From assembly GCF_026240635.1 (NCBI RefSeq), contig NZ_CP110848.1:3677741-3741740 (forward strand): a stretch of 64,000 bases of DNA, given 5' to 3'. This document shows positions 1-64,000 of the stretch, in pieces (within the stretch, counting starts at the first letter, position 1; each line of letters opens with the position of its first letter). The translations under genes and the position numbers were made by a program. Under the pieces are notes generated by a model, which worked only from the letters and a program-made list of their open reading frames with translations, was not told the origin of the DNA and did no database searches. This DNA comes from Trichothermofontia sichuanensis B231 (GTDB taxonomy: Bacteria; Cyanobacteriota; Cyanobacteriia; B231).

Positions 1-2
1 TC

Positions 3-857
3 CTGAGTCGGGCAGTGGGGCTAGTGCTGGGTTTATTGGTGGCGAACCTGACCCTGGCACCCCTATTCCTGTTGCCCATCCCCTGGGAGTTAGCCTTTAT
101 CAAACCCCTTGCAGCCATTTTAGGCAGCATCATGTTTGGATTTTCCGGCATGACACTGGCCGATATTCATGGCCGGACCCTGCTGCGGCTGATCAACCCC
201 CACTCAGTGGAAACCATGCTGGTGGCAGAGGGAACCCTCAAACCTGCCTGTACCAAAATCCTCGATACGAGTTGCATTATTGATGGACGAGTCCAGGTTT
301 TACTGGATACGGGCTTTTTAGAGGGGCAGATCCTCGTGCCCCAGTTTGTGTTGCAGGAGTTGCAGCAGGTAGCCGATGCCTCCAATGAGCAGAAACGGGT
401 GCGTGGACGGCGGGGGTTGGATATCCTCAAACAGATGAAGGAAACCTATCCCGATCGCATTGTGATCCATTCTGCCGATTATGAAGACATCCCCACGGTG
501 GACGCTAAACTGGTACGGCTGGCCCAGGAATTGAACGCGACCTTATTAACCAACGATTACAACCTGAATAAGGTAGCAACGTTGCAACGGGTAGTCGTGC
601 TCAACATTAACGACCTAGCCCAAGCCCTACGACCCACCTATCTACCCGGCGATAACCTTAACCTGAAAATCCTCAAGGGAGGCAAGGAACCCGCCCAAGG
701 GGTTGGCTATCTGGACGATGGCACGATGGTAGTGGTGGAGGAAGGCAGTGTCCATATTGGTCATGAACTTCAGGTCGTGGTCACGGGTGCCCTGCAAACG
801 TCGGCGGGCCGCATGATTTTTGCCAAACCCCAGGGGTCCTCGATCGTCGCCTCCTGA
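3..857 (+). CDS. PIN/TRAM domain membrane protein (5' end outside window)
   Basis: The reading frame is open to the left edge, so the N-terminus is missing. The visible part starts with hydrophobic helices (about residues 1-45 from the GTG at 15). A PIN nuclease-type domain follows, with its acidic residues in LDTSCIIDGR, the LQEL segment, the VDAKLV segment and LLTNDYN. A C-terminal TRAM-like beta domain includes GVGYLDDGTMVVVEEG. This is the cyanobacterial form of the YacL-type PIN/TRAM family, a membrane-tethered putative RNA-acting protein. The PIN acidic residues look intact, so nuclease activity is plausible, but no substrate can be inferred. The family assignment is secure; the role is not. 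Confidence 0.9.
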   Translation: MSRAVGLVLGLLVANLTLAPLFLLPIPWELAFIKPLAAILGSIMFGFSGMTLADIHGRTLLRLINPHSVETMLVAEGTLKPACTKILDTSCIIDGRVQVLLDTGFLEGQILVPQFVLQELQQVADASNEQKRVRGRRGLDILKQMKETYPDRIVIHSADYEDIPTVDAKLVRLAQELNATLLTNDYNLNKVATLQRVVVLNINDLAQALRPTYLPGDNLNLKILKGGKEPAQGVGYLDDGTMVVVEEGSVHIGHELQVVVTGALQTSAGRMIFAKPQGSSIVAS

Positions 858-929
858 AGAAACGCTTGTCTTCCAGCAAGCTAGAACCGCTTCTGCCCAT
901 AGCCCAGAAGCCTAGCTCTGAACTGCCTC

Positions 930-1180
930 ATTCCCCCGCCTCTCTGCCGCAGTCCCCCTTCTCCCCACTTGGGAGATTAAGCAAATCAGCGGCCCTCACC
1001 CTAAATCCCTCTCCCAGAGCGGGAGAGGGACTTGCCAATCTGCCTCCCCTTCTCCCCATCCCCCTGCAAACGGGGGGGTAGCGGGGCTGGAAAAAGGGGT
1101 TAGGGGATGAGGGTTGCTGGTCGGATCGAGAGCCAAACCTTAACTGTGTACTGAGTAAATTAGGTAAAGCCTGTAAAATT
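930..1180 (-). repeat. Repeat D, copy 1 (empty for MITE-B)
   Basis: Read on the minus strand this matches the two degenerate repeats near 41700-41985 and 45714-46020. Shared segments are TTTACCTAATTTACTCAG, AAGGTTTGG, GATCCGACCAGCAACCCTCA and a CCTCTCCCGCTCTGGGAGAG hairpin. Here GTTA runs straight into AGGTTTGG. In the other two copies a MITE-B lies at exactly that TA, so this is the unoccupied form. The repeat runs into the 3' end of the serralysin-like gene and supplies its last codons and stop. The stretch between 858 and 1159 holds nothing else recognisable. Confidence 0.7.
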
Positions 1181-2683
1181 AGCCGCCCCAATGCTGTCTG
1201 GTTCAATCCCCAGCAGTCGGGCCATCTCCTCCCCACTGCCTGCCAAGTGTATCACGGTACCACCCTCTATCCCAGTGATGCGCAGTTGAGCAAACTGCAA
1301 CCCGTTGGCTAAGCCCAGACGATCGCTGCCCGGTTGAAAATCCGTGATTGTATCTGGCCCCCGACCCGCTTCCAGGACAAAGCGATCATTGCCAACCCCG
1401 CCCGTGAGCGTATCCGCACCGCGATCGCCCCAGAGGGTATCATCACCATCATCGCCCAAAAGCACATCCAGCCCTTTCCCGCCTCGGATCAAATCATTCC
1501 CCTTTCCCCCTCGCAGCGTATCCGATCCCCGGTTGCCGATGATCGCGTCATCCCCCTGCCCCCCGACAATCAGATTTGTGGCATCGTTCCCCGTAATCTC
1601 ATCGCGGCTCCCTGAGCCGAAGAGATTTTCGATCGTCACATTAAATGCAATCACCCGCCCATAGCTAAAAGTCCGATACTCGGTGCCACTGGCGTCCGAT
1701 TTGGCCGCATACGCGATCGCTCCCGCTGCCGATCGACTCGTCAAAAGACCCCCTGGGCGCATATCAAACAGGTAATCTCCCCCTGGTAAGGCCCTAAAGT
1801 CGAGAGTATCAGTACCGCCCCCATCCCAAAGCGTCTGGATCGCCGCAGGAAACGTATCGCCATCAAAGCGGTAGACCGTATCCCCTGCCGCAAAGTCTGT
1901 GCGGGCACCGTAGAGAAATTGCAACGCCCGAATGTCATAGGCCATAAGGGTACTGGGTTCCAAAGCCGTCAGATCCGGGTTATAGGACATGACCGTATTG
2001 CGGGTATTGTCCAGATCGAAGCTTAGGAACGGCGGTTCGATCGCATTGTTGCCATCCCCGATCGCGTTGTAGTTGCCGGGATGTTTCAGCCCTAGGGCAT
2101 GACCCAGCTCATGAATCAGGGTAAGATAGCCAAAACTCCCCGGCCCACTGGAATAGGCAGTCATCGCCGCCTGTTCGTTATTCGCCTGTAGGTGGATCGA
2201 TCCCCCAACTTCCGGCGTGCCAGGATAATAGCTATAGGCATTGCCCCCCGGCCCTGGCCCATCGGAGAACATGATGCGAATTTGGCTGGCCGGTGAGTCC
2301 GGGACTTCAACAAACGTCAGGGGTAAAACCGACCCAAACACCCCCCGCAGGATTTCCCGCACATTTTCCTTAATCCGCCCATTCACTTCCCGAATGTTGG
2401 TTTCATCCTCAGCCGCTGGATAGGCAGCCGCCGTCGCTGCCGTAACAAAGCTAAAGGTAATGGTTCCCCCAGGCCCAACCTGTTGACGGGCCACCTCCCC
2501 ATTGCTGTGACGTCCTAATAGGGCATCGATCGCCACGTCCCCACTCGCCCGCTGTGCCCATCGCTGCGGCTGCCATCCTGTTGGTGCAGTGCGCCCTGTA
2601 TAGGCGAAGCGACAGAGCGGACAAGAACAGCGCGGCGGGATAGAGGTGGTAAAGAGGTGAGACATGGAGAAATTAACTGCCAT
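1160..2683 (-). CDS. Serralysin-like metalloprotease with RTX repeats
   Basis: This is a secreted zinc metalloprotease of the M10B (serralysin) type. The zinc site HELGHALGLKH and the Met-turn region NTVMSYNPD are intact. A serralysin C-terminal domain follows, then four to five glycine-rich RTX nonapeptides such as GGKGNDLIRGGKG and LLGDDGDDTLWGD, which bind calcium. There is no Sec signal peptide, as expected for type I secretion. No ABC/HlyD export genes are nearby. The N-terminus is odd, carrying a CSCPLC cysteine cluster before the protease domain. The start is uncertain: ATG at 2683 or 2665, neither with a convincing ribosome site. The C-terminal codons lie in repeat D. Role in nutrient scavenging or surface processing is a guess. 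Confidence 0.88.
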   Translation of the reverse strand: MAVNFSMSHLFTTSIPPRCSCPLCRFAYTGRTAPTGWQPQRWAQRASGDVAIDALLGRHSNGEVARQQVGPGGTITFSFVTAATAAAYPAAEDETNIREVNGRIKENVREILRGVFGSVLPLTFVEVPDSPASQIRIMFSDGPGPGGNAYSYYPGTPEVGGSIHLQANNEQAAMTAYSSGPGSFGYLTLIHELGHALGLKHPGNYNAIGDGNNAIEPPFLSFDLDNTRNTVMSYNPDLTALEPSTLMAYDIRALQFLYGARTDFAAGDTVYRFDGDTFPAAIQTLWDGGGTDTLDFRALPGGDYLFDMRPGGLLTSRSAAGAIAYAAKSDASGTEYRTFSYGRVIAFNVTIENLFGSGSRDEITGNDATNLIVGGQGDDAIIGNRGSDTLRGGKGNDLIRGGKGLDVLLGDDGDDTLWGDRGADTLTGGVGNDRFVLEAGRGPDTITDFQPGSDRLGLANGLQFAQLRITGIEGGTVIHLAGSGEEMARLLGIEPDSIGAANFTGFT

Positions 2684-2884
2684 TGGGAACAATCGCAGGG
2701 CGAAACAGAATAGAGTGGTAGACTCCCATCAAAGCGGATTGTTTCTAAAGTTTCTAATCTAAAGTTTCTAAGATCGTTTTAGTCCCGCGATCAGGATTCT
2801 AACAATTTGAACACCGTGGGCTGGAAGGCTTATAGAGCCTGGATCCTAATCCCTAAATCCCTTCTCCCAACAGAGGCGTCGAGG

Positions 2885-4240
2885 CTACCGCCATAGCCAT
2901 ACCGCACACTCCACGTGGGGAGTTTGGGGAAAGAAATCTGCCGGTTGGACCCACTTTACCTGATATTCGCCTTCTTGGCAGAGCACTTTAAGATCCCGTG
3001 CCAAGGTAGCAGGCTTACAACTGATATAAACAATATGTTGGGGTTTGAGAGTAAGAAGAGCGTCCAAAACCCGGCGATCGCAGCCCTTTCGGGGCGGATC
3101 TAGCCACACCACATCTGGCTGAACAGTTAATTGCGGCAACCAGTCTTCCACCCGTCCCACCTGAAAACTCACGTTGGTGATTTGGTTCTCCGCCGCGTTC
3201 ATGCGAGCCTGGGCGATCGCAACAGCAGAGACTTCTAACCCGATCACCTGTCGCACCCGTTGGGCCAGCGGTAGGGTAAAGCTCCCCACCCCACAGTAGG
3301 CATCAATCAGGATCTCATGGCCCGTCAAGCGCAGGCGATCGCAGAGCTTAAGGAATAATTGCTCGGCTTGCTCAGTGTAAACCTGAAAAAACGTAGTAGG
3401 TTCCACCCGAAACCGCAACCCCGCAAATTCCTCATACAAATACGCCCGTCCTGCTACACAGGCAGTCTCTTCACCAAAAATAACATTGGTGCGATCGGGA
3501 TTATGGTTTAAACACACCCCCACTAACCTAGGATAGCGCTGCAACCAAGTGCGAACCTGAGTCTCCAGATTAGGTAATCTATAATCACGCACCACCAGCG
3601 TCAGCAGGATTTCCCCCGTGCGCCGACCGATGCGAAGGGCGAGGTGACGCAACGTCCCCTGGTGAGTGGCCTCATCATAGATTGACCACCCCTGGGCCGT
3701 GAGATCCGGTTTAATCCCAGCCAGCAAAGGGTCCAATCGGGGATCCTGTACTGGACATTGATTCAAATTGATCAACCGATGGCTCCTTTTACGGTAGTAG
3801 CCTGCTTGCACCTGGCCCGTGGCCGAACGCCGCAGGGGATAAGTGGCCTTATTGCGATAGCCTAGGGGATGGGCAGCAGCCAGAATCGGTGCCACAGCAG
3901 GCACCGGCAGCGCCGCTAGGCGTTGTAGGGCCTGGATGACCTGATTTTGCTTGGCTGCTAACTGACGTTCGTAGGCCACGGTTTGCCACTGACACCCACC
4001 ACACTTGTCCGCAACAATACAGGCAGGGCGGCAGCGATCGGGCGAAGGCGTGATGACCCGCTGAAGTTGACCGTAGCCGTACTGGCGTTTCACCTGGACC
4101 AGCCGCACCTGAACCCGATCGCCAGGAACCGTGTCCGGCACAAAGACCACCCAGTTGTCTAACCGTCCTACCCCAGCCCCTTGATCATTGAGATCGACGA
4201 TCGTTACCTCGACAACTTGTCCTTGCTGCCACTGTGCCAT
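2885..4240 (-). CDS. rlmD: 23S rRNA (uracil-5-)-methyltransferase, RlmD/RumA type
   Basis: The protein has an N-terminal TRAM domain (about residues 5-60). Four cysteines of an iron-sulfur cluster follow (CRPAC, the CGGCQW motif). A C-terminal SAM-dependent Rossmann domain has the motif DAYCGVGSFTLPLA and the catalytic region VWLDPPRKGC, then VYISCKPATLARDL. This is the 5-methyluridine methyltransferase family that uses SAM on 23S rRNA. Members methylate U1939 (RlmD) or U747 (RlmC) in E. coli, and the target here cannot be decided by eye. The 451-residue length is normal. The start ATG at 4240 gives MAQWQQG, in register with the TRAM domain. It is transcribed divergently from apcD. Confidence 0.92.
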   Translation of the reverse strand: MAQWQQGQVVEVTIVDLNDQGAGVGRLDNWVVFVPDTVPGDRVQVRLVQVKRQYGYGQLQRVITPSPDRCRPACIVADKCGGCQWQTVAYERQLAAKQNQVIQALQRLAALPVPAVAPILAAAHPLGYRNKATYPLRRSATGQVQAGYYRKRSHRLINLNQCPVQDPRLDPLLAGIKPDLTAQGWSIYDEATHQGTLRHLALRIGRRTGEILLTLVVRDYRLPNLETQVRTWLQRYPRLVGVCLNHNPDRTNVIFGEETACVAGRAYLYEEFAGLRFRVEPTTFFQVYTEQAEQLFLKLCDRLRLTGHEILIDAYCGVGSFTLPLAQRVRQVIGLEVSAVAIAQARMNAAENQITNVSFQVGRVEDWLPQLTVQPDVVWLDPPRKGCDRRVLDALLTLKPQHIVYISCKPATLARDLKVLCQEGEYQVKWVQPADFFPQTPHVECAVWLWR

Positions 4241-4522
4241 CCTGCCACCTCCGGGGTAGCCTGTCTGCGGAATTGCTGATCACGCTGACTCTAAGCGAAT
4301 CGTGGCCAGAAAAGAGCGTTGTAAATCCTAACTTTTGTAAAGTTCTCTCAGATAGGTTGAGTGCCGATTAAATAGGCTACTGGTGGGCTTTTAAGCGGAT
4401 TGGTGGGTGAGACAGGGGCAGCAGGTCGGGGGAGAAAGTCAGCGGATCGCCCAATTAAATGAGAATCTGATCCAGAGAGTCGCTAAACTACTAAGGTGTA
4501 TATTCAACGCATCCCCGTAATC

Positions 4523-5008
4523 ATGAGTGTAGTTAGTCAAGTCATCCTGAAAGCTGACGATGAGCTTCGCTACCCCAATATCGGCGAACTCACCAACATC
4601 CAAAAGTTTTTTGAAACGGGTGAGCAGCGGATCCGCATTGCGACCACGCTGTCTGAGAATGAGAAAAAAATTGTGCAACAAGCCACCCGGCAACTCTGGC
4701 AGAAGCGCCCAGATTTCATTGCTCCGGGTGGCAATGCCTACGGTCAAAAGCAGCGCAACCAGTGCATCCGTGATTTTGGCTGGTATCTACGGCTAGCAAC
4801 CTACGGGATCCTTGCCGGTGACAAGGAACCGATCGAAACCATCGGGCTAGTGGGTGCGCGAGAAATGTACAACTCCCTAGGGGTTCCCCTCCCTGGCATG
4901 GCCGAAGCCATCCGTTGCCTCAAAACAGCAGCCCTGGGATTGCTCAGCACCGAAGATGCTGCTGAAGCAGCCCCCTACTTCGACTTCATGGTGCAGTACA
5001 TGGAATAG
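4523..5008 (+). CDS. apcD: Allophycocyanin alpha-B subunit
   Basis: The 161-residue phycobiliprotein begins [18 protein letters not shown] and ends [15 protein letters not shown], the signature of ApcD rather than ApcA. The chromophore Cys lies in [13 protein letters not shown]. ApcD sits in the phycobilisome core as a far-red-shifted terminal emitter. It passes energy to photosystem I and is involved in state transitions. It is a single gene, away from apcAB, as usual in cyanobacteria. An upstream in-frame GTG at 4496 would add nine residues, but family alignment supports the ATG at 4523. A strong intrinsic terminator lies 130 bp downstream, so it is probably monocistronic. Confidence 0.96.
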
Positions 5009-5136
5009 TCAATCAGCCACTGATAGCACCGGCTGGCAGCATTAGCCGCCTGCAGCAGGACGAGGGGTGAAAACACTTTCACATACTTTCACATAAAGGT
5101 TTTGAGGACGATCTCAGGAAGCGCTTAAAGATACCG

Positions 5137-5164
5137 GGTAGGGTCTGTGGTGCCCTACCTTTTT
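5137..5164 (+). terminator. Intrinsic terminator after apcD
   Basis: A 7-bp perfect stem GGTAGGG (5137-5143) / CCCTACC (5153-5159) is followed at once by a five-T run. It is correctly placed to end the apcD transcript. Confidence 0.8.
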
Positions 5165-5179
5165 GCTATCGATCTTGTT

Positions 5180-5286
5180 TATGGTCAATCCAAATAAGAA
5201 TGATACAGTTTTTCACTCCCCTCTCCCAGAGCAGGAGAGGGGCTGGAGGTGAGGGTGCTGTTTCAGCCTAAATTGGAATAACTATA
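5180..5286 (-). mobile_element. MITE-B copy 1
   Basis: Reverse-orientation copy. It begins TATGGTCAATCC and ends GGAATAACTATA, with the central CCTCTCCCAGAGCAGGAGAGG hairpin. It fills much of the 5009-5446 gap between apcD and the next gene. Confidence 0.75.
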
Positions 5287-5446
5287 TCAATCTTGGCTAT
5301 GGGTCTGCCAGCGCTACAGGCATTCCCCTAGCTCATGCCGCATGAGTGAGAACCTAGCACCGGCTGCTCAAACCGTCCCCCCGACTACCCTATACCCATT
5401 GATGAGTGCAACGGTTCCCTGTCATCATCAGCCATTAATTCAGCCA

Positions 5447-5626
5447 TTAACTAACAGGCTGCCATCCCAACCGTTTCAGGTTTTCCTCGGTACCAACCAC
5501 AATCATCTTTTCATCCGAGCAGCTAATAATGATGCTACCGGCTTCATTAACCATTACCTTACCGTCAAGCTCAGTCTGGCCTTGACGATCGCAGCGAACG
5601 CGTTGTCCAACTGGCCAGTTCATCAT
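5447..5626 (-). CDS. Small conserved-looking protein downstream of cpcT
   Basis: A 59-residue protein begins MMNWPVGQRVRC. The ATG at 5626 is chosen because AAGGAGA lies five bases upstream; a longer frame to 5650 has no such site. The sequence looks like a compact beta-rich fold, with VGQRVRCDRQG, then DGKVMVNEAGSIIISC and a charged tail. It resembles small cyanobacterial hypothetical proteins. It is co-oriented with cpcT, 247 bp downstream, and could be in the same transcript. No function is known. A longer frame on the opposite strand covering it has no family resemblance and is treated as a shadow. Confidence 0.6.
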   Translation of the reverse strand: MMNWPVGQRVRCDRQGQTELDGKVMVNEAGSIIISCSDEKMIVVGTEENLKRLGWQPVS

Positions 5627-5873
5627 GCGTCTCTCCTTGTTGCTCATCATGGGGCAATCTCGATCGTTTTCATCATGGCAGCAACCAGAGAGACCGGGCT
5701 TCCTACAATAGGATCACCCATTATGGTGAGTAAGAGACATGGCTCTGGTACTCAGACCCGCAGCCGCTGGCTAAAGCCGAGACACGGTTACTCATCGAGT
5801 CGTGCCCAACCCACTCTATGCCCACTAGGGGTTTCAGGGTTGTTCATGGCGACAATACTGCCAGCCAACCTCA

Positions 5874-6476
5874 TCAAAGTGACTCACTGGAAATTTCGTC
5901 GGCAAAGCTGGCCCAGCGCACGAAGTGAAAAGGCCCCGCGATCGATCCCCACAAGTGCTCATCCGTCTCTGGGTCCCGCCCGCGATCGAGGCTGATAAAG
6001 CGATCGGCATCAATTTCAAACGTACTATCCAGGTAAGTACGACGGCCATCCCGGACCACCATGCAGCCCTTACCGGGTTCCACATAGCCCTTAAAACTCC
6101 GCCCCGTCCACTCGGTGATCATATTACAGCCCGCTAGCTTATCCAAGTGATCGAGGGTTAAAGTCGCCAATCGGGCCGGTTCACGGGTAGCGTTATAAAA
6201 AGCCGCCTCATCCTTGAGAGCGTAGTTTTCGATTTCAATATGATCACCCACCACCTGTAAATTCAGGACGCGAATTCGATAGGGCCGCGTCAGCATGTAA
6301 TCGTAAGCCTGTTCGACCAGCAGCCCAATGCCACCAGGAAAGAGGTTGGGAGGCAATGGGCGCATACACACGCGAATGTGGGCGTACAGGGGCGGATTTT
6401 CAAAGGCTTGTTCCTGATTACTGAAATCAGCCGCCATCCAGCGGGCCAAGGTTACGATATCAGTCGAATGGGACAC
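5874..6476 (-). CDS. cpcT: Phycobilin lyase CpcT
   Basis: The 200-residue CpeT/CpcT-family protein starts MSHSTDIVTLARWMAADFSN and contains HIRVCMRPLP, a CNMITEWTG segment, the VEPGKGCMV motif and the conserved FISLDRGRDPETDEHLWG. CpcT attaches phycocyanobilin to Cys-153/155 of beta-phycocyanin. The sequence is full length and near the canonical CpcT type rather than CpeT. It faces apcD across a small gene and one MITE-B. No other phycobilisome genes are present here. Confidence in the family is high; the exact substrate follows from the close resemblance to CpcT. Confidence 0.93.
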   Translation of the reverse strand: MSHSTDIVTLARWMAADFSNQEQAFENPPLYAHIRVCMRPLPPNLFPGGIGLLVEQAYDYMLTRPYRIRVLNLQVVGDHIEIENYALKDEAAFYNATREPARLATLTLDHLDKLAGCNMITEWTGRSFKGYVEPGKGCMVVRDGRRTYLDSTFEIDADRFISLDRGRDPETDEHLWGSIAGPFHFVRWASFADEISSESL

Positions 6477-6912
6477 GGTGGTATTGGCAGAAGTATGGAT
6501 ATCAGCAAAAGAGGTTACTTTAAGTATTGTACGGGAAAACGAGGGAACTGGTCATCTTACCTAGCGCCACCCTGGGTACCCCCTGCGGGTTCCTCAAGCG
6601 CCAATGTCGCATAACTGATCGCATAACGGTGATGGCATAAAGAGTAAAAAGGGTTGGAACTTTCCGTGTCCCTGACCGTCTAGACCAGCAATAGAATGTG
6701 GGAAGAGTCGATTGTGGGAAGAGTCGATTGTGAACAATTAATAACGGGAAGCGTCAACTGTAGCAGGAGTCAACGGTGAGAAGAGGCCGGGAGAAAATCC
6801 AAATACGACTCCGAGAAGTGGAGTAATCTCGTTGGCTGGGACAGGCCAACTGCCTGCTGCCAGACTCAGCGAGATGCCCTCAACAGTTGACTATGATGTG
6901 AGGAGAGTTGTC
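6477..6912. other. Gene-free stretch with a 16-bp tandem duplication
   Basis: No gene is seen. A perfect tandem duplication of TGTGGGAAGAGTCGAT lies at 6697-6712 and 6713-6728, followed by looser related units (GGGAAGCGTCAACTG, CAGGAGTCAACGG). The cpcT promoter must lie at the left end of this stretch. Confidence 0.5.
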
Positions 6913-7303
6913 ATGTTAACCAGTTTGCCTTCATAAGGGTTCTTCTTGTCGGGGGGATGGTCGCGATCGTCCCCCTTTCACCCGTCTATGCCCAAGTACT
7001 TCCCCAGGGCTGGGGGGCAATTGGCAGCAAAGAGGGGGAAGCCAGTTATGCCATCGGTGCTCGCTGGCTTGATTTCGGTGTCGAGCTAGGTGGGACAAGG
7101 CAAGGTGCGACCGGGGTTGATGTCCTGAAGTTTATCCCCTTACCCATCATTTCTCCCTATGCAGGAATTGGTGTGTATTCAGCGGATGAGTCGTTGGTCA
7201 ATTCGGCCTTACACAGGTGCGTCCACAGGGTACCTCCTGGTTTTTCGGAGCTGGTTACCACTCAGTACGAGGCGTTAACGGTCAATTCGGCCTTAAGTTT
7301 TAA
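6913..7303 (+). pseudogene. Frameshifted small outer-membrane-type protein
   Basis: Frame 0 from about 6927 encodes a signal-peptide-like FIRVLLVGGMVAIVPLSPVYAQ segment. It continues through ARWLDFGVELG, GATGVDVLKF and PISPYAGIGVYSADE. At about 7190 the reading must move to another frame to continue as FFGAGYHSVRGVNGQFGLKF, a typical beta-strand C-terminus ending in Phe, with a stop at 7301-7303. The unshifted frame instead ends in an unrelated tail at 7307. The only ATG with room for a full signal peptide (6913) is in a third frame. The family is a cyanobacterial small porin-like hypothetical protein. Either the gene is decaying or the assembly has one or two single-base errors. Confidence 0.6.
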
Positions 7304-7307
7304 GTAG

Positions 7308-7728
7308 ACTGCGTTCATGCAACTGCACTCTTAGTCATTCGCGTCAGCATTCGCGCCACCTCTGCACAGCAGACTTGCCTTGCCCCCTGCCCCGCCCTTG
7401 GCCTCCTAACCCCCCAGACAGGAAATTTTTTTAGAGAGAGAAAAACCTTGCGTGCTTTTGTCCCACCCAAGCGGGCGCTTTTCGCAACTTTCCTCGCAAC
7501 TTGCCAAATGTTCTCTGGGAAAATGCTTATCTACAACTCGATACGCGGGCGATCGTGCAAACTTTTCTTAAGGTTTTGCCCGATATTTGTTAGTCAACCC
7601 TAACAGATGGGAAATCAATAGGTTAGATAAGGGCAACTGCCTACCGTCATTGCTAAAGTGCATTAAAATGCATTGCTATATTGCATCACTTGCTACAGAA
7701 CTAGCTCCAGAACGGAGAGGGGGGACCC
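7308..7728. other. Leader region of the acetolactate synthase gene
   Basis: No gene is seen in about 420 bp. The last part holds a short inverted repeat TGCATT(AA)AATGCA at 7659-7672, then another ATTGCAT, and an AT-rich stretch that could contain the promoter. An operator is possible but unsupported beyond symmetry. AACGGAGAGGGG upstream of 7729 is the ribosome site that fixes the GTG start. Confidence 0.35.
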
Positions 7729-9567
7729 GTGCAACTACAAAGCGTGGCCGTGAAACGAGCAACCGGTGCGTATGCCCTGATCGACAGTCTTAAGCGTCAT
7801 GGCGTGCGCCACATCTTCGGCTATCCCGGTGGGGCGATCCTGCCAATCTACGATGAGATCTACCGGGCAGAGGCCGATGGTAGTCTCCAACATATCCTGG
7901 TGCGCCACGAACAGGGGGCAGCCCATGCTGCCGATGGCTATGCCCGTGCTACTGGCATGGTGGGGGTATGTTTTGGGACCTCTGGCCCTGGTGCAACCAA
8001 TCTGGTGACCGGAATTGCCACCGCCCAGATGGACTCGATCCCAATGGTGGTCATCACCGGTCAGGTGCCCCGCGCCGCGATCGGGAGTGACGCTTTCCAG
8101 GAAATTGACATCTATGGCATCACGCTACCGATTGTCAAACACTCTTACGTTGCCCGTGATCCTCGCGACATTCCCCGCATGGTGGCTGAAGCCTTCCACA
8201 TTGCCAGTACGGGCCGCCCCGGCCCTGTGCTGATCGATGTTCCCAAGGATGTCGGTCTCGAAGAGTTTGACTATACCCCCGTTGAACCTGGCTCAGTCAA
8301 GCTGGCAGGGTATCGCCCGACAGTCAAGGGGAATCCCCGCCAGATCGCCCAGGCAGTGGAATTGATCCGTCAGGCCCACCGACCTCTACTTTATGTTGGT
8401 GGCGGCGCGATCGCAGCCTCAGCCCATGCAGAGATTCAGGAGTTGGCTGAACATTTCCATATCCCGGTGACGACGACTTTGATGGGTAAGGGGGCCTTTG
8501 ACGAAAACCATCCCCTGGCCGTCGGGATGTTGGGAATGCATGGTACAGCATACGCCAACTTCGCCGTGAGTGAGTGCGATTTATTGATTGCGGTGGGTGC
8601 CCGCTTTGACGATCGGGTAACGGGTAGATTGGATCAATTTGCCTCCCATGCCAAGGTGATTCACATCGACATCGATCCAGCCGAGGTTGGCAAGAACCGT
8701 AAACCAGATGTGCCGATCGTTGGTGATGTGCGTCAGGTCTTGATCGATTTATTGCATCGCATTCGGGAGACGGGGGTACAAACTGATGCCCACCAGACCC
8801 TCCCTTGGCGGCTGAAGATCAAAAACTGGCGCGAGGACTATCCGCTCCAGATCCCCCATCCCCCTGACAGCCTCTCACCCCAGGAAGTCATTGTGGAACT
8901 GGGACGGCAAGCGCCCCATGCTTACTACACCACTGACGTGGGACAGCACCAGATGTGGGCAGCGCAATTCCTGAATACCGGACCACGCCGCTGGATTTCG
9001 AGCGCGGGTCTGGGCACGATGGGCTATGGAGTCCCCGCAGCGATGGGTGTCAAGTTTGCCCTACCCAATGAAGACGTGATCTGTGTGAGTGGGGATGCCA
9101 GCTTCCAGATGAACTTGCAAGAGTTGGCGACGATCGCCCAGTACGATGTCAACGTCAAGATTGTGGTGATCAATAATGGCTGGCAGGGCATGGTCCGCCA
9201 GTGGCAGCAAACCTTCTATGAGGAGCGCTATGTGGCCTCTAATATGGAAGTCGGTATGCCAGATCTGGTTAAACTGGGCGATGCCTTTGGCATTAAGGGG
9301 ATGTCGATTTCCCACCGCAATGAGTTGGTCCCCGCGATCACCGAAATGTTGGCCCATACGGGACCGGTGTTGCTAGATGCGCGGGTGACCAAGGATGAAA
9401 ACTGCTACCCAATGGTGGCACCTGGCAAGGCCAATGCTGAAATGTTGGGCTTACCGACGCCCCAACGAGATCTCTCAGCCACGCCGACAGAGATTAGCTG
9501 TCACAGCTGCGGTACGGTGAACCCGTCTACGTATCAGTTCTGCCCAATTTGTGGGTCTAAGTTGTAG
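7729..9567 (+). CDS. ilvB: Acetolactate synthase large subunit with C-terminal zinc ribbon
   Basis: This is the ThDP-dependent acetohydroxyacid synthase catalytic subunit, first committed step of Val/Leu/Ile synthesis. The N-terminal domain has the catalytic glutamate in [12 protein letters not shown]. The C-terminal ThDP motif is GDASFQMN...INNG. FAD-domain and middle-domain segments are intact. The GTG start gives [21 protein letters not shown] and has a purine-rich ribosome site just upstream. At 612 residues it is slightly long. The extra tail (about 588-612) is a CxxC-x10-CxxC treble-clef zinc ribbon, SCHSCG...CPICGSKL, joined by a Thr/Pro linker. The regulatory subunit ilvN is not in the window. 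Similar tails may be common in cyanobacteria; its function is not known to me. Confidence 0.96.
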
Positions 9568-9654
9568 GACAGTTGCTGGACCTAGTTGACTGACAAACCT
9601 CGGACTGCCCTCACCCCAACCCCTCTCCCAGAGCGGGGATGTAGGAGTGAGGAT

Positions 9655-9760
9655 AGAGCCGTAAGCAGCGCAGGCAACTGAGTGACCATCTCTGTTCTCT
9701 GTTCTCTCTCCTCGTGAAAGGGGAAAAGATTGGTCAGTCAACCAGGTTGCTGGATTGAAC
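9655..9760 (-). repeat. Repeat C copy 1
   Basis: On the minus strand this reads GGTTGACTGACC, then CACGAGGAGAGAGAACAGAGAACAGAG and GATGGTCACTCAGTTGCC. Related copies lie near 45590, 48866, 51264, 52735 and 57808. The core is a variable run of a 7-bp AGAGAAC unit. Confidence 0.6.
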
Positions 9761-9879
9761 CGAGGGGGAACCATCGGTTCTCCCTCCCTGCGTTAACCGT
9801 GAAGTTCAACGGTGGCAGATAAACTTCCACTCCACACCCATAGCTTGTGACCCTCCGCCTCACTGTCCTATTAACTATT

Positions 9880-9986
9880 TATAGTCATTGCCATTTAGGC
9901 TGAAACAGCCCCCTCACCCCCAGCCCCTCTCCCAGAGCGGGGGAGGGGAGTGAAAAACTGTCTCGTTCTTATTTGGATTGACCATA
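9880..9986 (+). mobile_element. MITE-B copy 2
   Basis: Complete forward copy, TATAGTCATTGCC to GGATTGACCATA, with the CTCTCCCAGAGCGGGGGAG hairpin. Together with repeat C it accounts for most of the 9568-10039 gene-free gap. Confidence 0.8.
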
Positions 9987-10039
9987 AATTCAATGTCAGA
10001 TCGTCAATGTCAGATTGAGGGATGATCCTCCGGCTCAAG

Positions 10040-10705
10040 CTAGGAACTGGGGATCAGGGCAAAACTATCGGCGATCGCCTGAACGGGTGCTGCTGCTCGT
10101 GCCACAATCTCAACCACCTTATGACGGGCTTGGGGGTGCAGCAGGGCCTCCACACAAACCTCGACCACCTGTTGCCGCGCAATACTGCCCTCGAACAACG
10201 TATCTGCCGGTGCCATCACTAGGGGCAGGCTAGGAGGATCATTTTTTAAGCCGCCAGGGCGGACGATCGTATAGGGAATCCCGCTACGTTTGACCACCAT
10301 CTCCGCCTGTTGTTTCCAGAACAGGACCAGCCAGAACAGGTTAAGTAGATGGAAAAACTGCGAAACACAGAGGGACGAAACCAGCACAATGTGTTCAATT
10401 TGGGTAGCTTGGGCAGCCTGTACCAAGTTCTTGGTCCCCGCATAGTCCACCTTGTAGGGACCCATCATATCGAAGCTGGGGCGTGCACCCGTCGCAATAA
10501 TTAGGGCTGTACACCCCGCCATTGCTGATCGTAACCCCGCAGGGTCTAGCACGTCCCCCACGACACCCTCAACTTCAGCGGGTAAAAGGGATTGGGCTAG
10601 GACACGATCGCGGACCAAGGCACGTACCGGAATCTGGCGATCGTGCAGAATTTGGACAATGCGACGTCCCGTTTCGCCCGTTGCTCCAGCCACAAAGACC
10701 TGCAT
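10040..10705 (-). CDS. Atypical SDR / NAD(P)-binding protein
   Basis: A 221-residue Rossmann-fold protein starts MQVFVAGATGETGRRIVQIL, with the GATGxTG dinucleotide motif at residues 6-12. It has LIIATGARPSFDMMGPYKVDYAGT and later IPYTIVRPGGL. It belongs to the atypical SDR group (NAD(P)-binding, PF13460-like), related to Ycf39-like and plant Tic62-like proteins. The YxxxK catalytic pair of classical SDRs is not evident, so it may bind a nucleotide or act as a chaperone rather than a dehydrogenase. The frame is open further upstream to 10966, but the ATG at 10705 matches the family start. It is divergent from the DUF1997 gene. Confidence 0.88.
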   Translation of the reverse strand: MQVFVAGATGETGRRIVQILHDRQIPVRALVRDRVLAQSLLPAEVEGVVGDVLDPAGLRSAMAGCTALIIATGARPSFDMMGPYKVDYAGTKNLVQAAQATQIEHIVLVSSLCVSQFFHLLNLFWLVLFWKQQAEMVVKRSGIPYTIVRPGGLKNDPPSLPLVMAPADTLFEGSIARQQVVEVCVEALLHPQARHKVVEIVARAAAPVQAIADSFALIPSS

Positions 10706-10932
10706 AACAGTATTCGCGTATCCCCAATGATTTAATCGACTAGTTACAATTCTGACTGGTGGCGTGAAGTTTCGATAAACATGAGCGATTTTCCAAGAAA
10801 AATGAGCAAATTCCTCAGCCAACTTGTTGGAGCAGGCAACCAGCGGGGTACTCTGATCCCAAAAGGAAACCGCCGGGGTGGGGGCTAAGTGACCCTTGCG
10901 CCACGTAACCTTTCGATGGATCGCCGCTTTGG

Positions 10933-11658
10933 ATGCAGGACAGCAACATGCAGACACCCTTGACACCCTATCCCATCTCTGATGGGTTTGACCTCGTGAT
11001 TGGGGACTACCCAGATCTGAGTGATGCCGGTGATGCCGCCCATGTCATTATTGATGCGTTTCACGCAGAAGGGGCTGCGGCACAGCCTACTCCAGAGATG
11101 ATGCGGTTCTACAACCACTTTACCGGGACAATGGCGATGAATGCTCCCCCGGATATCGTGGCAGCCTACTTGGGAACTCACCATGAATGGTTCCGGCGGT
11201 GTGCCCACCCGATGAAAGCTGAATTGATTACAGAGAATGGCTATGCCCTCTCCCTGGGGCGGTTTGGCTCCTTTGGCTATGTGGTTGAACCCAAAATCGG
11301 TCTGGACCTGATCCCCCCAGAAGCTGGCATTTATCGGATTCAAACCATTCCCGTCCCCAATTACACCCCCCGTGGCTATGAGGTGGACTTCCGGGCAGAA
11401 CTGGAATTGGTCGAATCGCCGGCACCCCTCCCAGCTAGCGATTGCCCACTTACCCAGGTGGAATGGCGCTTAGATCTAACAGTCTGGCTGCAATTCCCCC
11501 ACTTTATCCAACGTTTGCCTTGTAACCTGATCGTCAAGACTGGTAACCATGTGCTGGGCCAAGTGGTCCGCCAGATCTCCCGACGGCTAACCCATAAAGT
11601 CCAGGAAGACTTCCACCGGCTCCATAATCTGCCCTTGCCCAAAGGGGCTAAACGGTAG
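10933..11658 (+). CDS. DUF1997 family protein
   Basis: A 241-residue protein without signal peptide or membrane segment. It carries the features of the DUF1997 family found in cyanobacteria and plants: MMRFYNHFTGTMAMNAPPDIVAAYL near the N-terminus, FGYVVEPKIGLDLIPPEAGIYRI in the middle, and a C-terminal helical part with GNHVLGQVVRQISRRLTHKVQEDFH. The pattern resembles a START/lipid-binding-like beta fold with a final amphipathic helix. That is inference. No function is established to my knowledge. An alternative ATG lies at 10948. Neighbours are divergent, and a terminator lies about 290 bp downstream. Confidence 0.85.
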   Translation: MQDSNMQTPLTPYPISDGFDLVIGDYPDLSDAGDAAHVIIDAFHAEGAAAQPTPEMMRFYNHFTGTMAMNAPPDIVAAYLGTHHEWFRRCAHPMKAELITENGYALSLGRFGSFGYVVEPKIGLDLIPPEAGIYRIQTIPVPNYTPRGYEVDFRAELELVESPAPLPASDCPLTQVEWRLDLTVWLQFPHFIQRLPCNLIVKTGNHVLGQVVRQISRRLTHKVQEDFHRLHNLPLPKGAKR

Positions 11659-12013
11659 CAATGGTAACGCCCGCAGGCGATCGCCCCCGCTCTTGCCCGC
11701 GCCCCCCGATCATATTAGGGAGTATTTTTAGGGAGTATTTTTACTCAGAAAAGTATTGCAACCCGGCAATAGATCTGTTACATTTTTTTACAGTGAATCG
11801 CTAGCAGTCATGATTAAACCTAGTCAGTTTAGGGCTGCGAGTGTCAGCTTTGGAATTGATTCTCTCGCAATCGGTTGGGGGTTTCCCCGCTTTAGACAAT
11901 CTAAACCAGCCAGATAGCATCTCGCATCTTGGTTTTCTCCTCTTGAGCCTCGGTTAGCCGCCGAGGTTTTTTGTTCATCGCTTACGGTATGATTCAAGAT
12001 ACGATCCGCACGG
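11659..12013. other. Gene-free stretch ending in a terminator
   Basis: No gene is seen. The AT-rich part near 11740-11830 has promoter-like hexamers (TTTACA, then TGATTA at 18 bp), and a clear terminator lies at 11948-11972. The stretch could be a long 3' region of the DUF1997 gene or a separate small RNA of about 150 nt. Confidence 0.4.
11948..11972 (+). terminator. Intrinsic terminator
   Basis: CCTCGG (11948-11953) pairs with CCGAGG (11961-11966), followed by six T. It lies 290 bp after the DUF1997 stop and 42 bp before the next gene. Confidence 0.75.
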
Positions 12014-12481
12014 ATGCGTCAGGCATCTTCATCTCCGATCCTGTCTATGCTGCGCCGAAGTTTCCTTATCTGTGTCTTGGGTATGTGCCTGTGGCTGACC
12101 ACTGTCTGGCGAGCCGCCCCTGCCTTGGCCCTCACCCAGATCAAACTGTCGGATCTCACCTATGAAGCTTGCCCGGAAGAGATCGGCGCTGGAGCCGTAA
12201 CGAGTGATGGCTCGGGAGCCGCCGCTAATTGCTTCCTCATCACGGGAAAAGCTACTAATCCGTCCGGCAAACCCGTCTACAATGCCGATATTTTTGGCCG
12301 TGTCTATGACGCCAATGGTAATCCGGTGATGCAGAACCGCAATCGTCTCGGCGCGATCGAATACTTGCCGCCTGGGACCAGTGATTTCCAACTCCGGATT
12401 TCAGTACCTGCTAGCCAGCCTACTCCCCTGCAATTGAAACAGTTTAAGGCATCAGGTTTTGCGGGCCAGGTGCGGCGTTAA
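12014..12481 (+). CDS. Secreted conserved hypothetical protein
   Basis: A 155-residue protein with an N-terminal signal peptide (hydrophobic stretch RSFLICVLGMCLWLTTVW, then ALA cleavage-like site near residue 40). The mature part has two cysteines (CPEEIG and NCFLITG) that may pair. It is a small beta domain with GKATNPSGKPVYNADIFGRVYDANGNPVMQN and ends QLKQFKASGFAGQVRR. The layout resembles FxLYD-like periplasmic domains and is conserved among cyanobacterial hypothetical proteins. The start could also be ATG at 12047. Function unknown. Confidence 0.8.
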   Translation: MRQASSSPILSMLRRSFLICVLGMCLWLTTVWRAAPALALTQIKLSDLTYEACPEEIGAGAVTSDGSGAAANCFLITGKATNPSGKPVYNADIFGRVYDANGNPVMQNRNRLGAIEYLPPGTSDFQLRISVPASQPTPLQLKQFKASGFAGQVRR

Positions 12482-12565
12482 TGGTGGGCGTTAATGGCGT
12501 GAGTGTTGATGGGGGAAGTTGACCTCAAAGTCTGGCCGGGGCAGCCACTTCCCCCCCGAGTTTCC

Positions 12566-12865
12566 TTAGAAACCGTAGCTACCGTAGGCGACTTGTCGAC
12601 TAACGGTGTTGAGCAAGGTGCTGAGGACAGGATTGAGAAGGAAAATAGCCAGCATGGGGGAGAAGTCCAGACCTCCTAGGGGTGGAATAATTGCTCGAAA
12701 GAGGTTGAGGTAGGGGTCCGTAAGTTGGCTCAGGATCGAAAACGGTGGATTGTACCAGTTCACATTGGGAAACCAACTAAGTAGGATCCGGATAATCAAC
12801 AGAACCAGGTAAAATTGCAGCGCTGTTGATAGGGTAGTAAATAATAGGGACAGAGAAGCATCCAT
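12566..12865 (-). CDS. YggT/Ycf19 family membrane protein
   Basis: A 99-residue protein with two hydrophobic segments, LLFTTLSTALQFYLVLLIIRIL near the N-terminus and a second in the C-terminal third. Between them lie the family motifs LLSWFPNVNWYNPPFSILSQLTDPYLNLFRAIIPP and GGLDFSPMLAIFLL. YggT/Ycf19 proteins are small integral membrane proteins. Plant and algal members act in thylakoid organisation or cytochrome/nucleoid distribution. Its role here is inferred only from the family. It stands alone, convergent with the upstream secreted protein. Confidence 0.9.
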   Translation of the reverse strand: MDASLSLLFTTLSTALQFYLVLLIIRILLSWFPNVNWYNPPFSILSQLTDPYLNLFRAIIPPLGGLDFSPMLAIFLLNPVLSTLLNTVSRQVAYGSYGF

Positions 12866-13168
12866 AGGGAAAACCGTTTTTGATGAGGTCGCTGAATAGG
12901 CTACAACACTTCCATTTAGTTTAACGAATTTTCGTTTAATGAATTCACCCCTCGCTGGTGCAGGGTTTTGCAGCAGTATAGGGTTGTTCTACGGATTGTA
13001 AACAGTCTTCAGATGTGCTTCCAACTGATCCACCTGTTCTTCTGGATAGGTAGTACTGGATAGGTAGCAAAAACTCGGGCATGGCATTCCTAATGCTGTT
13101 GATGCCAGTATAGTAGTGTGTGTAGAGCCGTCCTCGAAGGGCGGGGTTTGAGACCCAATGATTGCTTG

Positions 13169-14254
13169 ATGACACTTGCTTCCTCTCCCCGTTGCTTGCT
13201 GATTACCGGTGGGGCTGGCTTTATTGGGGCCAACTTTGTCCACCATTGGTTCCAACAGTATCCCAACGATCGCCTGGTGGTTCTCGATGCCCTGACCTAT
13301 GCGGGCAATCGCCAGAGCTTGGCACCCCTGGAAGGAGCTGCCAATTTTCGTTTTGTCCAGGGTAATATCTGCGATCGCGAGCTGGTGGAGCAACTCTTGC
13401 GGGAAGAGCCAATCGATACCATTGCCCACTTTGCCGCTGAATCCCACGTCGATCGCTCGATTTTAGGTCCAGGGGCCTTTGTCCAGACCAACGTAGTCGG
13501 GACCTTTACCCTGCTGGAAGCCTTCCGGCAACACTGGTACAGTCTGGGCCAACCGGACACGTACCGCTTTCTCCACGTTTCAACCGATGAGGTGTACGGC
13601 AGCCTTGGCCCCGATGATCCGCCCTTCAGTGAGACCACGCCCTACGCCCCCAACAGCCCCTATTCCGCCTCAAAAGCAGGCAGCGATCACTTGGCGCGGG
13701 CCTATTTCCACACCTATGGCCTCCCCACCCTCATCACCAACTGTTCCAATAACTACGGTCCCTACCACTTTCCGGAAAAGCTGATCCCCCTGTGTTGCAT
13801 CAATATCCTGTTAGGTAAAGCCCTGCCCATCTATGGCGATGGTCAAAACGTGCGCGATTGGCTCTACGTCCAGGACCATTGCCGTGCCCTGGCGATGGTT
13901 ATCCACCACGGCCAACCGGGGGAAACCTATAACATTGGCGGTTGTAACGAGGTGAAGAACCTGGATCTGGTGCAGATGTTGTGTGACCTGATGGATGAGC
14001 TAGCACCAGAGTTGCCCGTGCGTCCCAGTCGCAAGTTGATCACTTTTGTCAAAGACCGACCGGGCCACGATCGTCGCTATGCGATCGATGCTACCAAACT
14101 CCGCACAGAACTCGGTTGGGAACCAACCGTCACCATAGCGGAGGGGTTGCGTCAAACCGTGCAGTGGTTTCTTAACAACCGGGATTGGTGGCAACCACTC
14201 CTCTCGGCGGAATATCAGGACTATTACCAGCAGGTCTATGCCTCATCAGCCTGA
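13169..14254 (+). CDS. rfbB: dTDP-glucose 4,6-dehydratase
   Basis: An extended SDR enzyme that converts dTDP-glucose to dTDP-4-keto-6-deoxyglucose in dTDP-rhamnose synthesis for cell-surface polysaccharide. Motifs seen are [12 protein letters not shown] (NAD binding), [22 protein letters not shown] with the active-site Thr-Asp-Glu, [11 protein letters not shown] (YxxxK), and [16 protein letters not shown]. The C-terminus has [23 protein letters not shown]. The ATG at 13169 gives [15 protein letters not shown] and a normal length of 361 residues. rfbA, rfbC and rfbD are not adjacent. Confidence 0.95.
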
Positions 14255-14735
14255 TGATGGTAGTTGTCACCCTCGCCCGCAATCCCTCTTTCAGCAGGGG
14301 GGGAGAGACTTTATAAATCCGGCTCTCCTGCGCGGGGGGCAGGCGGGCGAGGTTGGGGGATAAGGGCTGGCTATTGCCAAATTGGCAGGCTCTCTAGAAT
14401 CGGGTAAAACTTATAGCCATTGCCATTTAGGCTGGAACAGCACCCTCACCCCCAGCCCCTCTCCCAGAGCGGGAGAGGGGAGTGAAAAACTGTATCGTTC
14501 TTATTGGGATTGACCATAACAGCGACTGGCCCACCTATGTTGGGCGATCATGGGTGCAGCCATGACCAGTAATTAATTTTTTGTGGGTATCCCCACTTTG
14601 GTAGACTTGGAAACTGGGACCCTAAAGGATACCTGACGGCATCCATGTCTGGCTGACCTGCTAGTTGGGTTGCAGCTTGGCGAGTTCAAAAAGACGAGAG
14701 ATAGACGCAAACTTTGCCTTGGAGAGGTAGGCTCT
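14255..14735. other. Gene-free stretch with one MITE-B
   Basis: It contains a MITE-B (14412-14518) and the glpX leader. GGAGAG at 14721-14726 precedes the GTG start. No other gene is seen. Confidence 0.5.
14412..14518 (+). mobile_element. MITE-B copy 3
   Basis: Complete forward copy, TATAGCCATTGCC to GGATTGACCATA, with a perfect CTCTCCCAGAGCGGGAGAG core. Confidence 0.8.
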
Positions 14736-15773
14736 GTGGAAAACACCATTAGCTTAGAGATTATTGAGGTTGTTGAAAAGGCGGCGATCGCCTCGGCCCG
14801 TTGGATGGGTAAAGGCGAGAAAAACATCGCTGACCAAGTGGCCGTGGAGGCCATGCGTGAACGGCTGAACCAGATTCACATGCGCGGTCGCATTGTCATT
14901 GGTGAAGGGGAGCGGGATGAAGCACCGATGCTTTACATCGGCGAAGAAGTGGGCATCTGCACTAGACCGGATGCTAAGGACTACTGCAACCCTGAGGAAC
15001 TGGTCGAGATCGACATTGCTGTTGACCCCTGTGAAGGGACTAACCTGGTGGCCTACGGTCAGCCCGGTTCAATGGCGGTGTTGGCGATTTCCGAAAAGGG
15101 GGGCCTTTTCGCGGCGCCCGACTTCTATATGCGTAAGTTGGCTGCGCCAGCCGTGGCTCGTAACCATGTTGATATCCGCAAAACCCCAACGGAAAACCTG
15201 AAGATCCTGGCTGAGTGCATGGATCGCTCAGTTGAAGAACTGGTGGTGGTGGTTATGGATCGCCCCCGTCACAAGGAATTAATCCAGGAAATTCGGCAGG
15301 CGGGGGCACGGGTTCGTCTGATTAGTGATGGGGACGTTTCCGCGGCTCTGTGTTGTGCTTTTTCTGGGACCAACATCCACTGTCTGATGGGGATCGGTGC
15401 CGCTCCAGAAGGCGTGATTTCAGCCGCTGCCATGCGTTGTCTGGGGGGCCACTTCCAGGGTCAACTGGTCTATGATCCTGAAGTCGTGCAGACGGGTCTC
15501 ATTGGTGAGAGCAAGGAGGGCAATATTGCCCGCCTGAAGGAAATGGGGATTGAGGATCCCGATCGCGTTTACAATGCGGATGAACTGGCTTCTGGTGAGA
15601 CCGTCCTCTTTGCTGCTTGCGGGATCACCCCTGGTGTACTGATGCAAGGGGTACGTTACTTCCACGGAGGTGCCCGGACCCAGAGCTTGGTCATCTCCAG
15701 CCAGTCGAAGACTGCCCGCTTTGTGGATACGATCCACATGTTTGAAGAACCCAAGTACCTCCAATTGCATTAA
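14736..15773 (+). CDS. glpX: Class II fructose-1,6/sedoheptulose-1,7-bisphosphatase
   Basis: A 345-residue GlpX-type enzyme hydrolyses both FBP and SBP in the cyanobacterial Calvin cycle. The N-terminal part carries the metal-binding segments [15 protein letters not shown] and [27 protein letters not shown]. Later come [30 protein letters not shown] and a C-terminal [15 protein letters not shown]. The GTG start at 14736 ([10 protein letters not shown]) has GGAGAG ten bases upstream and gives the family's usual length. The frame runs upstream to 14670, but that part has no homology. Regulation by redox or AMP is known for the family and cannot be judged here. Confidence 0.96.
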
Positions 15774-16086
15774 GCTAACCCTGGACTGGTGTTCAATCAA
15801 GCTGGTCAGTGCCAGCCTGTGGGATAGCCATCACGGCTGTCCCCAGGTAGGCAGGTGTGGCCGTTGTTTGTCAAACATGTAGGAGGTGGTCCCCACAAAC
15901 CCCACGGAACGGACTTCAATCATCTGAACTTTGAAACAGCCGCGGGGGAGCATTCATGGCACGTATTGGGTTGCTGCCTAGAGCCATGCTGCCTAGGGTG
16001 AAGTTAGGCCAGAATACACTTGCCCTGTCCCCCGCTTGATAAACTTGGATGATGCCCTCCCTCGTTAGCAACACGTCATTAACATA
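15774..16086. other. glpX-hemA intergenic region
   Basis: About 310 bp with no gene and no convincing terminator or promoter. Confidence 0.35.
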
Positions 16087-17448
16087 ATGAATATTGCGGT
16101 CATTGGTCTCAGCCACAAAACAGCAACGGTTGAAGTACGAGAAAAACTCAGCATTTCCGAACTCCAGATGCAGGCCGCGATCGCCCAGATCAAGGCCTGT
16201 CCTCACATTGACGAGGTCGCAATCCTCAGTACCTGTAATCGTCTTGAAATCTACTGCGTTACGTCTGAAACCGATCTGGGGTTGCGGGAAGTGATGCAGT
16301 TTCTGGCTGAACATAGCCAGATTCCCCTCAATGATCTGCGTCGGCATTTATTTGTTCTCCTCCATGAGGATGCTGTTATGCGCCTGATGCGGGTGGCGGG
16401 TGGATTAGATAGCCTGGTGCTAGGGGAGGGGCAAATCCTGTCCCAGGTGAAACAAGCCCACAAGCTGGGGCAGCAGTACCAGGGTGTCGATCGCATTCTC
16501 AATCGACTTTTCAAGCAGGCTATTACTGCTGGCAAACGGGTCCGCACGGAAACTGAAATTGGGACAGGCGCGGTTTCCATTAGCTCGGCGGCGGTGGAAC
16601 TGGCTCAACTGAAGGTGCAGGAACAGGCTCGTCTGGCCGATCACGATGGGCACCTAGCCAATCACCATACTGCCGTTCTCTCGAAACCGCTGGAGGAGCA
16701 TCGAGTCGCTATTCTGGGTGCGGGGAAGATGGCGCGGCTACTGGTGCAACACCTGGTTTCCAAGGGGGTCAAAGAGATTACGATTTTGAATCGATCGCGT
16801 CCCCGTGCCGACGAATTGGTGCGACAGTTTTCCGGCAACGGCACCACCATCACTGCCCGCTTAATGGATGACCTATCCCCCGCGCTCCAGGGCGCTGATA
16901 TTGTCTTCACTAGTACATCGGCGACGAGTCCCATTATTGATCGGGCACTCCTGACCTCAGTCTTGGCTCCCCAGCAACCCTTGATGCTGATCGACATTTC
17001 TGTTCCGCGCAACGTCCATGCGGATGTGGAAACCCTGCCTCAGGTACGATCCTTTAACGTAGATGACTTGAAGGAAGTCGTCGCCCAAAACTACGAAAGT
17101 CGGCGACAGATGGCCCAGCAAGCCGAAGCCCTGCTGGAAGAAGAGGCCGAAGCCTTTGACGCCTGGTGGCAAACGCTGGAAACCGTGCCCACCATCAGCA
17201 GTCTGCGGGACAAGGTGGAAACGATCCGGGAGCAAGAGCTAGAAAAAGCCCTCTCGCGCTTGGGATCAGAGTTTGCCGAAAAACACCAAGAGGTCATCGA
17301 GGCCCTGACGCGGGGGATTGTGAATAAGATCCTCCACGACCCAATGGTACAGTTGCGGGCGCAGCAGGATATCGAAATGCGACGACAGGCCATCAAAACC
17401 CTACGAATGCTCTTTAACCTGGACACCGAAGCTATCTCCCAAGGCTAG
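16087..17448 (+). CDS. hemA: Glutamyl-tRNA reductase
   Basis: The first enzyme of the C5 tetrapyrrole pathway, reducing glutamyl-tRNA(Glu) to glutamate-1-semialdehyde with NADPH for heme, chlorophyll and bilins. The N-terminus is [20 protein letters not shown], the catalytic Cys lies in [10 protein letters not shown], and the substrate region is [25 protein letters not shown] binding is at [17 protein letters not shown], and a C-terminal dimerisation helix follows. About 20 residues between the catalytic and NADPH domains ([17 protein letters not shown]) are extra and polar. The length of 453 is slightly long. The ISAs1 remnant begins 90 bp downstream. Confidence 0.96.
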
Positions 17449-17536
17449 CTCGGTATTCTCGCTGATCCCCTGCCCCGTGCTCTCCGTGTCTCTTGCAAAC
17501 AGAGGGTTGTGCGTATGAGCTTTTGGAGTGAGATTT

Positions 17537-17887
17537 TGCGGGTTGAGCGTTGGGGCCAGCGCGGGGGTCAAGCGTTTAGCGAGAGTATGGGTTACATCAC
17601 CAACCGCGAAGGCAGTGCCGAGCCATTTTGGGCACACATTCAGGAGCATTGGGGCATTGAGAACCGCTGACACTGGGTGCGCGATGTTGACTTTGCGGGA
17701 GATACCGCGCGTGCGGGGGGCAAGGCGCTGAGCATTTGGGCGATTTGGAATTGTTTTGTGATCACGATCGTGCGTCAGCGAGCGTTTCGGACGATTCCGC
17801 CAGGGGTGCGGGCGCTGAGCAACCAACTTCAGCTAGTCTATGCGCTCCTGACGCAAGGTTTTTCTCCCTCTAAATGCAACCACCCTG
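17537..17887 (+). mobile_element. ISAs1-family remnant (transposase C-terminus and one end)
   Basis: The sequence is nearly identical to the left part of the element at 51446-52638, in the opposite orientation. It encodes the end of an ISAs1-type DDE transposase: WGQRGGQAFSESMGYITN, HIQEHWGIENR, then HWVRDVDFAGDTARAGG and IWAIWNCFVITIVRQR. An in-frame TGA separates ENR from HWVRD; the same TGA is in the other copy. The 3' end is the terminal inverted repeat, read outward as TAAATGCAACCACCCTG, which abuts a MITE-B hairpin at 17888. The 5' two thirds of the element are missing. Confidence 0.85.
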
Positions 17888-17953
17888 CTCTCCCAGAGCG
17901 GGAGAGGGGTGGGGGGTGAGGGTGGTGTTTCAGCCTAAATTGCAATGACTATA
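17888..17953 (-). mobile_element. MITE-B copy 4 (truncated by ISAs1)
   Basis: Only the hairpin core and one end (CCTAAATTGCAATGACTATA) remain. The other half is cut exactly at the ISAs1 terminus. Confidence 0.7.
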
Positions 17954-18901
17954 TCAAGGCTGCTTGACTGGTTGATTCAAGGAATTTCTTTCCCAGAATA
18001 CACCTTGGCAATAGCCTTGAATTCCAGGCTCAGTCTCAGCAAGTTCAAGTCGCTTTTCTGCCAGGCAACAGTACAGTTCATCCAGTTCTACTCCCAAAAA
18101 CTGCCTACCTAGTTTCTTGGCTACTACCGAGGTGGTACCGGAGCCCAGAAACGGATCAAAGACGACATCACCCGGATTGGAACTAGCCAGAATAATTTTG
18201 GCAAGCAATTTTTCTGGTTTTTGCGTGGGATGATCCGTATTTTCTGACATTGACCAGAAAGGAACTGTCAAATCTGTCCATAAGTTGGAAGGACAGGTAA
18301 GACGATAATTGCCGGTTGCTGTCATCTCCCAATCCTTGGGTACACCCTTGATCCTGTAAGGAGCGATCACTTTACGTTTCAGCTTGACGGCATCAACGTT
18401 GAAGGTATAGGTGTTAGAAACTGTACAAAACCAGATATCTTCAGACGCATTTTTCCAATTTTTACTGGCCCCACGGCCTTTTTCGCGCTCCCAAGTGATC
18501 CGATTACGAACCTGAAAGCGATTCTTAATGGCTGTAAAAACAGCCACTGACGATTGCCAATCGCAACAAATATAAATAGAACTGGTGGGCTTTAGCAGTC
18601 TCTCTAATCCCGATAGGCAGCCATCTAGCCACCGTGTGTAGGCATCTAAATCCTGTTTCTTAAAGCTGTTAGAGTTAAATGTTTTATTTAAATTATAAGG
18701 TGGATCAATAAACAGTAAATCAACTGACGCCTGTGGCAGAAAATCCATGATTTGGAAAATATCCTGATGGATGGTTCGGTTAATAATTTTTGACAGTCGA
18801 GCTGGCTGATCTAATTGTATTAATCTCTGTCTATATTTAGCGATCTCCTGCTCACTTAAAGTCAGGGTTCGATTACGAGGGGCACGTGGCTTATCTTGCA
18901 T
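17954..18901 (-). CDS. Orphan DNA adenine methyltransferase (beta class)
   Basis: A 315-residue SAM-dependent DNA methyltransferase. Motif IV LLFIDPPYNLNKTF (about residue 85) precedes motif I VVFDPFLGSGTTSVVAKKLG (about 245), the order of beta-class enzymes. DPPY points to N6-adenine rather than N4-cytosine methylation. The middle holds the target-recognition region. No restriction gene lies beside it, so it is solitary or carried as an accessory gene. The coding sequence is visibly more AT-rich and poorer in HIP1 sites than its neighbours. It lies directly beside an IS remnant and MITE-B, which suggests acquisition. Target sequence unknown. Confidence 0.9.
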   Translation of the reverse strand: MQDKPRAPRNRTLTLSEQEIAKYRQRLIQLDQPARLSKIINRTIHQDIFQIMDFLPQASVDLLFIDPPYNLNKTFNSNSFKKQDLDAYTRWLDGCLSGLERLLKPTSSIYICCDWQSSVAVFTAIKNRFQVRNRITWEREKGRGASKNWKNASEDIWFCTVSNTYTFNVDAVKLKRKVIAPYRIKGVPKDWEMTATGNYRLTCPSNLWTDLTVPFWSMSENTDHPTQKPEKLLAKIILASSNPGDVVFDPFLGSGTTSVVAKKLGRQFLGVELDELYCCLAEKRLELAETEPGIQGYCQGVFWERNSLNQPVKQP

Positions 18902-19011
18902 CTGACTATTGGAGGGACAGGCTTGACTGCATCCTTTAGGTTACTCCCATTCCTGCTTCCCGGCTCCGTATACTTCCGTATACTGAAGTACGTCCATCAC
19001 TGACGGGCACG

Positions 19012-20742
19012 ATGCCAATGGCTACTCCTCTGCTCCAGATTGAAAACCTGCGGGTTGCCTATCCCCAAACCGATCGGCCAGTTGCCCCGGTCACGGCTGC
19101 TGACCCTGAGGCGTCCATGCCTTGGGCGGTAGATGGCGTATCCCTCACCCTGCAACGGGGCGAACGGCTGGGGTTGGTGGGGGAGTCGGGCTGTGGCAAG
19201 TCCACCCTAGGACGGGCGGTGATGCGGTTGCTCCCTAAGGCGCGGATCGAGGGGGACATCCGGTTTCAGGGGGAGTCAGTGTTGGCGTTCACTCCCGATC
19301 GCCTGCGTCGGTTTCGGGGGGAGGCGATCGCCTTAGTGTTCCAGGACCCGATGACGCGGCTCAATCCCGTGTTGACGATCGCAGAGCATTGTCTAGAAAC
19401 CCTGCGGGCACATCGGCCCCACCTGTCCCGGCGACAGGCCAAAACGGTGGCTGTGGAAACCTTGGATGCGGTGAAGATTCCCGCCAATCGTTGGACCCAG
19501 TATCCCCATGAATTTAGTGGCGGGATGCGGCAACGGGTGGCGATCGCGTTGGCATTGTTATTGCAACCGCAGTTGATTGTGGCGGATGAACCGACGACGA
19601 GTTTAGATGTGACGGTCTCGGCCCAGATTCTTCAGGAGTTGACGCGACTGTGCCGTGAGCGGGAGATGGGGTTGTTGTTGATTTCCCATGATCTGGCGCT
19701 GGTGGGTGAATATTGCGATCGCTTGGCGGTGATGTCTGCGGGCAAGTTAGTGGAAATCGGGCCGACAGCGACGGTGTTGACCCAACCCCAGCATGACTAT
19801 ACGCGATCGCTCCTGCGGGCGGCGCTACATCTGCACCAGGGGGACAAGGGAGGGCAGCGAGATGAGGAACTAGCGCAACACGAAGACACCAAGGCACGAA
19901 GGCAGGAAGGCTCACCAAAACCCTTATTGCGGCTGGAGCAGGTGCACAAACATTATGTGATTGAGCCGAATTTGATTGATCGCTTGCTGGCGAAGTCGCC
20001 GACGGTGATCAGGGCGGTGGATGGGATTAGTTTGGACCTGTATCCCGGTGAAATTTTAGGATTGGTGGGGGAGTCGGGCTGTGGCAAAAGTACCCTGTCC
20101 CGGACAATTTTACAATTGATTCCGCCAACAGCAGGCCAAGTCGAGTTTTTAGGCCAAGAGTTAACGACCCTATCCCGACGATCGCTGCGTCAACAACGGC
20201 GGCAAATGCAAATGATTTTCCAGGACCCCCGCGCCTGTTTGAATCCCCTATTGACGGTGGGGGAAAGTATCGCTGATCCGCTATTTATTCATCAGTTGGC
20301 AACCGCCAAACAGGCGCGATCGCAAGTTTTACAGATGCTGGAACGCGTCGGACTCACGCCGCCAGAGGTCTTCTACGATCGCTATCCGGGGGATTTATCC
20401 GGTGGCCAACAGCAACGGGTGGCGATCGCCCGTGCTTTGATTACCCAGCCCAAGCTCTTAATTTGTGATGAGCCAGTGAGTATGCTCGATGCCAGTATCC
20501 AGGCACAGGTATTGGACCTCATGTTAAAGCTCAAACAGGAGTTTGACCTGACCTATTTATTTATTACCCATGATCTGTGGGTAGCGCGATTTTTGTGCGA
20601 TCGCATTGCCGTCATGCAAGCGGGTCAAATTGTCGAACTCGGTTCGACCGCAGCCATTTTCACCCAACCGCAACATCCTTATACCCAAACCCTACTACAA
20701 GCAGCCCCGCTGCTGGCCAAGCAACAAACTGCCGGTTTTTGA
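19012..20742 (+). CDS. Fused double ABC ATPase, dipeptide/oligopeptide type
   Basis: A 576-residue cytoplasmic protein with two ABC ATPase domains, equal to fused DppD and DppF. Domain 1 has [23 protein letters not shown]-equivalent [15 protein letters not shown] and [12 protein letters not shown]. Domain 2 (from about residue 310) has a second [29 protein letters not shown] and [13 protein letters not shown]. Such GsiA/YejF-like proteins energise peptide, nickel or glutathione importers. No permease or binding protein lies beside it. The linker (about 280-305, [19 protein letters not shown]) is polar and looks like an in-frame insertion. Start ATG at 19012 or 19018. Confidence 0.92.
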
Positions 20743-20755
20743 GGAGATCGCGGCT

Positions 20756-21742
20756 TTAAGCAGTGCCTCGATCGGGACGAGGGGACGCAGGTACAATCTC
20801 AAGGGCAATTTTGCCGCTGGTATGTCCCTGTTCGCTATAGGCATGGGCAGCGGCAATCTCGGTCAGGGGATAGATGCGATCGATGACAGGTCGCACTTGA
20901 CCCGCCTCGATCCAGACCGTCAGTTGTCGCAAATCCTGACCATTGGGTTGCTCTGCCATCAGGATCGATCGCGGCCCCGGTAGCCACCGGCTGAGGAGAC
21001 TGGTAAGGAACGGTCCCGGTTTCGGAATACCCGGTAAAGGCGCCACATAAATGCCTTGGGGGTTGAGTAAAAGACGACTGTGGTGAAAAGGCAGCCGACT
21101 GACAGTATCCAGGATCAGGTCGTATCGTTCCCCAAGTTGGTATAAATCTTGCCGGGTGTAGTCAATCACCCGATCAGCCCCTAGAGCACCCACTAGGGAG
21201 ACGTGGCGTTGACTGCATACGCCGGTTACTTTTGCACCCATCGCCCTAGCGATCTGGACCGCAAAGCTACCAACCCCGCCCGCTGCCCCATTGATCAACA
21301 CCGCTTGGCCTGCCTGTAACCGTCCCGCGTCCCGCAGGGCCTGTAACGCTGTTAGACCAGCTAGAGGCACAGTTGCCGCCTCTAGCAGAGTTAGGTTCTG
21401 GGGTTTGGGAGCCAGTAGGGTTGGGGCGATCGCCACCCACTCGGCATAGGCCCCCCGTTGCCAGATGCTGGTTTGCCCATAGACCGCCTCCCCAGGCTGG
21501 CATGAGGTCACCTGCGATCCGACTTCTGTGACGATACCCGCAAAATCACAACCCAGCCGTAGGGGAAAGCGCGGTCCCGTCAAGAGTTTCAAGGCACCCG
21601 AACGAATTTTCCAGTCTACCGGATTGACACTACTGGCATAAACTTGAACCAACACCTCATCCGAGCGCGGTTGGGGCCGATCAATCTCAACCCTTTCCAG
21701 GACGGAGGGGGGACCATATCGCTGGATGACAATTGCCTGCAT
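20756..21742 (-). CDS. Quinone-oxidoreductase-like medium-chain dehydrogenase
   Basis: A 328-residue MDR-family NADPH oxidoreductase. It starts MQAIVIQRYGPPSVLERVEI and contains ASSVNPVDWKIRSG, GCDFAGIVTEVGSQV, and the nucleotide motif INGAAGGVGSFAVQIARAMGA. The catalytic zinc ligands of alcohol dehydrogenases are missing, so it fits the QOR (zeta-crystallin) group. The ATG at 21742 is chosen because the family start aligns there; the open frame extends to 21922 over the end of adhE. It is co-oriented with adhE, starting 45 bp after its stop codon, and could be co-transcribed. Substrate unknown. Confidence 0.9.
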   Translation of the reverse strand: MQAIVIQRYGPPSVLERVEIDRPQPRSDEVLVQVYASSVNPVDWKIRSGALKLLTGPRFPLRLGCDFAGIVTEVGSQVTSCQPGEAVYGQTSIWQRGAYAEWVAIAPTLLAPKPQNLTLLEAATVPLAGLTALQALRDAGRLQAGQAVLINGAAGGVGSFAVQIARAMGAKVTGVCSQRHVSLVGALGADRVIDYTRQDLYQLGERYDLILDTVSRLPFHHSRLLLNPQGIYVAPLPGIPKPGPFLTSLLSRWLPGPRSILMAEQPNGQDLRQLTVWIEAGQVRPVIDRIYPLTEIAAAHAYSEQGHTSGKIALEIVPASPRPDRGTA

Positions 21743-21786
21743 CTTCGTCGCGTCACTCAACTTCCCTACCAGCATAGCCAGGATCG

Positions 21787-24429
21787 TTAGGGAACTGCCG
21801 CCGCTGCTGCTGCCACTTCCGGATGGAAAAGCGTTGCCTCCAGCCGACATCCCCGGTAAGCCAGAATATACAGTTCTTTTAAGTCCTGGATCAGCGGGTA
21901 GCGGGGATTCGCGCCGGTACACTGATCATCGAAGGCTTGCTCCGCCATTGCCTCCACCTGGTCATAAAACGCTTGGTCCTCAGCGTTGAGCACTTCGCGG
22001 ATGGTCATCGGAATGTTGAGTTGGCGTTTGAGATCCTCGATCGCCGCCACCAACTTCTCCACCTTCTCATCCTCCGTTGTGCCCCCCAGCCCGAGGTAAT
22101 CAGCAATGCGGGCATAGCGCCACTTGGCATTAGGGTACTTATATTGCGGGAAAATCGCCTGTTTGAAAGGAGCATCGGTGGCGTTATAGCGAATGACGTG
22201 GGCAATCATCAGGGCATTGGCCAACCCGTGGGGCACGTGGAAGGTCGAACCCAGCTTGTGGGCAAGGGAGTGGCAGATGCCTAAAAAAGCATTGGCAAAA
22301 GCCATCCCTGCCATTGTGGCCGCATAATGTACTTTTTCCCGTGCCTTGGGGTCGTCGGCCCCCTTTTCATAAGCACTGGGTAGGTATTTCATCAATAGCC
22401 GAATCGCTTCCAGCGCCAGACCGTTGGTAAACTCCGAAGCATAGACGGACGCATAAGCCTCCAGGGCATGGGTCAGGGCGTCAATGCCACTATAGGCGGT
22501 CAGACGCTGGGGCAGGTGTAGCACCAGTTCCGGATCAACAATCGCCATATTGGGCGTGAGGGCATAGTCGGCGAGGGGATATTTGATCCCGGTGCGATCG
22601 TCGGTGACCACAGCAAACGGGGTGACTTCTGAACCCGTACCAGAAGTTGTGGGAATAGCGACCATCAGGGTCTTCTGGCCCTGATCCGGCAGTTCATAAA
22701 CCCGCTTGCGGATATCCATGAACCGGGTAGCCAGCCCCTCAAACTCAACGCCAGGGTTGTCGTACATCATCCACATCACCTTGGCCGCATCCATTGGTGA
22801 CCCGCCGCCAAAGGCGATGATCACGTCGGGATTAAAAATCCGCATCTGTTCTAACCCCCGATTAATGGTTGCCAGGGAGGGATCCGGCTCAACGTTATAA
22901 AAAATCTCGGACTTGATCCCCACCTCCTCCAATACAGCTTCTAATCTCTGGGTCATCCCCAAATCGTAGAGGGGTTTGTCGGTCACCACAAAGGCTCGTT
23001 GCTTACCAGCCAATTCCCTCAATGCGATCGGCAGACAGCCATACTTGAAATACACCTTAGGCGGAACGCGAAACCACAACATGTTCTCCCGCCGATCGGT
23101 CACCGTTTTGAAGTTAAGCAGGTGCTGGACACCAACGTTTTCGCTGACGGAGTTTCCCCCCCAGGTGCCACACCCCAGCGTCAGGGACGGATCCAGGCGG
23201 AAATTATAAAGATCACCGATCGCACCCTGGGAGGCGGGGGTATTGATCAGCACTCGCGCCGTTTCTACGGCCTGTTCAAAAGCACTAATGTGCTCCTGGT
23301 TGCCAGAAGCCGTGTAGAGGACCGCCGTATGGCCCCGCCCGCCAAAGGTAATTAATGCCTGGGCCTTGACCAGGGCATCGGCAAAGTCGGTGGCACGGTA
23401 CATCGCCAGAATCGGCGAGAGTTTCTCGTAGGCAAAGGGTTCTGTTGCTCCGATCGCTTCGACTTCACCAATAATCACCCGAACCGAAGCCGGGATGTGG
23501 ATGCCAGCCAGTGCCGCTAATTGACTAACCGGCTGGCCCACGATCGCTGGATTGAGGTGACCGTCTTGGAGGATAATCTGCCGGACTTTATCCAACTCTT
23601 CGGGATTGAGCAGGTAGGCCCCACGATCGGCAAACTCCTGACGAACTGCCTCATACACCGCCGCTTCCACAATCACTGACTGCTCACTGGCACAAATCAT
23701 GCCATTGTCAAAGGTTTTACTGAGCAGAATGGAGGACACCGCCATTTTTAGGTGGGCCGTAGCGTCGATGACTGCTGGCGTGTTCCCGGCGCCAACCCCC
23801 AGGGACGGATTGCCAGAGGAGTAAGCCGCCCGCACCATACTGGGACCCCCCGTGGCCAGAATCAGGTTGATATCCCGGTGCTGCATCAGAGCCTGGGACA
23901 GGAGCACGGTCGGCTCATCAATCCAACCAATGATCTGGGGGGGAGCACCTGCCGCCACCGCCGCTTCTAGGACAATGCGGGCAGCTTCAATCGTGCACGC
24001 CTTTGCACGGGGGTGAGGCGAAAAAATAATGCCATTCCGGGTTTTGAGTGCCAGTAATGCTTTGAAGATCGCGGTCGAAGTCGGGTTAGTTGTGGGTACG
24101 ATCCCGGCCAGTAATCCCACCGGTTCAGCAATTTTTTGAATGCCAAAGGTTTTGTCTTCTTCGATGATCCCACAAGTTTTCTCGTCTTTATATTTGTTGT
24201 AGATATATTCTGAGGCGAAGTGATTTTTAATGACCTTATCTTCCACAACGCCCATCCCCGTTTCGGCCACAGCCAGTTTGGCCAGAGGAATCCGAGCGGC
24301 ATTGGCAGCCAGGGCAGCTTGCTTAAAGATGCGATCGACTTGAGTTTGGGTGAAGTGGGCATACTGGTGCTGAGCCGCTTTTACCTGATTAACCAGAGCA
24401 TCTAAGTCATCTAAATTTGTGACATGCAT
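21787..24429 (-). CDS. adhE: Bifunctional acetaldehyde-CoA/alcohol dehydrogenase
   Basis: An 880-residue two-domain enzyme that turns acetyl-CoA into ethanol with two NADH. The N-terminal ALDH domain has IVPTTNPTSTAIFKALLALKTRN and the catalytic Cys in FDNGMICASEQSV. The C-terminal iron-dependent ADH domain has GGGSPMDAAKVMWMMYDNP and iron-binding histidines in GICHSLAHKLGSTFHVPHG. Both active sites look intact. The ATG at 24429 gives MHVTNLDDLDALV; the frame extends seven codons further without support. In cyanobacteria AdhE serves dark or anoxic fermentation. The leader (24430-24660) holds no other gene. Confidence 0.95.
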   Translation of the reverse strand: MHVTNLDDLDALVNQVKAAQHQYAHFTQTQVDRIFKQAALAANAARIPLAKLAVAETGMGVVEDKVIKNHFASEYIYNKYKDEKTCGIIEEDKTFGIQKIAEPVGLLAGIVPTTNPTSTAIFKALLALKTRNGIIFSPHPRAKACTIEAARIVLEAAVAAGAPPQIIGWIDEPTVLLSQALMQHRDINLILATGGPSMVRAAYSSGNPSLGVGAGNTPAVIDATAHLKMAVSSILLSKTFDNGMICASEQSVIVEAAVYEAVRQEFADRGAYLLNPEELDKVRQIILQDGHLNPAIVGQPVSQLAALAGIHIPASVRVIIGEVEAIGATEPFAYEKLSPILAMYRATDFADALVKAQALITFGGRGHTAVLYTASGNQEHISAFEQAVETARVLINTPASQGAIGDLYNFRLDPSLTLGCGTWGGNSVSENVGVQHLLNFKTVTDRRENMLWFRVPPKVYFKYGCLPIALRELAGKQRAFVVTDKPLYDLGMTQRLEAVLEEVGIKSEIFYNVEPDPSLATINRGLEQMRIFNPDVIIAFGGGSPMDAAKVMWMMYDNPGVEFEGLATRFMDIRKRVYELPDQGQKTLMVAIPTTSGTGSEVTPFAVVTDDRTGIKYPLADYALTPNMAIVDPELVLHLPQRLTAYSGIDALTHALEAYASVYASEFTNGLALEAIRLLMKYLPSAYEKGADDPKAREKVHYAATMAGMAFANAFLGICHSLAHKLGSTFHVPHGLANALMIAHVIRYNATDAPFKQAIFPQYKYPNAKWRYARIADYLGLGGTTEDEKVEKLVAAIEDLKRQLNIPMTIREVLNAEDQAFYDQVEAMAEQAFDDQCTGANPRYPLIQDLKELYILAYRGCRLEATLFHPEVAAAAAAVP

Positions 24430-24664
24430 AGAACGTTTCCAATGTAACAATTAGGCAGGTAATTAGGCAGGCCGGTACCGTCGTGCCTTCCCTATGTTAA
24501 GGGTGGAGAGTTAGCACCAGATGTTTCCTTGCTATTTTTTAACTTTTGCAAATGCCAGCCATAATTTTATTAGTCAATATGTAATCTAATTGACCATTGG
24601 TTAAACAACGCTCCAAGTTTTGCACTCAGGAATTGGCAAGGGAGAATCGCTCTCGCCTAAATTC

Positions 24665-24768
24665 TATGGTCAATCCAAATAAGAACGATACAGTTTTTCA
24701 CCCCCTCCCGCTCTGGCAGAGGGGCTGGGGGTGAGGGCGCTGTTTCAGCCTAAATTGTAATGACTATA
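24665..24768 (-). mobile_element. MITE-B copy 5
   Basis: Reverse copy, TATGGTCAATCC to TGTAATGACTATA. Confidence 0.75.
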
Positions 24769-24838
24769 CAGTTTTCACCCCTCTCTCCTCCTCTGGGAGA
24801 GGAGCTTAGACATCGCTTTCTAACCTGAAATAACCATA
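24765..24838 (+). repeat. MITE-B-related short element
   Basis: Directly joined to copy 5: TATACAGTTTTCACC, a CTCCTCCTCTGGGAGAGGAG hairpin, then CTTAGACATCGCTTTCTAACCTGAAATAACCATA. The right part matches the 3' end of the MITE-B at 41744 and the mini-palindrome at 37218, so a variant end exists. Confidence 0.55.
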
Positions 24839-24873
24839 ATAGTTCAAGTTTACAGTTTAAGGCCAGTAACCGC

Positions 24874-26007
24874 TCAACTTTCGACCAGCGATCGTTCATA
24901 CATGCGATAGGTTTTATACCGTTGTCCTCCACTAGCCTCGATCAACCTACGTGAGGGATAATTATCTTCCCAAACCCAGGATAATTCTGCCCAGGTATAG
25001 GGGTTGCGCTTCCGAATTCCACCTTGCATTCCCAGGTAGATCAGAGCTAGAGGCACCAGTTTACGGCGATATTCTGGTAGGGAGCAAATCACTAAGATGC
25101 GGGCACGATCGATCTGGCGACGATACCATAGGAATTTTAAGATTCCCCACCAGTCCAACTTGCCGTTCACATGCTTGAGCGCCAGATTATAATCTGGCAA
25201 ACCCATAAAAAAACCCACTATTTCACCTGCCACTTCCGCTACCGGAAAAATATCGGTATCGACCAACTGCTGTAAATCTTTGGCATCCTCAAAAAATTCT
25301 GCTTCGGTGCGAGGGGAGGAACTCCAATTATTCGCAAAGGCACGATTAAACAAATGGTACAAACTTTTACAATCTTGCTTAAAGCCCTCTCCCTTCGTGT
25401 GAATGGGACGAAACGTCACCCCCGATCGACAGGCAATGCGATAGGCCCGTTCAAATTCTGGCGACAAAGGTTTATCTAAAGGCAATTCGTAGGCATAGGC
25501 ATCTTTGGCTTTCACCCAGCCCGCCCGCTCCATCAAAGCCGGATAGTAGGGTGGATTGTAGGGCATCCTGATCACGGGTGGCGAATCAAACCCTTCGACC
25601 AAAAAAAGACAATCATTATGGGTAGAAAGATTGATCGGTCCCCGCAGCCGTGTCATTCCTCGTGCTTTTAACCAATCACTCGCAGCTTGAAAGAGGGCTT
25701 GCGCCACCTCATCTTGATTCACGCACTCAAAATAGCCAAACACCCCGATCGCGGTTCCCTCGGCTGCCACCAGCCGGTGATTGACCGCAGCCACAATGCG
25801 TCCGAGGAGGGTGGACTGTTCCCCAATCGCGATAAAGGCTTGCAGTTCCCCATATTGGCGAAAGGCAGCTTGGGGGGACAGTTGGGCCGCAATGCTTTGG
25901 CGCAGGGGCGGCACCCAATTGCGATCGCCGTGATAAATTTGGGCCGGCACATCGAGGAACTGTTCCATTTGCACCGCCGTTGTCACGGGTAAAACCTGAA
26001 AAGCCAT
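24874..26007 (-). CDS. GNAT-like (YghO-type) protein
   Basis: A 377-residue soluble protein with an N-terminal DVPAQIYHGDRNWVPPLR, a central acyltransferase-like domain with RLRGPINLSTHNDCLFLVEGFDSPPVIRMPYNPPYY, and a C-terminal part with KRNPYTWAELSWVWEDNYPSRRL. This layout matches the YghO-like branch of the GNAT superfamily, whose substrates are unknown. The ATG at 26007 starts MAFQVLPV, usual for the family. It is co-oriented with the kinase upstream, 88 bp away. No confident role can be given. Confidence 0.8.
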   Translation of the reverse strand: MAFQVLPVTTAVQMEQFLDVPAQIYHGDRNWVPPLRQSIAAQLSPQAAFRQYGELQAFIAIGEQSTLLGRIVAAVNHRLVAAEGTAIGVFGYFECVNQDEVAQALFQAASDWLKARGMTRLRGPINLSTHNDCLFLVEGFDSPPVIRMPYNPPYYPALMERAGWVKAKDAYAYELPLDKPLSPEFERAYRIACRSGVTFRPIHTKGEGFKQDCKSLYHLFNRAFANNWSSSPRTEAEFFEDAKDLQQLVDTDIFPVAEVAGEIVGFFMGLPDYNLALKHVNGKLDWWGILKFLWYRRQIDRARILVICSLPEYRRKLVPLALIYLGMQGGIRKRNPYTWAELSWVWEDNYPSRRLIEASGGQRYKTYRMYERSLVES

Positions 26008-26094
26008 GAGTGAACACCATCCAGAGCAGGCAACCTTTAAGATTTAGCATGATTTAATAGAGGCTGGGATGCGCCACAGACTGTTTACGGTGCT

Positions 26095-29040
26095 TCAGGG
26101 GCAACTCGCTGCACAGGGCAAGGTAAACCAAAACACGGCTCCGGCCTGAGGTTGACTGGTAACCCCAATCTCGCCGCCGTGGGCCTGGATAATTTGCCGA
26201 CACAGGTAGAGTCCCAGCCCCACCCCGGTCAATTGTCGGGTTTGGGGACCCTGTTCGTAAAGCTCAAACAGGCGATCGCACTGTTCTGGCGTCAGGCCAA
26301 TCCCATCATCGGCAATCTCGCAGCGTACCCAACCAGATGCAGGTGCCTGCGTGGTTGCAGTGGTAGTCGTTGCCGCCATTTCTAAACCAGCAGTTGCTAA
26401 ACCAGTAGTTGCTAAACCAGAGGTGACTGCAACTGGAAACGCGCTGATCGTTAGGTGGAGACCGGGGAGGTTATGTTTAAGTGCGCTGGTGATCAAGTTC
26501 TCAAACACTCGCCAGAGGTGGGCTGGGTCTGCGTTGACAGCGGGCAGATCCGTCGGAATTTGCAGGGTTAACGTAGCACGGTTTGCCGTTAATAGGGGAT
26601 CAAGATCCGTCTGTAGCCTGGTGAGGCTGGTAGCTAAGCAGAGGGATTGTCGCTGCAAGGAAATCCCCCGCCCATGCCCCCGGTGGGTTTCCAACAGTAG
26701 ATTTAATAGGTTTAATTGCCGCTCGTTGCTCTCGACCATTCGTTCCACGATCGCCCGAGTCAGGCACAGGCGATCGTCAGGTTGCTTGAGCATAGTTTTC
26801 AGGAGCATCAGCCAGCCCATTACGGGGGTGCGTAAATCATGGGTTACGGTATGCAGAAACACATCCTTTTGCCGATCGAGTTCCTGCAGTTGTGCCATTT
26901 TTTGTTGCAATTCCGCTGTGCGTTGCTCCACCTGCTGTTCCAAACTGGCATTGAGATCCGCCAGTTGTTTATACAATTCCGCCTGTTGGATCGCGATCGC
27001 CAACTGGGTAGCCAACCGCTCCAGCAAATCCACCTCATGGGGTTGCCAGTCCCGCGGATCACAGCATTGCTGCACCATCAGAACGCCAATCGGACGCCCC
27101 ACCAAGGCGATCGGCACCGTAATACTGGCCCGGATGGGATGGCCCGGCAAATACCCCGCCGCGGTAGTATCCGTAATCACACGGGCAGTCCCCGCCGTAA
27201 AAAGGGCCTGGTTAACCTCCGTCAGATGCAAATACCACCCCAACAGCGACCGATACCCCGCAGCCACCGCCTCGGCCACCACCTGTACCTGCAAGTTGAC
27301 ATCCAACCGGCCAATAAACACCCGACTCACCTGCAAAAACTGATGCACCTCCGTGACCGCCATCGACAGGATTTGGCCCAAATCCAGGGATTGGCGAATT
27401 CGCAACGCAATGTCGGCCAACAGGCGATCGCACTGGGCTGTCGCTTTGATCTGGGCTTCAGCCCGTACCCGTTCTGTAATATCACGCGCCAGGGATGCAA
27501 TCCCAATAATGTTCCCAGCCGTGTCAATCAAGGGCGAGTTATACCACTCACAGATGATGACGCGCCCATCCTTGGTTAAGTTGGCATGGGTGGAGCCAAC
27601 CCGTTGAGCGTGAACAACTAAATCCAGCCAAATCTTTTCAATCTCTGCTTTATTCGCCGCTGGCACCAGAAAATCAACCGCCTTCTGACCGAGAACTTCC
27701 GCTTTTTGATAGCCAAAAACCGCCTCGGCTGCCGGATTCCACTCCACCACCTCCATATCGAGGTTCCACTCGATCACCACCAGTTGGGTCTGTTGGATCA
27801 GCAGGGATAGCCGTTGCTCCGAGGCCCGTAGCTCCGCCTCCGCCCGCTTGCGATCGGTAATATCCCGCACAATCACCAACACCTCATCCCGGCCACTGAC
27901 ACCAATACGCGCCTCGTAATCCCGCACCTCAACGCGAGCCAGCGGGGAGGACTGGGGCATCGGCAGTTGATATTCAAAAATCTGCATTTCCCCCGTTACC
28001 AGGGTTTGCTCAATATAGTGCAGCCATTGGGCCGCCGCCGCTGGGGGCAGGACGTGGCGCACATTTTTGCCAATGATGTCGGTGGGAGAGGCCAGGAGCA
28101 TGGCATCCTTCGCCGCCTTGCAATCCAGGTAGGTCCCATCGCGGTGAATCCGGAACATGATATCGGGGAGGGCATCCACAAGGGCGCGGTGACGCGCTTC
28201 ACTGCGGCGTAGGGCGGCCTCGGCTTGCTTGCGCTCGGTGATATCGCGAATCCCGACCACCTGGGCCTCCCGTCCCTGGTAATGGATAGGTTTACCAATC
28301 ACCTCCGCAATAAATTGGCTACCATCCTGGCGCAGTCCGATCGCCTCGAAGGGGTCCCGGTAGCTGGGATGACGCCGGCGTTGATGCAGCATTTCATGGA
28401 CGGTCGGGGGAGCGAGATCAAAAACCGTCATCGCTTGCATTTGGGCCGTAGTGTAACCAAACAGGACCTCGGCAGCCCGATTCACATCGAGGATTCGGCC
28501 TTGTTCATGGATGAGTACCGCTTCAAAGGTGGTCTCGAAAAAATGCTGGAGGCGCTCTTCACTAGCCCGTAACGCCAGTTCCGCCTGCTTGCGTTCGGTA
28601 ATATCCCGCACCAGTACGAGCACTTCCCGATCGCCACTCGGTACTAGGCGGGCTTCATAGTTGCAGCAATCCCCCGCCCCATTCGGCAATTCATATTCAA
28701 GCACCGTTAACTGACGAGTAGCCAGGGTGTGGGCGATCGCCTGCAAACAGCGTGCAGCTAAATCCGGGGGCAACAATTCCCACACCGTTTTACCCACGAT
28801 CGTCAGTCCCAAATCGGGGGGATCGGTACTGTCGCCTTTAAAGTCCAGGTAAGTACCGTCTGGATCAAGGCGAAACAGGCGATCGGGAATGGCACTAAGA
28901 ATGGCATCGTAACGGACCTGCTGCTGTTCCTGCCGGCAGTGCGCGATCAGAGTTGTTACAAAATCTTGTAACTGTTCAAAGGCATCATCATCCCGGCAAT
29001 ACCGCCGCAGGATTTGCAGTTGCTCAGCTTCTAGCGCCAT
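26095..29040 (-). CDS. Multi-PAS/GAF sensor histidine kinase
   Basis: A 981-residue cytoplasmic kinase with no membrane helix. In order it has an N-terminal helical segment, PAS at about 45, 170, 300 and 415 (each followed by a DITERK/DITDRK linker), a GAF domain (about 545-700), and a coiled coil rich in Gln. HisKA follows, with the phospho-acceptor in VTHDLRTPVMGW (about 760), then HATPase_c with N box FENLITSALKHN, DDGIGL and GVGLGLYLCRQII. A Thr/Ala-rich insert splits the ATPase between the N and G1 boxes. It encodes a 15-bp tandem repeat. No response regulator is adjacent. Ligand unknown. Confidence 0.93.
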   Translation of the reverse strand: MALEAEQLQILRRYCRDDDAFEQLQDFVTTLIAHCRQEQQQVRYDAILSAIPDRLFRLDPDGTYLDFKGDSTDPPDLGLTIVGKTVWELLPPDLAARCLQAIAHTLATRQLTVLEYELPNGAGDCCNYEARLVPSGDREVLVLVRDITERKQAELALRASEERLQHFFETTFEAVLIHEQGRILDVNRAAEVLFGYTTAQMQAMTVFDLAPPTVHEMLHQRRRHPSYRDPFEAIGLRQDGSQFIAEVIGKPIHYQGREAQVVGIRDITERKQAEAALRRSEARHRALVDALPDIMFRIHRDGTYLDCKAAKDAMLLASPTDIIGKNVRHVLPPAAAAQWLHYIEQTLVTGEMQIFEYQLPMPQSSPLARVEVRDYEARIGVSGRDEVLVIVRDITDRKRAEAELRASEQRLSLLIQQTQLVVIEWNLDMEVVEWNPAAEAVFGYQKAEVLGQKAVDFLVPAANKAEIEKIWLDLVVHAQRVGSTHANLTKDGRVIICEWYNSPLIDTAGNIIGIASLARDITERVRAEAQIKATAQCDRLLADIALRIRQSLDLGQILSMAVTEVHQFLQVSRVFIGRLDVNLQVQVVAEAVAAGYRSLLGWYLHLTEVNQALFTAGTARVITDTTAAGYLPGHPIRASITVPIALVGRPIGVLMVQQCCDPRDWQPHEVDLLERLATQLAIAIQQAELYKQLADLNASLEQQVEQRTAELQQKMAQLQELDRQKDVFLHTVTHDLRTPVMGWLMLLKTMLKQPDDRLCLTRAIVERMVESNERQLNLLNLLLETHRGHGRGISLQRQSLCLATSLTRLQTDLDPLLTANRATLTLQIPTDLPAVNADPAHLWRVFENLITSALKHNLPGLHLTISAFPVAVTSGLATTGLATAGLEMAATTTTATTQAPASGWVRCEIADDGIGLTPEQCDRLFELYEQGPQTRQLTGVGLGLYLCRQIIQAHGGEIGVTSQPQAGAVFWFTLPCAASCP

Positions 29041-29526
29041 ACACCCGTGTCCACACCATGCCTGTAAGGATTTGCGGTCTTCACCCCTATGCTACTTTCT
29101 TCACCGCATGGCTGCCGTACTTGTGCCAGAGAGTGCCCTCTGCCCGACTCAACCTCCCGCTTGTCGTCAAAAAAGCTTGAACAGTGCTTTTCAAGTGTCG
29201 TAGTATTTTAACAAGGATTTTAGGAAGGCAAGACAGGCAAGCGGCATCAGTCACGATGGCCCACCTTTGGTCAATTGGAATGGCGCTGGAACCCAACTCC
29301 CTTGCGAGCAGTCTTAGCCAATAACGAGGAAATTTTCACCAATCCTTAGTAACAGACTGAGCAGCAAACACCCTTGTTAACTACTTCGTGGCTGATAGGA
29401 CGCTATGTTAACCTGCCAGTGTAGAACAGCAGTGGCAAACTTAATCTTGAAGCCGCTGTTATTACTGACCGGAACCGTCAAGACCGCCTTACACTCATAG
29501 ATAGATGTTGAGGAGAGTTATTCACC
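29041..29526. other. Divergent promoter region, kinase/SLH protein
   Basis: About 490 bp between divergent genes with no gene. GGAGAG lies ten bases before the SLH start. Confidence 0.4.
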
Positions 29527-30747
29527 ATGTCTCATTATAAATCGTGGCAATCAGGGACGGCTGTGTTTGCAGCGCTAGGGTTAATTGCTGGGGCAGCAGC
29601 TCCGATGCTTATGCCAGCCCCTGCCGTTGCCCAGATGAGTAGCTTCCCTGATGTGCCTGCTGGCTATTGGGCTGCTCCCTTTATTGATGCACTGAACCAG
29701 CGCGGGATCATTGTGGGCTTTCCGGATGGGAGCTACCGCCCTGAACAATCCGTCACCCGTGCTGAATTTGCAGCAATTATCCGTCGCGCATTGCCCAATG
29801 CACCACTGGAGCGGCCTTCCATCCGCTTTCGCGATGTGCCCACCAGTTTCTGGGCCTATGAGGCGATCGATTTTGCCCAGCGCATTGGTTTCATGGCCGG
29901 CTATCCCGATGGGACCTTCCGCCCCCAACTCCAAATTCCCCGCGAGCAAATTATCACCGCGATCAATAATGGCTTGAAATTTGTGCCCAGTCGGCCGGTG
30001 GAGGATGTCTTAAGTTTCTACTCCGACGCCAATGCCATTAGTACGTTTGCCCGACTCTCGATCGCTGCTGGCACAGAACGGCGCTTGGTAGTCAACTACC
30101 CCAACCTCAATGTGTTGAATCCGCTGCGACCTGCAACCCGTGCAGAAACGGCTGCATTGGTCTATCAGGGCTTGGTGGCACTGGGGCGGGTGCCCGTGAT
30201 CAACTCTCCCTACATCGTGGGTGGGGTTGGGCAGTTAGTCATCCCGGCAGGGACGCAAATCCCAACCCGTTATGAAAACGCCCGGATTGTGGTCACCCCG
30301 GATGAACGGGTTCCCCTCACGCTGACGGTGCCGCAAAACATTGTTTCGCGATCGGGCGAGATCTTGATTCCGGCAGGGAGTCAAGTGGTGGGTGAACTGC
30401 GTCCGGTTTCGGGCGGGACCCAGTTTTACTCCAGTGAATTGGTCTTCCCCAATGGAACACGCTTACCCATTGATGCCACCTCGGAAGTGATCAGCCGCAC
30501 CACAGAAGTCCGGCGGGGTGGCGTTTATCCCATCCTGCGGGGAGCGGCCTTTGGGGCAGCGGCAGCCGCAGCCGTGGCGGCGGTCACGGGCGATCGCGCC
30601 ATTGCTACGGAAGAAGTCCTGGGTGGGGCGGCGATCGGTAGCCTGATCGGCATTTTCACGGGTCGCAATAGTGTCAATCTGATTGTGATCGATACCAATT
30701 CCGATTTGACGTTGACCCTCCTCAGTGATCTGCAAATTCCCCGCTAG
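29527..30747 (+). CDS. SLH-domain surface protein
   Basis: A 406-residue exported protein. The signal peptide runs to about AVAQ at residue 36. Two SLH domains follow: SFPDVPAGYWAAPFIDALNQ...GFPDGSYRPEQSVTRAEFA and RFRDVPTSFWAYEAIDFAQR...GYPDGTFRPQLQIPREQI. A third degenerate one is likely up to about 225. SLH domains bind pyruvylated wall polymers. The C-terminal half is a beta domain (ARIVVTPDERVPLTLTVP, VVGELRPVSGGTQFYSSELVFPNGTRLP) and ends in a glycine-zipper region (RGAAFGAAAAAAVAAV, GGAAIGSLIGIF) that may insert in or lie on a membrane. It is a single gene with a good ribosome site. Confidence 0.93.
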   Translation: MSHYKSWQSGTAVFAALGLIAGAAAPMLMPAPAVAQMSSFPDVPAGYWAAPFIDALNQRGIIVGFPDGSYRPEQSVTRAEFAAIIRRALPNAPLERPSIRFRDVPTSFWAYEAIDFAQRIGFMAGYPDGTFRPQLQIPREQIITAINNGLKFVPSRPVEDVLSFYSDANAISTFARLSIAAGTERRLVVNYPNLNVLNPLRPATRAETAALVYQGLVALGRVPVINSPYIVGGVGQLVIPAGTQIPTRYENARIVVTPDERVPLTLTVPQNIVSRSGEILIPAGSQVVGELRPVSGGTQFYSSELVFPNGTRLPIDATSEVISRTTEVRRGGVYPILRGAAFGAAAAAAVAAVTGDRAIATEEVLGGAAIGSLIGIFTGRNSVNLIVIDTNSDLTLTLLSDLQIPR

Positions 30748-30834
30748 GGCACTGTCAGGGCACAGGGCAAGTTGGCCTTGACGGTTCTGGGGAGCAGGAA
30801 GACCCTTATCCCCTAACCCCTTCTCCCAAGCTAG

Positions 30835-30937
30835 TAGTCATTGCAATTTAGGCTGAAACAGCCCCCTCACCCCCAGCCCCTCTCCCAGGGCGGGCGAGGG
30901 GCATGAAAAACTGTATCGTTCTTATTTGGCTTGTCCA
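30835..30937 (+). mobile_element. MITE-B copy 6 (right end altered)
   Basis: Forward copy starting TAGTCATTGC. The right end is replaced by a tandem GGCTTGTCCACT repeat in place of GGATTGACCATA. Confidence 0.65.
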
Positions 30938-31025
30938 CTGGCTTGTCCACTGGGAGAAGGGGAAACTCAAGCTCGGCTAACCCACTGTTTGCGGGAGACT
31001 AGGGGGATCGGGGCGAGCGACCAGC

Positions 31026-32624
31026 CTACGCGATCGGCAACCAAACCACAGCCGTTGTGCCTGGTGAAGAGGTTCCTGATGGGGCGGGAGGGGGGAGCGT
31101 TCCTTGGGGGGGGAGGGCGGGGCTGATAATTGCAATGTCGCCCTGCATTCGTTGGAGCAAGTCGCGCACGATCGCCAACCCTAGACCCGTGCCCGGAATC
31201 TCCGACTGGGCTTGAACGCCACGATAATGGCGCTCGAACAAATGCGCCTGATCGCTGGCAGGAATCCCCGGTCCCGTATCCGTAATGCTGAGCCGCAGTG
31301 AAGGGTAAGTCCTTCCTGAAACCCCAGGGCCTGCCTCTGGCTGGTGCCCAGGGGAAGCGGCAACAGGAACAGACCGGTCCGAATCAGTTGTATTGGCATC
31401 ATCGCCAGGATTGGTAGGCGCATCCGGCGATGGCTCCGGCGATGGCTTATGGGAATCATCCTTCTTGGATGAAGCATGGGCCTCATCAGTATGGTTATCT
31501 GGATAGAAATGGTCCTGAACCTCGCCCTCTACCCAGATGTGCCCCCCCGCAGGGGTATATTTCAGCGCGTTATCGAGAAGGTTACTGAGAACCTCTCGCA
31601 GGGCGATCGGGTTGGTCCACACGCGCGGCAAGGGATCAGGCAGACTAACAGCGAGTTGGAGATCCCGGTCCTGGGCGATCGCCTGGGCAGAGTCGAGGAG
31701 GGGGAACAGGAGGCGATCGAGGGCACAGGCTTCCAAGGCGAGGGGGGCCGTGCTGGTGAGACTAGTTGCCGGTAGTAGTTCCGGCGGCTTGACCGGGGCT
31801 GCCGCTAACTGGGGCAGAGGAGACGGTGCTAACCGCCCGTCATCGTTAGGGTGGGAAGGCTCGGGTGCAGCGGGCAGGCTGAGGTGGGGGACGGGGATAG
31901 TTACTACCTCACCCAGTTGTTGGGCCAATTCTTGCAGGCGATCGCTTTCCCGCACAATGCTTTGGGCGATCGTCCGATTCGGGTCCTCCGGTTGCAAACG
32001 GCGCAGCAACAGCTTGCCAAAAGTCCGCAGGGCAGTGAGGGGATTCCGAAACTGGTGGAGTAGCGTGTCCGTGGTTTCCTTCTGCTGCAATAACTGTTGC
32101 TGACGGCGCTGATATTGCTCCTGTAGCCAGGCATAGCGTTGATTGAGGACACAGGCAATTGCGATCGTTTCTGTAATTGGGGCCATCTGAGCCTGCTCTC
32201 GCCCCGACCAGGGGCGATCGTCCCGTCCGGTGACCAGTAACCCTAAAACCACACCCTCATACACTAGGGGCAGCACCAGTTGTTCCGAGGGCAACCGTTG
32301 GGCAGCATCGAAGGGCTCCTCAACTAGGGAGTTGGGGGCTTCCCAGTCAAGGGTAGGGGGCAGCGGTAGGGAAATCGGCGATCGCCGGGGGGCCGCAAGG
32401 CTCTCTGGCGACAGGAGGGGGAACGACCTGTCTACAGGAAAATCCAGGGGCAAGGGAGCCGTATCGGGATAGACCACGATCGGCACCAGTTTAGCCCCCC
32501 CCGCCTCTAGGTGCTCCGTCAGATATACTGCACTCACCGCCGCCCCAAAGTGCTCTGCCAGAATCGCCAACTGCGCCTGACAGAGGTGGAGGAAATCGGT
32601 GTTGACAGGGCGCAGATCGATCAT
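31026..32624 (-). CDS. GAF-type sensor histidine kinase
   Basis: A 532-residue soluble kinase. The N-terminal GAF-like region (about 10-165) has AILAEHFGAAVSAVYLTEHL. HisKA has the phospho-acceptor in LLHQFRNPLTALRTFGKLLLRRL (about 190). The ATPase has N box LREVLSNLLDNALKYTP, ITDTGPGIP and GTGLGLAIVRDLLQRM. The catalytic half is interrupted between the N and G1 boxes by about 70 hydrophilic residues rich in Asp, Pro and Ser. The HQFRNPLTALRTFGKLL phospho-box is a recurring cyanobacterial type. No partner regulator lies nearby. Confidence 0.92.
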   Translation of the reverse strand: MIDLRPVNTDFLHLCQAQLAILAEHFGAAVSAVYLTEHLEAGGAKLVPIVVYPDTAPLPLDFPVDRSFPLLSPESLAAPRRSPISLPLPPTLDWEAPNSLVEEPFDAAQRLPSEQLVLPLVYEGVVLGLLVTGRDDRPWSGREQAQMAPITETIAIACVLNQRYAWLQEQYQRRQQQLLQQKETTDTLLHQFRNPLTALRTFGKLLLRRLQPEDPNRTIAQSIVRESDRLQELAQQLGEVVTIPVPHLSLPAAPEPSHPNDDGRLAPSPLPQLAAAPVKPPELLPATSLTSTAPLALEACALDRLLFPLLDSAQAIAQDRDLQLAVSLPDPLPRVWTNPIALREVLSNLLDNALKYTPAGGHIWVEGEVQDHFYPDNHTDEAHASSKKDDSHKPSPEPSPDAPTNPGDDANTTDSDRSVPVAASPGHQPEAGPGVSGRTYPSLRLSITDTGPGIPASDQAHLFERHYRGVQAQSEIPGTGLGLAIVRDLLQRMQGDIAIISPALPPQGTLPPPAPSGTSSPGTTAVVWLPIA

Positions 32625-32659
32625 TGAACCAGCGACTCTGAAACATTTTCTGAAACATT

Positions 32660-32766
32660 TATAGTCATTGCCATTTAGGCTGAAACAGCGCCCTCACCCC
32701 CAGCCCCTCTCCCAGAGCGGGAGAGGGGAGCGAAAAACTGTGTCGTTCTTATTTGGATTGACCATA
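32660..32766 (+). mobile_element. MITE-B copy 7
   Basis: Complete forward copy, TATAGTCATTGCC to GGATTGACCATA, in the leader of the kinase gene. Confidence 0.8.
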
Positions 32767-32889
32767 CGCATGAGTTTGTCACACAGCAGCCCCTAATCCG
32801 CAGTCGTGCCTGCAGGGACCCCTGCTCCCAGGACGGTGCGATCCGCATCTATTCCCAGTGTGCAACCTGGGGCGGGTTTACGTCCAACC

Positions 32890-33873
32890 CTAACTTGCCG
32901 TCAGACGGCTGCGACAGTTGAGCGATTTACCCGTCATCTGTTGCTCAGTGCGGCACTGCTCATAGGCAATTTGGCGGGCGGGAGCTGGCAGGAGTTGTTC
33001 CCGCTTATCCAGCGCCTTTTGGAACCAGGTCAAGCTTTCTGCGTACTTGGATTGTAGGCGGAGAATTTGGGCTTTCAGGTAGAAAAGATCGGGATTGTCG
33101 GGGGTAAGTTCTAGTGCGCGATTGACAGCTGCCAGCGCCCGATCGCCCTTACCGAGGTCACGATAGCCCAGCGCAACGCCCCGTTGCACCAGATAGGCGG
33201 GAGCGGCCTTTTCCTGAAGGCGACTGATGGCACGTTCGGGGTTGGTGAAGGGCAAATTCACCGCCAGCATCAGATCCATATAGCCACGGATGAGATTTAA
33301 TTCTGGGTCATCGGGATTGATTTTTTCAGCCGCATCGAGTGCCCGGATGACTAATTGCAACTGGCCAAGGACGCGGGGAGCACCGTTGACAGCCCCTTCC
33401 TTACTGATAATGTAGGCACCTTCTAAAAAATGTCCCACGGCCACATAAAGGTTGCCACGTAGGGGATGACTGGCAATCAGACGATGACCAGCTTCACGGG
33501 TTTGCTTGGCATAGTGTTGCAGGTCAGTCAGGGCTTGCGCCTTCGGGGCCTCTTGCGTGGCAGCTTGCCAGTTGTTGTAGGCGAGGGAAGCCTGGAGGGC
33601 ATAGAGCAGCGGTTCGTCTGGCTCCTGGCTCAAGGCTAAGGGTAATTGGCTGGCTGCCGATCGATAATCGCCCCGTTCAAAAATTGCCCGAAAGGCGGCC
33701 TCCGTCTGAGGACCGATCGGCGCTGGGTTAGTAGTTCGGAAGGGATCACCGGCCCGCACAGGGGTACCAAAGCCCAAGGCGATCGCCCAAGCCCCGATCG
33801 CACCAATAATCAGACGTTGGGGTAAGCGACGGCCCGATAGTCGAGTGTGGATTTGACAGGTGTGAGGGTTCAT
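32890..33873 (-). CDS. TPR-repeat exported protein
   Basis: A 327-residue protein with an N-terminal signal/anchor segment (RLIIGAIGAWAIALGFGTPVRA, residues about 20-42). TPR-like helices follow: AFRAIFERGDYRSAASQLP, EPLLYALQASLAYNN, PDDPELNLIRGYMDLML, AVNRALELTPDNPDLFYLKAQILRLQ. It ends with a Cys pair (YEQCRTEQQMTGKSLNCRSR). Proteins of this design are conserved cyanobacterial hypotheticals, thought to be periplasmic or thylakoid scaffold proteins. The ATG at 33873 puts the signal peptide at the right distance; the open frame extends to 34041. Role unknown. Confidence 0.82.
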   Translation of the reverse strand: MNPHTCQIHTRLSGRRLPQRLIIGAIGAWAIALGFGTPVRAGDPFRTTNPAPIGPQTEAAFRAIFERGDYRSAASQLPLALSQEPDEPLLYALQASLAYNNWQAATQEAPKAQALTDLQHYAKQTREAGHRLIASHPLRGNLYVAVGHFLEGAYIISKEGAVNGAPRVLGQLQLVIRALDAAEKINPDDPELNLIRGYMDLMLAVNLPFTNPERAISRLQEKAAPAYLVQRGVALGYRDLGKGDRALAAVNRALELTPDNPDLFYLKAQILRLQSKYAESLTWFQKALDKREQLLPAPARQIAYEQCRTEQQMTGKSLNCRSRLTAS

Positions 33874-34081
33874 GATGGCTAATGGGAGTAACAGGGGGCG
33901 ATGACGAGTTCTGACCTTACCAGTTGTGCCAGCGTGGTTAGCCAGTCTGGTTAGTCGGTTATCTATAGCGTTGCCACAGCGTTGCCGCAGCGTTACCGCA
34001 AGCAGCCAACTGTGCATTATTGAGACGGCAATCGACGGCAATCACGCAGTTAAATTCTATTTTAGTGGCTAACTTAATCAC

Positions 34082-35908
34082 TCAAAGACCATACAGCCAT
34101 ACAATCAAGAGCGGTGTTAGGAAGACATAGAGACAGGTTAGCGGTGCCCCCACACGGGTAAAGTCCAGGAAACGATAGCCCCCTGGTCCATACACCATCG
34201 TATTGGTTTGATAGCCGATCGGGGTCATATAGCTATTCGAGGCGGCAAAGGTGACGGCAAACATAAAGGCAAACGGATTAAGACCTAAAACCTTAGCCAC
34301 TTCGACAGCGACCGGGATCATTAAAACCACCGTTGCATTATTGGAAAGAATTTCTGTCAGGAGGGCGGTTACCAGGTAGAAAAACACGAGAATCCAATAT
34401 CCCGATAAATGCCCTCCGATCGCCACTAATTGCTCTGCTAACCAGACAGTCGCGCCGGATTTTTCCATTGCAATTCCCAGGGGGATTAAACCCGCCAGAA
34501 GCAAAATCACATCCCAGCGGACAGCCCCATAGACCTCGCCTGGTTTAATACAGCCGGTTATGATCATCAGCACAACCCCAACCCAAGCCGTCACGAGAAT
34601 AGGTGCCCATCCTAGAGCCGCACCCAGGATGACGAAGAGTAAAATTGCGATCGTGATCCAGGCTTTATTCTGTCGATAGGTCGTGGCATCCCGTTGCTCA
34701 ATGACCAGCATTTCACGAGTTGTTTGTAATCCTAAAAAGCTTTGTCGAGGACCTTGAACCAGAAGGACATCACCGAAACGCAGGGGAATACGACCGAGTC
34801 GTTCATAGACCAGTTCTTCACCCCGTCGGATAGCCAAGACCGTGGCATTATAACGCTCACGAAAGCGCAAATCTCGCAGGGTAGACCCATTGAGACGGGA
34901 ATTCGACAGCAGCAGGACTTCCGCAATTTCCTCTTCCCCCGTCTGGAGACTGGATTCCAGCCCATTACCCTGAAACTTGACATCAGGGACAATATCGAGA
35001 CCATTTTCTTCGCGAATTTGTAAAAGATTGTCGCGACTACCCCGCACAATGAGAATATCTCCTGCCTCTAAGACCTTATCGGCTAGGGGTTGGGTAAATC
35101 GCGTTTGCCCCCGAATGAGTTCTAACACGCTAATATCAAATTTTTTCTGTAGTTCGCTAAAGCGCACCGTTTTGCCAATTAAAGGCGATCGCGGGGTAAC
35201 TACAACCTCGCTAATATAGTCTTTGAGACCATAGTCTTCCTCAAAACTACCCGTTGGCGATTTGCGGGCTGGCAGGATATGCGGAGCAATAAAGGTGAGA
35301 TAGAGTAACCCGATTGTAAAAGTAATAATGCCAAGCCGGGTAAACTCAAATAAATGAAATTCCCGAAAACCTAAGCGTTGCGACGTGCCACTGGCCAGAA
35401 TATTTGTCGAAGTTCCCAGTAGGGTCATCATCCCCCCCATCACTGTGGCGTAGGACAGGGGAATCATCAGTTTAGACGGTGAAATTTTCTGCTGTTTACA
35501 CCAATCTTCAATCAAGGGTAGGAAAATTGCCACGATCGCCGTGTTATTGATAAAAGCACTCACGGGGCCAATAATCGCCCCCATCGTAAAGATCTGCCGC
35601 TCTAGGGACTCGCCCCCCCAACCGAGGAGAAACCGTTTCAGGATTTGAATTACCCCCGTTTTACTGATCCCCGCACTTAAGATAAACATCGCCATTACGG
35701 TGATGGTGGCATTATTACCAAAACCAGAAATGCCCTCCTCCGGGGTCACCAACCCTAGGACCATGAGCAGCACCGTAACCGTAATGGCCGTCAGGTCAAC
35801 GGGGAGCCATTCAAAAATAAAACTGATGAGCGCCGCTACCAGAATCAGTAGGGTCAGGACAATGGGATTGATCGGTAGGGACAACATGGCAGGAATGAGG
35901 AAAGGCAA
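34082..35908 (-). CDS. SLC13-type permease with two RCK_C domains
   Basis: A 608-residue inner-membrane transporter of the SLC13/DASS (divalent anion:sodium symporter) group. Membrane helices lie at both ends, with VLLMVLGLVTPEEGISGFGNNATITVMAMFILSAGI and the SLC13 signature NTAIVAIFLPLIEDW near the N-terminus. SNNATVVLMIPVAVEVAK is in the C-terminal half. Two TrkA-C/RCK_C domains sit between the halves (about 225-305 and 315-395). Such fusions are sulfate or other anion carriers in cyanobacteria; the substrate is not evident here. The start at 35908 lies only 14 bp from a MITE-A; an ATG at 35887 is an alternative. Confidence 0.92.
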   Translation of the reverse strand: MPFLIPAMLSLPINPIVLTLLILVAALISFIFEWLPVDLTAITVTVLLMVLGLVTPEEGISGFGNNATITVMAMFILSAGISKTGVIQILKRFLLGWGGESLERQIFTMGAIIGPVSAFINNTAIVAIFLPLIEDWCKQQKISPSKLMIPLSYATVMGGMMTLLGTSTNILASGTSQRLGFREFHLFEFTRLGIITFTIGLLYLTFIAPHILPARKSPTGSFEEDYGLKDYISEVVVTPRSPLIGKTVRFSELQKKFDISVLELIRGQTRFTQPLADKVLEAGDILIVRGSRDNLLQIREENGLDIVPDVKFQGNGLESSLQTGEEEIAEVLLLSNSRLNGSTLRDLRFRERYNATVLAIRRGEELVYERLGRIPLRFGDVLLVQGPRQSFLGLQTTREMLVIEQRDATTYRQNKAWITIAILLFVILGAALGWAPILVTAWVGVVLMIITGCIKPGEVYGAVRWDVILLLAGLIPLGIAMEKSGATVWLAEQLVAIGGHLSGYWILVFFYLVTALLTEILSNNATVVLMIPVAVEVAKVLGLNPFAFMFAVTFAASNSYMTPIGYQTNTMVYGPGGYRFLDFTRVGAPLTCLYVFLTPLLIVWLYGL

Positions 35909-35922
35909 ATGTGATTATCGGC

Positions 35923-36034
35923 GGCTCTTCTGGGTTTATGGTGGGGGCGCTACGCGCCCCCACCATAAATCCAACATTTCGGCTCTTTGATATGTAGTTA
36001 CCTATACGGTTTACTCTATAAACTCAGAAGCGCC
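35923..36034 (-). mobile_element. MITE-A copy 1 (112 bp, opposite orientation, diverged)
   Basis: Same length as the other copies and the same GGCTCTTCTG/CAGAAGCGCC ends. The GTTTATGGTGGGGGC hairpin is near the left end, so the element is reversed. Flanks TTATCGGC (35915-35922) and TCATCGGC (36035-36042) match at seven of eight bases, fitting an old target duplication. Confidence 0.8.
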
Positions 36035-36145
36035 TCATCGGCAAGATTGACAGCAAAACGGCAAAACAATATGGAGCCAACCCAGGCAAGCTGCCAACCC
36101 TCTTAAACTCACTGCTTCCCGCAACTGGGAAAACAGTTGGAGACT

Positions 36146-37075
36146 TCAAAAGCGGGGATCTTCGGGCTTTAAATCACGCTCCATCAGGGCCGCCAGGGCT
36201 GCCTGGGGCGTAATTTCACCCTGGAGCAAACGATATACCTCCCGTGCGACGGGAATCGGAATTTGCTCCCGATCGGCGATCGCTACCAATACCCTGGCGG
36301 TATTAATCCCCTCGGCGGTTCCCTTGAGGCTTGCGAGCACATCATTCAAACGGCGCCCCTGGGCTAGGCCATAGCCCACTTGGTAGTTGCGGCTTAGCGG
36401 GCTGTTACAGGTTGCTAAGAGATCCCCTAACCCGGAAAGGCCAAAAAACGTGTCGGCTTTTGCCCCCAACCGGGTTCCAATGCGGATCATCTCCGGGAGG
36501 GCACGGGTCAGGAGGGCTGATTTGGCATTCGTCCCCAGGCACAGCCCATCACACACCCCCGCCGCGATCGCCATCACATTTTTCAAGGTGCCGCCCAACT
36601 CAGTCCCCAGGATATCCGTATTGGTATAAACCCGAAAACGGGGCGAAGCGAAGACCTGCTGTACCTGGGTGGCAGTTGCCAGATCCCGGCTAGCCACCAC
36701 CGTCGCAGCAGGCAGCCCCTGTTGAATTTCCTGGGAAAGATTCGGCCCCGACAGGACGGCGATCGCTTGATGCGGTAGGGCTGCTTGCCACACCTGGGAG
36801 GGCGTGCGGGTAGTCACGGGATCTAACCCTTTTGTCGCACTCACCAGGATTAGGTTGGAGGGGAGGGACAACGCTTGCAGGCGATCGGCCATTGGCGTAA
36901 CCCCCGCCATCGAAACAGCAGACACAATTATCTCCGTCCCCGCGATCGCCGTTGCGAGTGGCTCTTCCAATCGGCGTGACCACAGGCGCACCGAGTGACC
37001 AGCCCGACGGGCCAGTTCAGCTAGGGCAAGTCCCCACGCCCCGGCTCCGAGAATCGTCACAGTTATTGCTGACAT
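36146..37075 (-). CDS. gpsA: Glycerol-3-phosphate dehydrogenase (NAD(P)+)
   Basis: A 309-residue enzyme that reduces dihydroxyacetone phosphate to sn-glycerol-3-phosphate for phospholipid and glycolipid synthesis. The NAD motif is ILGAGAWGLALAELARRAGH, the middle has VLSGPNLSQEIQQGLPAAT, and the catalytic lysine lies in GTLKNVMAIAAGVCDGL. The C-terminus has KSALLTRALPEMIRIGTRLGA and GLSGLGDLLATCNSPLSRNYQVG. The ATG at 37075 begins MSAITVTILGAG; a TTG one codon earlier is also possible. Slightly shorter than E. coli GpsA, as usual in cyanobacteria. Confidence 0.95.
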   Translation of the reverse strand: MSAITVTILGAGAWGLALAELARRAGHSVRLWSRRLEEPLATAIAGTEIIVSAVSMAGVTPMADRLQALSLPSNLILVSATKGLDPVTTRTPSQVWQAALPHQAIAVLSGPNLSQEIQQGLPAATVVASRDLATATQVQQVFASPRFRVYTNTDILGTELGGTLKNVMAIAAGVCDGLCLGTNAKSALLTRALPEMIRIGTRLGAKADTFFGLSGLGDLLATCNSPLSRNYQVGYGLAQGRRLNDVLASLKGTAEGINTARVLVAIADREQIPIPVAREVYRLLQGEITPQAALAALMERDLKPEDPRF

Positions 37076-37633
37076 CAATCGACCTCCGGCATGGCAGCCT
37101 CCGGTATGGCACCGCGATCAAGCAGGTAAAATCTTACCAATCCCTATCCCTTCTCTAACCTATCCCTAACCTGAAAATTTCGCTAACCTGGCGATTTAGG
37201 GTTCGTTTTATTCGTTTTATAGTTATTTCTAATCTGAAATAACTATATGATTGAGGGGCCGTAGTTTGAGTCAAGCTCAATTTGGATAGATGGGGGAAAA
37301 CACCGGACAACCCAACAAGGGCAGTGAACGACAACCTCTACCCACCCTCCGTTGACACATAACAGCTTACATTAAAGCTCACATAACAACTTAAGCAGGA
37401 TAGTCCAGGAGGGTGACCCCCAAAAACATGATGAAGAAACCATGAAGGGGAACTGCTGGCTAGTCTGATAGCTTAGGGGGGCATTCTACCGTCAGGTTAC
37501 TTAAAGTGACCAGAATCAAGCTGAGAAGTCTAGGGAAAGGAGCTTCCTAGCAGACACAACCGGCCAATTCGGTGGGGAGGGGGGGATGCTATGATGGCGA
37601 TGAATCAATTCAGCTAGAAGAGCACCCTTGGTT
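37076..37633. other. gpsA-gpmI divergent region
   Basis: 558 bp with no gene. It holds the 30-bp palindrome at 37218-37247 and a small GGGTGACCC hairpin near 37412. The divergent promoters lie here. Confidence 0.4.
37218..37247. repeat. Minimal MITE-B derivative (30-bp palindrome)
   Basis: TATAGTTATTTC, a six-base loop, then GAAATAACTATA: perfect 12-bp inverted repeats. The TTTCTAATCTGAAAT core equals the right end of the MITE-B at 41744, so only the ends remain. Confidence 0.6.
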
Positions 37634-39277
37634 ATGACGCAAGCCCCGATTGCACCACTGGTATTGATCATTTTAGATGGGTGGGGCTACCGCCAAGAGA
37701 CTGACGGTAATGCAATTCGTGCTGCCAAGACCCCGATCATGGATAGTTTGGTTCAGGCCTATCCCCAAACGCTGTTGCAGGCATCGGGTAAGGCGGTCGG
37801 TCTCCCAGAGGGACAAATGGGTAACTCAGAGGTGGGGCATTTGAATATCGGGGCCGGACGGGTCGTCCCCCAGGAATTGGTGAGAATTTCGGACGCGATC
37901 GAAGACGGTTCGATTCGGCAAAATCCGGCCCTCGTGCAGGTCTGTCGGGATGTCTGCCAACGCCAGAGTCGGCTGCACTTAATCGGGCTATGTTCAGATG
38001 GCGGAGTTCACTCCCATCTGGATCACCTCATTGGCCTGATTGAGATGGCCAAGCTGGAAGCCGTGCCCGATATCTGCATTCATGTGATTACGGATGGTCG
38101 CGATACGCTGCCCACGGAGGGGCAGGCAGTGATGGAAAAGCTGCAAGGGGCGATCGAGCGCATTGGGGCTGGTCGCATTGTGACCATCAGTGGCCGCTAT
38201 TACAGTATGGACCGCGATCGCCGTTGGGAGCGGACCCAACGGGCCTATGAAGTCATGACCCAAGAGGGAAAGGTGGATGGCCGCTCCCCGCTGGATATTC
38301 TGTTGGATTCCTATGCCGCTGGCATTACGGATGAATTTATTGAGCCAGTTCGAGTGGCTCCAGGGGCGATCGCGCCAGGGGATGGGGTGATTTTCTTCAA
38401 CTTCCGGCCCGATCGGGCGCGGCAACTAACCAGTGCCCTGACGGTCCCCGAATTTGATGGGTTCAAGCGGGAACTCATTCACCCCCTGAGCTTTGTGACC
38501 CTTACCCAATACGACCCCGCCTTACCGGTAGCTGTTGCCTTTGAACCCCAAAACCTGAGCAATATTCTAGGGGAGGTGTTGGCCCAGCACCATCTCAGGC
38601 AATTACGGACCGCTGAGACGGAGAAATACGCCCATGTTACCTATTTCTTTAACGGGGGCCTCGAGGAGCCGTTTCCAGGGGAAGACCGGGAACTCGTGAT
38701 GAGTCCGATGGTCTCGACCTATGACAAGGCCCCGGCGATGTCAGCAGAGCCTGTCACCGATGGGGTGATAGCGGCGATCAAGAAGGGCATTTATTCCCTG
38801 ATTGTCGTCAACTACGCTAACCCAGATATGGTTGGCCATACGGGCAATTATGAGGCGGCGGTGCAGGCGATCGAGACGGTTGATCGGTGTGTGGGGCGGG
38901 TGTTGGAGTGCGTCAGTCAAGCCAGCGGCACAGTGTTAATCACTGCCGATCATGGGAATGCGGAACTGATGTGGGATGAGCAGGGAAATCCCTGGACGGC
39001 CCATACCACTAACCGGGTACCCTTTATCCTGGTGGAAGGCGAAAAGCTCAAAATTCGAGGACATGGGGCGGCGGTGGGGCTGCGATCGGATGGTAAATTG
39101 TGTGACATTGCCCCGACGATTCTGGAGATTTTGCGCTTGCCGCAACCCCCAGAGATGACGGGCCGCTCCCTCCTGGTGAAGTCGCCAATCGAGGTGTGCT
39201 TGCGGGAAGGCGATCGTCCGGAGGAATTGCTTCAGGGGGCGGATGGCCAATTGGTGCGGACGCCTGTCAAAATTTAA
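37634..39277 (+). CDS. gpmI: 2,3-bisphosphoglycerate-independent phosphoglycerate mutase
   Basis: A 547-residue two-manganese enzyme of the alkaline-phosphatase superfamily interconverting 3- and 2-phosphoglycerate. It starts MTQAPIAPLVLIILDGWGYR. The phosphoserine is in GNSEVGHLNIGAGR. Metal and substrate residues are seen in HSHLDHLIGL, FFNFRPDRARQL, NPDMVGHTGNYEAAV and TADHGNAELM. The ATG at 37634 is preferred over the upstream TTG. secG starts 25 bp later, a common cyanobacterial pair. Full length and intact. Confidence 0.96.
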   Translation: MTQAPIAPLVLIILDGWGYRQETDGNAIRAAKTPIMDSLVQAYPQTLLQASGKAVGLPEGQMGNSEVGHLNIGAGRVVPQELVRISDAIEDGSIRQNPALVQVCRDVCQRQSRLHLIGLCSDGGVHSHLDHLIGLIEMAKLEAVPDICIHVITDGRDTLPTEGQAVMEKLQGAIERIGAGRIVTISGRYYSMDRDRRWERTQRAYEVMTQEGKVDGRSPLDILLDSYAAGITDEFIEPVRVAPGAIAPGDGVIFFNFRPDRARQLTSALTVPEFDGFKRELIHPLSFVTLTQYDPALPVAVAFEPQNLSNILGEVLAQHHLRQLRTAETEKYAHVTYFFNGGLEEPFPGEDRELVMSPMVSTYDKAPAMSAEPVTDGVIAAIKKGIYSLIVVNYANPDMVGHTGNYEAAVQAIETVDRCVGRVLECVSQASGTVLITADHGNAELMWDEQGNPWTAHTTNRVPFILVEGEKLKIRGHGAAVGLRSDGKLCDIAPTILEILRLPQPPEMTGRSLLVKSPIEVCLREGDRPEELLQGADGQLVRTPVKI

Positions 39278-39302
39278 GCTTGAGCCTTTTCGGAGTTATC
39301 GC

Positions 39303-39536
39303 ATGAGTGTGATCAAAATTGTGGAAACTGTTTGGGCGATTTCGGCTGTCTGCCTGGTTGTCCTGGTTTTGCTCCACAGCCCCAAGGGGGATGGTCTCGG
39401 TTCCTTCAGTGGCCAAGCCCAACTGTTTACCAGCACCAAGAGCGCGGAAACGACCCTGAATCGGGTGACTTGGGTACTAGCTGTGATCTTTATGGGGACG
39501 ACGGTGCTGTTGAGTGCTAACTGGCTCACCCCCTGA
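39303..39536 (+). CDS. secG: Preprotein translocase subunit SecG
   Basis: A 77-residue membrane protein with two hydrophobic helices (VETVWAISAVCLVVLVLLH and VTWVLAVIFMGTTVLLSAN). They are separated by a loop with the SecG motif GDGLGSFSG and FTSTKSAETTLNRVTW. SecG assists SecYE-SecA export. It lies just after gpmI and is likely co-transcribed. Confidence 0.95.
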   Translation: MSVIKIVETVWAISAVCLVVLVLLHSPKGDGLGSFSGQAQLFTSTKSAETTLNRVTWVLAVIFMGTTVLLSANWLTP

Positions 39537-39557
39537 GCCACTGGGGTAGGTTTTACC

Positions 39558-40367
39558 TTGCTGGCCTTCATCCATCAACTCTGGTTACGACACTGCCGCT
39601 GGCTAGCGCTGGGCGGACTCGTTGTCTTGCTAGTGGTTTTCATGGAGGGAGCGCCGCGATCGTTGCCGGGTGTTAGTGGCCAACCGGCTCTAGCCATTTC
39701 CCTGCCTAGCCCACGACCCAGTCTAGCGTCACTACCAACTCCCCGGCCCCATCCCTTGCCCAGTTTCCTGGCTCAGTGGCATGATCCCCAAGCGCGGGGG
39801 GATTATTTTGACCAGATCCAACCCTCGGAGTGGGGGTATTTGGTGTGGTCACAGTTTCCTGTATCAGTGTATATCGACCCGCCGCCACCTGACTTAGGAC
39901 GCTTTGCGGCAGCCCAGGCGGCCACTTGGCAGCAGGCGATCGCGCAGGCGATCGCGGCATGGCATCCCTATATACCGCTGAGCGTGGTGGAGACGGCAGC
40001 AGTCGCCGATATTCGCATTTGGCGATCGGCCCCTCCCATTCAACGGCACCCAGACGGCAGTTTAGCCCGTATCCGAGCGGCAGAAACCCGCTATAATCTC
40101 TACACCCAACGGCAAGCGGACGGAAGAACGCGCCTGCGCCATCGCTTTGATATTTATCTCAGTCCCAACCAACCCGCTGCTTATACCCAGGCAACTGCTC
40201 GCCATGAATTGGGTCACGCCTTGGGCATTTGGGGCCACAGTCCTGATCCGGGGGATGTGCTTTACTATGCCCAAGTGCGCCAGCCGCCGCGCATTTCCCC
40301 TAGAGATCTCAATACGCTAAAACGGATTTATGAACAGCCTACCTGCTTGGGCTGGCCGATCGACTAG
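39558..40367 (+). CDS. Secreted metzincin-type zinc protease
   Basis: A 269-residue protein with an N-terminal hydrophobic segment (WLALGGLVVLLVVFMEG) acting as a signal peptide or anchor and a Pro-rich linker. A protease domain follows from about residue 90. The zinc site is HELGHALGIWGH, an HExxHxxGxxGH metzincin motif. The usual Met-turn methionine is replaced by Leu in PGDVLYYAQVR. The C-terminus SPRDLNTLKRIYEQPTCLGWP is the M10-like closing helix. The TTG at 39558 is used because it keeps the full hydrophobic segment. A protease function is likely; the substrate is unknown. Confidence 0.85.
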   Translation: MLAFIHQLWLRHCRWLALGGLVVLLVVFMEGAPRSLPGVSGQPALAISLPSPRPSLASLPTPRPHPLPSFLAQWHDPQARGDYFDQIQPSEWGYLVWSQFPVSVYIDPPPPDLGRFAAAQAATWQQAIAQAIAAWHPYIPLSVVETAAVADIRIWRSAPPIQRHPDGSLARIRAAETRYNLYTQRQADGRTRLRHRFDIYLSPNQPAAYTQATARHELGHALGIWGHSPDPGDVLYYAQVRQPPRISPRDLNTLKRIYEQPTCLGWPID

Positions 40368-40413
40368 GTCTTTCGATTCGGATCAACGTCAATCGCTCAA
40401 AGCAAACTTGGAG

Positions 40414-40525
40414 GGTTCTTCTGGGATTTTGGGGTAAGCAGTATCAGCAGCTACAAATAAACGATCGCAAATGCTGAGTTTATGGTGGGGGCGCGTAGCG
40501 CCCCCACCATAAACTCAGAAGAGCC
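40414..40525 (+). mobile_element. MITE-A copy 2 (112 bp, perfect target duplication)
   Basis: Ends GGTTCTTCTGGGATTTTGGG and ACTCAGAAGAGCC. A 19-bp perfect hairpin GAGTTTATGGTGGGGGCGC is in the right half. Flanked by identical ACTTGGAG at 40406-40413 and 40526-40533. It lies between two convergent genes and could terminate both. Confidence 0.93.
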
Positions 40526-40585
40526 ACTTGGAGTAATGACTATGGTATTGGAAAATTTTCGATGAATCCAAACCTATGGCCGTGT

Positions 40586-41416
40586 CTAAAAAGGATGACC
40601 ATAACCCGTGAGCGCCAGTATTTCCTGATAAGTACTCGATCGTTCAAAAGCCTCAAGAACTTTAGGAGCTACTGGCGATCGTGGTCGACGCTTAATCGCG
40701 GCTTCCGTAGCCTCTTGAGTGGTAAGAACAGTAGGCATATCTCCTGTAACCTTTCTATATTGACTCCACTTACCTCTCCACGCTGGGTCATAGGGAATGT
40801 CTAGCATTTGCACGATTTTACGCAAAGTGGCATCAGGAGCATCAACAAAATCTTCATATTTAACCAGTTGATCCACAGATGCTGACTTAATATAGGATAG
40901 GTAGCCGTATAGATATTTCTCTAAACTAAACTGAACACGAGTGGCTTTTGCACAGGATATCAAATGATCTATCGGATGTCGGAGGATATAAACGTGATTC
41001 AATAGAAATTTCTCTTTCAAAATTTGATTAAGATGATTAACATAGGTTGGCTCACAGAAAGGAACACCGATATAGTCTAGATAGCACCAGTCTCGGATAA
41101 CCAGAAACTGATGATTTTCCCTGACAGAATCGTAAATCTCTTCAATGTACAAGAGAAACTCATCACCCTCAGGTGTTAATTTAATCTCAGTTTCGCTTCT
41201 ATTTAAGCGAATACCATGCCAATCCTTGGCTTGAACGATCGAGTGCAAAAGCAGTGCTAAGTCAAGTTTGGATTGACCATAATAATTCAATATTACCGCT
41301 GAGCCTTTAGGATGGATTTCACTCAACAAGACGATCTCATCCATACAACCCACAACTTTAGCCACTAAAGTGCCACCCGACCTCCCTAAATTATGGATTA
41401 CCGCCAATTTTTCCAC
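40586..41416 (-). CDS. Sulfotransferase-family protein
   Basis: A 276-residue cytoplasmic protein. The N-terminal P-loop-like 5'-phosphosulfate site is HNLGRSGGTLVAKVVG. The 3'-phosphate site region is VYILRHPIDHLISCAKATR. A late VKYEDFVDAPDATLRKIVQMLDIPYDP matches the PAPS sulfotransferase C-terminal pattern. It would move sulfate from PAPS to a carbohydrate, lipid or other small acceptor, not identified here. The GTG start has AGGAGAGG seven bases upstream. The gene is AT-rich and poor in HIP1 compared with its neighbours and stands alone, suggesting acquisition. Confidence 0.8.
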   Translation of the reverse strand: MEKLAVIHNLGRSGGTLVAKVVGCMDEIVLLSEIHPKGSAVILNYYGQSKLDLALLLHSIVQAKDWHGIRLNRSETEIKLTPEGDEFLLYIEEIYDSVRENHQFLVIRDWCYLDYIGVPFCEPTYVNHLNQILKEKFLLNHVYILRHPIDHLISCAKATRVQFSLEKYLYGYLSYIKSASVDQLVKYEDFVDAPDATLRKIVQMLDIPYDPAWRGKWSQYRKVTGDMPTVLTTQEATEAAIKRRPRSPVAPKVLEAFERSSTYQEILALTGYGHPF

Positions 41417-41699
41417 AGTGACCTCTCCTGATGAAGTAGATGTTTGTCATGGATATCAATGCAGCTCCTAAAGGAGAGCATCGCCGTTGGGCACTAGGCA
41501 GTTCCTCTGTCCTAGCCTCATCCCTTTGGGGAGACGAAGAGTCGAGTTTTCAAGTTCCTCCCCTAGAATCGGAGAGAGATTTAGCATGAGAGGTGCACAA
41601 GTGATGCACTTCTCTCAAGGCTTTATGGCTGGGTAAGTGTAGCACAAATGGAATCATAAGCAATATGGTGACTAGATAAGAATTTTTATGAAAATTGCG

Positions 41700-41985
41700 A
41701 TCAATAGATTTACGGCCCTTACCTGATTTACTCTGTACACCGTTATAGTCATTGCAATTGAGGCTACAACAGCCCCCTCACCCCCAACCCCTCTCCCAGA
41801 GCGGGAGAGGGGCTTAGACATCTCTTTCTAATCTGAAATCACTATAAGGTTTGGCTCTTGATCCGATCAGTTGCCCTCATCGCCTCACCTCTTTTTCCAA
41901 ACGGGGTGAAGGGGATCCGGATGGGCAAGTCCCTCTCTCAGAATTAGGGTGAGGGAATGTGAAACTGTACTTTATGATTGAGGGA
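41700..41985 (+). repeat. Repeat D, copy 2, carrying MITE-B
   Basis: Matches the right-hand copy at 45714-46020 in direct orientation. Shared segments are TTACCT(G/A)ATT, ACACC(G/A)TTA, TAAGGTTTGG, GTGATCC-type, AGTCCCTC and ACTTTATGATTG. Both copies are degenerate. Confidence 0.65.
41744..41846 (+). mobile_element. MITE-B copy 8
   Basis: Forward copy with the variant right end (TCTTTCTAATCTGAAATCACTATA). It is inserted at GT-TA-AGGTTT of repeat D; the TA is duplicated relative to the empty site at 1134. Confidence 0.8.
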
Positions 41986-42098
41986 AGAGCGATCAGTTTT
42001 TGCAGAGATAGCGTCTCATCTACCTCACTTCTCACTGCTCTATCCTCACTCCTAGCTCCCACTAGGGGCGAAGGGACTTGTTCTGTCCTGTCTTTGAA

Positions 42099-43055
42099 TT
42101 ATTCATTGCAATTATTCATTCCTAGTGCGCCTGGTGCTCCCGATAAGGTTCGTTTGGGTGAGCACGTAAAAACCATAATCAGTAGTGTCAAAAGGTAGGG
42201 AGCAGTGTTGAACAGATAGTAATAAGTATCAATACCTACGGCCTGGAAGGCGGGACCGATCGCCTGTGCCCCGCCAAACAGGAGTGATGCCCAGAGACAT
42301 TGAATCGGGTTCCAACGGGCGAAAATGACTAGGGCAACGGCGATTAATCCCTGACCACTGGAAATCCGCTCTGTCCAGACGCCGGGATAGTAGAGCGAAA
42401 GGCACGCGCCGCCAATCCCGGCCAAAAAACTACCCGCAATAATGCTCAATAGGCGTACTTTGAAGATAGAAATCCCCATTGCCCGCGCCGCATCGGGGCT
42501 ATCTCCCACGGCACGGACATAGAGTCCCCAACGGGTAGCACGGAAGAACCAGGCCATCAGTGGCGCGATCGCCATCCCCAGGAGAAATAGGGGACTAATT
42601 TTCAAGGCAGATTGCACCTGGGGTAGGCTGCTCCAGATCCCCAGCTCGATCGTGGGCAGTTGGGGGGCTTGCGGTTGGATAAAGGATTTCCCCAGGAAAA
42701 AGGCGGTCCCACTGCCAAAAATAAGCATGGCAATGCCAACGGCTACATCATTCACCCGTGGCTGCTGCGCAAGCCACCCGTGGATACTCCCTAAAGCCAT
42801 CCCGGCTAGACCGGCAACCAGGACCCCTAACCACGGCGATAGGGTTGGTCCTAATACCGGTTGGGCGAGGTAGGAAATGGCATAGGCACTCATCGCCCCC
42901 ATCAATAGGGTTCCCTCTAGACCCAGGTTAATTTTGCCGCTTTTTTCGGTCAGGCATTCACCCAAGCTGACGAAGAGGAAAGGGGCACTGCCACGTAGGG
43001 TTCCCCCTAGGATGCCCAGGGGCACCCCCCACCAACTAATCGATTCTGCTGCCAT
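42099..43055 (-). CDS. BMP-family ABC transporter permease 2 (YufQ-like)
   Basis: A 318-residue inner-membrane permease with about eight to nine hydrophobic helices. It has GECLTEKSGKINLGLEGTLLMGAM, the conserved NLGxEG motif of sugar/nucleoside-type permeases, and RATRWGLYVRAVGDSPDAARAMGI as the ATPase-coupling loop. It pairs with the next permease to form the membrane part of a nucleoside or guanosine-type importer. The ATG at 43055 (MAAESISW) is chosen by family fit. The C-terminal 20 residues (SPKRTLSGAPGALG) look foreign, perhaps reading into flanking repeat. It is the third gene of the operon, 48 bp after its partner. Confidence 0.92.
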   Translation of the reverse strand: MAAESISWWGVPLGILGGTLRGSAPFLFVSLGECLTEKSGKINLGLEGTLLMGAMSAYAISYLAQPVLGPTLSPWLGVLVAGLAGMALGSIHGWLAQQPRVNDVAVGIAMLIFGSGTAFFLGKSFIQPQAPQLPTIELGIWSSLPQVQSALKISPLFLLGMAIAPLMAWFFRATRWGLYVRAVGDSPDAARAMGISIFKVRLLSIIAGSFLAGIGGACLSLYYPGVWTERISSGQGLIAVALVIFARWNPIQCLWASLLFGGAQAIGPAFQAVGIDTYYYLFNTAPYLLTLLIMVFTCSPKRTLSGAPGALGMNNCNE

Positions 43056-43102
43056 GATTCGGGATTCTCCATGCAATGGACGGGTATGCAGTGGGCCAAT
43101 GG

Positions 43103-44194
43103 CTAGGTCGGGGTCGTCAGCGGCGGCTTGGTCGCAACGGCGACCCGATCGCGGAAGAGGGGTAAGCGGCCATAGAGGGATTCACTAAACAGGACGCAGA
43201 GGAAAACGATGCCTTGAAAGACGAGAATCGTGGCATCGGGTAAATGGTGCGATCGCTGAAGAATTCCCCCACTTGCCAACAGCCCCCCCAACAGGATTGC
43301 TACCAAAATAGTGGCCAGCGGATGATGACGGGCGACAAAGGCAACCAGAATCCCGGCATAGCCATAGTTAGACACCAGGGATGCATTGGCCCGCTTCTGC
43401 ACAGCAGCGATTTCCACCATGCCCGCTAACCCCGCTGCTGATCCGGCTAGGAAGCAAATTGTGAGGGTGAGTTTTCCTACCGGCAATCCCGCAATTCGGG
43501 CCGCCCGCAGGTTACCCCCCGCAGTCCGGGCCGCAAAGCCAAACGGGGTGTGCTGGATGAGGATATAGGCGATCGCGCAGGCGATCAGACCATAGAGCAG
43601 CCCGTAGTGAATGCGAGTACCCGGTAGGGTCCCCAACCAGTTGGCCGCCAGTAACGCCCGACTGGACGGTTTGGTGACAAATTCAGGATCGCGCATGGGA
43701 CCTTCCACCAGATGGTTCAGCAAGGCGATCGCAATGTAGTTCATCAACAGGCTGCTGATGGTTTCATTCACCCCGCGATAGTGGCGCAGGACACCCACCA
43801 GCATGATCCACAGGCCCCCGGCGATCGCGCCGCCCACGGCCATCCCCACCTGGGTAACTACCCCTGGCAGGGATGTGCCCAAACCTAAACCCACCAAGGT
43901 TGCGGCGAGGCCCCCCATTACCAACGCTCCCTCGTTGCCAATAATGACTAGCCCTAGGCGGGCCGGGAGGACGGTACACAAGGCCGTCAACATTAAGGGC
44001 GCAGCTCGAATCAGCGTATTTTGCCATGCGCTCCAACTCCCAAGGGCGGCCTTGTAAATAGACCCATAAACCGCGAAGGGATTAGCCCCGGCCATTGCAC
44101 AAAACCCGCCGAAGATCAGCAAGGCAACCAGCAGGGCCGCGATCGGCAGACAGACCACTTCCAGGGTTCGGTGCCAGTGACGGGTATTGAGCAT
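43103..44194 (-). CDS. BMP-family ABC transporter permease 1 (YufP-like)
   Basis: A 363-residue inner-membrane permease with about nine helices. It contains ALCTVLPARLGLVIIGNEGALVMGG and PFGFAARTAGGNLRAARIAGLPVGKL, the cytoplasmic coupling loop. It is the larger of the two subunits of a nucleoside-type importer. The ATG at 44194 lies two bases after the stop of the binding-protein gene, indicating tight translational linkage. No ATPase is in the operon. Confidence 0.92.
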   Translation of the reverse strand: MLNTRHWHRTLEVVCLPIAALLVALLIFGGFCAMAGANPFAVYGSIYKAALGSWSAWQNTLIRAAPLMLTALCTVLPARLGLVIIGNEGALVMGGLAATLVGLGLGTSLPGVVTQVGMAVGGAIAGGLWIMLVGVLRHYRGVNETISSLLMNYIAIALLNHLVEGPMRDPEFVTKPSSRALLAANWLGTLPGTRIHYGLLYGLIACAIAYILIQHTPFGFAARTAGGNLRAARIAGLPVGKLTLTICFLAGSAAGLAGMVEIAAVQKRANASLVSNYGYAGILVAFVARHHPLATILVAILLGGLLASGGILQRSHHLPDATILVFQGIVFLCVLFSESLYGRLPLFRDRVAVATKPPLTTPT

Positions 44195-44196
44195 GG

Positions 44197-45408
44197 TTAA
44201 CTTCCCACCGAACCAATCACGCCTTCAACCAGATAATCCATTTTTTCCAAGGCGATGTCTTGTTGCTGGTACTGCTGACCCGCCGCCAGGATTTCTTGGC
44301 CAGTATTGGTCTTCAAGGGACCCTGATAGATAACTAACTCCCCCTTTAAGAGCTTGTCCTTAGCGGCCTCGGCAGCAGTCTTAGCCGCATCGCTCACAGC
44401 AGGTCCATAGGGCGAGACCCGACAGAATTTCGCCGCTAAGCCGCCGCGATCGATGTGGGGAATATCCCCAGCCATGAGGGTTTTACCCTCAACAAACTGC
44501 CGTCCCAGTTTGGTATAAACGTTCGACCAATCCCACTCGGCCCCGGTCAGATAGCCCTTAGGCGCTAGGGAGGACTGGTTCGCATGGTAACCCGTGCAGA
44601 AAACCCCTCGTCTCTCGGCGGTTTCGATCACCACTTTCGGGCTATCGACATGGCAGGTGATCACATCAATCCCTTGGTCAACCATACTGTTCGTCGCTTC
44701 CGCCTCCTTAACGGGTTCAGCCCAATCCCCCGTGAAGATCACCTGGGTCGTCACTTGGGGGTTAATGGTGCGGGCACCCAGGGTGTAGCTGTTAATGTTG
44801 CGTAAAACCAGGGGAATCGGTTTGGCAGCCACAAACCCCAGCTTGCCAGTTTTAGAGGTATGGGCAGCAACGATGCCGGCCACATATTGTGCTTCATCAA
44901 TATAGCCGAAGTAACTGCCAACATTTTTAGGATGCACACCTTCTTGATAGAGACCCCCGGCATGAAAGAATTGCACATCGGGAAACTCTTTTGCCATTTC
45001 TAAGATGTAGGGATCGAAATAGCCAAAGGAGGTGGGAAAGAGAATCTTAGCTCCATCCACCTCGATCATGTTGCGCATAGTTTCGGCCACAGCCGTGGTT
45101 TCAGGGACACTGGCCTCCTCCACAATTTTAATGCCGGGAACGTTGGCGGCCATTGCAGCAGCCCCTTCGGCATGGGCCTGGTTATACCCAAAATCATCTT
45201 TGGGGCCGACATAGATAAACCCGACAACCAAAGGACTGCTCCCGGTGCCGCTAGTGGCAGCAGGGCTTTGGCCATCAGTTGCCGTGGGCGTTGGGGGTGG
45301 GGTGCTACAGCCCGTGCCAAATTTCGTCGCAACGCCAAAAGCAGCCGTAGCCAGCAGACCCCGCACCACTTGCCGACGTGACCAATTCATCAATCTCGGA
45401 TTATTCAC
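44197..45408 (-). CDS. BMP-family substrate-binding lipoprotein
   Basis: A 403-residue solute-binding protein of the BMP/Med (PF02608) family. The N-terminus has a twin-arginine-like WSRRQVVRGLL and a lipobox ending FGTGC, then a Thr/Pro linker. The domain body has SPLVVGFIYVGPKDDFGYNQAHAEG, EEASVPETTAVAETMRNMIEVDGAKILF and SYFGYIDEAQYVAGIVAA. It would deliver nucleosides, purines or related solutes to the two permeases downstream. The GTG at 45408 has AAGGAG ten bases upstream; ATG at 45390 is the alternative. It is the first gene of the operon. Ligand not identifiable by eye. Confidence 0.93.
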   Translation of the reverse strand: MNNPRLMNWSRRQVVRGLLATAAFGVATKFGTGCSTPPPTPTATDGQSPAATSGTGSSPLVVGFIYVGPKDDFGYNQAHAEGAAAMAANVPGIKIVEEASVPETTAVAETMRNMIEVDGAKILFPTSFGYFDPYILEMAKEFPDVQFFHAGGLYQEGVHPKNVGSYFGYIDEAQYVAGIVAAHTSKTGKLGFVAAKPIPLVLRNINSYTLGARTINPQVTTQVIFTGDWAEPVKEAEATNSMVDQGIDVITCHVDSPKVVIETAERRGVFCTGYHANQSSLAPKGYLTGAEWDWSNVYTKLGRQFVEGKTLMAGDIPHIDRGGLAAKFCRVSPYGPAVSDAAKTAAEAAKDKLLKGELVIYQGPLKTNTGQEILAAGQQYQQQDIALEKMDYLVEGVIGSVGS

Positions 45409-45589
45409 GCTAATCAGACTCCTTCAACCACGAGTGACCCAACGATCGAGAAACATTGGCTCATCATACCCAGACTCAGCACCTGTCAACCGACAACCCG
45501 GACGGACCTATTGCCAAGTTCAAAATCGCCTTGGCAATAGGTGTCCCAGCCTGCGACTAGTCTTGCTCTGGTATCGGCGCGTAGGCTGG

Positions 45590-45695
45590 TTGACTGACCC
45601 ATCTTTTCTCCTTACATGAGGAGAGCGAAGCGAGACAAGCGAACGGAGAAAGTCGCTCAGTTTCCCTCACTGCTCACGCCTCTATCCTCATTATT
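45590..45695 (+). repeat. Repeat C copy 2
   Basis: GGTTGACTGACCCATCTTTT, then a diverged tandem core (GAGAGCGAAGCGAGACAAGC) and GTCGCTCAGTTTCCCTCACT. Confidence 0.55.
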
Positions 45696-45713
45696 ATTCT
45701 TACGAACCGCTGT

Positions 45714-46020
45714 ACAGCCTTTACCTAATTGACTCAGAACACCATTATAGTCAATCCAAATAAGAACGATACAGTTTTTCACTCCCCTCTCCCGCTCTGG
45801 GAGAGGGGCTGGGGGTGAGGGGCTGTTTCAACCTAAATTGCAATGACCATAAGGTTTGGAGTGTGATCCAACCAGCAGCCCTCATCCCCCAACCCCTTCG
45901 CCCACAAGGGGCGAAGGGGAACTGGATTTGCCAGTCCCTCGCCCGCTCTGGGAGAGAGATTTAGGGCGAGGGCTGCACCCAGCCTACCCAGGTAAAACTG
46001 GACTTTATGATTGGGCTACA
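45714..46020 (+). repeat. Repeat D, copy 3, carrying MITE-B
   Basis: Direct repeat of 41700-41985, on the other side of the BMP transporter operon. TACAGCCTTTACCTAATTGACTCAG here matches the corresponding part of copy 1 near 1145-1170. Confidence 0.65.
45746..45851 (-). mobile_element. MITE-B copy 9
   Basis: Reverse copy inserted at the same TA of repeat D as copy 8, but in the opposite orientation: ATTA-TAGTCAATCC to GCAATGACCA-TAAGGTTTGG. Confidence 0.8.
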
Positions 46021-46065
46021 GGCTGTACTAACGAACAGCATCATTGCAGCGCTTCTCTTACCGAC

Positions 46066-48681
46066 TTATAACCGGGGCAACAACTGGGGCAATAGGTGAG
46101 CCGGAATATGGGAAAGGGCCAAATTTTGTCCTGCTAACCCGCATTCTTGGTAAAATGCTCGCACTGTTTGTACCACATAGCTAAATGCTGCCTGATACAA
46201 GTCCGGTTTTCCCTCCCAACCTCGGAGCGCTATCAGGTGCTGCACCAGTGCTGCTTCCAGATGTTGCGACTTCGCCGAGGCGTCTAGCTCGGCTTGCGGA
46301 TCGGTTGCCAGTTGGAAATGGGCTAACCCCAGATTGTTGTGGGTCGCATAGCGATCGAACGCCAGTCCCGCATTGGGTGACTGTTGTTGTAACTGTTCCG
46401 TGGCCGCGATCGCGCGCTCATAGGTTGCAATACTCTGACGCAGATAACTCAACCGCGCCTCGGCATCACTTGGCGTATGATTTGCCAGATGCCAATAGGC
46501 TGTTCCCAGGTTATTGAGCGTCGCCGCATGGGCTGCCGGGGCCGCTTCCGGTGTGCGATAGAGTAGGGCAACCTGATAGGCACTAATCGCCAAACTGAGA
46601 AATGCCTGGGGTTGTTCATGCTGGGCCAGATTCCAATATGCCGTCCCCAAATTATTCTGGATCATGGCATAGCCCAACGGATCGCGCTCCAGATTGTGAT
46701 ATTGCAATGCTTCTGTATAGGCCGCGATCGCCGCCTGCAGATGGATCGTAGGCCGTTCATATTGGGCCAAGTTCCAGTAGGCGGTGCCCAGATTATTTTG
46801 CGTCGCTGCATACTTCAACGGTTCCGTCTCCGCCTGCCGGTAGGTTAGGGCGGCTTGATAGGCTGCGATCGCCTGTTGGAGGTGCTGGGCTGGTTCTTGA
46901 TAACGGGCTAAATCCGCATAGGCCGTCCCCAGATTGTTCTGGATCATGGCCAGTGTCTGGGGCTGCGAGCGCGGATGGGTGCTGGCCAGAGCCTGCCGAT
47001 AAAGACGAATCCCCTGCTCCAGATAAGCCACGATCGCCGCAGGTTCACGAGCATGACGCGCCAACATCCAGTGGAAATTCCCCAGATCATTCAACACATC
47101 CGACCAGAGGGTCGAATCCTCATCCAACCAGGCCAACACCTGCTCGTAGGCCAGAATTGCAGCCTGTAAATTGGCCTGGGTGACCTCCCCCTGCTCCAGA
47201 CGATCGCGATAGAAGTTCCCTAATTCCAGATAAGCCGCCACCAACACCCTGGGTAATTCCTGCTGCTCATGCAGATGCTCGAGGTGGTGTAGCAATTGCA
47301 ATGCATGGGAATGGGGCGGTAGCACATCTTCCTGGCTAGTGGGCTGGGTGGCAATCGCCAACACCAACTCCGTTAACGCAGGGGGCACATGGCTGCGTGG
47401 GGCGGTCGGGGGAGCAGTCACCACCGCCTGGGTCGCCTCGGGCATCGTTGCAATAGCGGCTGTAGCTGCGGGCGATTCGCCTGCCGAGAGATCGCACGAA
47501 CTGGGGGAATCTCTGTGCTCAAGGGGAACGGCTGCTAGCCGGCGGGGACCTGCTGGCACCACCCCCACCGGTACCCTCGCCCCCGATGCCGGCGCGATCG
47601 GTACCTTCTCCCGTTCCCGTTGGGGTGGATGGGGGGGGTCCCGTTGCAAGCCAGGCGCAGGCGATGGCTGCGGTGGCCTAGGGGCAGGTGCTTTCGCAAG
47701 TTGGGATGCAGGCCAGGAGGCCGCCGGGGCTGACGGGTCCTCCCCTTGGGTCAGAGAGACGGGTGTCGCCGATAGAACATGCGTATCAAAGTTTACTTGA
47801 GGCATCGCCTGGGCTAGCAAAACCGATAATTGGCGGGTGAACTGATACAACAACTGCAAATTTGCCTCTGGTGGCTCGCCGCCCGGTAGCGTCGCCTGAT
47901 CTAACTGCGCCAAATCCTGCCTCAGAATGTCCCAAATCTGGCTAGAGAAGGCTACTGCCGGGTTCCCCTGCCGGGAGGCGATCGCCTCATTCAGGTTATC
48001 TAGCAGTACCATCTCTGGTTGGTCCCTAATTGGGAAGGCTACCGTGGGGTCACCAATAAACTCAAAAACCCCACTCCGCCATTTCCAAAACGCTGGCGCC
48101 GACTGCTGGATCGATCGACACCAGGGCCGTGACACCCACAGTAACAAACCTGACTCCAGCCTAGCCAATTGCTCCTCCGCCCCTTGCAGATAACTTAGAA
48201 ACAGCCGTTGCACCGCTAGGGGTTGGCGCGTCAACCGCTCAATCCCCAAGATTTGGAAGTGGGGCAGGGGGAGGCGGGTGCCTTGCGGCGACAGGGGGGG
48301 TGGGTTTTGGTTCACCCACTGGGCAATCTGAAGCAGGGGATTGGGATTATTCAGGTTAAGTCCCAAGCTGACGAAACGGGCATAGCTGGGACCCGCTTGA
48401 TTCTTCAGGGGAACTGCCTCACGGTTCCCAGACGGAGATCCGCCAGGAGTTGCGCCAGGAGAGACGCCACGTAGAACAGAGTCAGTGGGAGGGGTACCTG
48501 CGGCCAGTTCTGCCTGCAACCGGGCGGCGATCCGGTTCCGCAGGGCCAAATCATCGCACACCGCAATGAGCAACTGACGACGCAGCGGCAAACGGAAGGC
48601 CAGCTTAATGGCTTGATAAAGTTGGCGGTTATAACTGGCTACACGTTGGGCAGGGGTATCGCTCACAGGTCCAAAGTCCAA
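46066..48681 (-). CDS. Large TPR-repeat protein
   Basis: An 871-residue soluble protein in three parts. The N-terminal domain (about 1-330) has YNRQLYQAIKLAFRLPLRRQLLIAVCDDLALRNRIAARLQ and looks like the P-loop-less ATPase-type segment common in cyanobacterial TPR proteins. A low-complexity Pro/Ala region follows (about 330-450). The C-terminal half has about nine TPR units of the form NNLGTAYWNLAQ...LQAAIAAYTEAL. It probably acts as a scaffold. The start is uncertain: TTG at 48681 or GTG at 48666. It is monocistronic. Function unknown. Confidence 0.85.
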   Translation of the reverse strand: MDFGPVSDTPAQRVASYNRQLYQAIKLAFRLPLRRQLLIAVCDDLALRNRIAARLQAELAAGTPPTDSVLRGVSPGATPGGSPSGNREAVPLKNQAGPSYARFVSLGLNLNNPNPLLQIAQWVNQNPPPLSPQGTRLPLPHFQILGIERLTRQPLAVQRLFLSYLQGAEEQLARLESGLLLWVSRPWCRSIQQSAPAFWKWRSGVFEFIGDPTVAFPIRDQPEMVLLDNLNEAIASRQGNPAVAFSSQIWDILRQDLAQLDQATLPGGEPPEANLQLLYQFTRQLSVLLAQAMPQVNFDTHVLSATPVSLTQGEDPSAPAASWPASQLAKAPAPRPPQPSPAPGLQRDPPHPPQREREKVPIAPASGARVPVGVVPAGPRRLAAVPLEHRDSPSSCDLSAGESPAATAAIATMPEATQAVVTAPPTAPRSHVPPALTELVLAIATQPTSQEDVLPPHSHALQLLHHLEHLHEQQELPRVLVAAYLELGNFYRDRLEQGEVTQANLQAAILAYEQVLAWLDEDSTLWSDVLNDLGNFHWMLARHAREPAAIVAYLEQGIRLYRQALASTHPRSQPQTLAMIQNNLGTAYADLARYQEPAQHLQQAIAAYQAALTYRQAETEPLKYAATQNNLGTAYWNLAQYERPTIHLQAAIAAYTEALQYHNLERDPLGYAMIQNNLGTAYWNLAQHEQPQAFLSLAISAYQVALLYRTPEAAPAAHAATLNNLGTAYWHLANHTPSDAEARLSYLRQSIATYERAIAATEQLQQQSPNAGLAFDRYATHNNLGLAHFQLATDPQAELDASAKSQHLEAALVQHLIALRGWEGKPDLYQAAFSYVVQTVRAFYQECGLAGQNLALSHIPAHLLPQLLPRL

Positions 48682-48865
48682 GGGGAGTAGAGCATGACGC
48701 TTACTCCCGTATTCACCCGCGATCGCCGGAGGTCAGGATGAGACTTGACCTCTAGCCCATCTAGTTTTTGAACAACCTAATCTTTGCTGATTGTACTCAT
48801 CGTTGCTCAAAATCTTATCCCCATCAATCTGGCGATCTCCCAATAACCCAGCGCTTGCTCTGATC

Positions 48866-48915
48866 CGCGTTGACTGACCAATTTTTTCGCCTTGCGTGAG
48901 GACAGAGGACAGAAG
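48866..48915 (+). repeat. Repeat C copy 3 (short)
   Basis: GTTGACTGACCAATTTTTTCGCC, then GTGAGGACAGAGGACAGAAG. Truncated at the MITE-B. Confidence 0.5.
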
Positions 48916-49142
48916 TATAGTCAATCCCAATAAAAACGATACGGCTCTTCTGGGATTTTGGGGTAAACAGTATCAGCAACTACAAATAAACGATCGGAAA
49001 CGTTGAGTTTATGGTGGGGGCGCGTAGCGCCCCCACCATAAACTCAGGAGAGCCAACGATACAGTTTTTCACTCCCCTCTCCCGCTCTGGGAGAGGGGCT
49101 GGGGGTGAGGGGGCTGTTTCAGCCTAAATTGTAATGACTATA
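48916..49142 (-). mobile_element. MITE-B copy 10, interrupted by MITE-A
   Basis: The outer parts, TATAGTCAATCCC...AACGATAC and AACGATACAGTTTTTCACTCC...TGTAATGACTATA, join into a normal MITE-B if the 112-bp MITE-A and one AACGATAC are removed. Confidence 0.9.
48943..49054 (+). mobile_element. MITE-A copy 3 (112 bp, inside MITE-B)
   Basis: Ends GGCTCTTCTGGGATTTTGGG and ACTCAGGAGAGCC. Flanked by AACGATAC at 48935-48942 and 49055-49062. Its right-hand end has one change relative to the other copies (CAGGAGAGCC). Confidence 0.93.
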
Positions 49143-49180
49143 AATCCCTTCTTCCACCCGGATTGACTCTTGACAAGTCA

Positions 49181-50971
49181 CTAGCGTTTTACCAACTTCT
49201 TCGTGACTTTGCGTAACCGAATTGACTCTGGGGTAATTTCTAGCAACTCATCAGGACCAATGTATTCCAGCGCACGTTCGAGGCTCATATCGACAGGGGC
49301 TTGTAATTGCACCAATTCGTCCCCAGTGGAAGACCGGAAGTTGGTTAATTGCTTGGTTTTACACACGTTCAGCTCCAGATCCTGGGGCCGGTTGTGTTCA
49401 CCGACAATCATGCCCTTGTAGACCTTGGTGCCGGGTGTAATAAAGAAAACGCCGCGATCTTCAGCGTTTTTCAAGGCGTAGAAGGTGGCAACGCCTTCCT
49501 CAAAGGCAATGATCACCCCGTTGCGGCGGGTTTCGATATCGCCGCTGAAGGGCCGATAGTCCAGGAAACTGTGGTTCATGATGCCTTCGCCACGGGTCAT
49601 GCGCATGAATTCACCCCGGAAGCCAATTAAGCCACGGGCTGGGATAACAAATTCAAGTTGAGTCCGATTGTTAATGCCCACGCGCATATCCTGCATTTCA
49701 CCGCGCCGCTGCCCCAGCCGTTCGATACAACTACCAACGGCATTTTCGGGGACATCGAGCACTAAATATTCAAAGGGTTCGCAGGGCTGGCCATTGACTT
49801 CGCGGTAGATCACCTGCGGTTGGGAAACCTGAAATTCGTAGCCTTCCCGCCGCATGGTTTCAATCAAAATCCCCAGATGCAATTCACCCCGACCGGAGAC
49901 GAGGAAGCGATCGGGCGAATCGGTTTCTTCGACCCGCAGGGCGACGTTGGTTTCCAGTTCCCGCATCAGGCGATCGCGGACCTGCCGCGAAGTCACAAAT
50001 GTCCCTTCCTGACCGGCAAAGGGGGAATCATTGACCGAGAAGGTCATCTGCAAGGTGGGTTCATCGACCTTGATCAAGGGGAGAGCCTGGGGTTCGTTGG
50101 GACAGGTGATGGTTTCCCCAATGTTGGCCTCGGCAAACCCTGCAACAGCGACGATATTCCCAGCACTGGCGCTATCCAGTTCAACCCGCTTGAGGCCCTC
50201 AAAGCCCATGAGTTTGGTGATGCGTGCTTTGACGATCGCGCCACTTTCGGTCACTAAGGCAGCCTGTTGGCCGGTGGCGATCGTGCCGTTGTGAATGCGA
50301 CCAATGACGATCCGACCCAGGTAGTCGGAGTAGTCCAGGGTGGTGACTTGCAACTGGAGGGGTTTGTTCGGATCACCGATCGGGGGTGGAACGTGCTGGA
50401 CGATCGCGTCGAAGAGGGGTCGCATATCCTGGCTTTCGTCCTCTAGGTCAGCTTTGGCGTAGCCGGCAAGACCAGACGCAAACAGGTAGGGGAAGTCGCA
50501 CTGGTCTTCGTCGGCACCCAGTTCAATAAACAGGTCTAATACTTTATCGATCGCGCCGTAGGGATCAGCCTGGGGACGATCGATTTTGTTGACGACCACG
50601 ATCGGGCGCAAGCCTTTTTCCAGGGCTTTTTTAAGGACAAAGCGGGTTTGGGGCATTGGCCCTTCGTTGGCATCGACGATCAGCAGGCACCCATCGACCA
50701 TGCCCAGAACGCGCTCTACTTCACCCCCAAAGTCAGCGTGGCCGGGGGTATCAACAATATTGATCAAAGTATCGCCATAGCGGACGGCGGTATTTTTAGC
50801 CAGAATAGTAATCCCCCGCTCGCGCTCTAGGTCGTTGGAGTCCATAACGCAATCGGGGACAGCCTCGCCTTCACGGAAAATGCCGGATTGTTTAAGCAGG
50901 GCATCAACCAGGGTGGTTTTGCCGTGGTCAACGTGGGCGATAATGGCGACGTTACGAATGGGCAGGGACAT
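49181..50971 (-). CDS. typA: Ribosome-binding GTPase TypA/BipA
   Basis: A 596-residue translational GTPase. The GTPase domain has G1 [11 protein letters not shown]2 region ERGITI, G3 [14 protein letters not shown] and G4 NKIDRP. EF-Tu-like and EF-G-like domains II, III and V follow, and the TypA C-terminal domain includes [16 protein letters not shown] and [14 protein letters not shown]. TypA aids ribosome assembly and growth under stress. ATG at 50971 starts [17 protein letters not shown]; the frame goes eight codons further upstream. Intact, monocistronic. Confidence 0.96.
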
Positions 50972-51445
50972 AAGGCTCCAAGGTGCGCTGAGCAAGATGT
51001 GCGAGTTGAACGGCTGGGTCGGGGATGCAGGTTGAGAGCTGCAATCGGCCCAGGGATGTACATAAAGCTTAACAATTGTAGCGTAAAATATAAGGCAACG
51101 GTATTATTCCGTGTCGGTTCGGTTCCCTTAGCCGGCCTAGGCTAAAGTATCAAATTTTTCGATGGGTAATTAGGGTTTCGAGTTGCGGGCGAATTTGACC
51201 CCTGCGATCGCGGCAGAGGCTGATCCCGACAAAGGTATCAATCAGCAACATGAGGGGACTAACCTGGCTGACTGACCCATGTTTTGCCCTTGCACGAGGA
51301 GAGAGAACAGAGAACAGAGATAGTCGCTCAATTGTCCTCATTTCTTACTTCTCTAGCCTCACTCCTAAATGCCTTCTCCCACCAGGGGCGAAGGGACTTT
51401 AACCCCAAACCCTGGCTCGCAGGCTCCTCTCCCGCTCTGGGAGAG
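50972..51445. other. typA upstream region with repeat C
   Basis: Holds the typA leader and repeat C (51264-51390), then the CCTCTCCCGCTCTGGGAGAG hairpin into which ISAs1 is inserted. No gene is seen. Confidence 0.45.
51264..51390 (+). repeat. Repeat C copy 4
   Basis: CTGGCTGACTGACCCATG, CACGAGGAGAGAGAACAGAG, AACAGAGATAGTCGCTC, then a TCCTCATTTCTTACTTCTC tail. Confidence 0.6.
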
Positions 51446-52638
51446 CAGGGTGGTTGCATTTAGAGGGAGAAAAACCTTGCATCAGGAGCGCATAGACTAG
51501 CTGAAGTTGGTTGCTCAGCGCCCGCACCCCTGGCGGAATCGTCCGAAACGCTCGCTGACGCACGATCGTGATCACAAAACAATTCCAAATCGCCCAAATG
51601 CTCAGCGCCTTGCCCCCCGCACGCGCGGTATCTCCCGCAAAGTCAACACGCGCACCCAGTGTCAGCGGTTCTCAATGCCCCAATGCTCCTGAATGTGCGC
51701 CCAAAATGGCTCGGCACTGCCTTCGCGGTTGGTGATGTAACCCATACTCTCGCTAAACGCTTGACCCCCGCGCTGGCCCCAACGCTCAACCCGCATCCGA
51801 TGCTTGAGTCCTGGCCAGTGACGGCGCCAGGCCGCTGGGGCCGCATACACCGTTACCTGGCGATGGACCTGCCGCTGATATGAGGTATCCACCGGCTCGG
51901 CCTGACTGAGGCCATCACCCTGCTCAGGCATCTGCTGCAAGCTCCGATAGAGCGTCGGTTGCTTGGGCTTGAGGGCAAGCAGGTAATGTTGCTGCTGCTC
52001 AACCATTTGGGCAACCGTTTTTTTTGACAATGGAGGGCATCGCGGGTGAAGCTGAGCGGTTGCCCCGCCAACGCCGCCACCAACTGGCGCACGACCTCAA
52101 TCTTGCTGGTCTGCTGGTTCTCCATCACTTGTCAGTGCAGCACTACCCCTGTTTACTGGCTGAAGGCCGATACCGTCATCACCCAGTTTTGATCGGCAGC
52201 ACTGTAATCGGTCAGCGTACATTTGATGCTGTTGCCGTCGGCAGCGACCCAGGTTGGCGCCGAGACGGGGATAAAGTGTTGACGCCACTGATTAAACAAG
52301 GTTACCAACGGGGCAAAGTCAACGTGTTGCAACACACGGCGGAAAGTGGAATAAGAAGGGATGCGGGTGTCAGTCGGCACGTCTAACAGCGCGCAGAGGC
52401 TGGGCCAGTGCTGGTGCGAGCTCGGCTAAAGGCCGATAGCCGCGATCGCCACAGCGGGTGCCTAACAACACCCGCATCAGCACCAACCACAGGTGATGTC
52501 GTCAGCCTCTAGCTTTGGGGTAGTCAGGGATTGGCTTGAGGTGGGCGATGAGATCGAGGGTCTGCGGTTGCGTCATGGTTAGTCTAGAAGGCAGTTTAAC
52601 CCATCATCATTTTGCTCCCCACAAATGAAACCACCCTG
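51446..52638 (-). mobile_element. ISAs1-family insertion sequence, full length, decayed
   Basis: A 1193-bp element with terminal inverted repeats CAGGGTGGTTGCATTT (left) and, read inward, CAGGGTGGTTTCATTTG (right). It carries a broken ISAs1 transposase on the minus strand. The left end cuts a CTCTGGGAGAG hairpin and the right end continues into the rest of a MITE-B (to 52704). I could not define a clean target duplication. Confidence 0.85.
51475..52576 (-). pseudogene. ISAs1 transposase pseudogene
   Basis: Reading from ATG at 52576 (MTQPQTLDLIAHLKPIPD), the frame meets TGA after KARG. It then shifts several times. Recognisable parts are the HHLWLVLMRVLLGTRCGDRGYR segment, WVAADGNSIKCTL with the first catalytic Asp, DALHCQKK with the second, and HWGIENR with the Glu. 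After ENR comes TGA in frame, then a one-base deletion relative to the copy at 17537. The protein cannot be made whole. Confidence 0.85.
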
Positions 52639-52704
52639 CTCTCCCCCTGTGGAAGAGGGGCTGGGAGTGAGGCGGCTGTTTCAGCCTAAATTGCAATGAC
52701 TATA
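52639..52704 (-). mobile_element. MITE-B copy 11 (right part, cut by ISAs1)
   Basis: Starts at the hairpin next to the ISAs1 terminus and ends CCTAAATTGCAATGACTATA. Confidence 0.65.
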
Positions 52705-52734
52705 ACTCATCTACATTTCCTTCTGACCTCACGC

Positions 52735-52772
52735 CTCACCCAAAGGGGAACGCTCGGTCAGTCAACCCAATT
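52735..52772 (-). repeat. Repeat C copy 5 (fragment)
   Basis: On the minus strand: GGTTGACTGACCGAGCG, then TCCCCTTTGGGTGAGG. Confidence 0.4.
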
Positions 52773-52801
52773 TCCGTGTTAAGCAAACACCTTGGGAATA
52801 G

Positions 52802-52913
52802 GGTTCTTCTGGGATTTTGGGGTAAGCAGTATCAGCAGCTACAAATAAACGATCGCAAATGCTGAGTTTATGGTGGGGGCGCTACGCGCCCCCACCATAA
52901 ACTCAGAAGAGCC
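52802..52913 (+). mobile_element. MITE-A copy 4 (112 bp, perfect target duplication)
   Basis: Nearly identical to copy 2. Flanked by GGGAATAG at 52794-52801 and 52914-52921. The hairpin lies 11 bp after the stop of the last gene of the peptidoglycan-binding operon, where it would act as a terminator. Confidence 0.93.
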
Positions 52914-52924
52914 GGGAATAGTGG

Positions 52925-53884
52925 CTAAGAACTGTAGCTCTGCCAAATATGCACAAATCGGGTGAAGGTGGTCTCCGATAACTGGCTCTGGAGCCAAACC
53001 AGGGCACGGGTTTGATTCGGAAAGCGATCGGGTTGATAGGACTGACACAAATCCGCCAAGGAAACCGATGTGGGTTGGGGCGATCGATACACCGGATACC
53101 AGGTAACATCCTGCAGTAAGCGTTCCCAAGTCATGGCATCTACCTTGCCGGTGATGGGTAAGTGCTGCGACTGCTGGAACGATCGTACCGCCGCCGCTGT
53201 CTGGGGACCAAAGTGGCCATCCTCCTTTACCAGGGGATCAGCACCGCGCACATTTAACAATAACTGCAACACCTTAACGGCTGAGTTTGTATCCCCCAAC
53301 TGCAAATCCGGCTTGCGCGTTGTGTTCGAGGGAGGTAAACGACGGCTGCGGGCGGCCAGAACTGGTGACCAGCGCAACAGGGCTGACCAAGTCTGCTCAT
53401 CCACCCGACCCTCATCCGGCAGACCACACTGGCGCTGAAAAAACACCAACGCCCGATAGGTTTGCTCCCCAAACACCCCGTCTTCCAGGAGGGGGGGGAT
53501 CGTCCCACTGGCATTTAACAGCGCTTGCACTTCCCGCACCAGCAACCCCTGATCGCCATACAGCAGCAACCAGTGCCCCTTGCTTGGCCGCGTAACTGCC
53601 GCAACCGGTTCTCCCCCGGCGAAATAGGATAACAGTGCTGCATCTGAAAGGGATGGTGTCGACACACGACTGGCCTGACGTAAGGCCTCCCAAGTGGGGT
53701 GATCTACCCGGCCATTAGCCACTAATCCCTGTTGGGCTTGCAGCAGGCACACCGCTGAATAGGTGGAGTTGCCAAAATAACCATTTTCATCAATGCGAGG
53801 CACGATCGCCGCTGCATTAATCAGCCGCTGGAGTTCACGGACGGCTGCCCCTTGATCGCCGTAGGTGAGGACTGGATCTCGCAT
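52925..53884 (-). CDS. Triple peptidoglycan-binding-domain protein with Trp-Leu module
   Basis: A 319-residue protein with three PG_binding_1-like domains, about residues 5-72 (TYGDQGAAVRELQRLIN), 105-175 (LYGDQGLLVREVQALLN) and 195-262 (QLGDTNSAVKVLQLLLN). Each ends in a G-x-V-D-x-x-T-W-x-x-L type segment. A C-terminal module of about 45 residues follows: LADLCQSYQPDRF, then QTRALVWLQSQLSETTFTRF and HIWQS. No signal peptide, membrane helix or catalytic domain is visible. The ATG at 53884 starts MRDPVLTYG. It is last in a three-gene operon, 65 bp after its neighbour. Cellular location and ligand unknown. Confidence 0.85.
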   Translation of the reverse strand: MRDPVLTYGDQGAAVRELQRLINAAAIVPRIDENGYFGNSTYSAVCLLQAQQGLVANGRVDHPTWEALRQASRVSTPSLSDAALLSYFAGGEPVAAVTRPSKGHWLLLYGDQGLLVREVQALLNASGTIPPLLEDGVFGEQTYRALVFFQRQCGLPDEGRVDEQTWSALLRWSPVLAARSRRLPPSNTTRKPDLQLGDTNSAVKVLQLLLNVRGADPLVKEDGHFGPQTAAAVRSFQQSQHLPITGKVDAMTWERLLQDVTWYPVYRSPQPTSVSLADLCQSYQPDRFPNQTRALVWLQSQLSETTFTRFVHIWQSYSS

Positions 53885-53894
53885 TCTGTTGACT

Positions 53895-53948
53895 CCAATT
53901 GCTGAATTCAAAGTTCAAAATTCAAGATTCAAAATTCAAGATTCAAAG
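53895..53948. repeat. ATTCAA tandem repeat in operon spacer
   Basis: The 65-bp spacer is filled by six to seven imperfect copies of an 8- to 9-bp AATTCAAGA/ATTCAAAG unit. AT-rich against GC-rich surroundings. Confidence 0.7.
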
Positions 53949-53949
53949 G

Positions 53950-55308
53950 TCAAAACAACTCAGGCATTGGAACTCGATGGTTGGCTGAGGTTTCGTCCGC
54001 AGACCACAGGCGGGCGAATTCCTGGAGGACGGCGGCTGGGATTTGGGCTTGTAACCATTCCAGAGCCGCCTGTTGTTCAGGGGTGACGATCGCGTGGGTT
54101 TGCTGATAGGCCCGCAGCAGACTGAGTGGTTGGGCAGAGGCCGCGCTGGCAAGTGCCGAAACCGGATCAGCGCTAGCCGCCCTCAGTAGGGACGGGGGAC
54201 GGGTAGCCCTGTCCGGGGGATAGAGGTGGGGATTCCGCCAATAGGCAGCAAAATCCTGGAGGATTGAGGCCGGGATCTGGGTTTGTAACCATTGCAGAGC
54301 CTCGGCTTGATGCGGCAAATCTTTATAGTAGGCAAAGGCACTCACCCAATCGAGGGGTACCTGCGGATCATGGGTTTCCCCGCGATACCGTTGCGCAAAT
54401 TCGTTGCCCACCGTTGCCGACACTTGGGATTGAAGCCAGCGGATCGCGTCGCTGCGGTGATAACCGCCATAGGTTTCAGGGCCGTCTAGGCGGAAATAGC
54501 GGGCAACCTCAACCAGATCCACGTCCCCGTTGACCAGCGGATCGGGAATGGCCAGCCAGCGATCGGGGGGTTCGTCTAACAACGCTTGCCAGGTGCGATC
54601 GTCCACGCGGCCAGTCACTTGGGCAGCCCCAAAGCGCTTCAGTTGCAGATCGCGAACTGCCTGCTCAGTGATCGGGTCAAACTCACCGTTGACCACCACC
54701 CGCACATAGCCAAACTTATACTTCAGAAGGCGCTGCAATTGATGGACGGGGCCATCCGCCGTCGCTGTATCCTGGCTCCCGATCGCCAAAGGCGGACGAC
54801 GCAATTCCCCCTCCCCAGTCCCCTCGCTATCCAGGCTATAGACCAGATTACCCCTAGACTCATCCCTGGGTACCCCGATCGACCACTTGCTCGGCAGATC
54901 AGCGGCCAACGGTGGGACAACCGTTGCCGTGGCAGGGACTGTTAAGGTCGTAACATTGATTTGACCGGGCTGCTGCCATGCGTGTCCAAAGGTAGCTAGT
55001 AGGGTTGGGGCTTCACTCAAAAGCTGCTGCTCTAGCCAGAACAGCGCTGCCTCTCGGTGTGGCCCCACCCCGCTCGGTGATTCCCGCTCTTGACGATAGG
55101 TTTGACAGACGGTGCGGAAATCGATCGCGGGAGGCTGAACGTCAGTCGTTTGGTGCCACAAGCGGGAGAACTCAGCCAGCACGGCACTGGGTACCCGGAG
55201 TGGATTCTGCAATTGGGTATCCAGCCAGTCCAAGAGCGCCGTTTGTGCGGGCGATCGCTCAGGGTCGTAGGTTTGACACACCTCGATCAGGCTAACCGGA
55301 CTGGACAT
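53950..55308 (-). CDS. Protein with one peptidoglycan-binding domain and five Trp-Leu modules
   Basis: A 452-residue protein starting MSSPVSLIEVCQTYDPERS. Two modules are at the N-terminus (LIEVCQTY...ALLDWLDTQLQ...VLAEFSRLW and FRTVCQTY...ALFWLEQQLL...LLATFGHAW). One PG_binding_1-like domain sits in the middle (DGPVHQLQRLLKYKFGY...VNGEFDPITEQAVRDLQ). Three modules close the protein (AIRWLQSQVSATVGNEFAQRY, ALQWLQTQIPASILQDFAAYW, ALEWLQAQIPAAVLQEFARLW). The module consensus is A-L-x-W-L-Q-x-Q-(I/L)...(L/V)-x-x-F-x-x-x-W, two predicted helices. No signal peptide or enzyme domain. The ATG at 55308 is chosen because the first module starts there. Confidence 0.85.
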   Translation of the reverse strand: MSSPVSLIEVCQTYDPERSPAQTALLDWLDTQLQNPLRVPSAVLAEFSRLWHQTTDVQPPAIDFRTVCQTYRQERESPSGVGPHREAALFWLEQQLLSEAPTLLATFGHAWQQPGQINVTTLTVPATATVVPPLAADLPSKWSIGVPRDESRGNLVYSLDSEGTGEGELRRPPLAIGSQDTATADGPVHQLQRLLKYKFGYVRVVVNGEFDPITEQAVRDLQLKRFGAAQVTGRVDDRTWQALLDEPPDRWLAIPDPLVNGDVDLVEVARYFRLDGPETYGGYHRSDAIRWLQSQVSATVGNEFAQRYRGETHDPQVPLDWVSAFAYYKDLPHQAEALQWLQTQIPASILQDFAAYWRNPHLYPPDRATRPPSLLRAASADPVSALASAASAQPLSLLRAYQQTHAIVTPEQQAALEWLQAQIPAAVLQEFARLWSADETSANHRVPMPELF

Positions 55309-55449
55309 AAAGCAGCACCTCAACTTCTCACCAGGACATTCTTCACCCATTCAACCGTTCGCCAAGACTTGACGACTCAGCAGACTGCTGACGAGACGAC
55401 GCAAACGATAACCGTGTCCACAGGATAACCGCAGAATGCGCAGAATGCT

Positions 55450-57582
55450 CTAAGTGCCGCTTCCTGGGATATGCCAGCGCTGCTGAAATTCGGTTAAGGT
55501 AGCCGTGGGTAACTGTTGCGAAAGCCATCGCAATGCCTGTTGTTGACTGGTTGTCAAGGGGATGTCACCCTGGGCATAGAGGTCCACCAAATCTAAGGTT
55601 GGCAGTGGGGGAGTGGTGCTGGGGATGAGGGGATCAGGGCGCAGCGAGGCGGCGGCAGCCTGAGGAGGGGGAGGCTCCGTGCCTGAATCGCGATCGCCGG
55701 GTGACCGGGCCGTCAATGCGGAAGGCAAGGATACATCCGGCGGTGGTACCGCTGCCAATAAGCCGGTTGCTGCGGCTGGCTCTGCGGCGGGTGACCCCTG
55801 ATCTGGGGCCACCACCGGTTCTGTGAGAACATGCCCCATCAAGGCGTCCCAAGTGGGCAGCGTCACTGCGGCCTCAGCCGGGGGCGTGGTATCTTGTCCC
55901 ATCAAAACTTCCCACGTGGCCCGATCAACCACGCCGGTCGGCGGTAAATCATGGCTGCACTGAAAGTCAGAGACTGCGTGGAACGTCGCCTCATTAAATT
56001 GACCATCAACCGTTAACACATACCCATACTCATTCAACAGGGTTTGCAAATAGGCGATCGGACCCTGTGCCGCCGTATCGGTCTGGCCTTTTTGGAGCAA
56101 AGGGAGCGCGGCGGGGGTAGTGGCAGGCGGGACCGCTCCTGTCACGGGACTTAAATCAACAAGACTTAAATCAATGGGACTTAAATCAACCCGATCGGTG
56201 GAGGGTGAGGGCGCTAGATCAACAATTTTGATAAGACTGGTGGCGATCGGGGGGGCACTGGGACCTTCACTAGAACTTTCACTGGAACTCGCCAACCAGG
56301 ACTCCTCCCAAGTCAAGCTGGGGTCAGCAACCAGTGCGGCGGCGGTCGCTGGCTTGGCCAGTAGGGTCAAGGGGTCTAGGGGTTTAGCGGCTTCCTGCTC
56401 CAGCTTAGCCCACGTATCGGGGCCAACTTCACCAGGGGGATCAGTCAGATCAGGAAATTGGGATTGAAACTGCCGAACCGCCTGCTCCGTGGCTACATCA
56501 AAAGTGCCGGTCAAGGGAACACCCAGACCGACTACAAACAGTAGGCGTTGCAGTTGTCGAATCGGCCCATTGGGGAGGTCATTATCGGTTGCGTGTAACC
56601 GTAACCAGGGATGGTGAGTGGGGGTGGTTGCAGTTGCCGTGGTTGGACGATCGCTGGCAGGGGCCGCCGAAACCGATCGCGCCGCGATCGTAGGCACCTT
56701 GCTCAGGTTAACGATCGTGGCATCGATGGGGGGAACGGGCTGCGCCGCTGCACCGGTCGTTGGACTGGCCGTTGGACTGGTCGTGGCATCCTGGCGATCT
56801 TCACGGAACAGTTGTAACCAATCAGCCGCATTGATCACCCCATCCGACAGCAGGGAAGGGTGGCTATTCTGGTAGGCCACCACGACCTCATGCAATTCCT
56901 GATCAAAGCGGCCATTAACCTCACCCTTGTAATAACCGTGATCCCGCAAAAAGGCTTGTAGTTGGCGAATGGGGCCATCAACACTACCCTGGGGATCCGC
57001 ATCTCCTAGACGTAATTGGGGCAGTTGACCCTGATCATCCCGAAAGGGGTAGGCTTGCCAGGTAGGACTTTGGGGCGAGAAGTGGGTGTACTGATACGCC
57101 GCAACGGCTTGCGGGGTCAGTGATTCCCCGCTAGGGACACGGCTTGAGCGCCCTGGGATGACTAGATCCGGCGGGAGGTACTGGTTTGTCCCCAAGGGAC
57201 AGGGGGACAGGGCGGGCTGAGCGGTCTGGGGGGTAGAACTGTGCACTGGGGGCGTGAGCAGGGCTTCCCAGACGGCATCATCCACCACAGTCTGATCAAT
57301 CGCAACCGTATTGACTGTGGTGGTCGAGGACGGAGATACCGAGAACTGCCGTAGTTGGAAATCTTTGACTGCCGCCAGAGTGAGGAGATCAAACTGGCCA
57401 TTTACCAGAACGTAGTTATAGCCGCGATCGCGCAGCAAACGTTGCAGGTAACGCACCGGGCCATCCGCGGGATCAGGGTCAGTGATACCCAGGCGCAATT
57501 CGGGCCTCCCGTTGGCGGTAAGCGGCCCCGACCAGGGAGTATGGAGAGAGTCAAGGTTCGCAACCGCAGAGGAATTAGTCAT
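55450..57582 (-). CDS. Four peptidoglycan-binding-domain protein with C-terminal Trp-Leu module
   Basis: A 710-residue protein with PG_binding_1-like domains at about 25-110, 188-262, 330-405 and 500-570. Each has the variant D/N/Q-G-P-(V/I)-x-x-L-Q-x-(L/F)-L in place of the normal G-x-x-V-x-x-L-Q and a NGQFD/NGRFD/TGTFD/DGQFN turn. Long Pro/Thr/Ala linkers separate them. The C-terminus is one Trp-Leu module (LVDLYAQGD, then QQALRWLSQQLPTATLTEFQQRW). There is no signal peptide; it starts MTNSSAVANLDSLHTPW. It is first in the operon and divergent from the membrane protein. Function unknown; a scaffold or baseplate-like part is possible. Confidence 0.85.
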   Translation of the reverse strand: MTNSSAVANLDSLHTPWSGPLTANGRPELRLGITDPDPADGPVRYLQRLLRDRGYNYVLVNGQFDLLTLAAVKDFQLRQFSVSPSSTTTVNTVAIDQTVVDDAVWEALLTPPVHSSTPQTAQPALSPCPLGTNQYLPPDLVIPGRSSRVPSGESLTPQAVAAYQYTHFSPQSPTWQAYPFRDDQGQLPQLRLGDADPQGSVDGPIRQLQAFLRDHGYYKGEVNGRFDQELHEVVVAYQNSHPSLLSDGVINAADWLQLFREDRQDATTSPTASPTTGAAAQPVPPIDATIVNLSKVPTIAARSVSAAPASDRPTTATATTPTHHPWLRLHATDNDLPNGPIRQLQRLLFVVGLGVPLTGTFDVATEQAVRQFQSQFPDLTDPPGEVGPDTWAKLEQEAAKPLDPLTLLAKPATAAALVADPSLTWEESWLASSSESSSEGPSAPPIATSLIKIVDLAPSPSTDRVDLSPIDLSLVDLSPVTGAVPPATTPAALPLLQKGQTDTAAQGPIAYLQTLLNEYGYVLTVDGQFNEATFHAVSDFQCSHDLPPTGVVDRATWEVLMGQDTTPPAEAAVTLPTWDALMGHVLTEPVVAPDQGSPAAEPAAATGLLAAVPPPDVSLPSALTARSPGDRDSGTEPPPPQAAAASLRPDPLIPSTTPPLPTLDLVDLYAQGDIPLTTSQQQALRWLSQQLPTATLTEFQQRWHIPGSGT

Positions 57583-58329
57583 AGTGCCTGTTGGTAGTGC
57601 CTCGAGTACCTGCTGTCTGCATAGAGCGGTCCATTATGGCGCATTATGGCCCAAGATCTGGCTAGATCTTGCCGATCGCACCGATCACTTAGTAGTGCTT
57701 AACATTCGGCTGCTGATTAACCCCAAAACTCAACAAAAAGTTAACACACCCCTGATCTCAGTAGGCAAGTGTCATGCAACCCAAGCTCCTCATCGCCTAA
57801 CCCCCCTGGTTGACTGACCCATCTTTTCCCCTTCACGAGGAGAGAGGACAGAGAACAGAGAACAGAGAACAGAGATAGTCACTCAGTTGCCCTCACTGCT
57901 CACTGTTCTATCCTCACTCCTAAAGGTCTTCTCCCACCAGGGGCGAAGGGACTTTAGTCGCCCGCTCTGGGAGGGGGATTGGGGTGAAGATGCTTCGAGT
58001 TTTTGTCAGTTAATCAGCCCCTAACCCCTTCTCCCGACTAGGGAGAAGGGGGACCCATCCCACTATCCTCGCCCCACTCCCGCACACGGAGGGTGGACAG
58101 AGGGACCTGCAAGGGGGCAGGAGTAAGGACGATTCGCCGGTGCAGATGCGGCACGAACGATGATCATTCTGTCGAATGGGCGCGATCTACTGAGTAAGGG
58201 AGATGACTTGCTTACAGGTTTCTAAAGTTTGCGATCGGGCTTGCGGTAGGGGGTTAGTTTTGATGTTAAACTCCAAGGCACGCTCATCCCAGCTAAGGCG
58301 CTAGGGGATTCAGGCTGGAGTTTGGAAGT
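57583..58329. other. Divergent promoter region with repeat C
   Basis: About 750 bp between the operon and the membrane protein gene. It holds repeat C copy 6 (57808-57960) and low-complexity CCTCACTCC-type text. Both promoters must lie here; I cannot place them. No gene is seen. Confidence 0.45.
57808..57960 (+). repeat. Repeat C copy 6, with 7-bp tandem core
   Basis: GGTTGACTGACCCATCTTTT, CACGAGGAGAGAGGAC, then three and a half AGAGAAC units, TAGTCACTCAGTTGCCC and TATCCTCACTCCTAAA. The core has more units here than in copies 1 and 4. Confidence 0.7.
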
Positions 58330-60363
58330 ATGAATTTGCCCTTAATTATTGATATTGCGATCGGCCTCATCTTCATTTATCTAATTCTGAGTCTGTTCAC
58401 ATCGGAATTACAAGAACTGCTAACGACTTTATTACAATGGCGCGCGGTCCATCTTAAGGAATCGATTGAGGGGTTATTGGCAGGCAGTAACACCTCCGAG
58501 CAACTACGCAAGTCGCGCCAGCTAGCTAATCGCCTGTATAATAATCCGCTGATCAGAACACTTAACCAAGAGGCAAAGGGACGGTTTTTAGTCTTTACGC
58601 GCATCGCTAATGGGTGGTATTACCTCTTTAGGGTGTTTGGCCAGGACGATGAGGGCAACATCAAGACCAGTGGTCCTTCCTACATTCCCAGCCAAGCCTT
58701 TGCAGTTAGCCTGATGGATACCCTAGGGATACCTCAAATTGCGTCCCTGATCAGTCTGCTGCGGCTGAAGAGTTTTGTGGTGGGGCAAATTCTCACGCAA
58801 GTTGGCAATGATAAACTACGCCAGCGGTTGCAGTCGCGTTTTGAGAGTATTCTCAATAGCTATCAGCAGCAGCAGACTGACTTAGCGACCACTGTCAGTC
58901 GTATCGTAGAAGCGTGCGATCGCTATGCCAACCTAGCCGAACTGAGCGATCGTGAGCAATTAGCGCTTCAGCTTGCCGAACTCAATACAACCGAGGATCT
59001 TGACCTAACGGTTCAGGATATTTTGCAGTTTCGTGCCCTCCGCGAGGGAGTGTTTGGTTTACCCGACAGCCCAACAGAAACTGCAGTAATTGTTCGCTAC
59101 CTGCAACCGACATTAATCGATTTAGTGAATCTGATTCGCGAACACGCTAACGTTGATCGATTTTGGCAACGATATAAGAATATCCGTGATGAGGTTGCCC
59201 AACGAATTCTCTACACTGAAGTGTTGTCTGCTATCCGTCGCTTTATCAGCGAAGTCAGTGCATCGTCACAAATGACGGATGAACAACGATCAGCCGTGCT
59301 TAAGGACATTCTGGCGGTAGAAACCCGCATGGATGAATTTTTGCGTCACCCCCCGATTTCACTGGTTGATGTTCCCTATCGCAACCTGTTAGATCAGGCG
59401 ATCGCCCCAATCCGAGCTAATCTAAATCGTCCGGAGTGGGGGGATTGGATTGTCGATGAAATCATGAAACGTCTGAATATCCACCAAATTGATTTGGAGC
59501 GAGTAAATCATGAACGGGCCGAGTTAAAGAATTATATTGATTCTCTGGTGGATATCCTGCCAGCAATGCGCCAGGACTTCCTAGTATTTGCTAATTTGCT
59601 AGCCCAACAGGGCGGGGCAGAAGTTGAAAGTCTCTGGAATTTATTAGTGACTCGCTTAGCCCCCCTAGAGCAAAGTGGCGAACTCAACCAATATCTCAAA
59701 GACATGCTCACGATCCTGGCTGAGCAGGCGCATCTTAAAGCGGCTAGTATCCGCGCAGAGCTAACCCAATTCCAACAGGAATTGGAAAATTGGTTTGATC
59801 AGGCGATCGCCCGTGCGGCGGGAGTGTATAAGCGCAATACGAAATTGGTCGCGATTTGTTTGGGGATCATAGCGGCGATCGCTGTCAATGCTGATACTAT
59901 CCATATAGTCACCCGTCTCGCTGCCGATTCAGCGTTGCGCGATGATGTGGTGACGATCGCGACAGAGGCTGCCAAAGCCGAAATTACTGGCCCCACGTCC
60001 GATGGGGGAGCTAACCAGGGACCCAATCCAAATCGCGAATGCTTGGCCCTGCCGCGCTCTGAAGCAGAGAAACAGGAAAATTGCCAACAGTTTTTCGCCA
60101 TTTTAGAGAATGCGGCTCAAGAGGTAGCTCTACCGATCGGCTGGGGCGACAATAACCGGCTGCGGCAGCGTCAAGAGGCCCAGCAGGGCCTCTGGCAAAA
60201 TATCTGGCCTGCTCGCTACGCCTTGGGCTGGTTAATTACGGGGATTGCCCTCTCAATGGGGGCAAGTTTCTGGTACGACCTGCTGGGTCGCTTTATCTCG
60301 GTCCGCAATACGGGCAAAAAACCGGAAACCCCCCCTGCCCCTAGTACGAGTACAAAAGTATAG
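58330..60363 (+). CDS. Large three-helix membrane protein
   Basis: A 677-residue protein. The first membrane helix is near residues 5-25 (IDIAIGLIFIYLILSLF), leading into a conserved-looking LQELLTTLLQWRAVHLKESIEGLL. A long, mostly helical soluble domain of about 470 residues follows. Helix 2 (about 508-528, LVAICLGIIAAIAV) and helix 3 (about 633-655, LGWLITGIALSMGASFWY) bracket a loop of about 100 residues with two cysteines (NRECLALP and QENCQQFF). The tail DLLGRFISVRNTGKKPE is short and basic. I do not recognise a named family. If the large domain is cytoplasmic, the Cys loop is periplasmic or lumenal. The ATG at 58330 has GGAG-like sequence upstream. Divergent from the peptidoglycan-binding operon. 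Confidence 0.88.
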   Translation: MNLPLIIDIAIGLIFIYLILSLFTSELQELLTTLLQWRAVHLKESIEGLLAGSNTSEQLRKSRQLANRLYNNPLIRTLNQEAKGRFLVFTRIANGWYYLFRVFGQDDEGNIKTSGPSYIPSQAFAVSLMDTLGIPQIASLISLLRLKSFVVGQILTQVGNDKLRQRLQSRFESILNSYQQQQTDLATTVSRIVEACDRYANLAELSDREQLALQLAELNTTEDLDLTVQDILQFRALREGVFGLPDSPTETAVIVRYLQPTLIDLVNLIREHANVDRFWQRYKNIRDEVAQRILYTEVLSAIRRFISEVSASSQMTDEQRSAVLKDILAVETRMDEFLRHPPISLVDVPYRNLLDQAIAPIRANLNRPEWGDWIVDEIMKRLNIHQIDLERVNHERAELKNYIDSLVDILPAMRQDFLVFANLLAQQGGAEVESLWNLLVTRLAPLEQSGELNQYLKDMLTILAEQAHLKAASIRAELTQFQQELENWFDQAIARAAGVYKRNTKLVAICLGIIAAIAVNADTIHIVTRLAADSALRDDVVTIATEAAKAEITGPTSDGGANQGPNPNRECLALPRSEAEKQENCQQFFAILENAAQEVALPIGWGDNNRLRQRQEAQQGLWQNIWPARYALGWLITGIALSMGASFWYDLLGRFISVRNTGKKPETPPAPSTSTKV

Positions 60364-60405
60364 TCTATCGTTTCGATGGTTGATCGTTGCGAGCTAGGAT
60401 GGCGG

Positions 60406-61056
60406 CTAGCTGACGGGCATCCACTCGACGACGGCTTCCCACCCTAAGCCGTGGCGTACAATTTCTGGCACATCCTGGGTCAGATCGATGATCGTCGAAA
60501 CCTCAAAACCGGGTTCCACACCACTATCGATAATCACATCGACCGATTTTTCCAGGTGATCAAACAGTTCAAACCGCGATCGATGCCCATCTTTGGTATT
60601 ACCATCCTCCGAGAGGGTGTGGGCCGAGGTGGAAATGACCGGATTCCCCAGAGCATCAATCAGCGATCGGCAAATGGCATGATCGGGGACGCGAATCCCC
60701 GTCGTTTTACGCTTGGGTTCCATCACCAAGCGCGGCACTAATTTAGTCGCGGGTAGCAGAAAGGTATAGGGACCCGGCACCAGCCGCCGCATCAGCCGGT
60801 AGGCTCCATCTTGTACCCGAGCATAGTGAGCCACATTGGACAGGGAAGAGCACAAAAACGTGAGAGGTTTATCATTATCTAGGCGTTTAATCCGCCGCAC
60901 GCGTTCTACCGCCGACTTGACGGTCAAATCACAGCCAATCGCGTAGACCGTATCGGTGGGGTAGAGCATCACCGCACCCGATCGCAGTTCATCCCGGATC
61001 TGCTCGATCAGCCGGAGTTGCGGAGTGTTAGGGTGAACATGATAGAGAGTGGCCAT
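60406..61056 (-). CDS. YciO/Sua5/YrdC-family protein
   Basis: A 216-residue protein with the YrdC-like fold. Motifs are AVMLYPTDTVYAIGCDL, RVRRIKRLDNDKPLTFLC, RRLVPGPYTFLLPATKLVPRL, TTGIRVPDHAICR and NPVISTSAHT. It is full length for the YciO branch; the extra C-terminal domain of Sua5 is missing. YrdC/Sua5 makes threonylcarbamoyl-AMP for tRNA t6A; YciO paralogues are less well defined. The choice between tRNA modification and YciO function cannot be settled here. The ATG at 61056 begins MATLYHVHP. Confidence 0.9.
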   Translation of the reverse strand: MATLYHVHPNTPQLRLIEQIRDELRSGAVMLYPTDTVYAIGCDLTVKSAVERVRRIKRLDNDKPLTFLCSSLSNVAHYARVQDGAYRLMRRLVPGPYTFLLPATKLVPRLVMEPKRKTTGIRVPDHAICRSLIDALGNPVISTSAHTLSEDGNTKDGHRSRFELFDHLEKSVDVIIDSGVEPGFEVSTIIDLTQDVPEIVRHGLGWEAVVEWMPVS

Positions 61057-61367
61057 TAAGCATTCATTGCAGGGGGGTATTCAGAAACAGTGCGGTGCCA
61101 CAGCACTGGGGAATTGCCCCTCCCAGTATCAGACGATGACACCCTGGCGTCAATCGTCAGGGGAGGCCCAATCAAGCTCTACAGGTCTTTAGAAATCCCT
61201 CTCCATAAAATAAAAAGATAGCCAAGGCGATCTTCTATGACCGGGTAGCGCTAACGTTACTCCCTCTGGGACTCGACTCGCTAGAATCGAACCTGGACGG
61301 ACGGGCTGGTTGTGCTGGGAGCCTCCTCTTGTTCTCAGTTCTTTGTCGATTATGCCCATCATCCATT
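61057..61367. other. Region between YciO-type gene and larC
   Basis: About 310 bp between divergent genes. No gene, terminator or repeat is recognised. Confidence 0.35.
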
Positions 61368-63008
61368 ATGCCCATCGCCTATTTTGACTGTCCCGCTGGT
61401 ATTGCCGGTGATATGTGTTTAGGTGCCCTGGTGAGTGCGGGGGTGCCGTTGGCTTATTTGCGCGATCGCCTCCAATCGCTGGGGATCGCCGGTGAGTATA
61501 CCCTTGCAGCCCAGTTGGTCCATCCCCAGGGACAACAGGCAACCCAGGTGCAGGTTATCCTCACCCCTACCCCTGCTTCCTTGCCAACGGGGACAGCTGG
61601 GGCCGCTGACGACGCTTCCGTTCACTCCCATAGCCATCCTCCGCATTCCCACCCCGCTAATCCGGATCAAACCACCGCAGCGGTTGGAGGTCTGCGAACC
61701 CACCATCAGACCGCGCGCCATTTGCCAGAAATCGAGGCTCTGATCCACGGGGCCGATCTGCCGCCCAGGGTTGAGCAGTGGAGTCTGGCAATTTTTCGGC
61801 AATTGGCGATCGCTGAAGGGGCGGTGCATGGCATTCCCCCGGAACAGGTTCATTTCCACGAAGTCGGGGCCACCGATGCGATCGTGGATATTGTAGGGAC
61901 TTGTCTGGGCCTAGACTGGCTGGGGATTGACAGTGATGCCGACGGTTGGCCGTTCCTCTATTGTTCCGCTTTGCCAACGGGGGGTGGTATGGTGCGAGCG
62001 GCACATGGGCAATTACCCGTGCCGGTGCCAGCGGTCTTGAAACTGTGGGAGATGCGGCAGGTGCCGATCTATAGCAATGGGATTGAGCGGGAACTGGTGA
62101 CCCCTACGGGGGCAGCGATCGTCACTACCCTGGCGCGTGAGTTTGGACCACCCCCAGCGATGTATCTGGAAACGGTGGGGCTGGGAGCGGGAACGATCAC
62201 GTTACCGATTCCTAATGTGCTGCGGCTCTGGGTGGGCAAGGCCAGGGGAAGGCAAACAGCCAACGGCCAACAGCAAACTTCAGCACATTACCCTCTAGAA
62301 CATCACAAACACGATGAGGTTCAGGGGTATAGCCTCAGCCAGGGGCATGGGGGCCATGTGCCTAGGGAAACCCAAGGTGATCGTGAAAACCCCCCAGTTC
62401 CAGAGGTACATAACCATGCAGCAGATGGGGCAGTGGGGGAATGCTTAACGCCGTTGTCAGATGAAGGCGAGACACCCGTACCACACTTAACGACTTCAGT
62501 GCTCCCCCCCCACTCGCGGACGGAAACGATCGCGGTGCTGCAAACCCAGTTGGATGATTTAAGTCCGCAGGTCATGGGGTATGTGACGGAGCGGCTGTAT
62601 GCGATCGGGGCGTTGGAGGTGTTTACCCAGGCGATCGGGATGAAGAAAAATCGACCGGGTATTTTACTCACGGTGATTTGTTATCCTGATCGCCGCCTAG
62701 ATTGTGAGGAACTCCTCTTTCGGGAAACGACCACCCTGGGCATCCGCCATACCCTGCAGCAGCGATCGGCCCTAGGGCGGGAGGTGCAAACGGTGCAGAC
62801 GGATTATGGGCCAGTGCGGTTGAAGTTGGCCTGGTTTAACCCCCAAACCGTGAATCCGGCTCCCCAGTTGGTCAATGTGCAACCGGAGTATGAGGATTGC
62901 GCCCAATTGGCGCGTCAACATCAGGTGCCCTGGCGGGAAATTCATCGGCTCGCCCTGGCGGCGTGGTATCAGCATCCAGAGGCAATACTCAGTCGCGCAG
63001 ACCCTTAG
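61368..63008 (+). CDS. larC: Nickel-pincer cofactor nickel-insertion protein LarC, His-rich
   Basis: A 546-residue LarC (TIGR00299-like). It starts [21 protein letters not shown] and has [17 protein letters not shown] and the C-terminal segments [29 protein letters not shown] and [10 protein letters not shown]. LarC inserts nickel into the pincer nucleotide cofactor of lactate racemase-type enzymes. It is longer than usual because of two His-rich inserts: [13 protein letters not shown] (about 85) and a region near 300-385 with [15 protein letters not shown] and VHNHA. One continuous frame is used, unlike the frameshifted larC1/larC2 known from Lactobacillus. larB, larE and larA are not here. 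The ATG at 61368 fits the family start. Confidence 0.92.
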
Positions 63009-63030
63009 TTCCGACCCTTCGTTCAGGCCC

Positions 63031-63582
63031 TTAGTCCAGGAGACCTGGCGGGGGGGTAATTTCAATCCGGCGCTGGACTAAGTCAACCACGGGCACGATC
63101 GCTTTGACAAAGGGGATAAGCAGGGGCGCATTCGCGTTGGCCATCGTTGTGACGGAGGTGCGCTGCACTTCCAGCAGATCATTACCCGCACTGAAGACAT
63201 TGGTCACCGTACCAATTTCCACCTGGGTCGTTTGCTCAAACACCGTCAGGCCAATGAGATCCAGGACATGAAACTCATCCTCATCAAGCGGGAGGCGATC
63301 GTCGACGGGTACGAGGAGTACATAGCCCCGCAGTTGTTCCGCCTGGTCACGGTTATCGATACCAGCGAGTTTAACCACGTACAACCCTTTGCCAGGGATG
63401 GTCCGTCCCGCCAGCAGTGCGATCGGCGTGGGAGTGTCCTGCTGCGGGGCTAACAGCCAACGGGGGCCTGGCTCCAGAAACCGTTCGGGGAAATCGGATT
63501 CTGGATAAACGCGCACTTCTCCCCTCAACCCCTGGGCAGCAACGATGCGGCCAATCGTCATAAAGGTATCCAGTGATGGCAT
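63031..63582 (-). CDS. rimM: 16S rRNA maturation factor RimM
   Basis: A 183-residue protein with the N-terminal RimM barrel ([29 protein letters not shown], residues 7-35) and a C-terminal PRC-barrel ([13 protein letters not shown] and [13 protein letters not shown], ending [29 protein letters not shown]). It binds S19 and helps 30S head assembly. Convergent with larC, 22 bp between stops. It is usually near rpsP/trmD, but neither is seen. Start ATG at 63582 or 63561. Confidence 0.95.
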
Positions 63583-63643
63583 AGTTATGGGCCTTTGATT
63601 CAGGTAGGGGGAATCGGCTTCAGAGCCGAGTAATCACATCAAC

Positions 63644-63673
63644 CTGACGCTAGGGTACCGCGAAAACTATAAA
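63644..63673 (+). promoter_or_regulatory. Candidate promoter
   Basis: CTGACG (63644-63649) and TATAAA (63668-63673), spaced 18 bp, would start transcription near 63680, at the 5' arm of the structured region. Confidence 0.4.
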
Positions 63674-63675
63674 TC

Positions 63676-63891
63676 TTGCGCTGATGGGCGCCCTCGTCGC
63701 CTCAGGGACGCCCGTCTTGAGTGCCCCGGGTGCCAAGGTGCCAACAGCAGGCAGGGTCGATGAAGCCCTAGGGTTTGCCAGAGCCAAGCGGACACCAGGC
63801 ACGAGTAAGGAGTACTCTCTGTCTATCCCAGCGCCATGCGTCACAATGGAAGGGATAGGCTACCGCCCTCCTGGTTTGTCCCATTATGCAA
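63676..63891 (+). ncRNA. Possible structured RNA, unassigned
   Basis: The region has a long-range closing stem: TTGC (63676) with GCAA (63888) and ATGGG (63684) with CCCAT (63880). Inside lie a hairpin CTATCCC/GGGATAG with an inner CCAT/ATGG, a GAGTA/TACTC hairpin, and paired GGTGCC/GGCAC segments. A -10/-35 pair lies at the 5' end. The length of about 215 nt and the global hairpin shape resemble 6S RNA, but I cannot match conserved 6S sequence, so it stays unassigned. Short frames on both strands have no family resemblance. Confidence 0.35.
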
Positions 63892-64000
63892 ACATCTGTC
63901 AACCTACTGAAAACCCCGTTAAGTTCACCCCCCATTGCCGTTAAACCCCCCACTCCCGATGCCATTCCTGACCGCAACAACTATCTAGACCGGGTAATGA
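63886..64000 (+). CDS. Start of an unidentified protein (cut by the right edge)
   Basis: An open frame from ATG 63886 runs to the window end, giving MQTSVNLLKTPLSSPPIAVK, then PTPDAIPDRNNYLDRVM. The Pro-rich N-terminus followed by a helix start looks like a real protein, but 38 residues do not allow identification. The start overlaps the 3' arm of the possible RNA stem. Confidence 0.4.
   Translation, partial: MQTSVNLLKTPLSSPPIAVKPPTPDAIPDRNNYLDRVM

Follow-up and report, generated by a model that had tools for sequence, protein, structure and literature searches.

What might be the role of three neighbouring genes whose products combine peptidoglycan-binding domains with a recurrent Trp-Leu module and have neither a catalytic domain nor an export signal? 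The question is raised by a locus of Trichothermofontia sichuanensis B231, analysed here within a stretch of 64,000 nucleotides (hereafter the window, to which positions refer unless another source is named). The three ORFs lie side by side on the minus strand at 52925-57582, separated by 38 and 99 bp, and may form an operon (Table 1). An internal ATG in gene 2, at about 55308, would yield a product of 452 aa.

Table 1. Genes, PG_binding_1 domains and module copies of the locus, in order of transcription.
Feature	Position in window	Strand	Remarks
Gene 3	55450..57582	-	710 aa; four PG_binding_1 domains of the D-G-P type and one C-terminal module; first in putative operon
PG_binding_1 domain 1 of gene 3	57346..57459	-	ADGPVRYLQ; E 1.8e-6
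PG_binding_1 domain 2 of gene 3	56824..56973	-	VDGPIRQLQ; E 1.4e-7
PG_binding_1 domain 3 of gene 3	56401..56562	-	NGPIRQLQ; E 6.5e-9
PG_binding_1 domain 4 of gene 3	55903..56055	-	QGPIAYLQ; E 1.6e-14
Module copy of gene 3	55459..55596	-	Residues 663-708; profile search
Gene 2	53950..55350	-	466 aa; two modules, one PG_binding_1 domain, three modules, in this order
Module 1 of gene 2	55141..55296	-	Residues 19-70; profile search
Module 2 of gene 2	54961..55125	-	Residues 76-130; profile search
PG_binding_1 domain of gene 2	54580..54750	-	ADGPVHQLQ; E 1.1e-11
Module 3 of gene 2	54367..54522	-	Residues 277-328; profile search
Module 4 of gene 2	54223..54360	-	Residues 331-376; near general consensus; modelled as three-helix bundle
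Module 5 of gene 2	53989..54126	-	Residues 409-454; profile search
Gene 1	52925..53911	-	328 aa; three ordinary PG_binding_1 domains and one C-terminal module; last in putative operon
PG_binding_1 domain 1 of gene 1	53681..53854	-	E 5.9e-11
PG_binding_1 domain 2 of gene 1	53378..53545	-	E 2.2e-13
PG_binding_1 domain 3 of gene 1	53117..53287	-	E 2.0e-15
Module copy of gene 1	52928..53065	-	Residues 283-328; profile search

Peptidoglycan binding is the accepted role of the PG_binding_1 family. A preliminary description of the locus had assigned eight such domains to the three adjacent minus-strand genes, and searches agree: Pfam (PF01471, curated cut-off 23 bits) finds three, one and four domains above the cut-off in genes 1, 2 and 3, the three proteins scoring 147, 43.7 and 139 bits as wholes, and the eight sites were also located individually. 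The unusual D-G-P-(V/I)-x-x-L-Q start that it had noticed in two of the genes is confined, within the trio, to genes 2 and 3. Seven module copies, distributed 1/5/1 as it had proposed, were all recovered (7/7) by leave-one-out HMMs. Its claim that the trio contains no catalytic wall-hydrolase domain likewise stands in Pfam, PHROGs and NCBIfam. Pfam matches are to PG-binding families only, no domain that would act on peptidoglycan is found in the three proteins, and the endolysin matches in PHROGs and NCBIfam are restricted to PG-binding stretches.

The same description had considered the proteins to be devoid of signal peptides and transmembrane helices. None was seen in any of the three, as judged from hydropathy and inspection of the reading frames rather than from SignalP. 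Hydropathy averaged over 19 residues peaks at 1.0, 1.2 and 1.6, and such averages beginning within the first 42 residues do not exceed 0.8. Signal peptides provided by alternative upstream starts were looked for in the frames of all three genes; upstream of each gene an in-frame stop is met, and no start codon that would supply a leader lies between.

The surroundings of the trio feature repeats and remnants of mobile DNA. A broken transposase (51423-52661), bounded by 52-nt inverted repeats that are 79% complementary, lies directly downstream, between typA and the trio. A 106-nt direct repeat (51296-51401 and 57851-57956, 88% identical) flanks the genes. It is one of a dispersed family matched about 45 times across the genome and therefore does not mark the trio as a mobile unit bracketed by direct repeats. 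On the other side, a divergent plus-strand ORF of 677 aa (58330-60363) adjoins the trio; its two ends carry hydrophobic segments, and neither Pfam nor NCBIfam gives a clear match.

Module copies are homologous to one another. Each of the seven is detected by the HMM of the other six with E values from 6.7e-7 to 1.2e-13, whereas 900 proteins obtained by shuffling the three reach 0.018 at best. No further copies occur outside the trio in the 4.44-Mb, single-contig genome, in which the next best match has an E value of 0.0995. The module is about 45 residues long. Alignment of 151 distinct host and viral copies gives roughly the pattern I-x-L-x-D-V-x-K-Y-Y ... P-H-Q-x-x-A-L-x-W-L-Q-x-Q ... L-x-E-F-A-x-R-W-R, in which a glutamine (95%), an alanine (90%), a leucine (98%), a phenylalanine (98%) and a tryptophan or tyrosine (99%) are nearly fixed. 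An AlphaFold2 model obtained from an alignment of eleven copies comprises three helices (residues 6-13, 19-29 and 32-43; mean pLDDT 81). The single-sequence model of gene 2 is poor overall (mean pLDDT 51), although the first two modules in it take the form of helical bundles, at a pLDDT of about 70-90. Foldseek retrieved no fold relatives in the PDB for the 49-residue module model, short helical models carrying little signal.

PG_binding_1, LysM, SH3 and CW_7 are small repeated domains attached to lysins. In contrast to these named, non-catalytic wall-binding repeats, the module matches no Pfam model; LysM, SH3 and CW_7 were compared with it through Pfam scans alone. The possibility that it is a divergent PG_binding_1 domain is ruled against by profile-profile comparison (probability 0.2%). 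NCBIfam, PHROGs domain models and PDB sequences gave no match either, in line with the preliminary description, which knew of no named domain for the module, although whole-protein PHROGs endolysin profiles may contain it without naming it. We found no earlier description of the module in the open-licence literature, and it is not one of the seven accessory domains annotated in a systematic study of GH19 proteins (PMC8547705). Provisionally, the module is regarded as undescribed.

A profile to which relatives had been added (A2) detects the module in 111 of 390 sampled Cyanobacteriia genomes. The Pfam domains that accompany it in 84 non-redundant proteins are PG_binding_1 (60 proteins), GH25 (23), C39 (19) and GH19 (7) and, more rarely, trypsin (3), amidases (2) and M15 (1). 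Comparison with labelled domains reveals no catalytic domain in 35 of the 84, the three window genes being counted among them. For the trio as a whole no close relative came to light, and a scan of genome contigs yielded two distant C39/GH19 relatives only. The nearest trio relative outside the window genome (L075) is a 496-aa protein with four PG_binding_1 domains and one module. This protein, and the short proteins of about 125 aa with one PG_binding_1 domain and one module that also belong to the set of 35, resemble the trio in having neither a recognised catalytic domain nor a leader. Unlike the trio, they are encoded by solitary genes, and none has as many modules as gene 2. GH25 - PG_binding_1 - module proteins without a leader (for example L062, L064 and L067) also share with the trio PG_binding_1 domains, one to five modules and the lack of a signal peptide, but carry an N-terminal GH25 lysozyme domain that the trio lacks.

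Reading frames were inspected around several dozen module matches, and a hydrophobic N-terminus is lacking in nearly all module proteins. The clearest exceptions (L070 and L071) are found among three proteins in which a trypsin-like protease is followed by a Pilin_GH domain (PF16734) and two C-terminal modules (L070:7599-9215, L071:7633-9390 and L086:6529-9249), so the module is also carried by probably exported proteins. In three cyanobacterial genomes, including Geitlerinema sp. BBD 1991-9 and Baaleninema simplex PCC 7105, two adjacent module genes are followed by a large gene with a TIR-like start (L063:8968-14847, L095:10103-15997 and L096:10001-16960; one ORF intervenes before the large gene in L096). 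One gene of the pair encodes module, C39, PG-binding and GH19 domains, and the other module and C39; the arrangement is possibly a lysis or defence cassette. Module matches are present in 3 of 72,556 plasmids, all cyanobacterial. One is the Tolypothrix sp. PCC 7601 plasmid unnamed5, typed as conjugative, whose module-bearing peptidoglycan-binding gene (L098:7575-8282) is also found on two related plasmids.

Phages of cyanobacteria use the module as well. A hand-written consensus matched 25 of 50,697 phage records, 23 of which are Synechococcus phages or other cyanophages. These correspond to about 15 distinct phages, some of them individually weak matches, and nearly all matches fall in an endolysin or lysozyme gene; the remaining two are unannotated faecal records (E 8). 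The profile built from host copies confirms the module in five phage proteins (E 7e-17 to 1e-9), four of which have a Pfam glucosaminidase, C39 or weak GH19 match beside it. An N-terminal module is carried by 29 of 80 IMG/VR viral loci fetched with the S-EIVl lysin, a count biased by the bait. The phage link is visible by consensus and profile only: gene 2 as a whole matches no phage record, and viral contigs scanned with a host protein gave no relative. The same module occurs in Synechococcus phage endolysins (S-EIVl, P60, S-B28, 7B11-B, S-SRP01 and S-CRES1), for which an action on peptidoglycan is annotated or predicted. These combine a catalytic domain (glucosaminidase, C39 or GH19-like) with a single module; in the trio no catalytic domain is recognised, and a protein has as many as five modules. 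From the Cyanobacteriia genomes, phage records and plasmids surveyed, the module appears to be a feature of cyanobacteria and their phages.

A potential enzymatic partner is encoded in the window genome itself. Gene 3 has its closest relative there: a leader-less ORF of 1099 aa, located about 1.6 Mb from the trio (about C1:2116675-2119971), which has four PG_binding_1 domains, a C-terminal C39 peptidase-like domain and no module. It is 36% identical to gene 3 over 259 residues, and three of its four PG domains begin, like those of genes 2 and 3, with GP-(V/I)-x-x-LQ. Its C39 domain is about 44% identical to a module-fused C39 domain of another cyanobacterium; the genome yielded no second C39_2 domain and no GH25 domain. 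Parts that are joined in one chain elsewhere are therefore divided here between a catalytic C39 protein and three non-catalytic proteins. Because the C39 protein has both the D-G-P type of PG domain and a C39 domain akin to module-fused ones, a split enzyme/targeting arrangement is plausible, in which the proteins would act together.

That the module recurs as an accessory domain in many wall hydrolases of cyanobacteria and in cyanophage endolysins suggests a function in wall targeting or in lysins. Judging from its fusion partners, wall binding is the most likely activity of the module. In our best reading, to which we give a probability of roughly 0.55, the module is a small three-helix lysin accessory domain, likely wall-targeting, and the trio consists of enzyme-free, leader-less relatives of lysins that probably partner a separate lysin. 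The proteins would be lysin-type wall binders, multivalent and non-catalytic, produced without an export signal, and would hold peptidoglycan via many weak sites (eight PG_binding_1 domains and seven modules). They would presumably meet the wall upon lysis, upon envelope damage or through some export route, and would work with a separate lysin, for which the only C39 protein of the genome is the best candidate. The distance of about 1.6 Mb to the C39 gene, the lack of the module in that protein, the missing export signals of the trio and the three module proteins whose partner is a trypsin domain, not a wall enzyme, count against this reading.

Other explanations fit parts of the evidence. The preliminary description had taken the reuse of modules in different counts as a sign of scaffold assembly. 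In an intracellular scaffold, modules would associate among themselves or with partner proteins, while PG_binding_1 domains would serve as plain protein-protein modules. The absence of export signals, the high and unequal module counts and the three trypsin-domain proteins, by which the module is not tied solely to wall enzymes, agree with this view. Yet in other genomes and in phages the partners of the module are overwhelmingly PG-binding domains or wall hydrolases (GH25, C39, GH19, amidase, cyanophage endolysins); the scaffold is not supported by this distribution and appears rather unlikely. That the trio is what remains of module-bearing hydrolases after loss of their catalytic domains seems slightly less probable again: catalytic relatives are common and a degenerate transposase sits immediately downstream, but three long reading frames have stayed intact, enzyme-free proteins of PG_binding_1 domains and modules are frequent elsewhere, and L075 displays the same 4+1 architecture as gene 3. 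A role as intracellular sensors or regulators, in which the proteins would recognise wall fragments (muropeptides) and act on a signalling pathway, we regard as improbable. In several genomes, short PG_binding_1-module genes do have response-regulator or histidine-kinase genes beside them or nearby (L056:6563-9099, L089:8783-10109, L061, L059 and L092, two of these being divergent). Two-component genes are, however, abundant in cyanobacteria, and no such gene is next to the trio.

The many module copies without a catalytic domain, shared with cyanophage endolysins, would also suit decoys that occupy the wall sites of cyanophage or neighbour lysins and thus blunt lysis. Against this, no defence genes were noticed adjoining the trio, and a cytoplasmic protein would reach the wall only once lysis is under way; we hold the decoy function to be likewise improbable, and marginally more so its extension to the protection of neighbouring cells, in which the wall would be shielded by means of the lysins' own targeting module. 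Contractile injection, by which leader-less wall proteins of cyanobacteria could travel, is the most doubtful proposal. Module and tube gene occur together in 68 genomes (Fisher p 1e-7, uncorrected for ancestry and genome size), while 42 other module-bearing genomes have no tube gene. Since the tube gene (PF06841), which an identical search detects in 156 of the 390 relatives, was not found in the window genome, a role as injection cargo is unlikely here and, for this genome, largely refuted.

Enzyme-free, leader-less lysin relatives thus remain the preferred interpretation of the trio. Lysin accessory domains are a known kind of protein module; provisionally, the module described here is a new variant of that kind, and the trio represents a use of it free of catalysis, which raises the question of how leader-less wall proteins act in cyanobacteria. 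Should the module prove to target the wall, cyanobacteria and their phages would have such a domain in common, and its recognition would help to annotate many cyanobacterial proteins now labelled 'hypothetical' or 'peptidoglycan-binding' and would clarify lysis by cyanophages.
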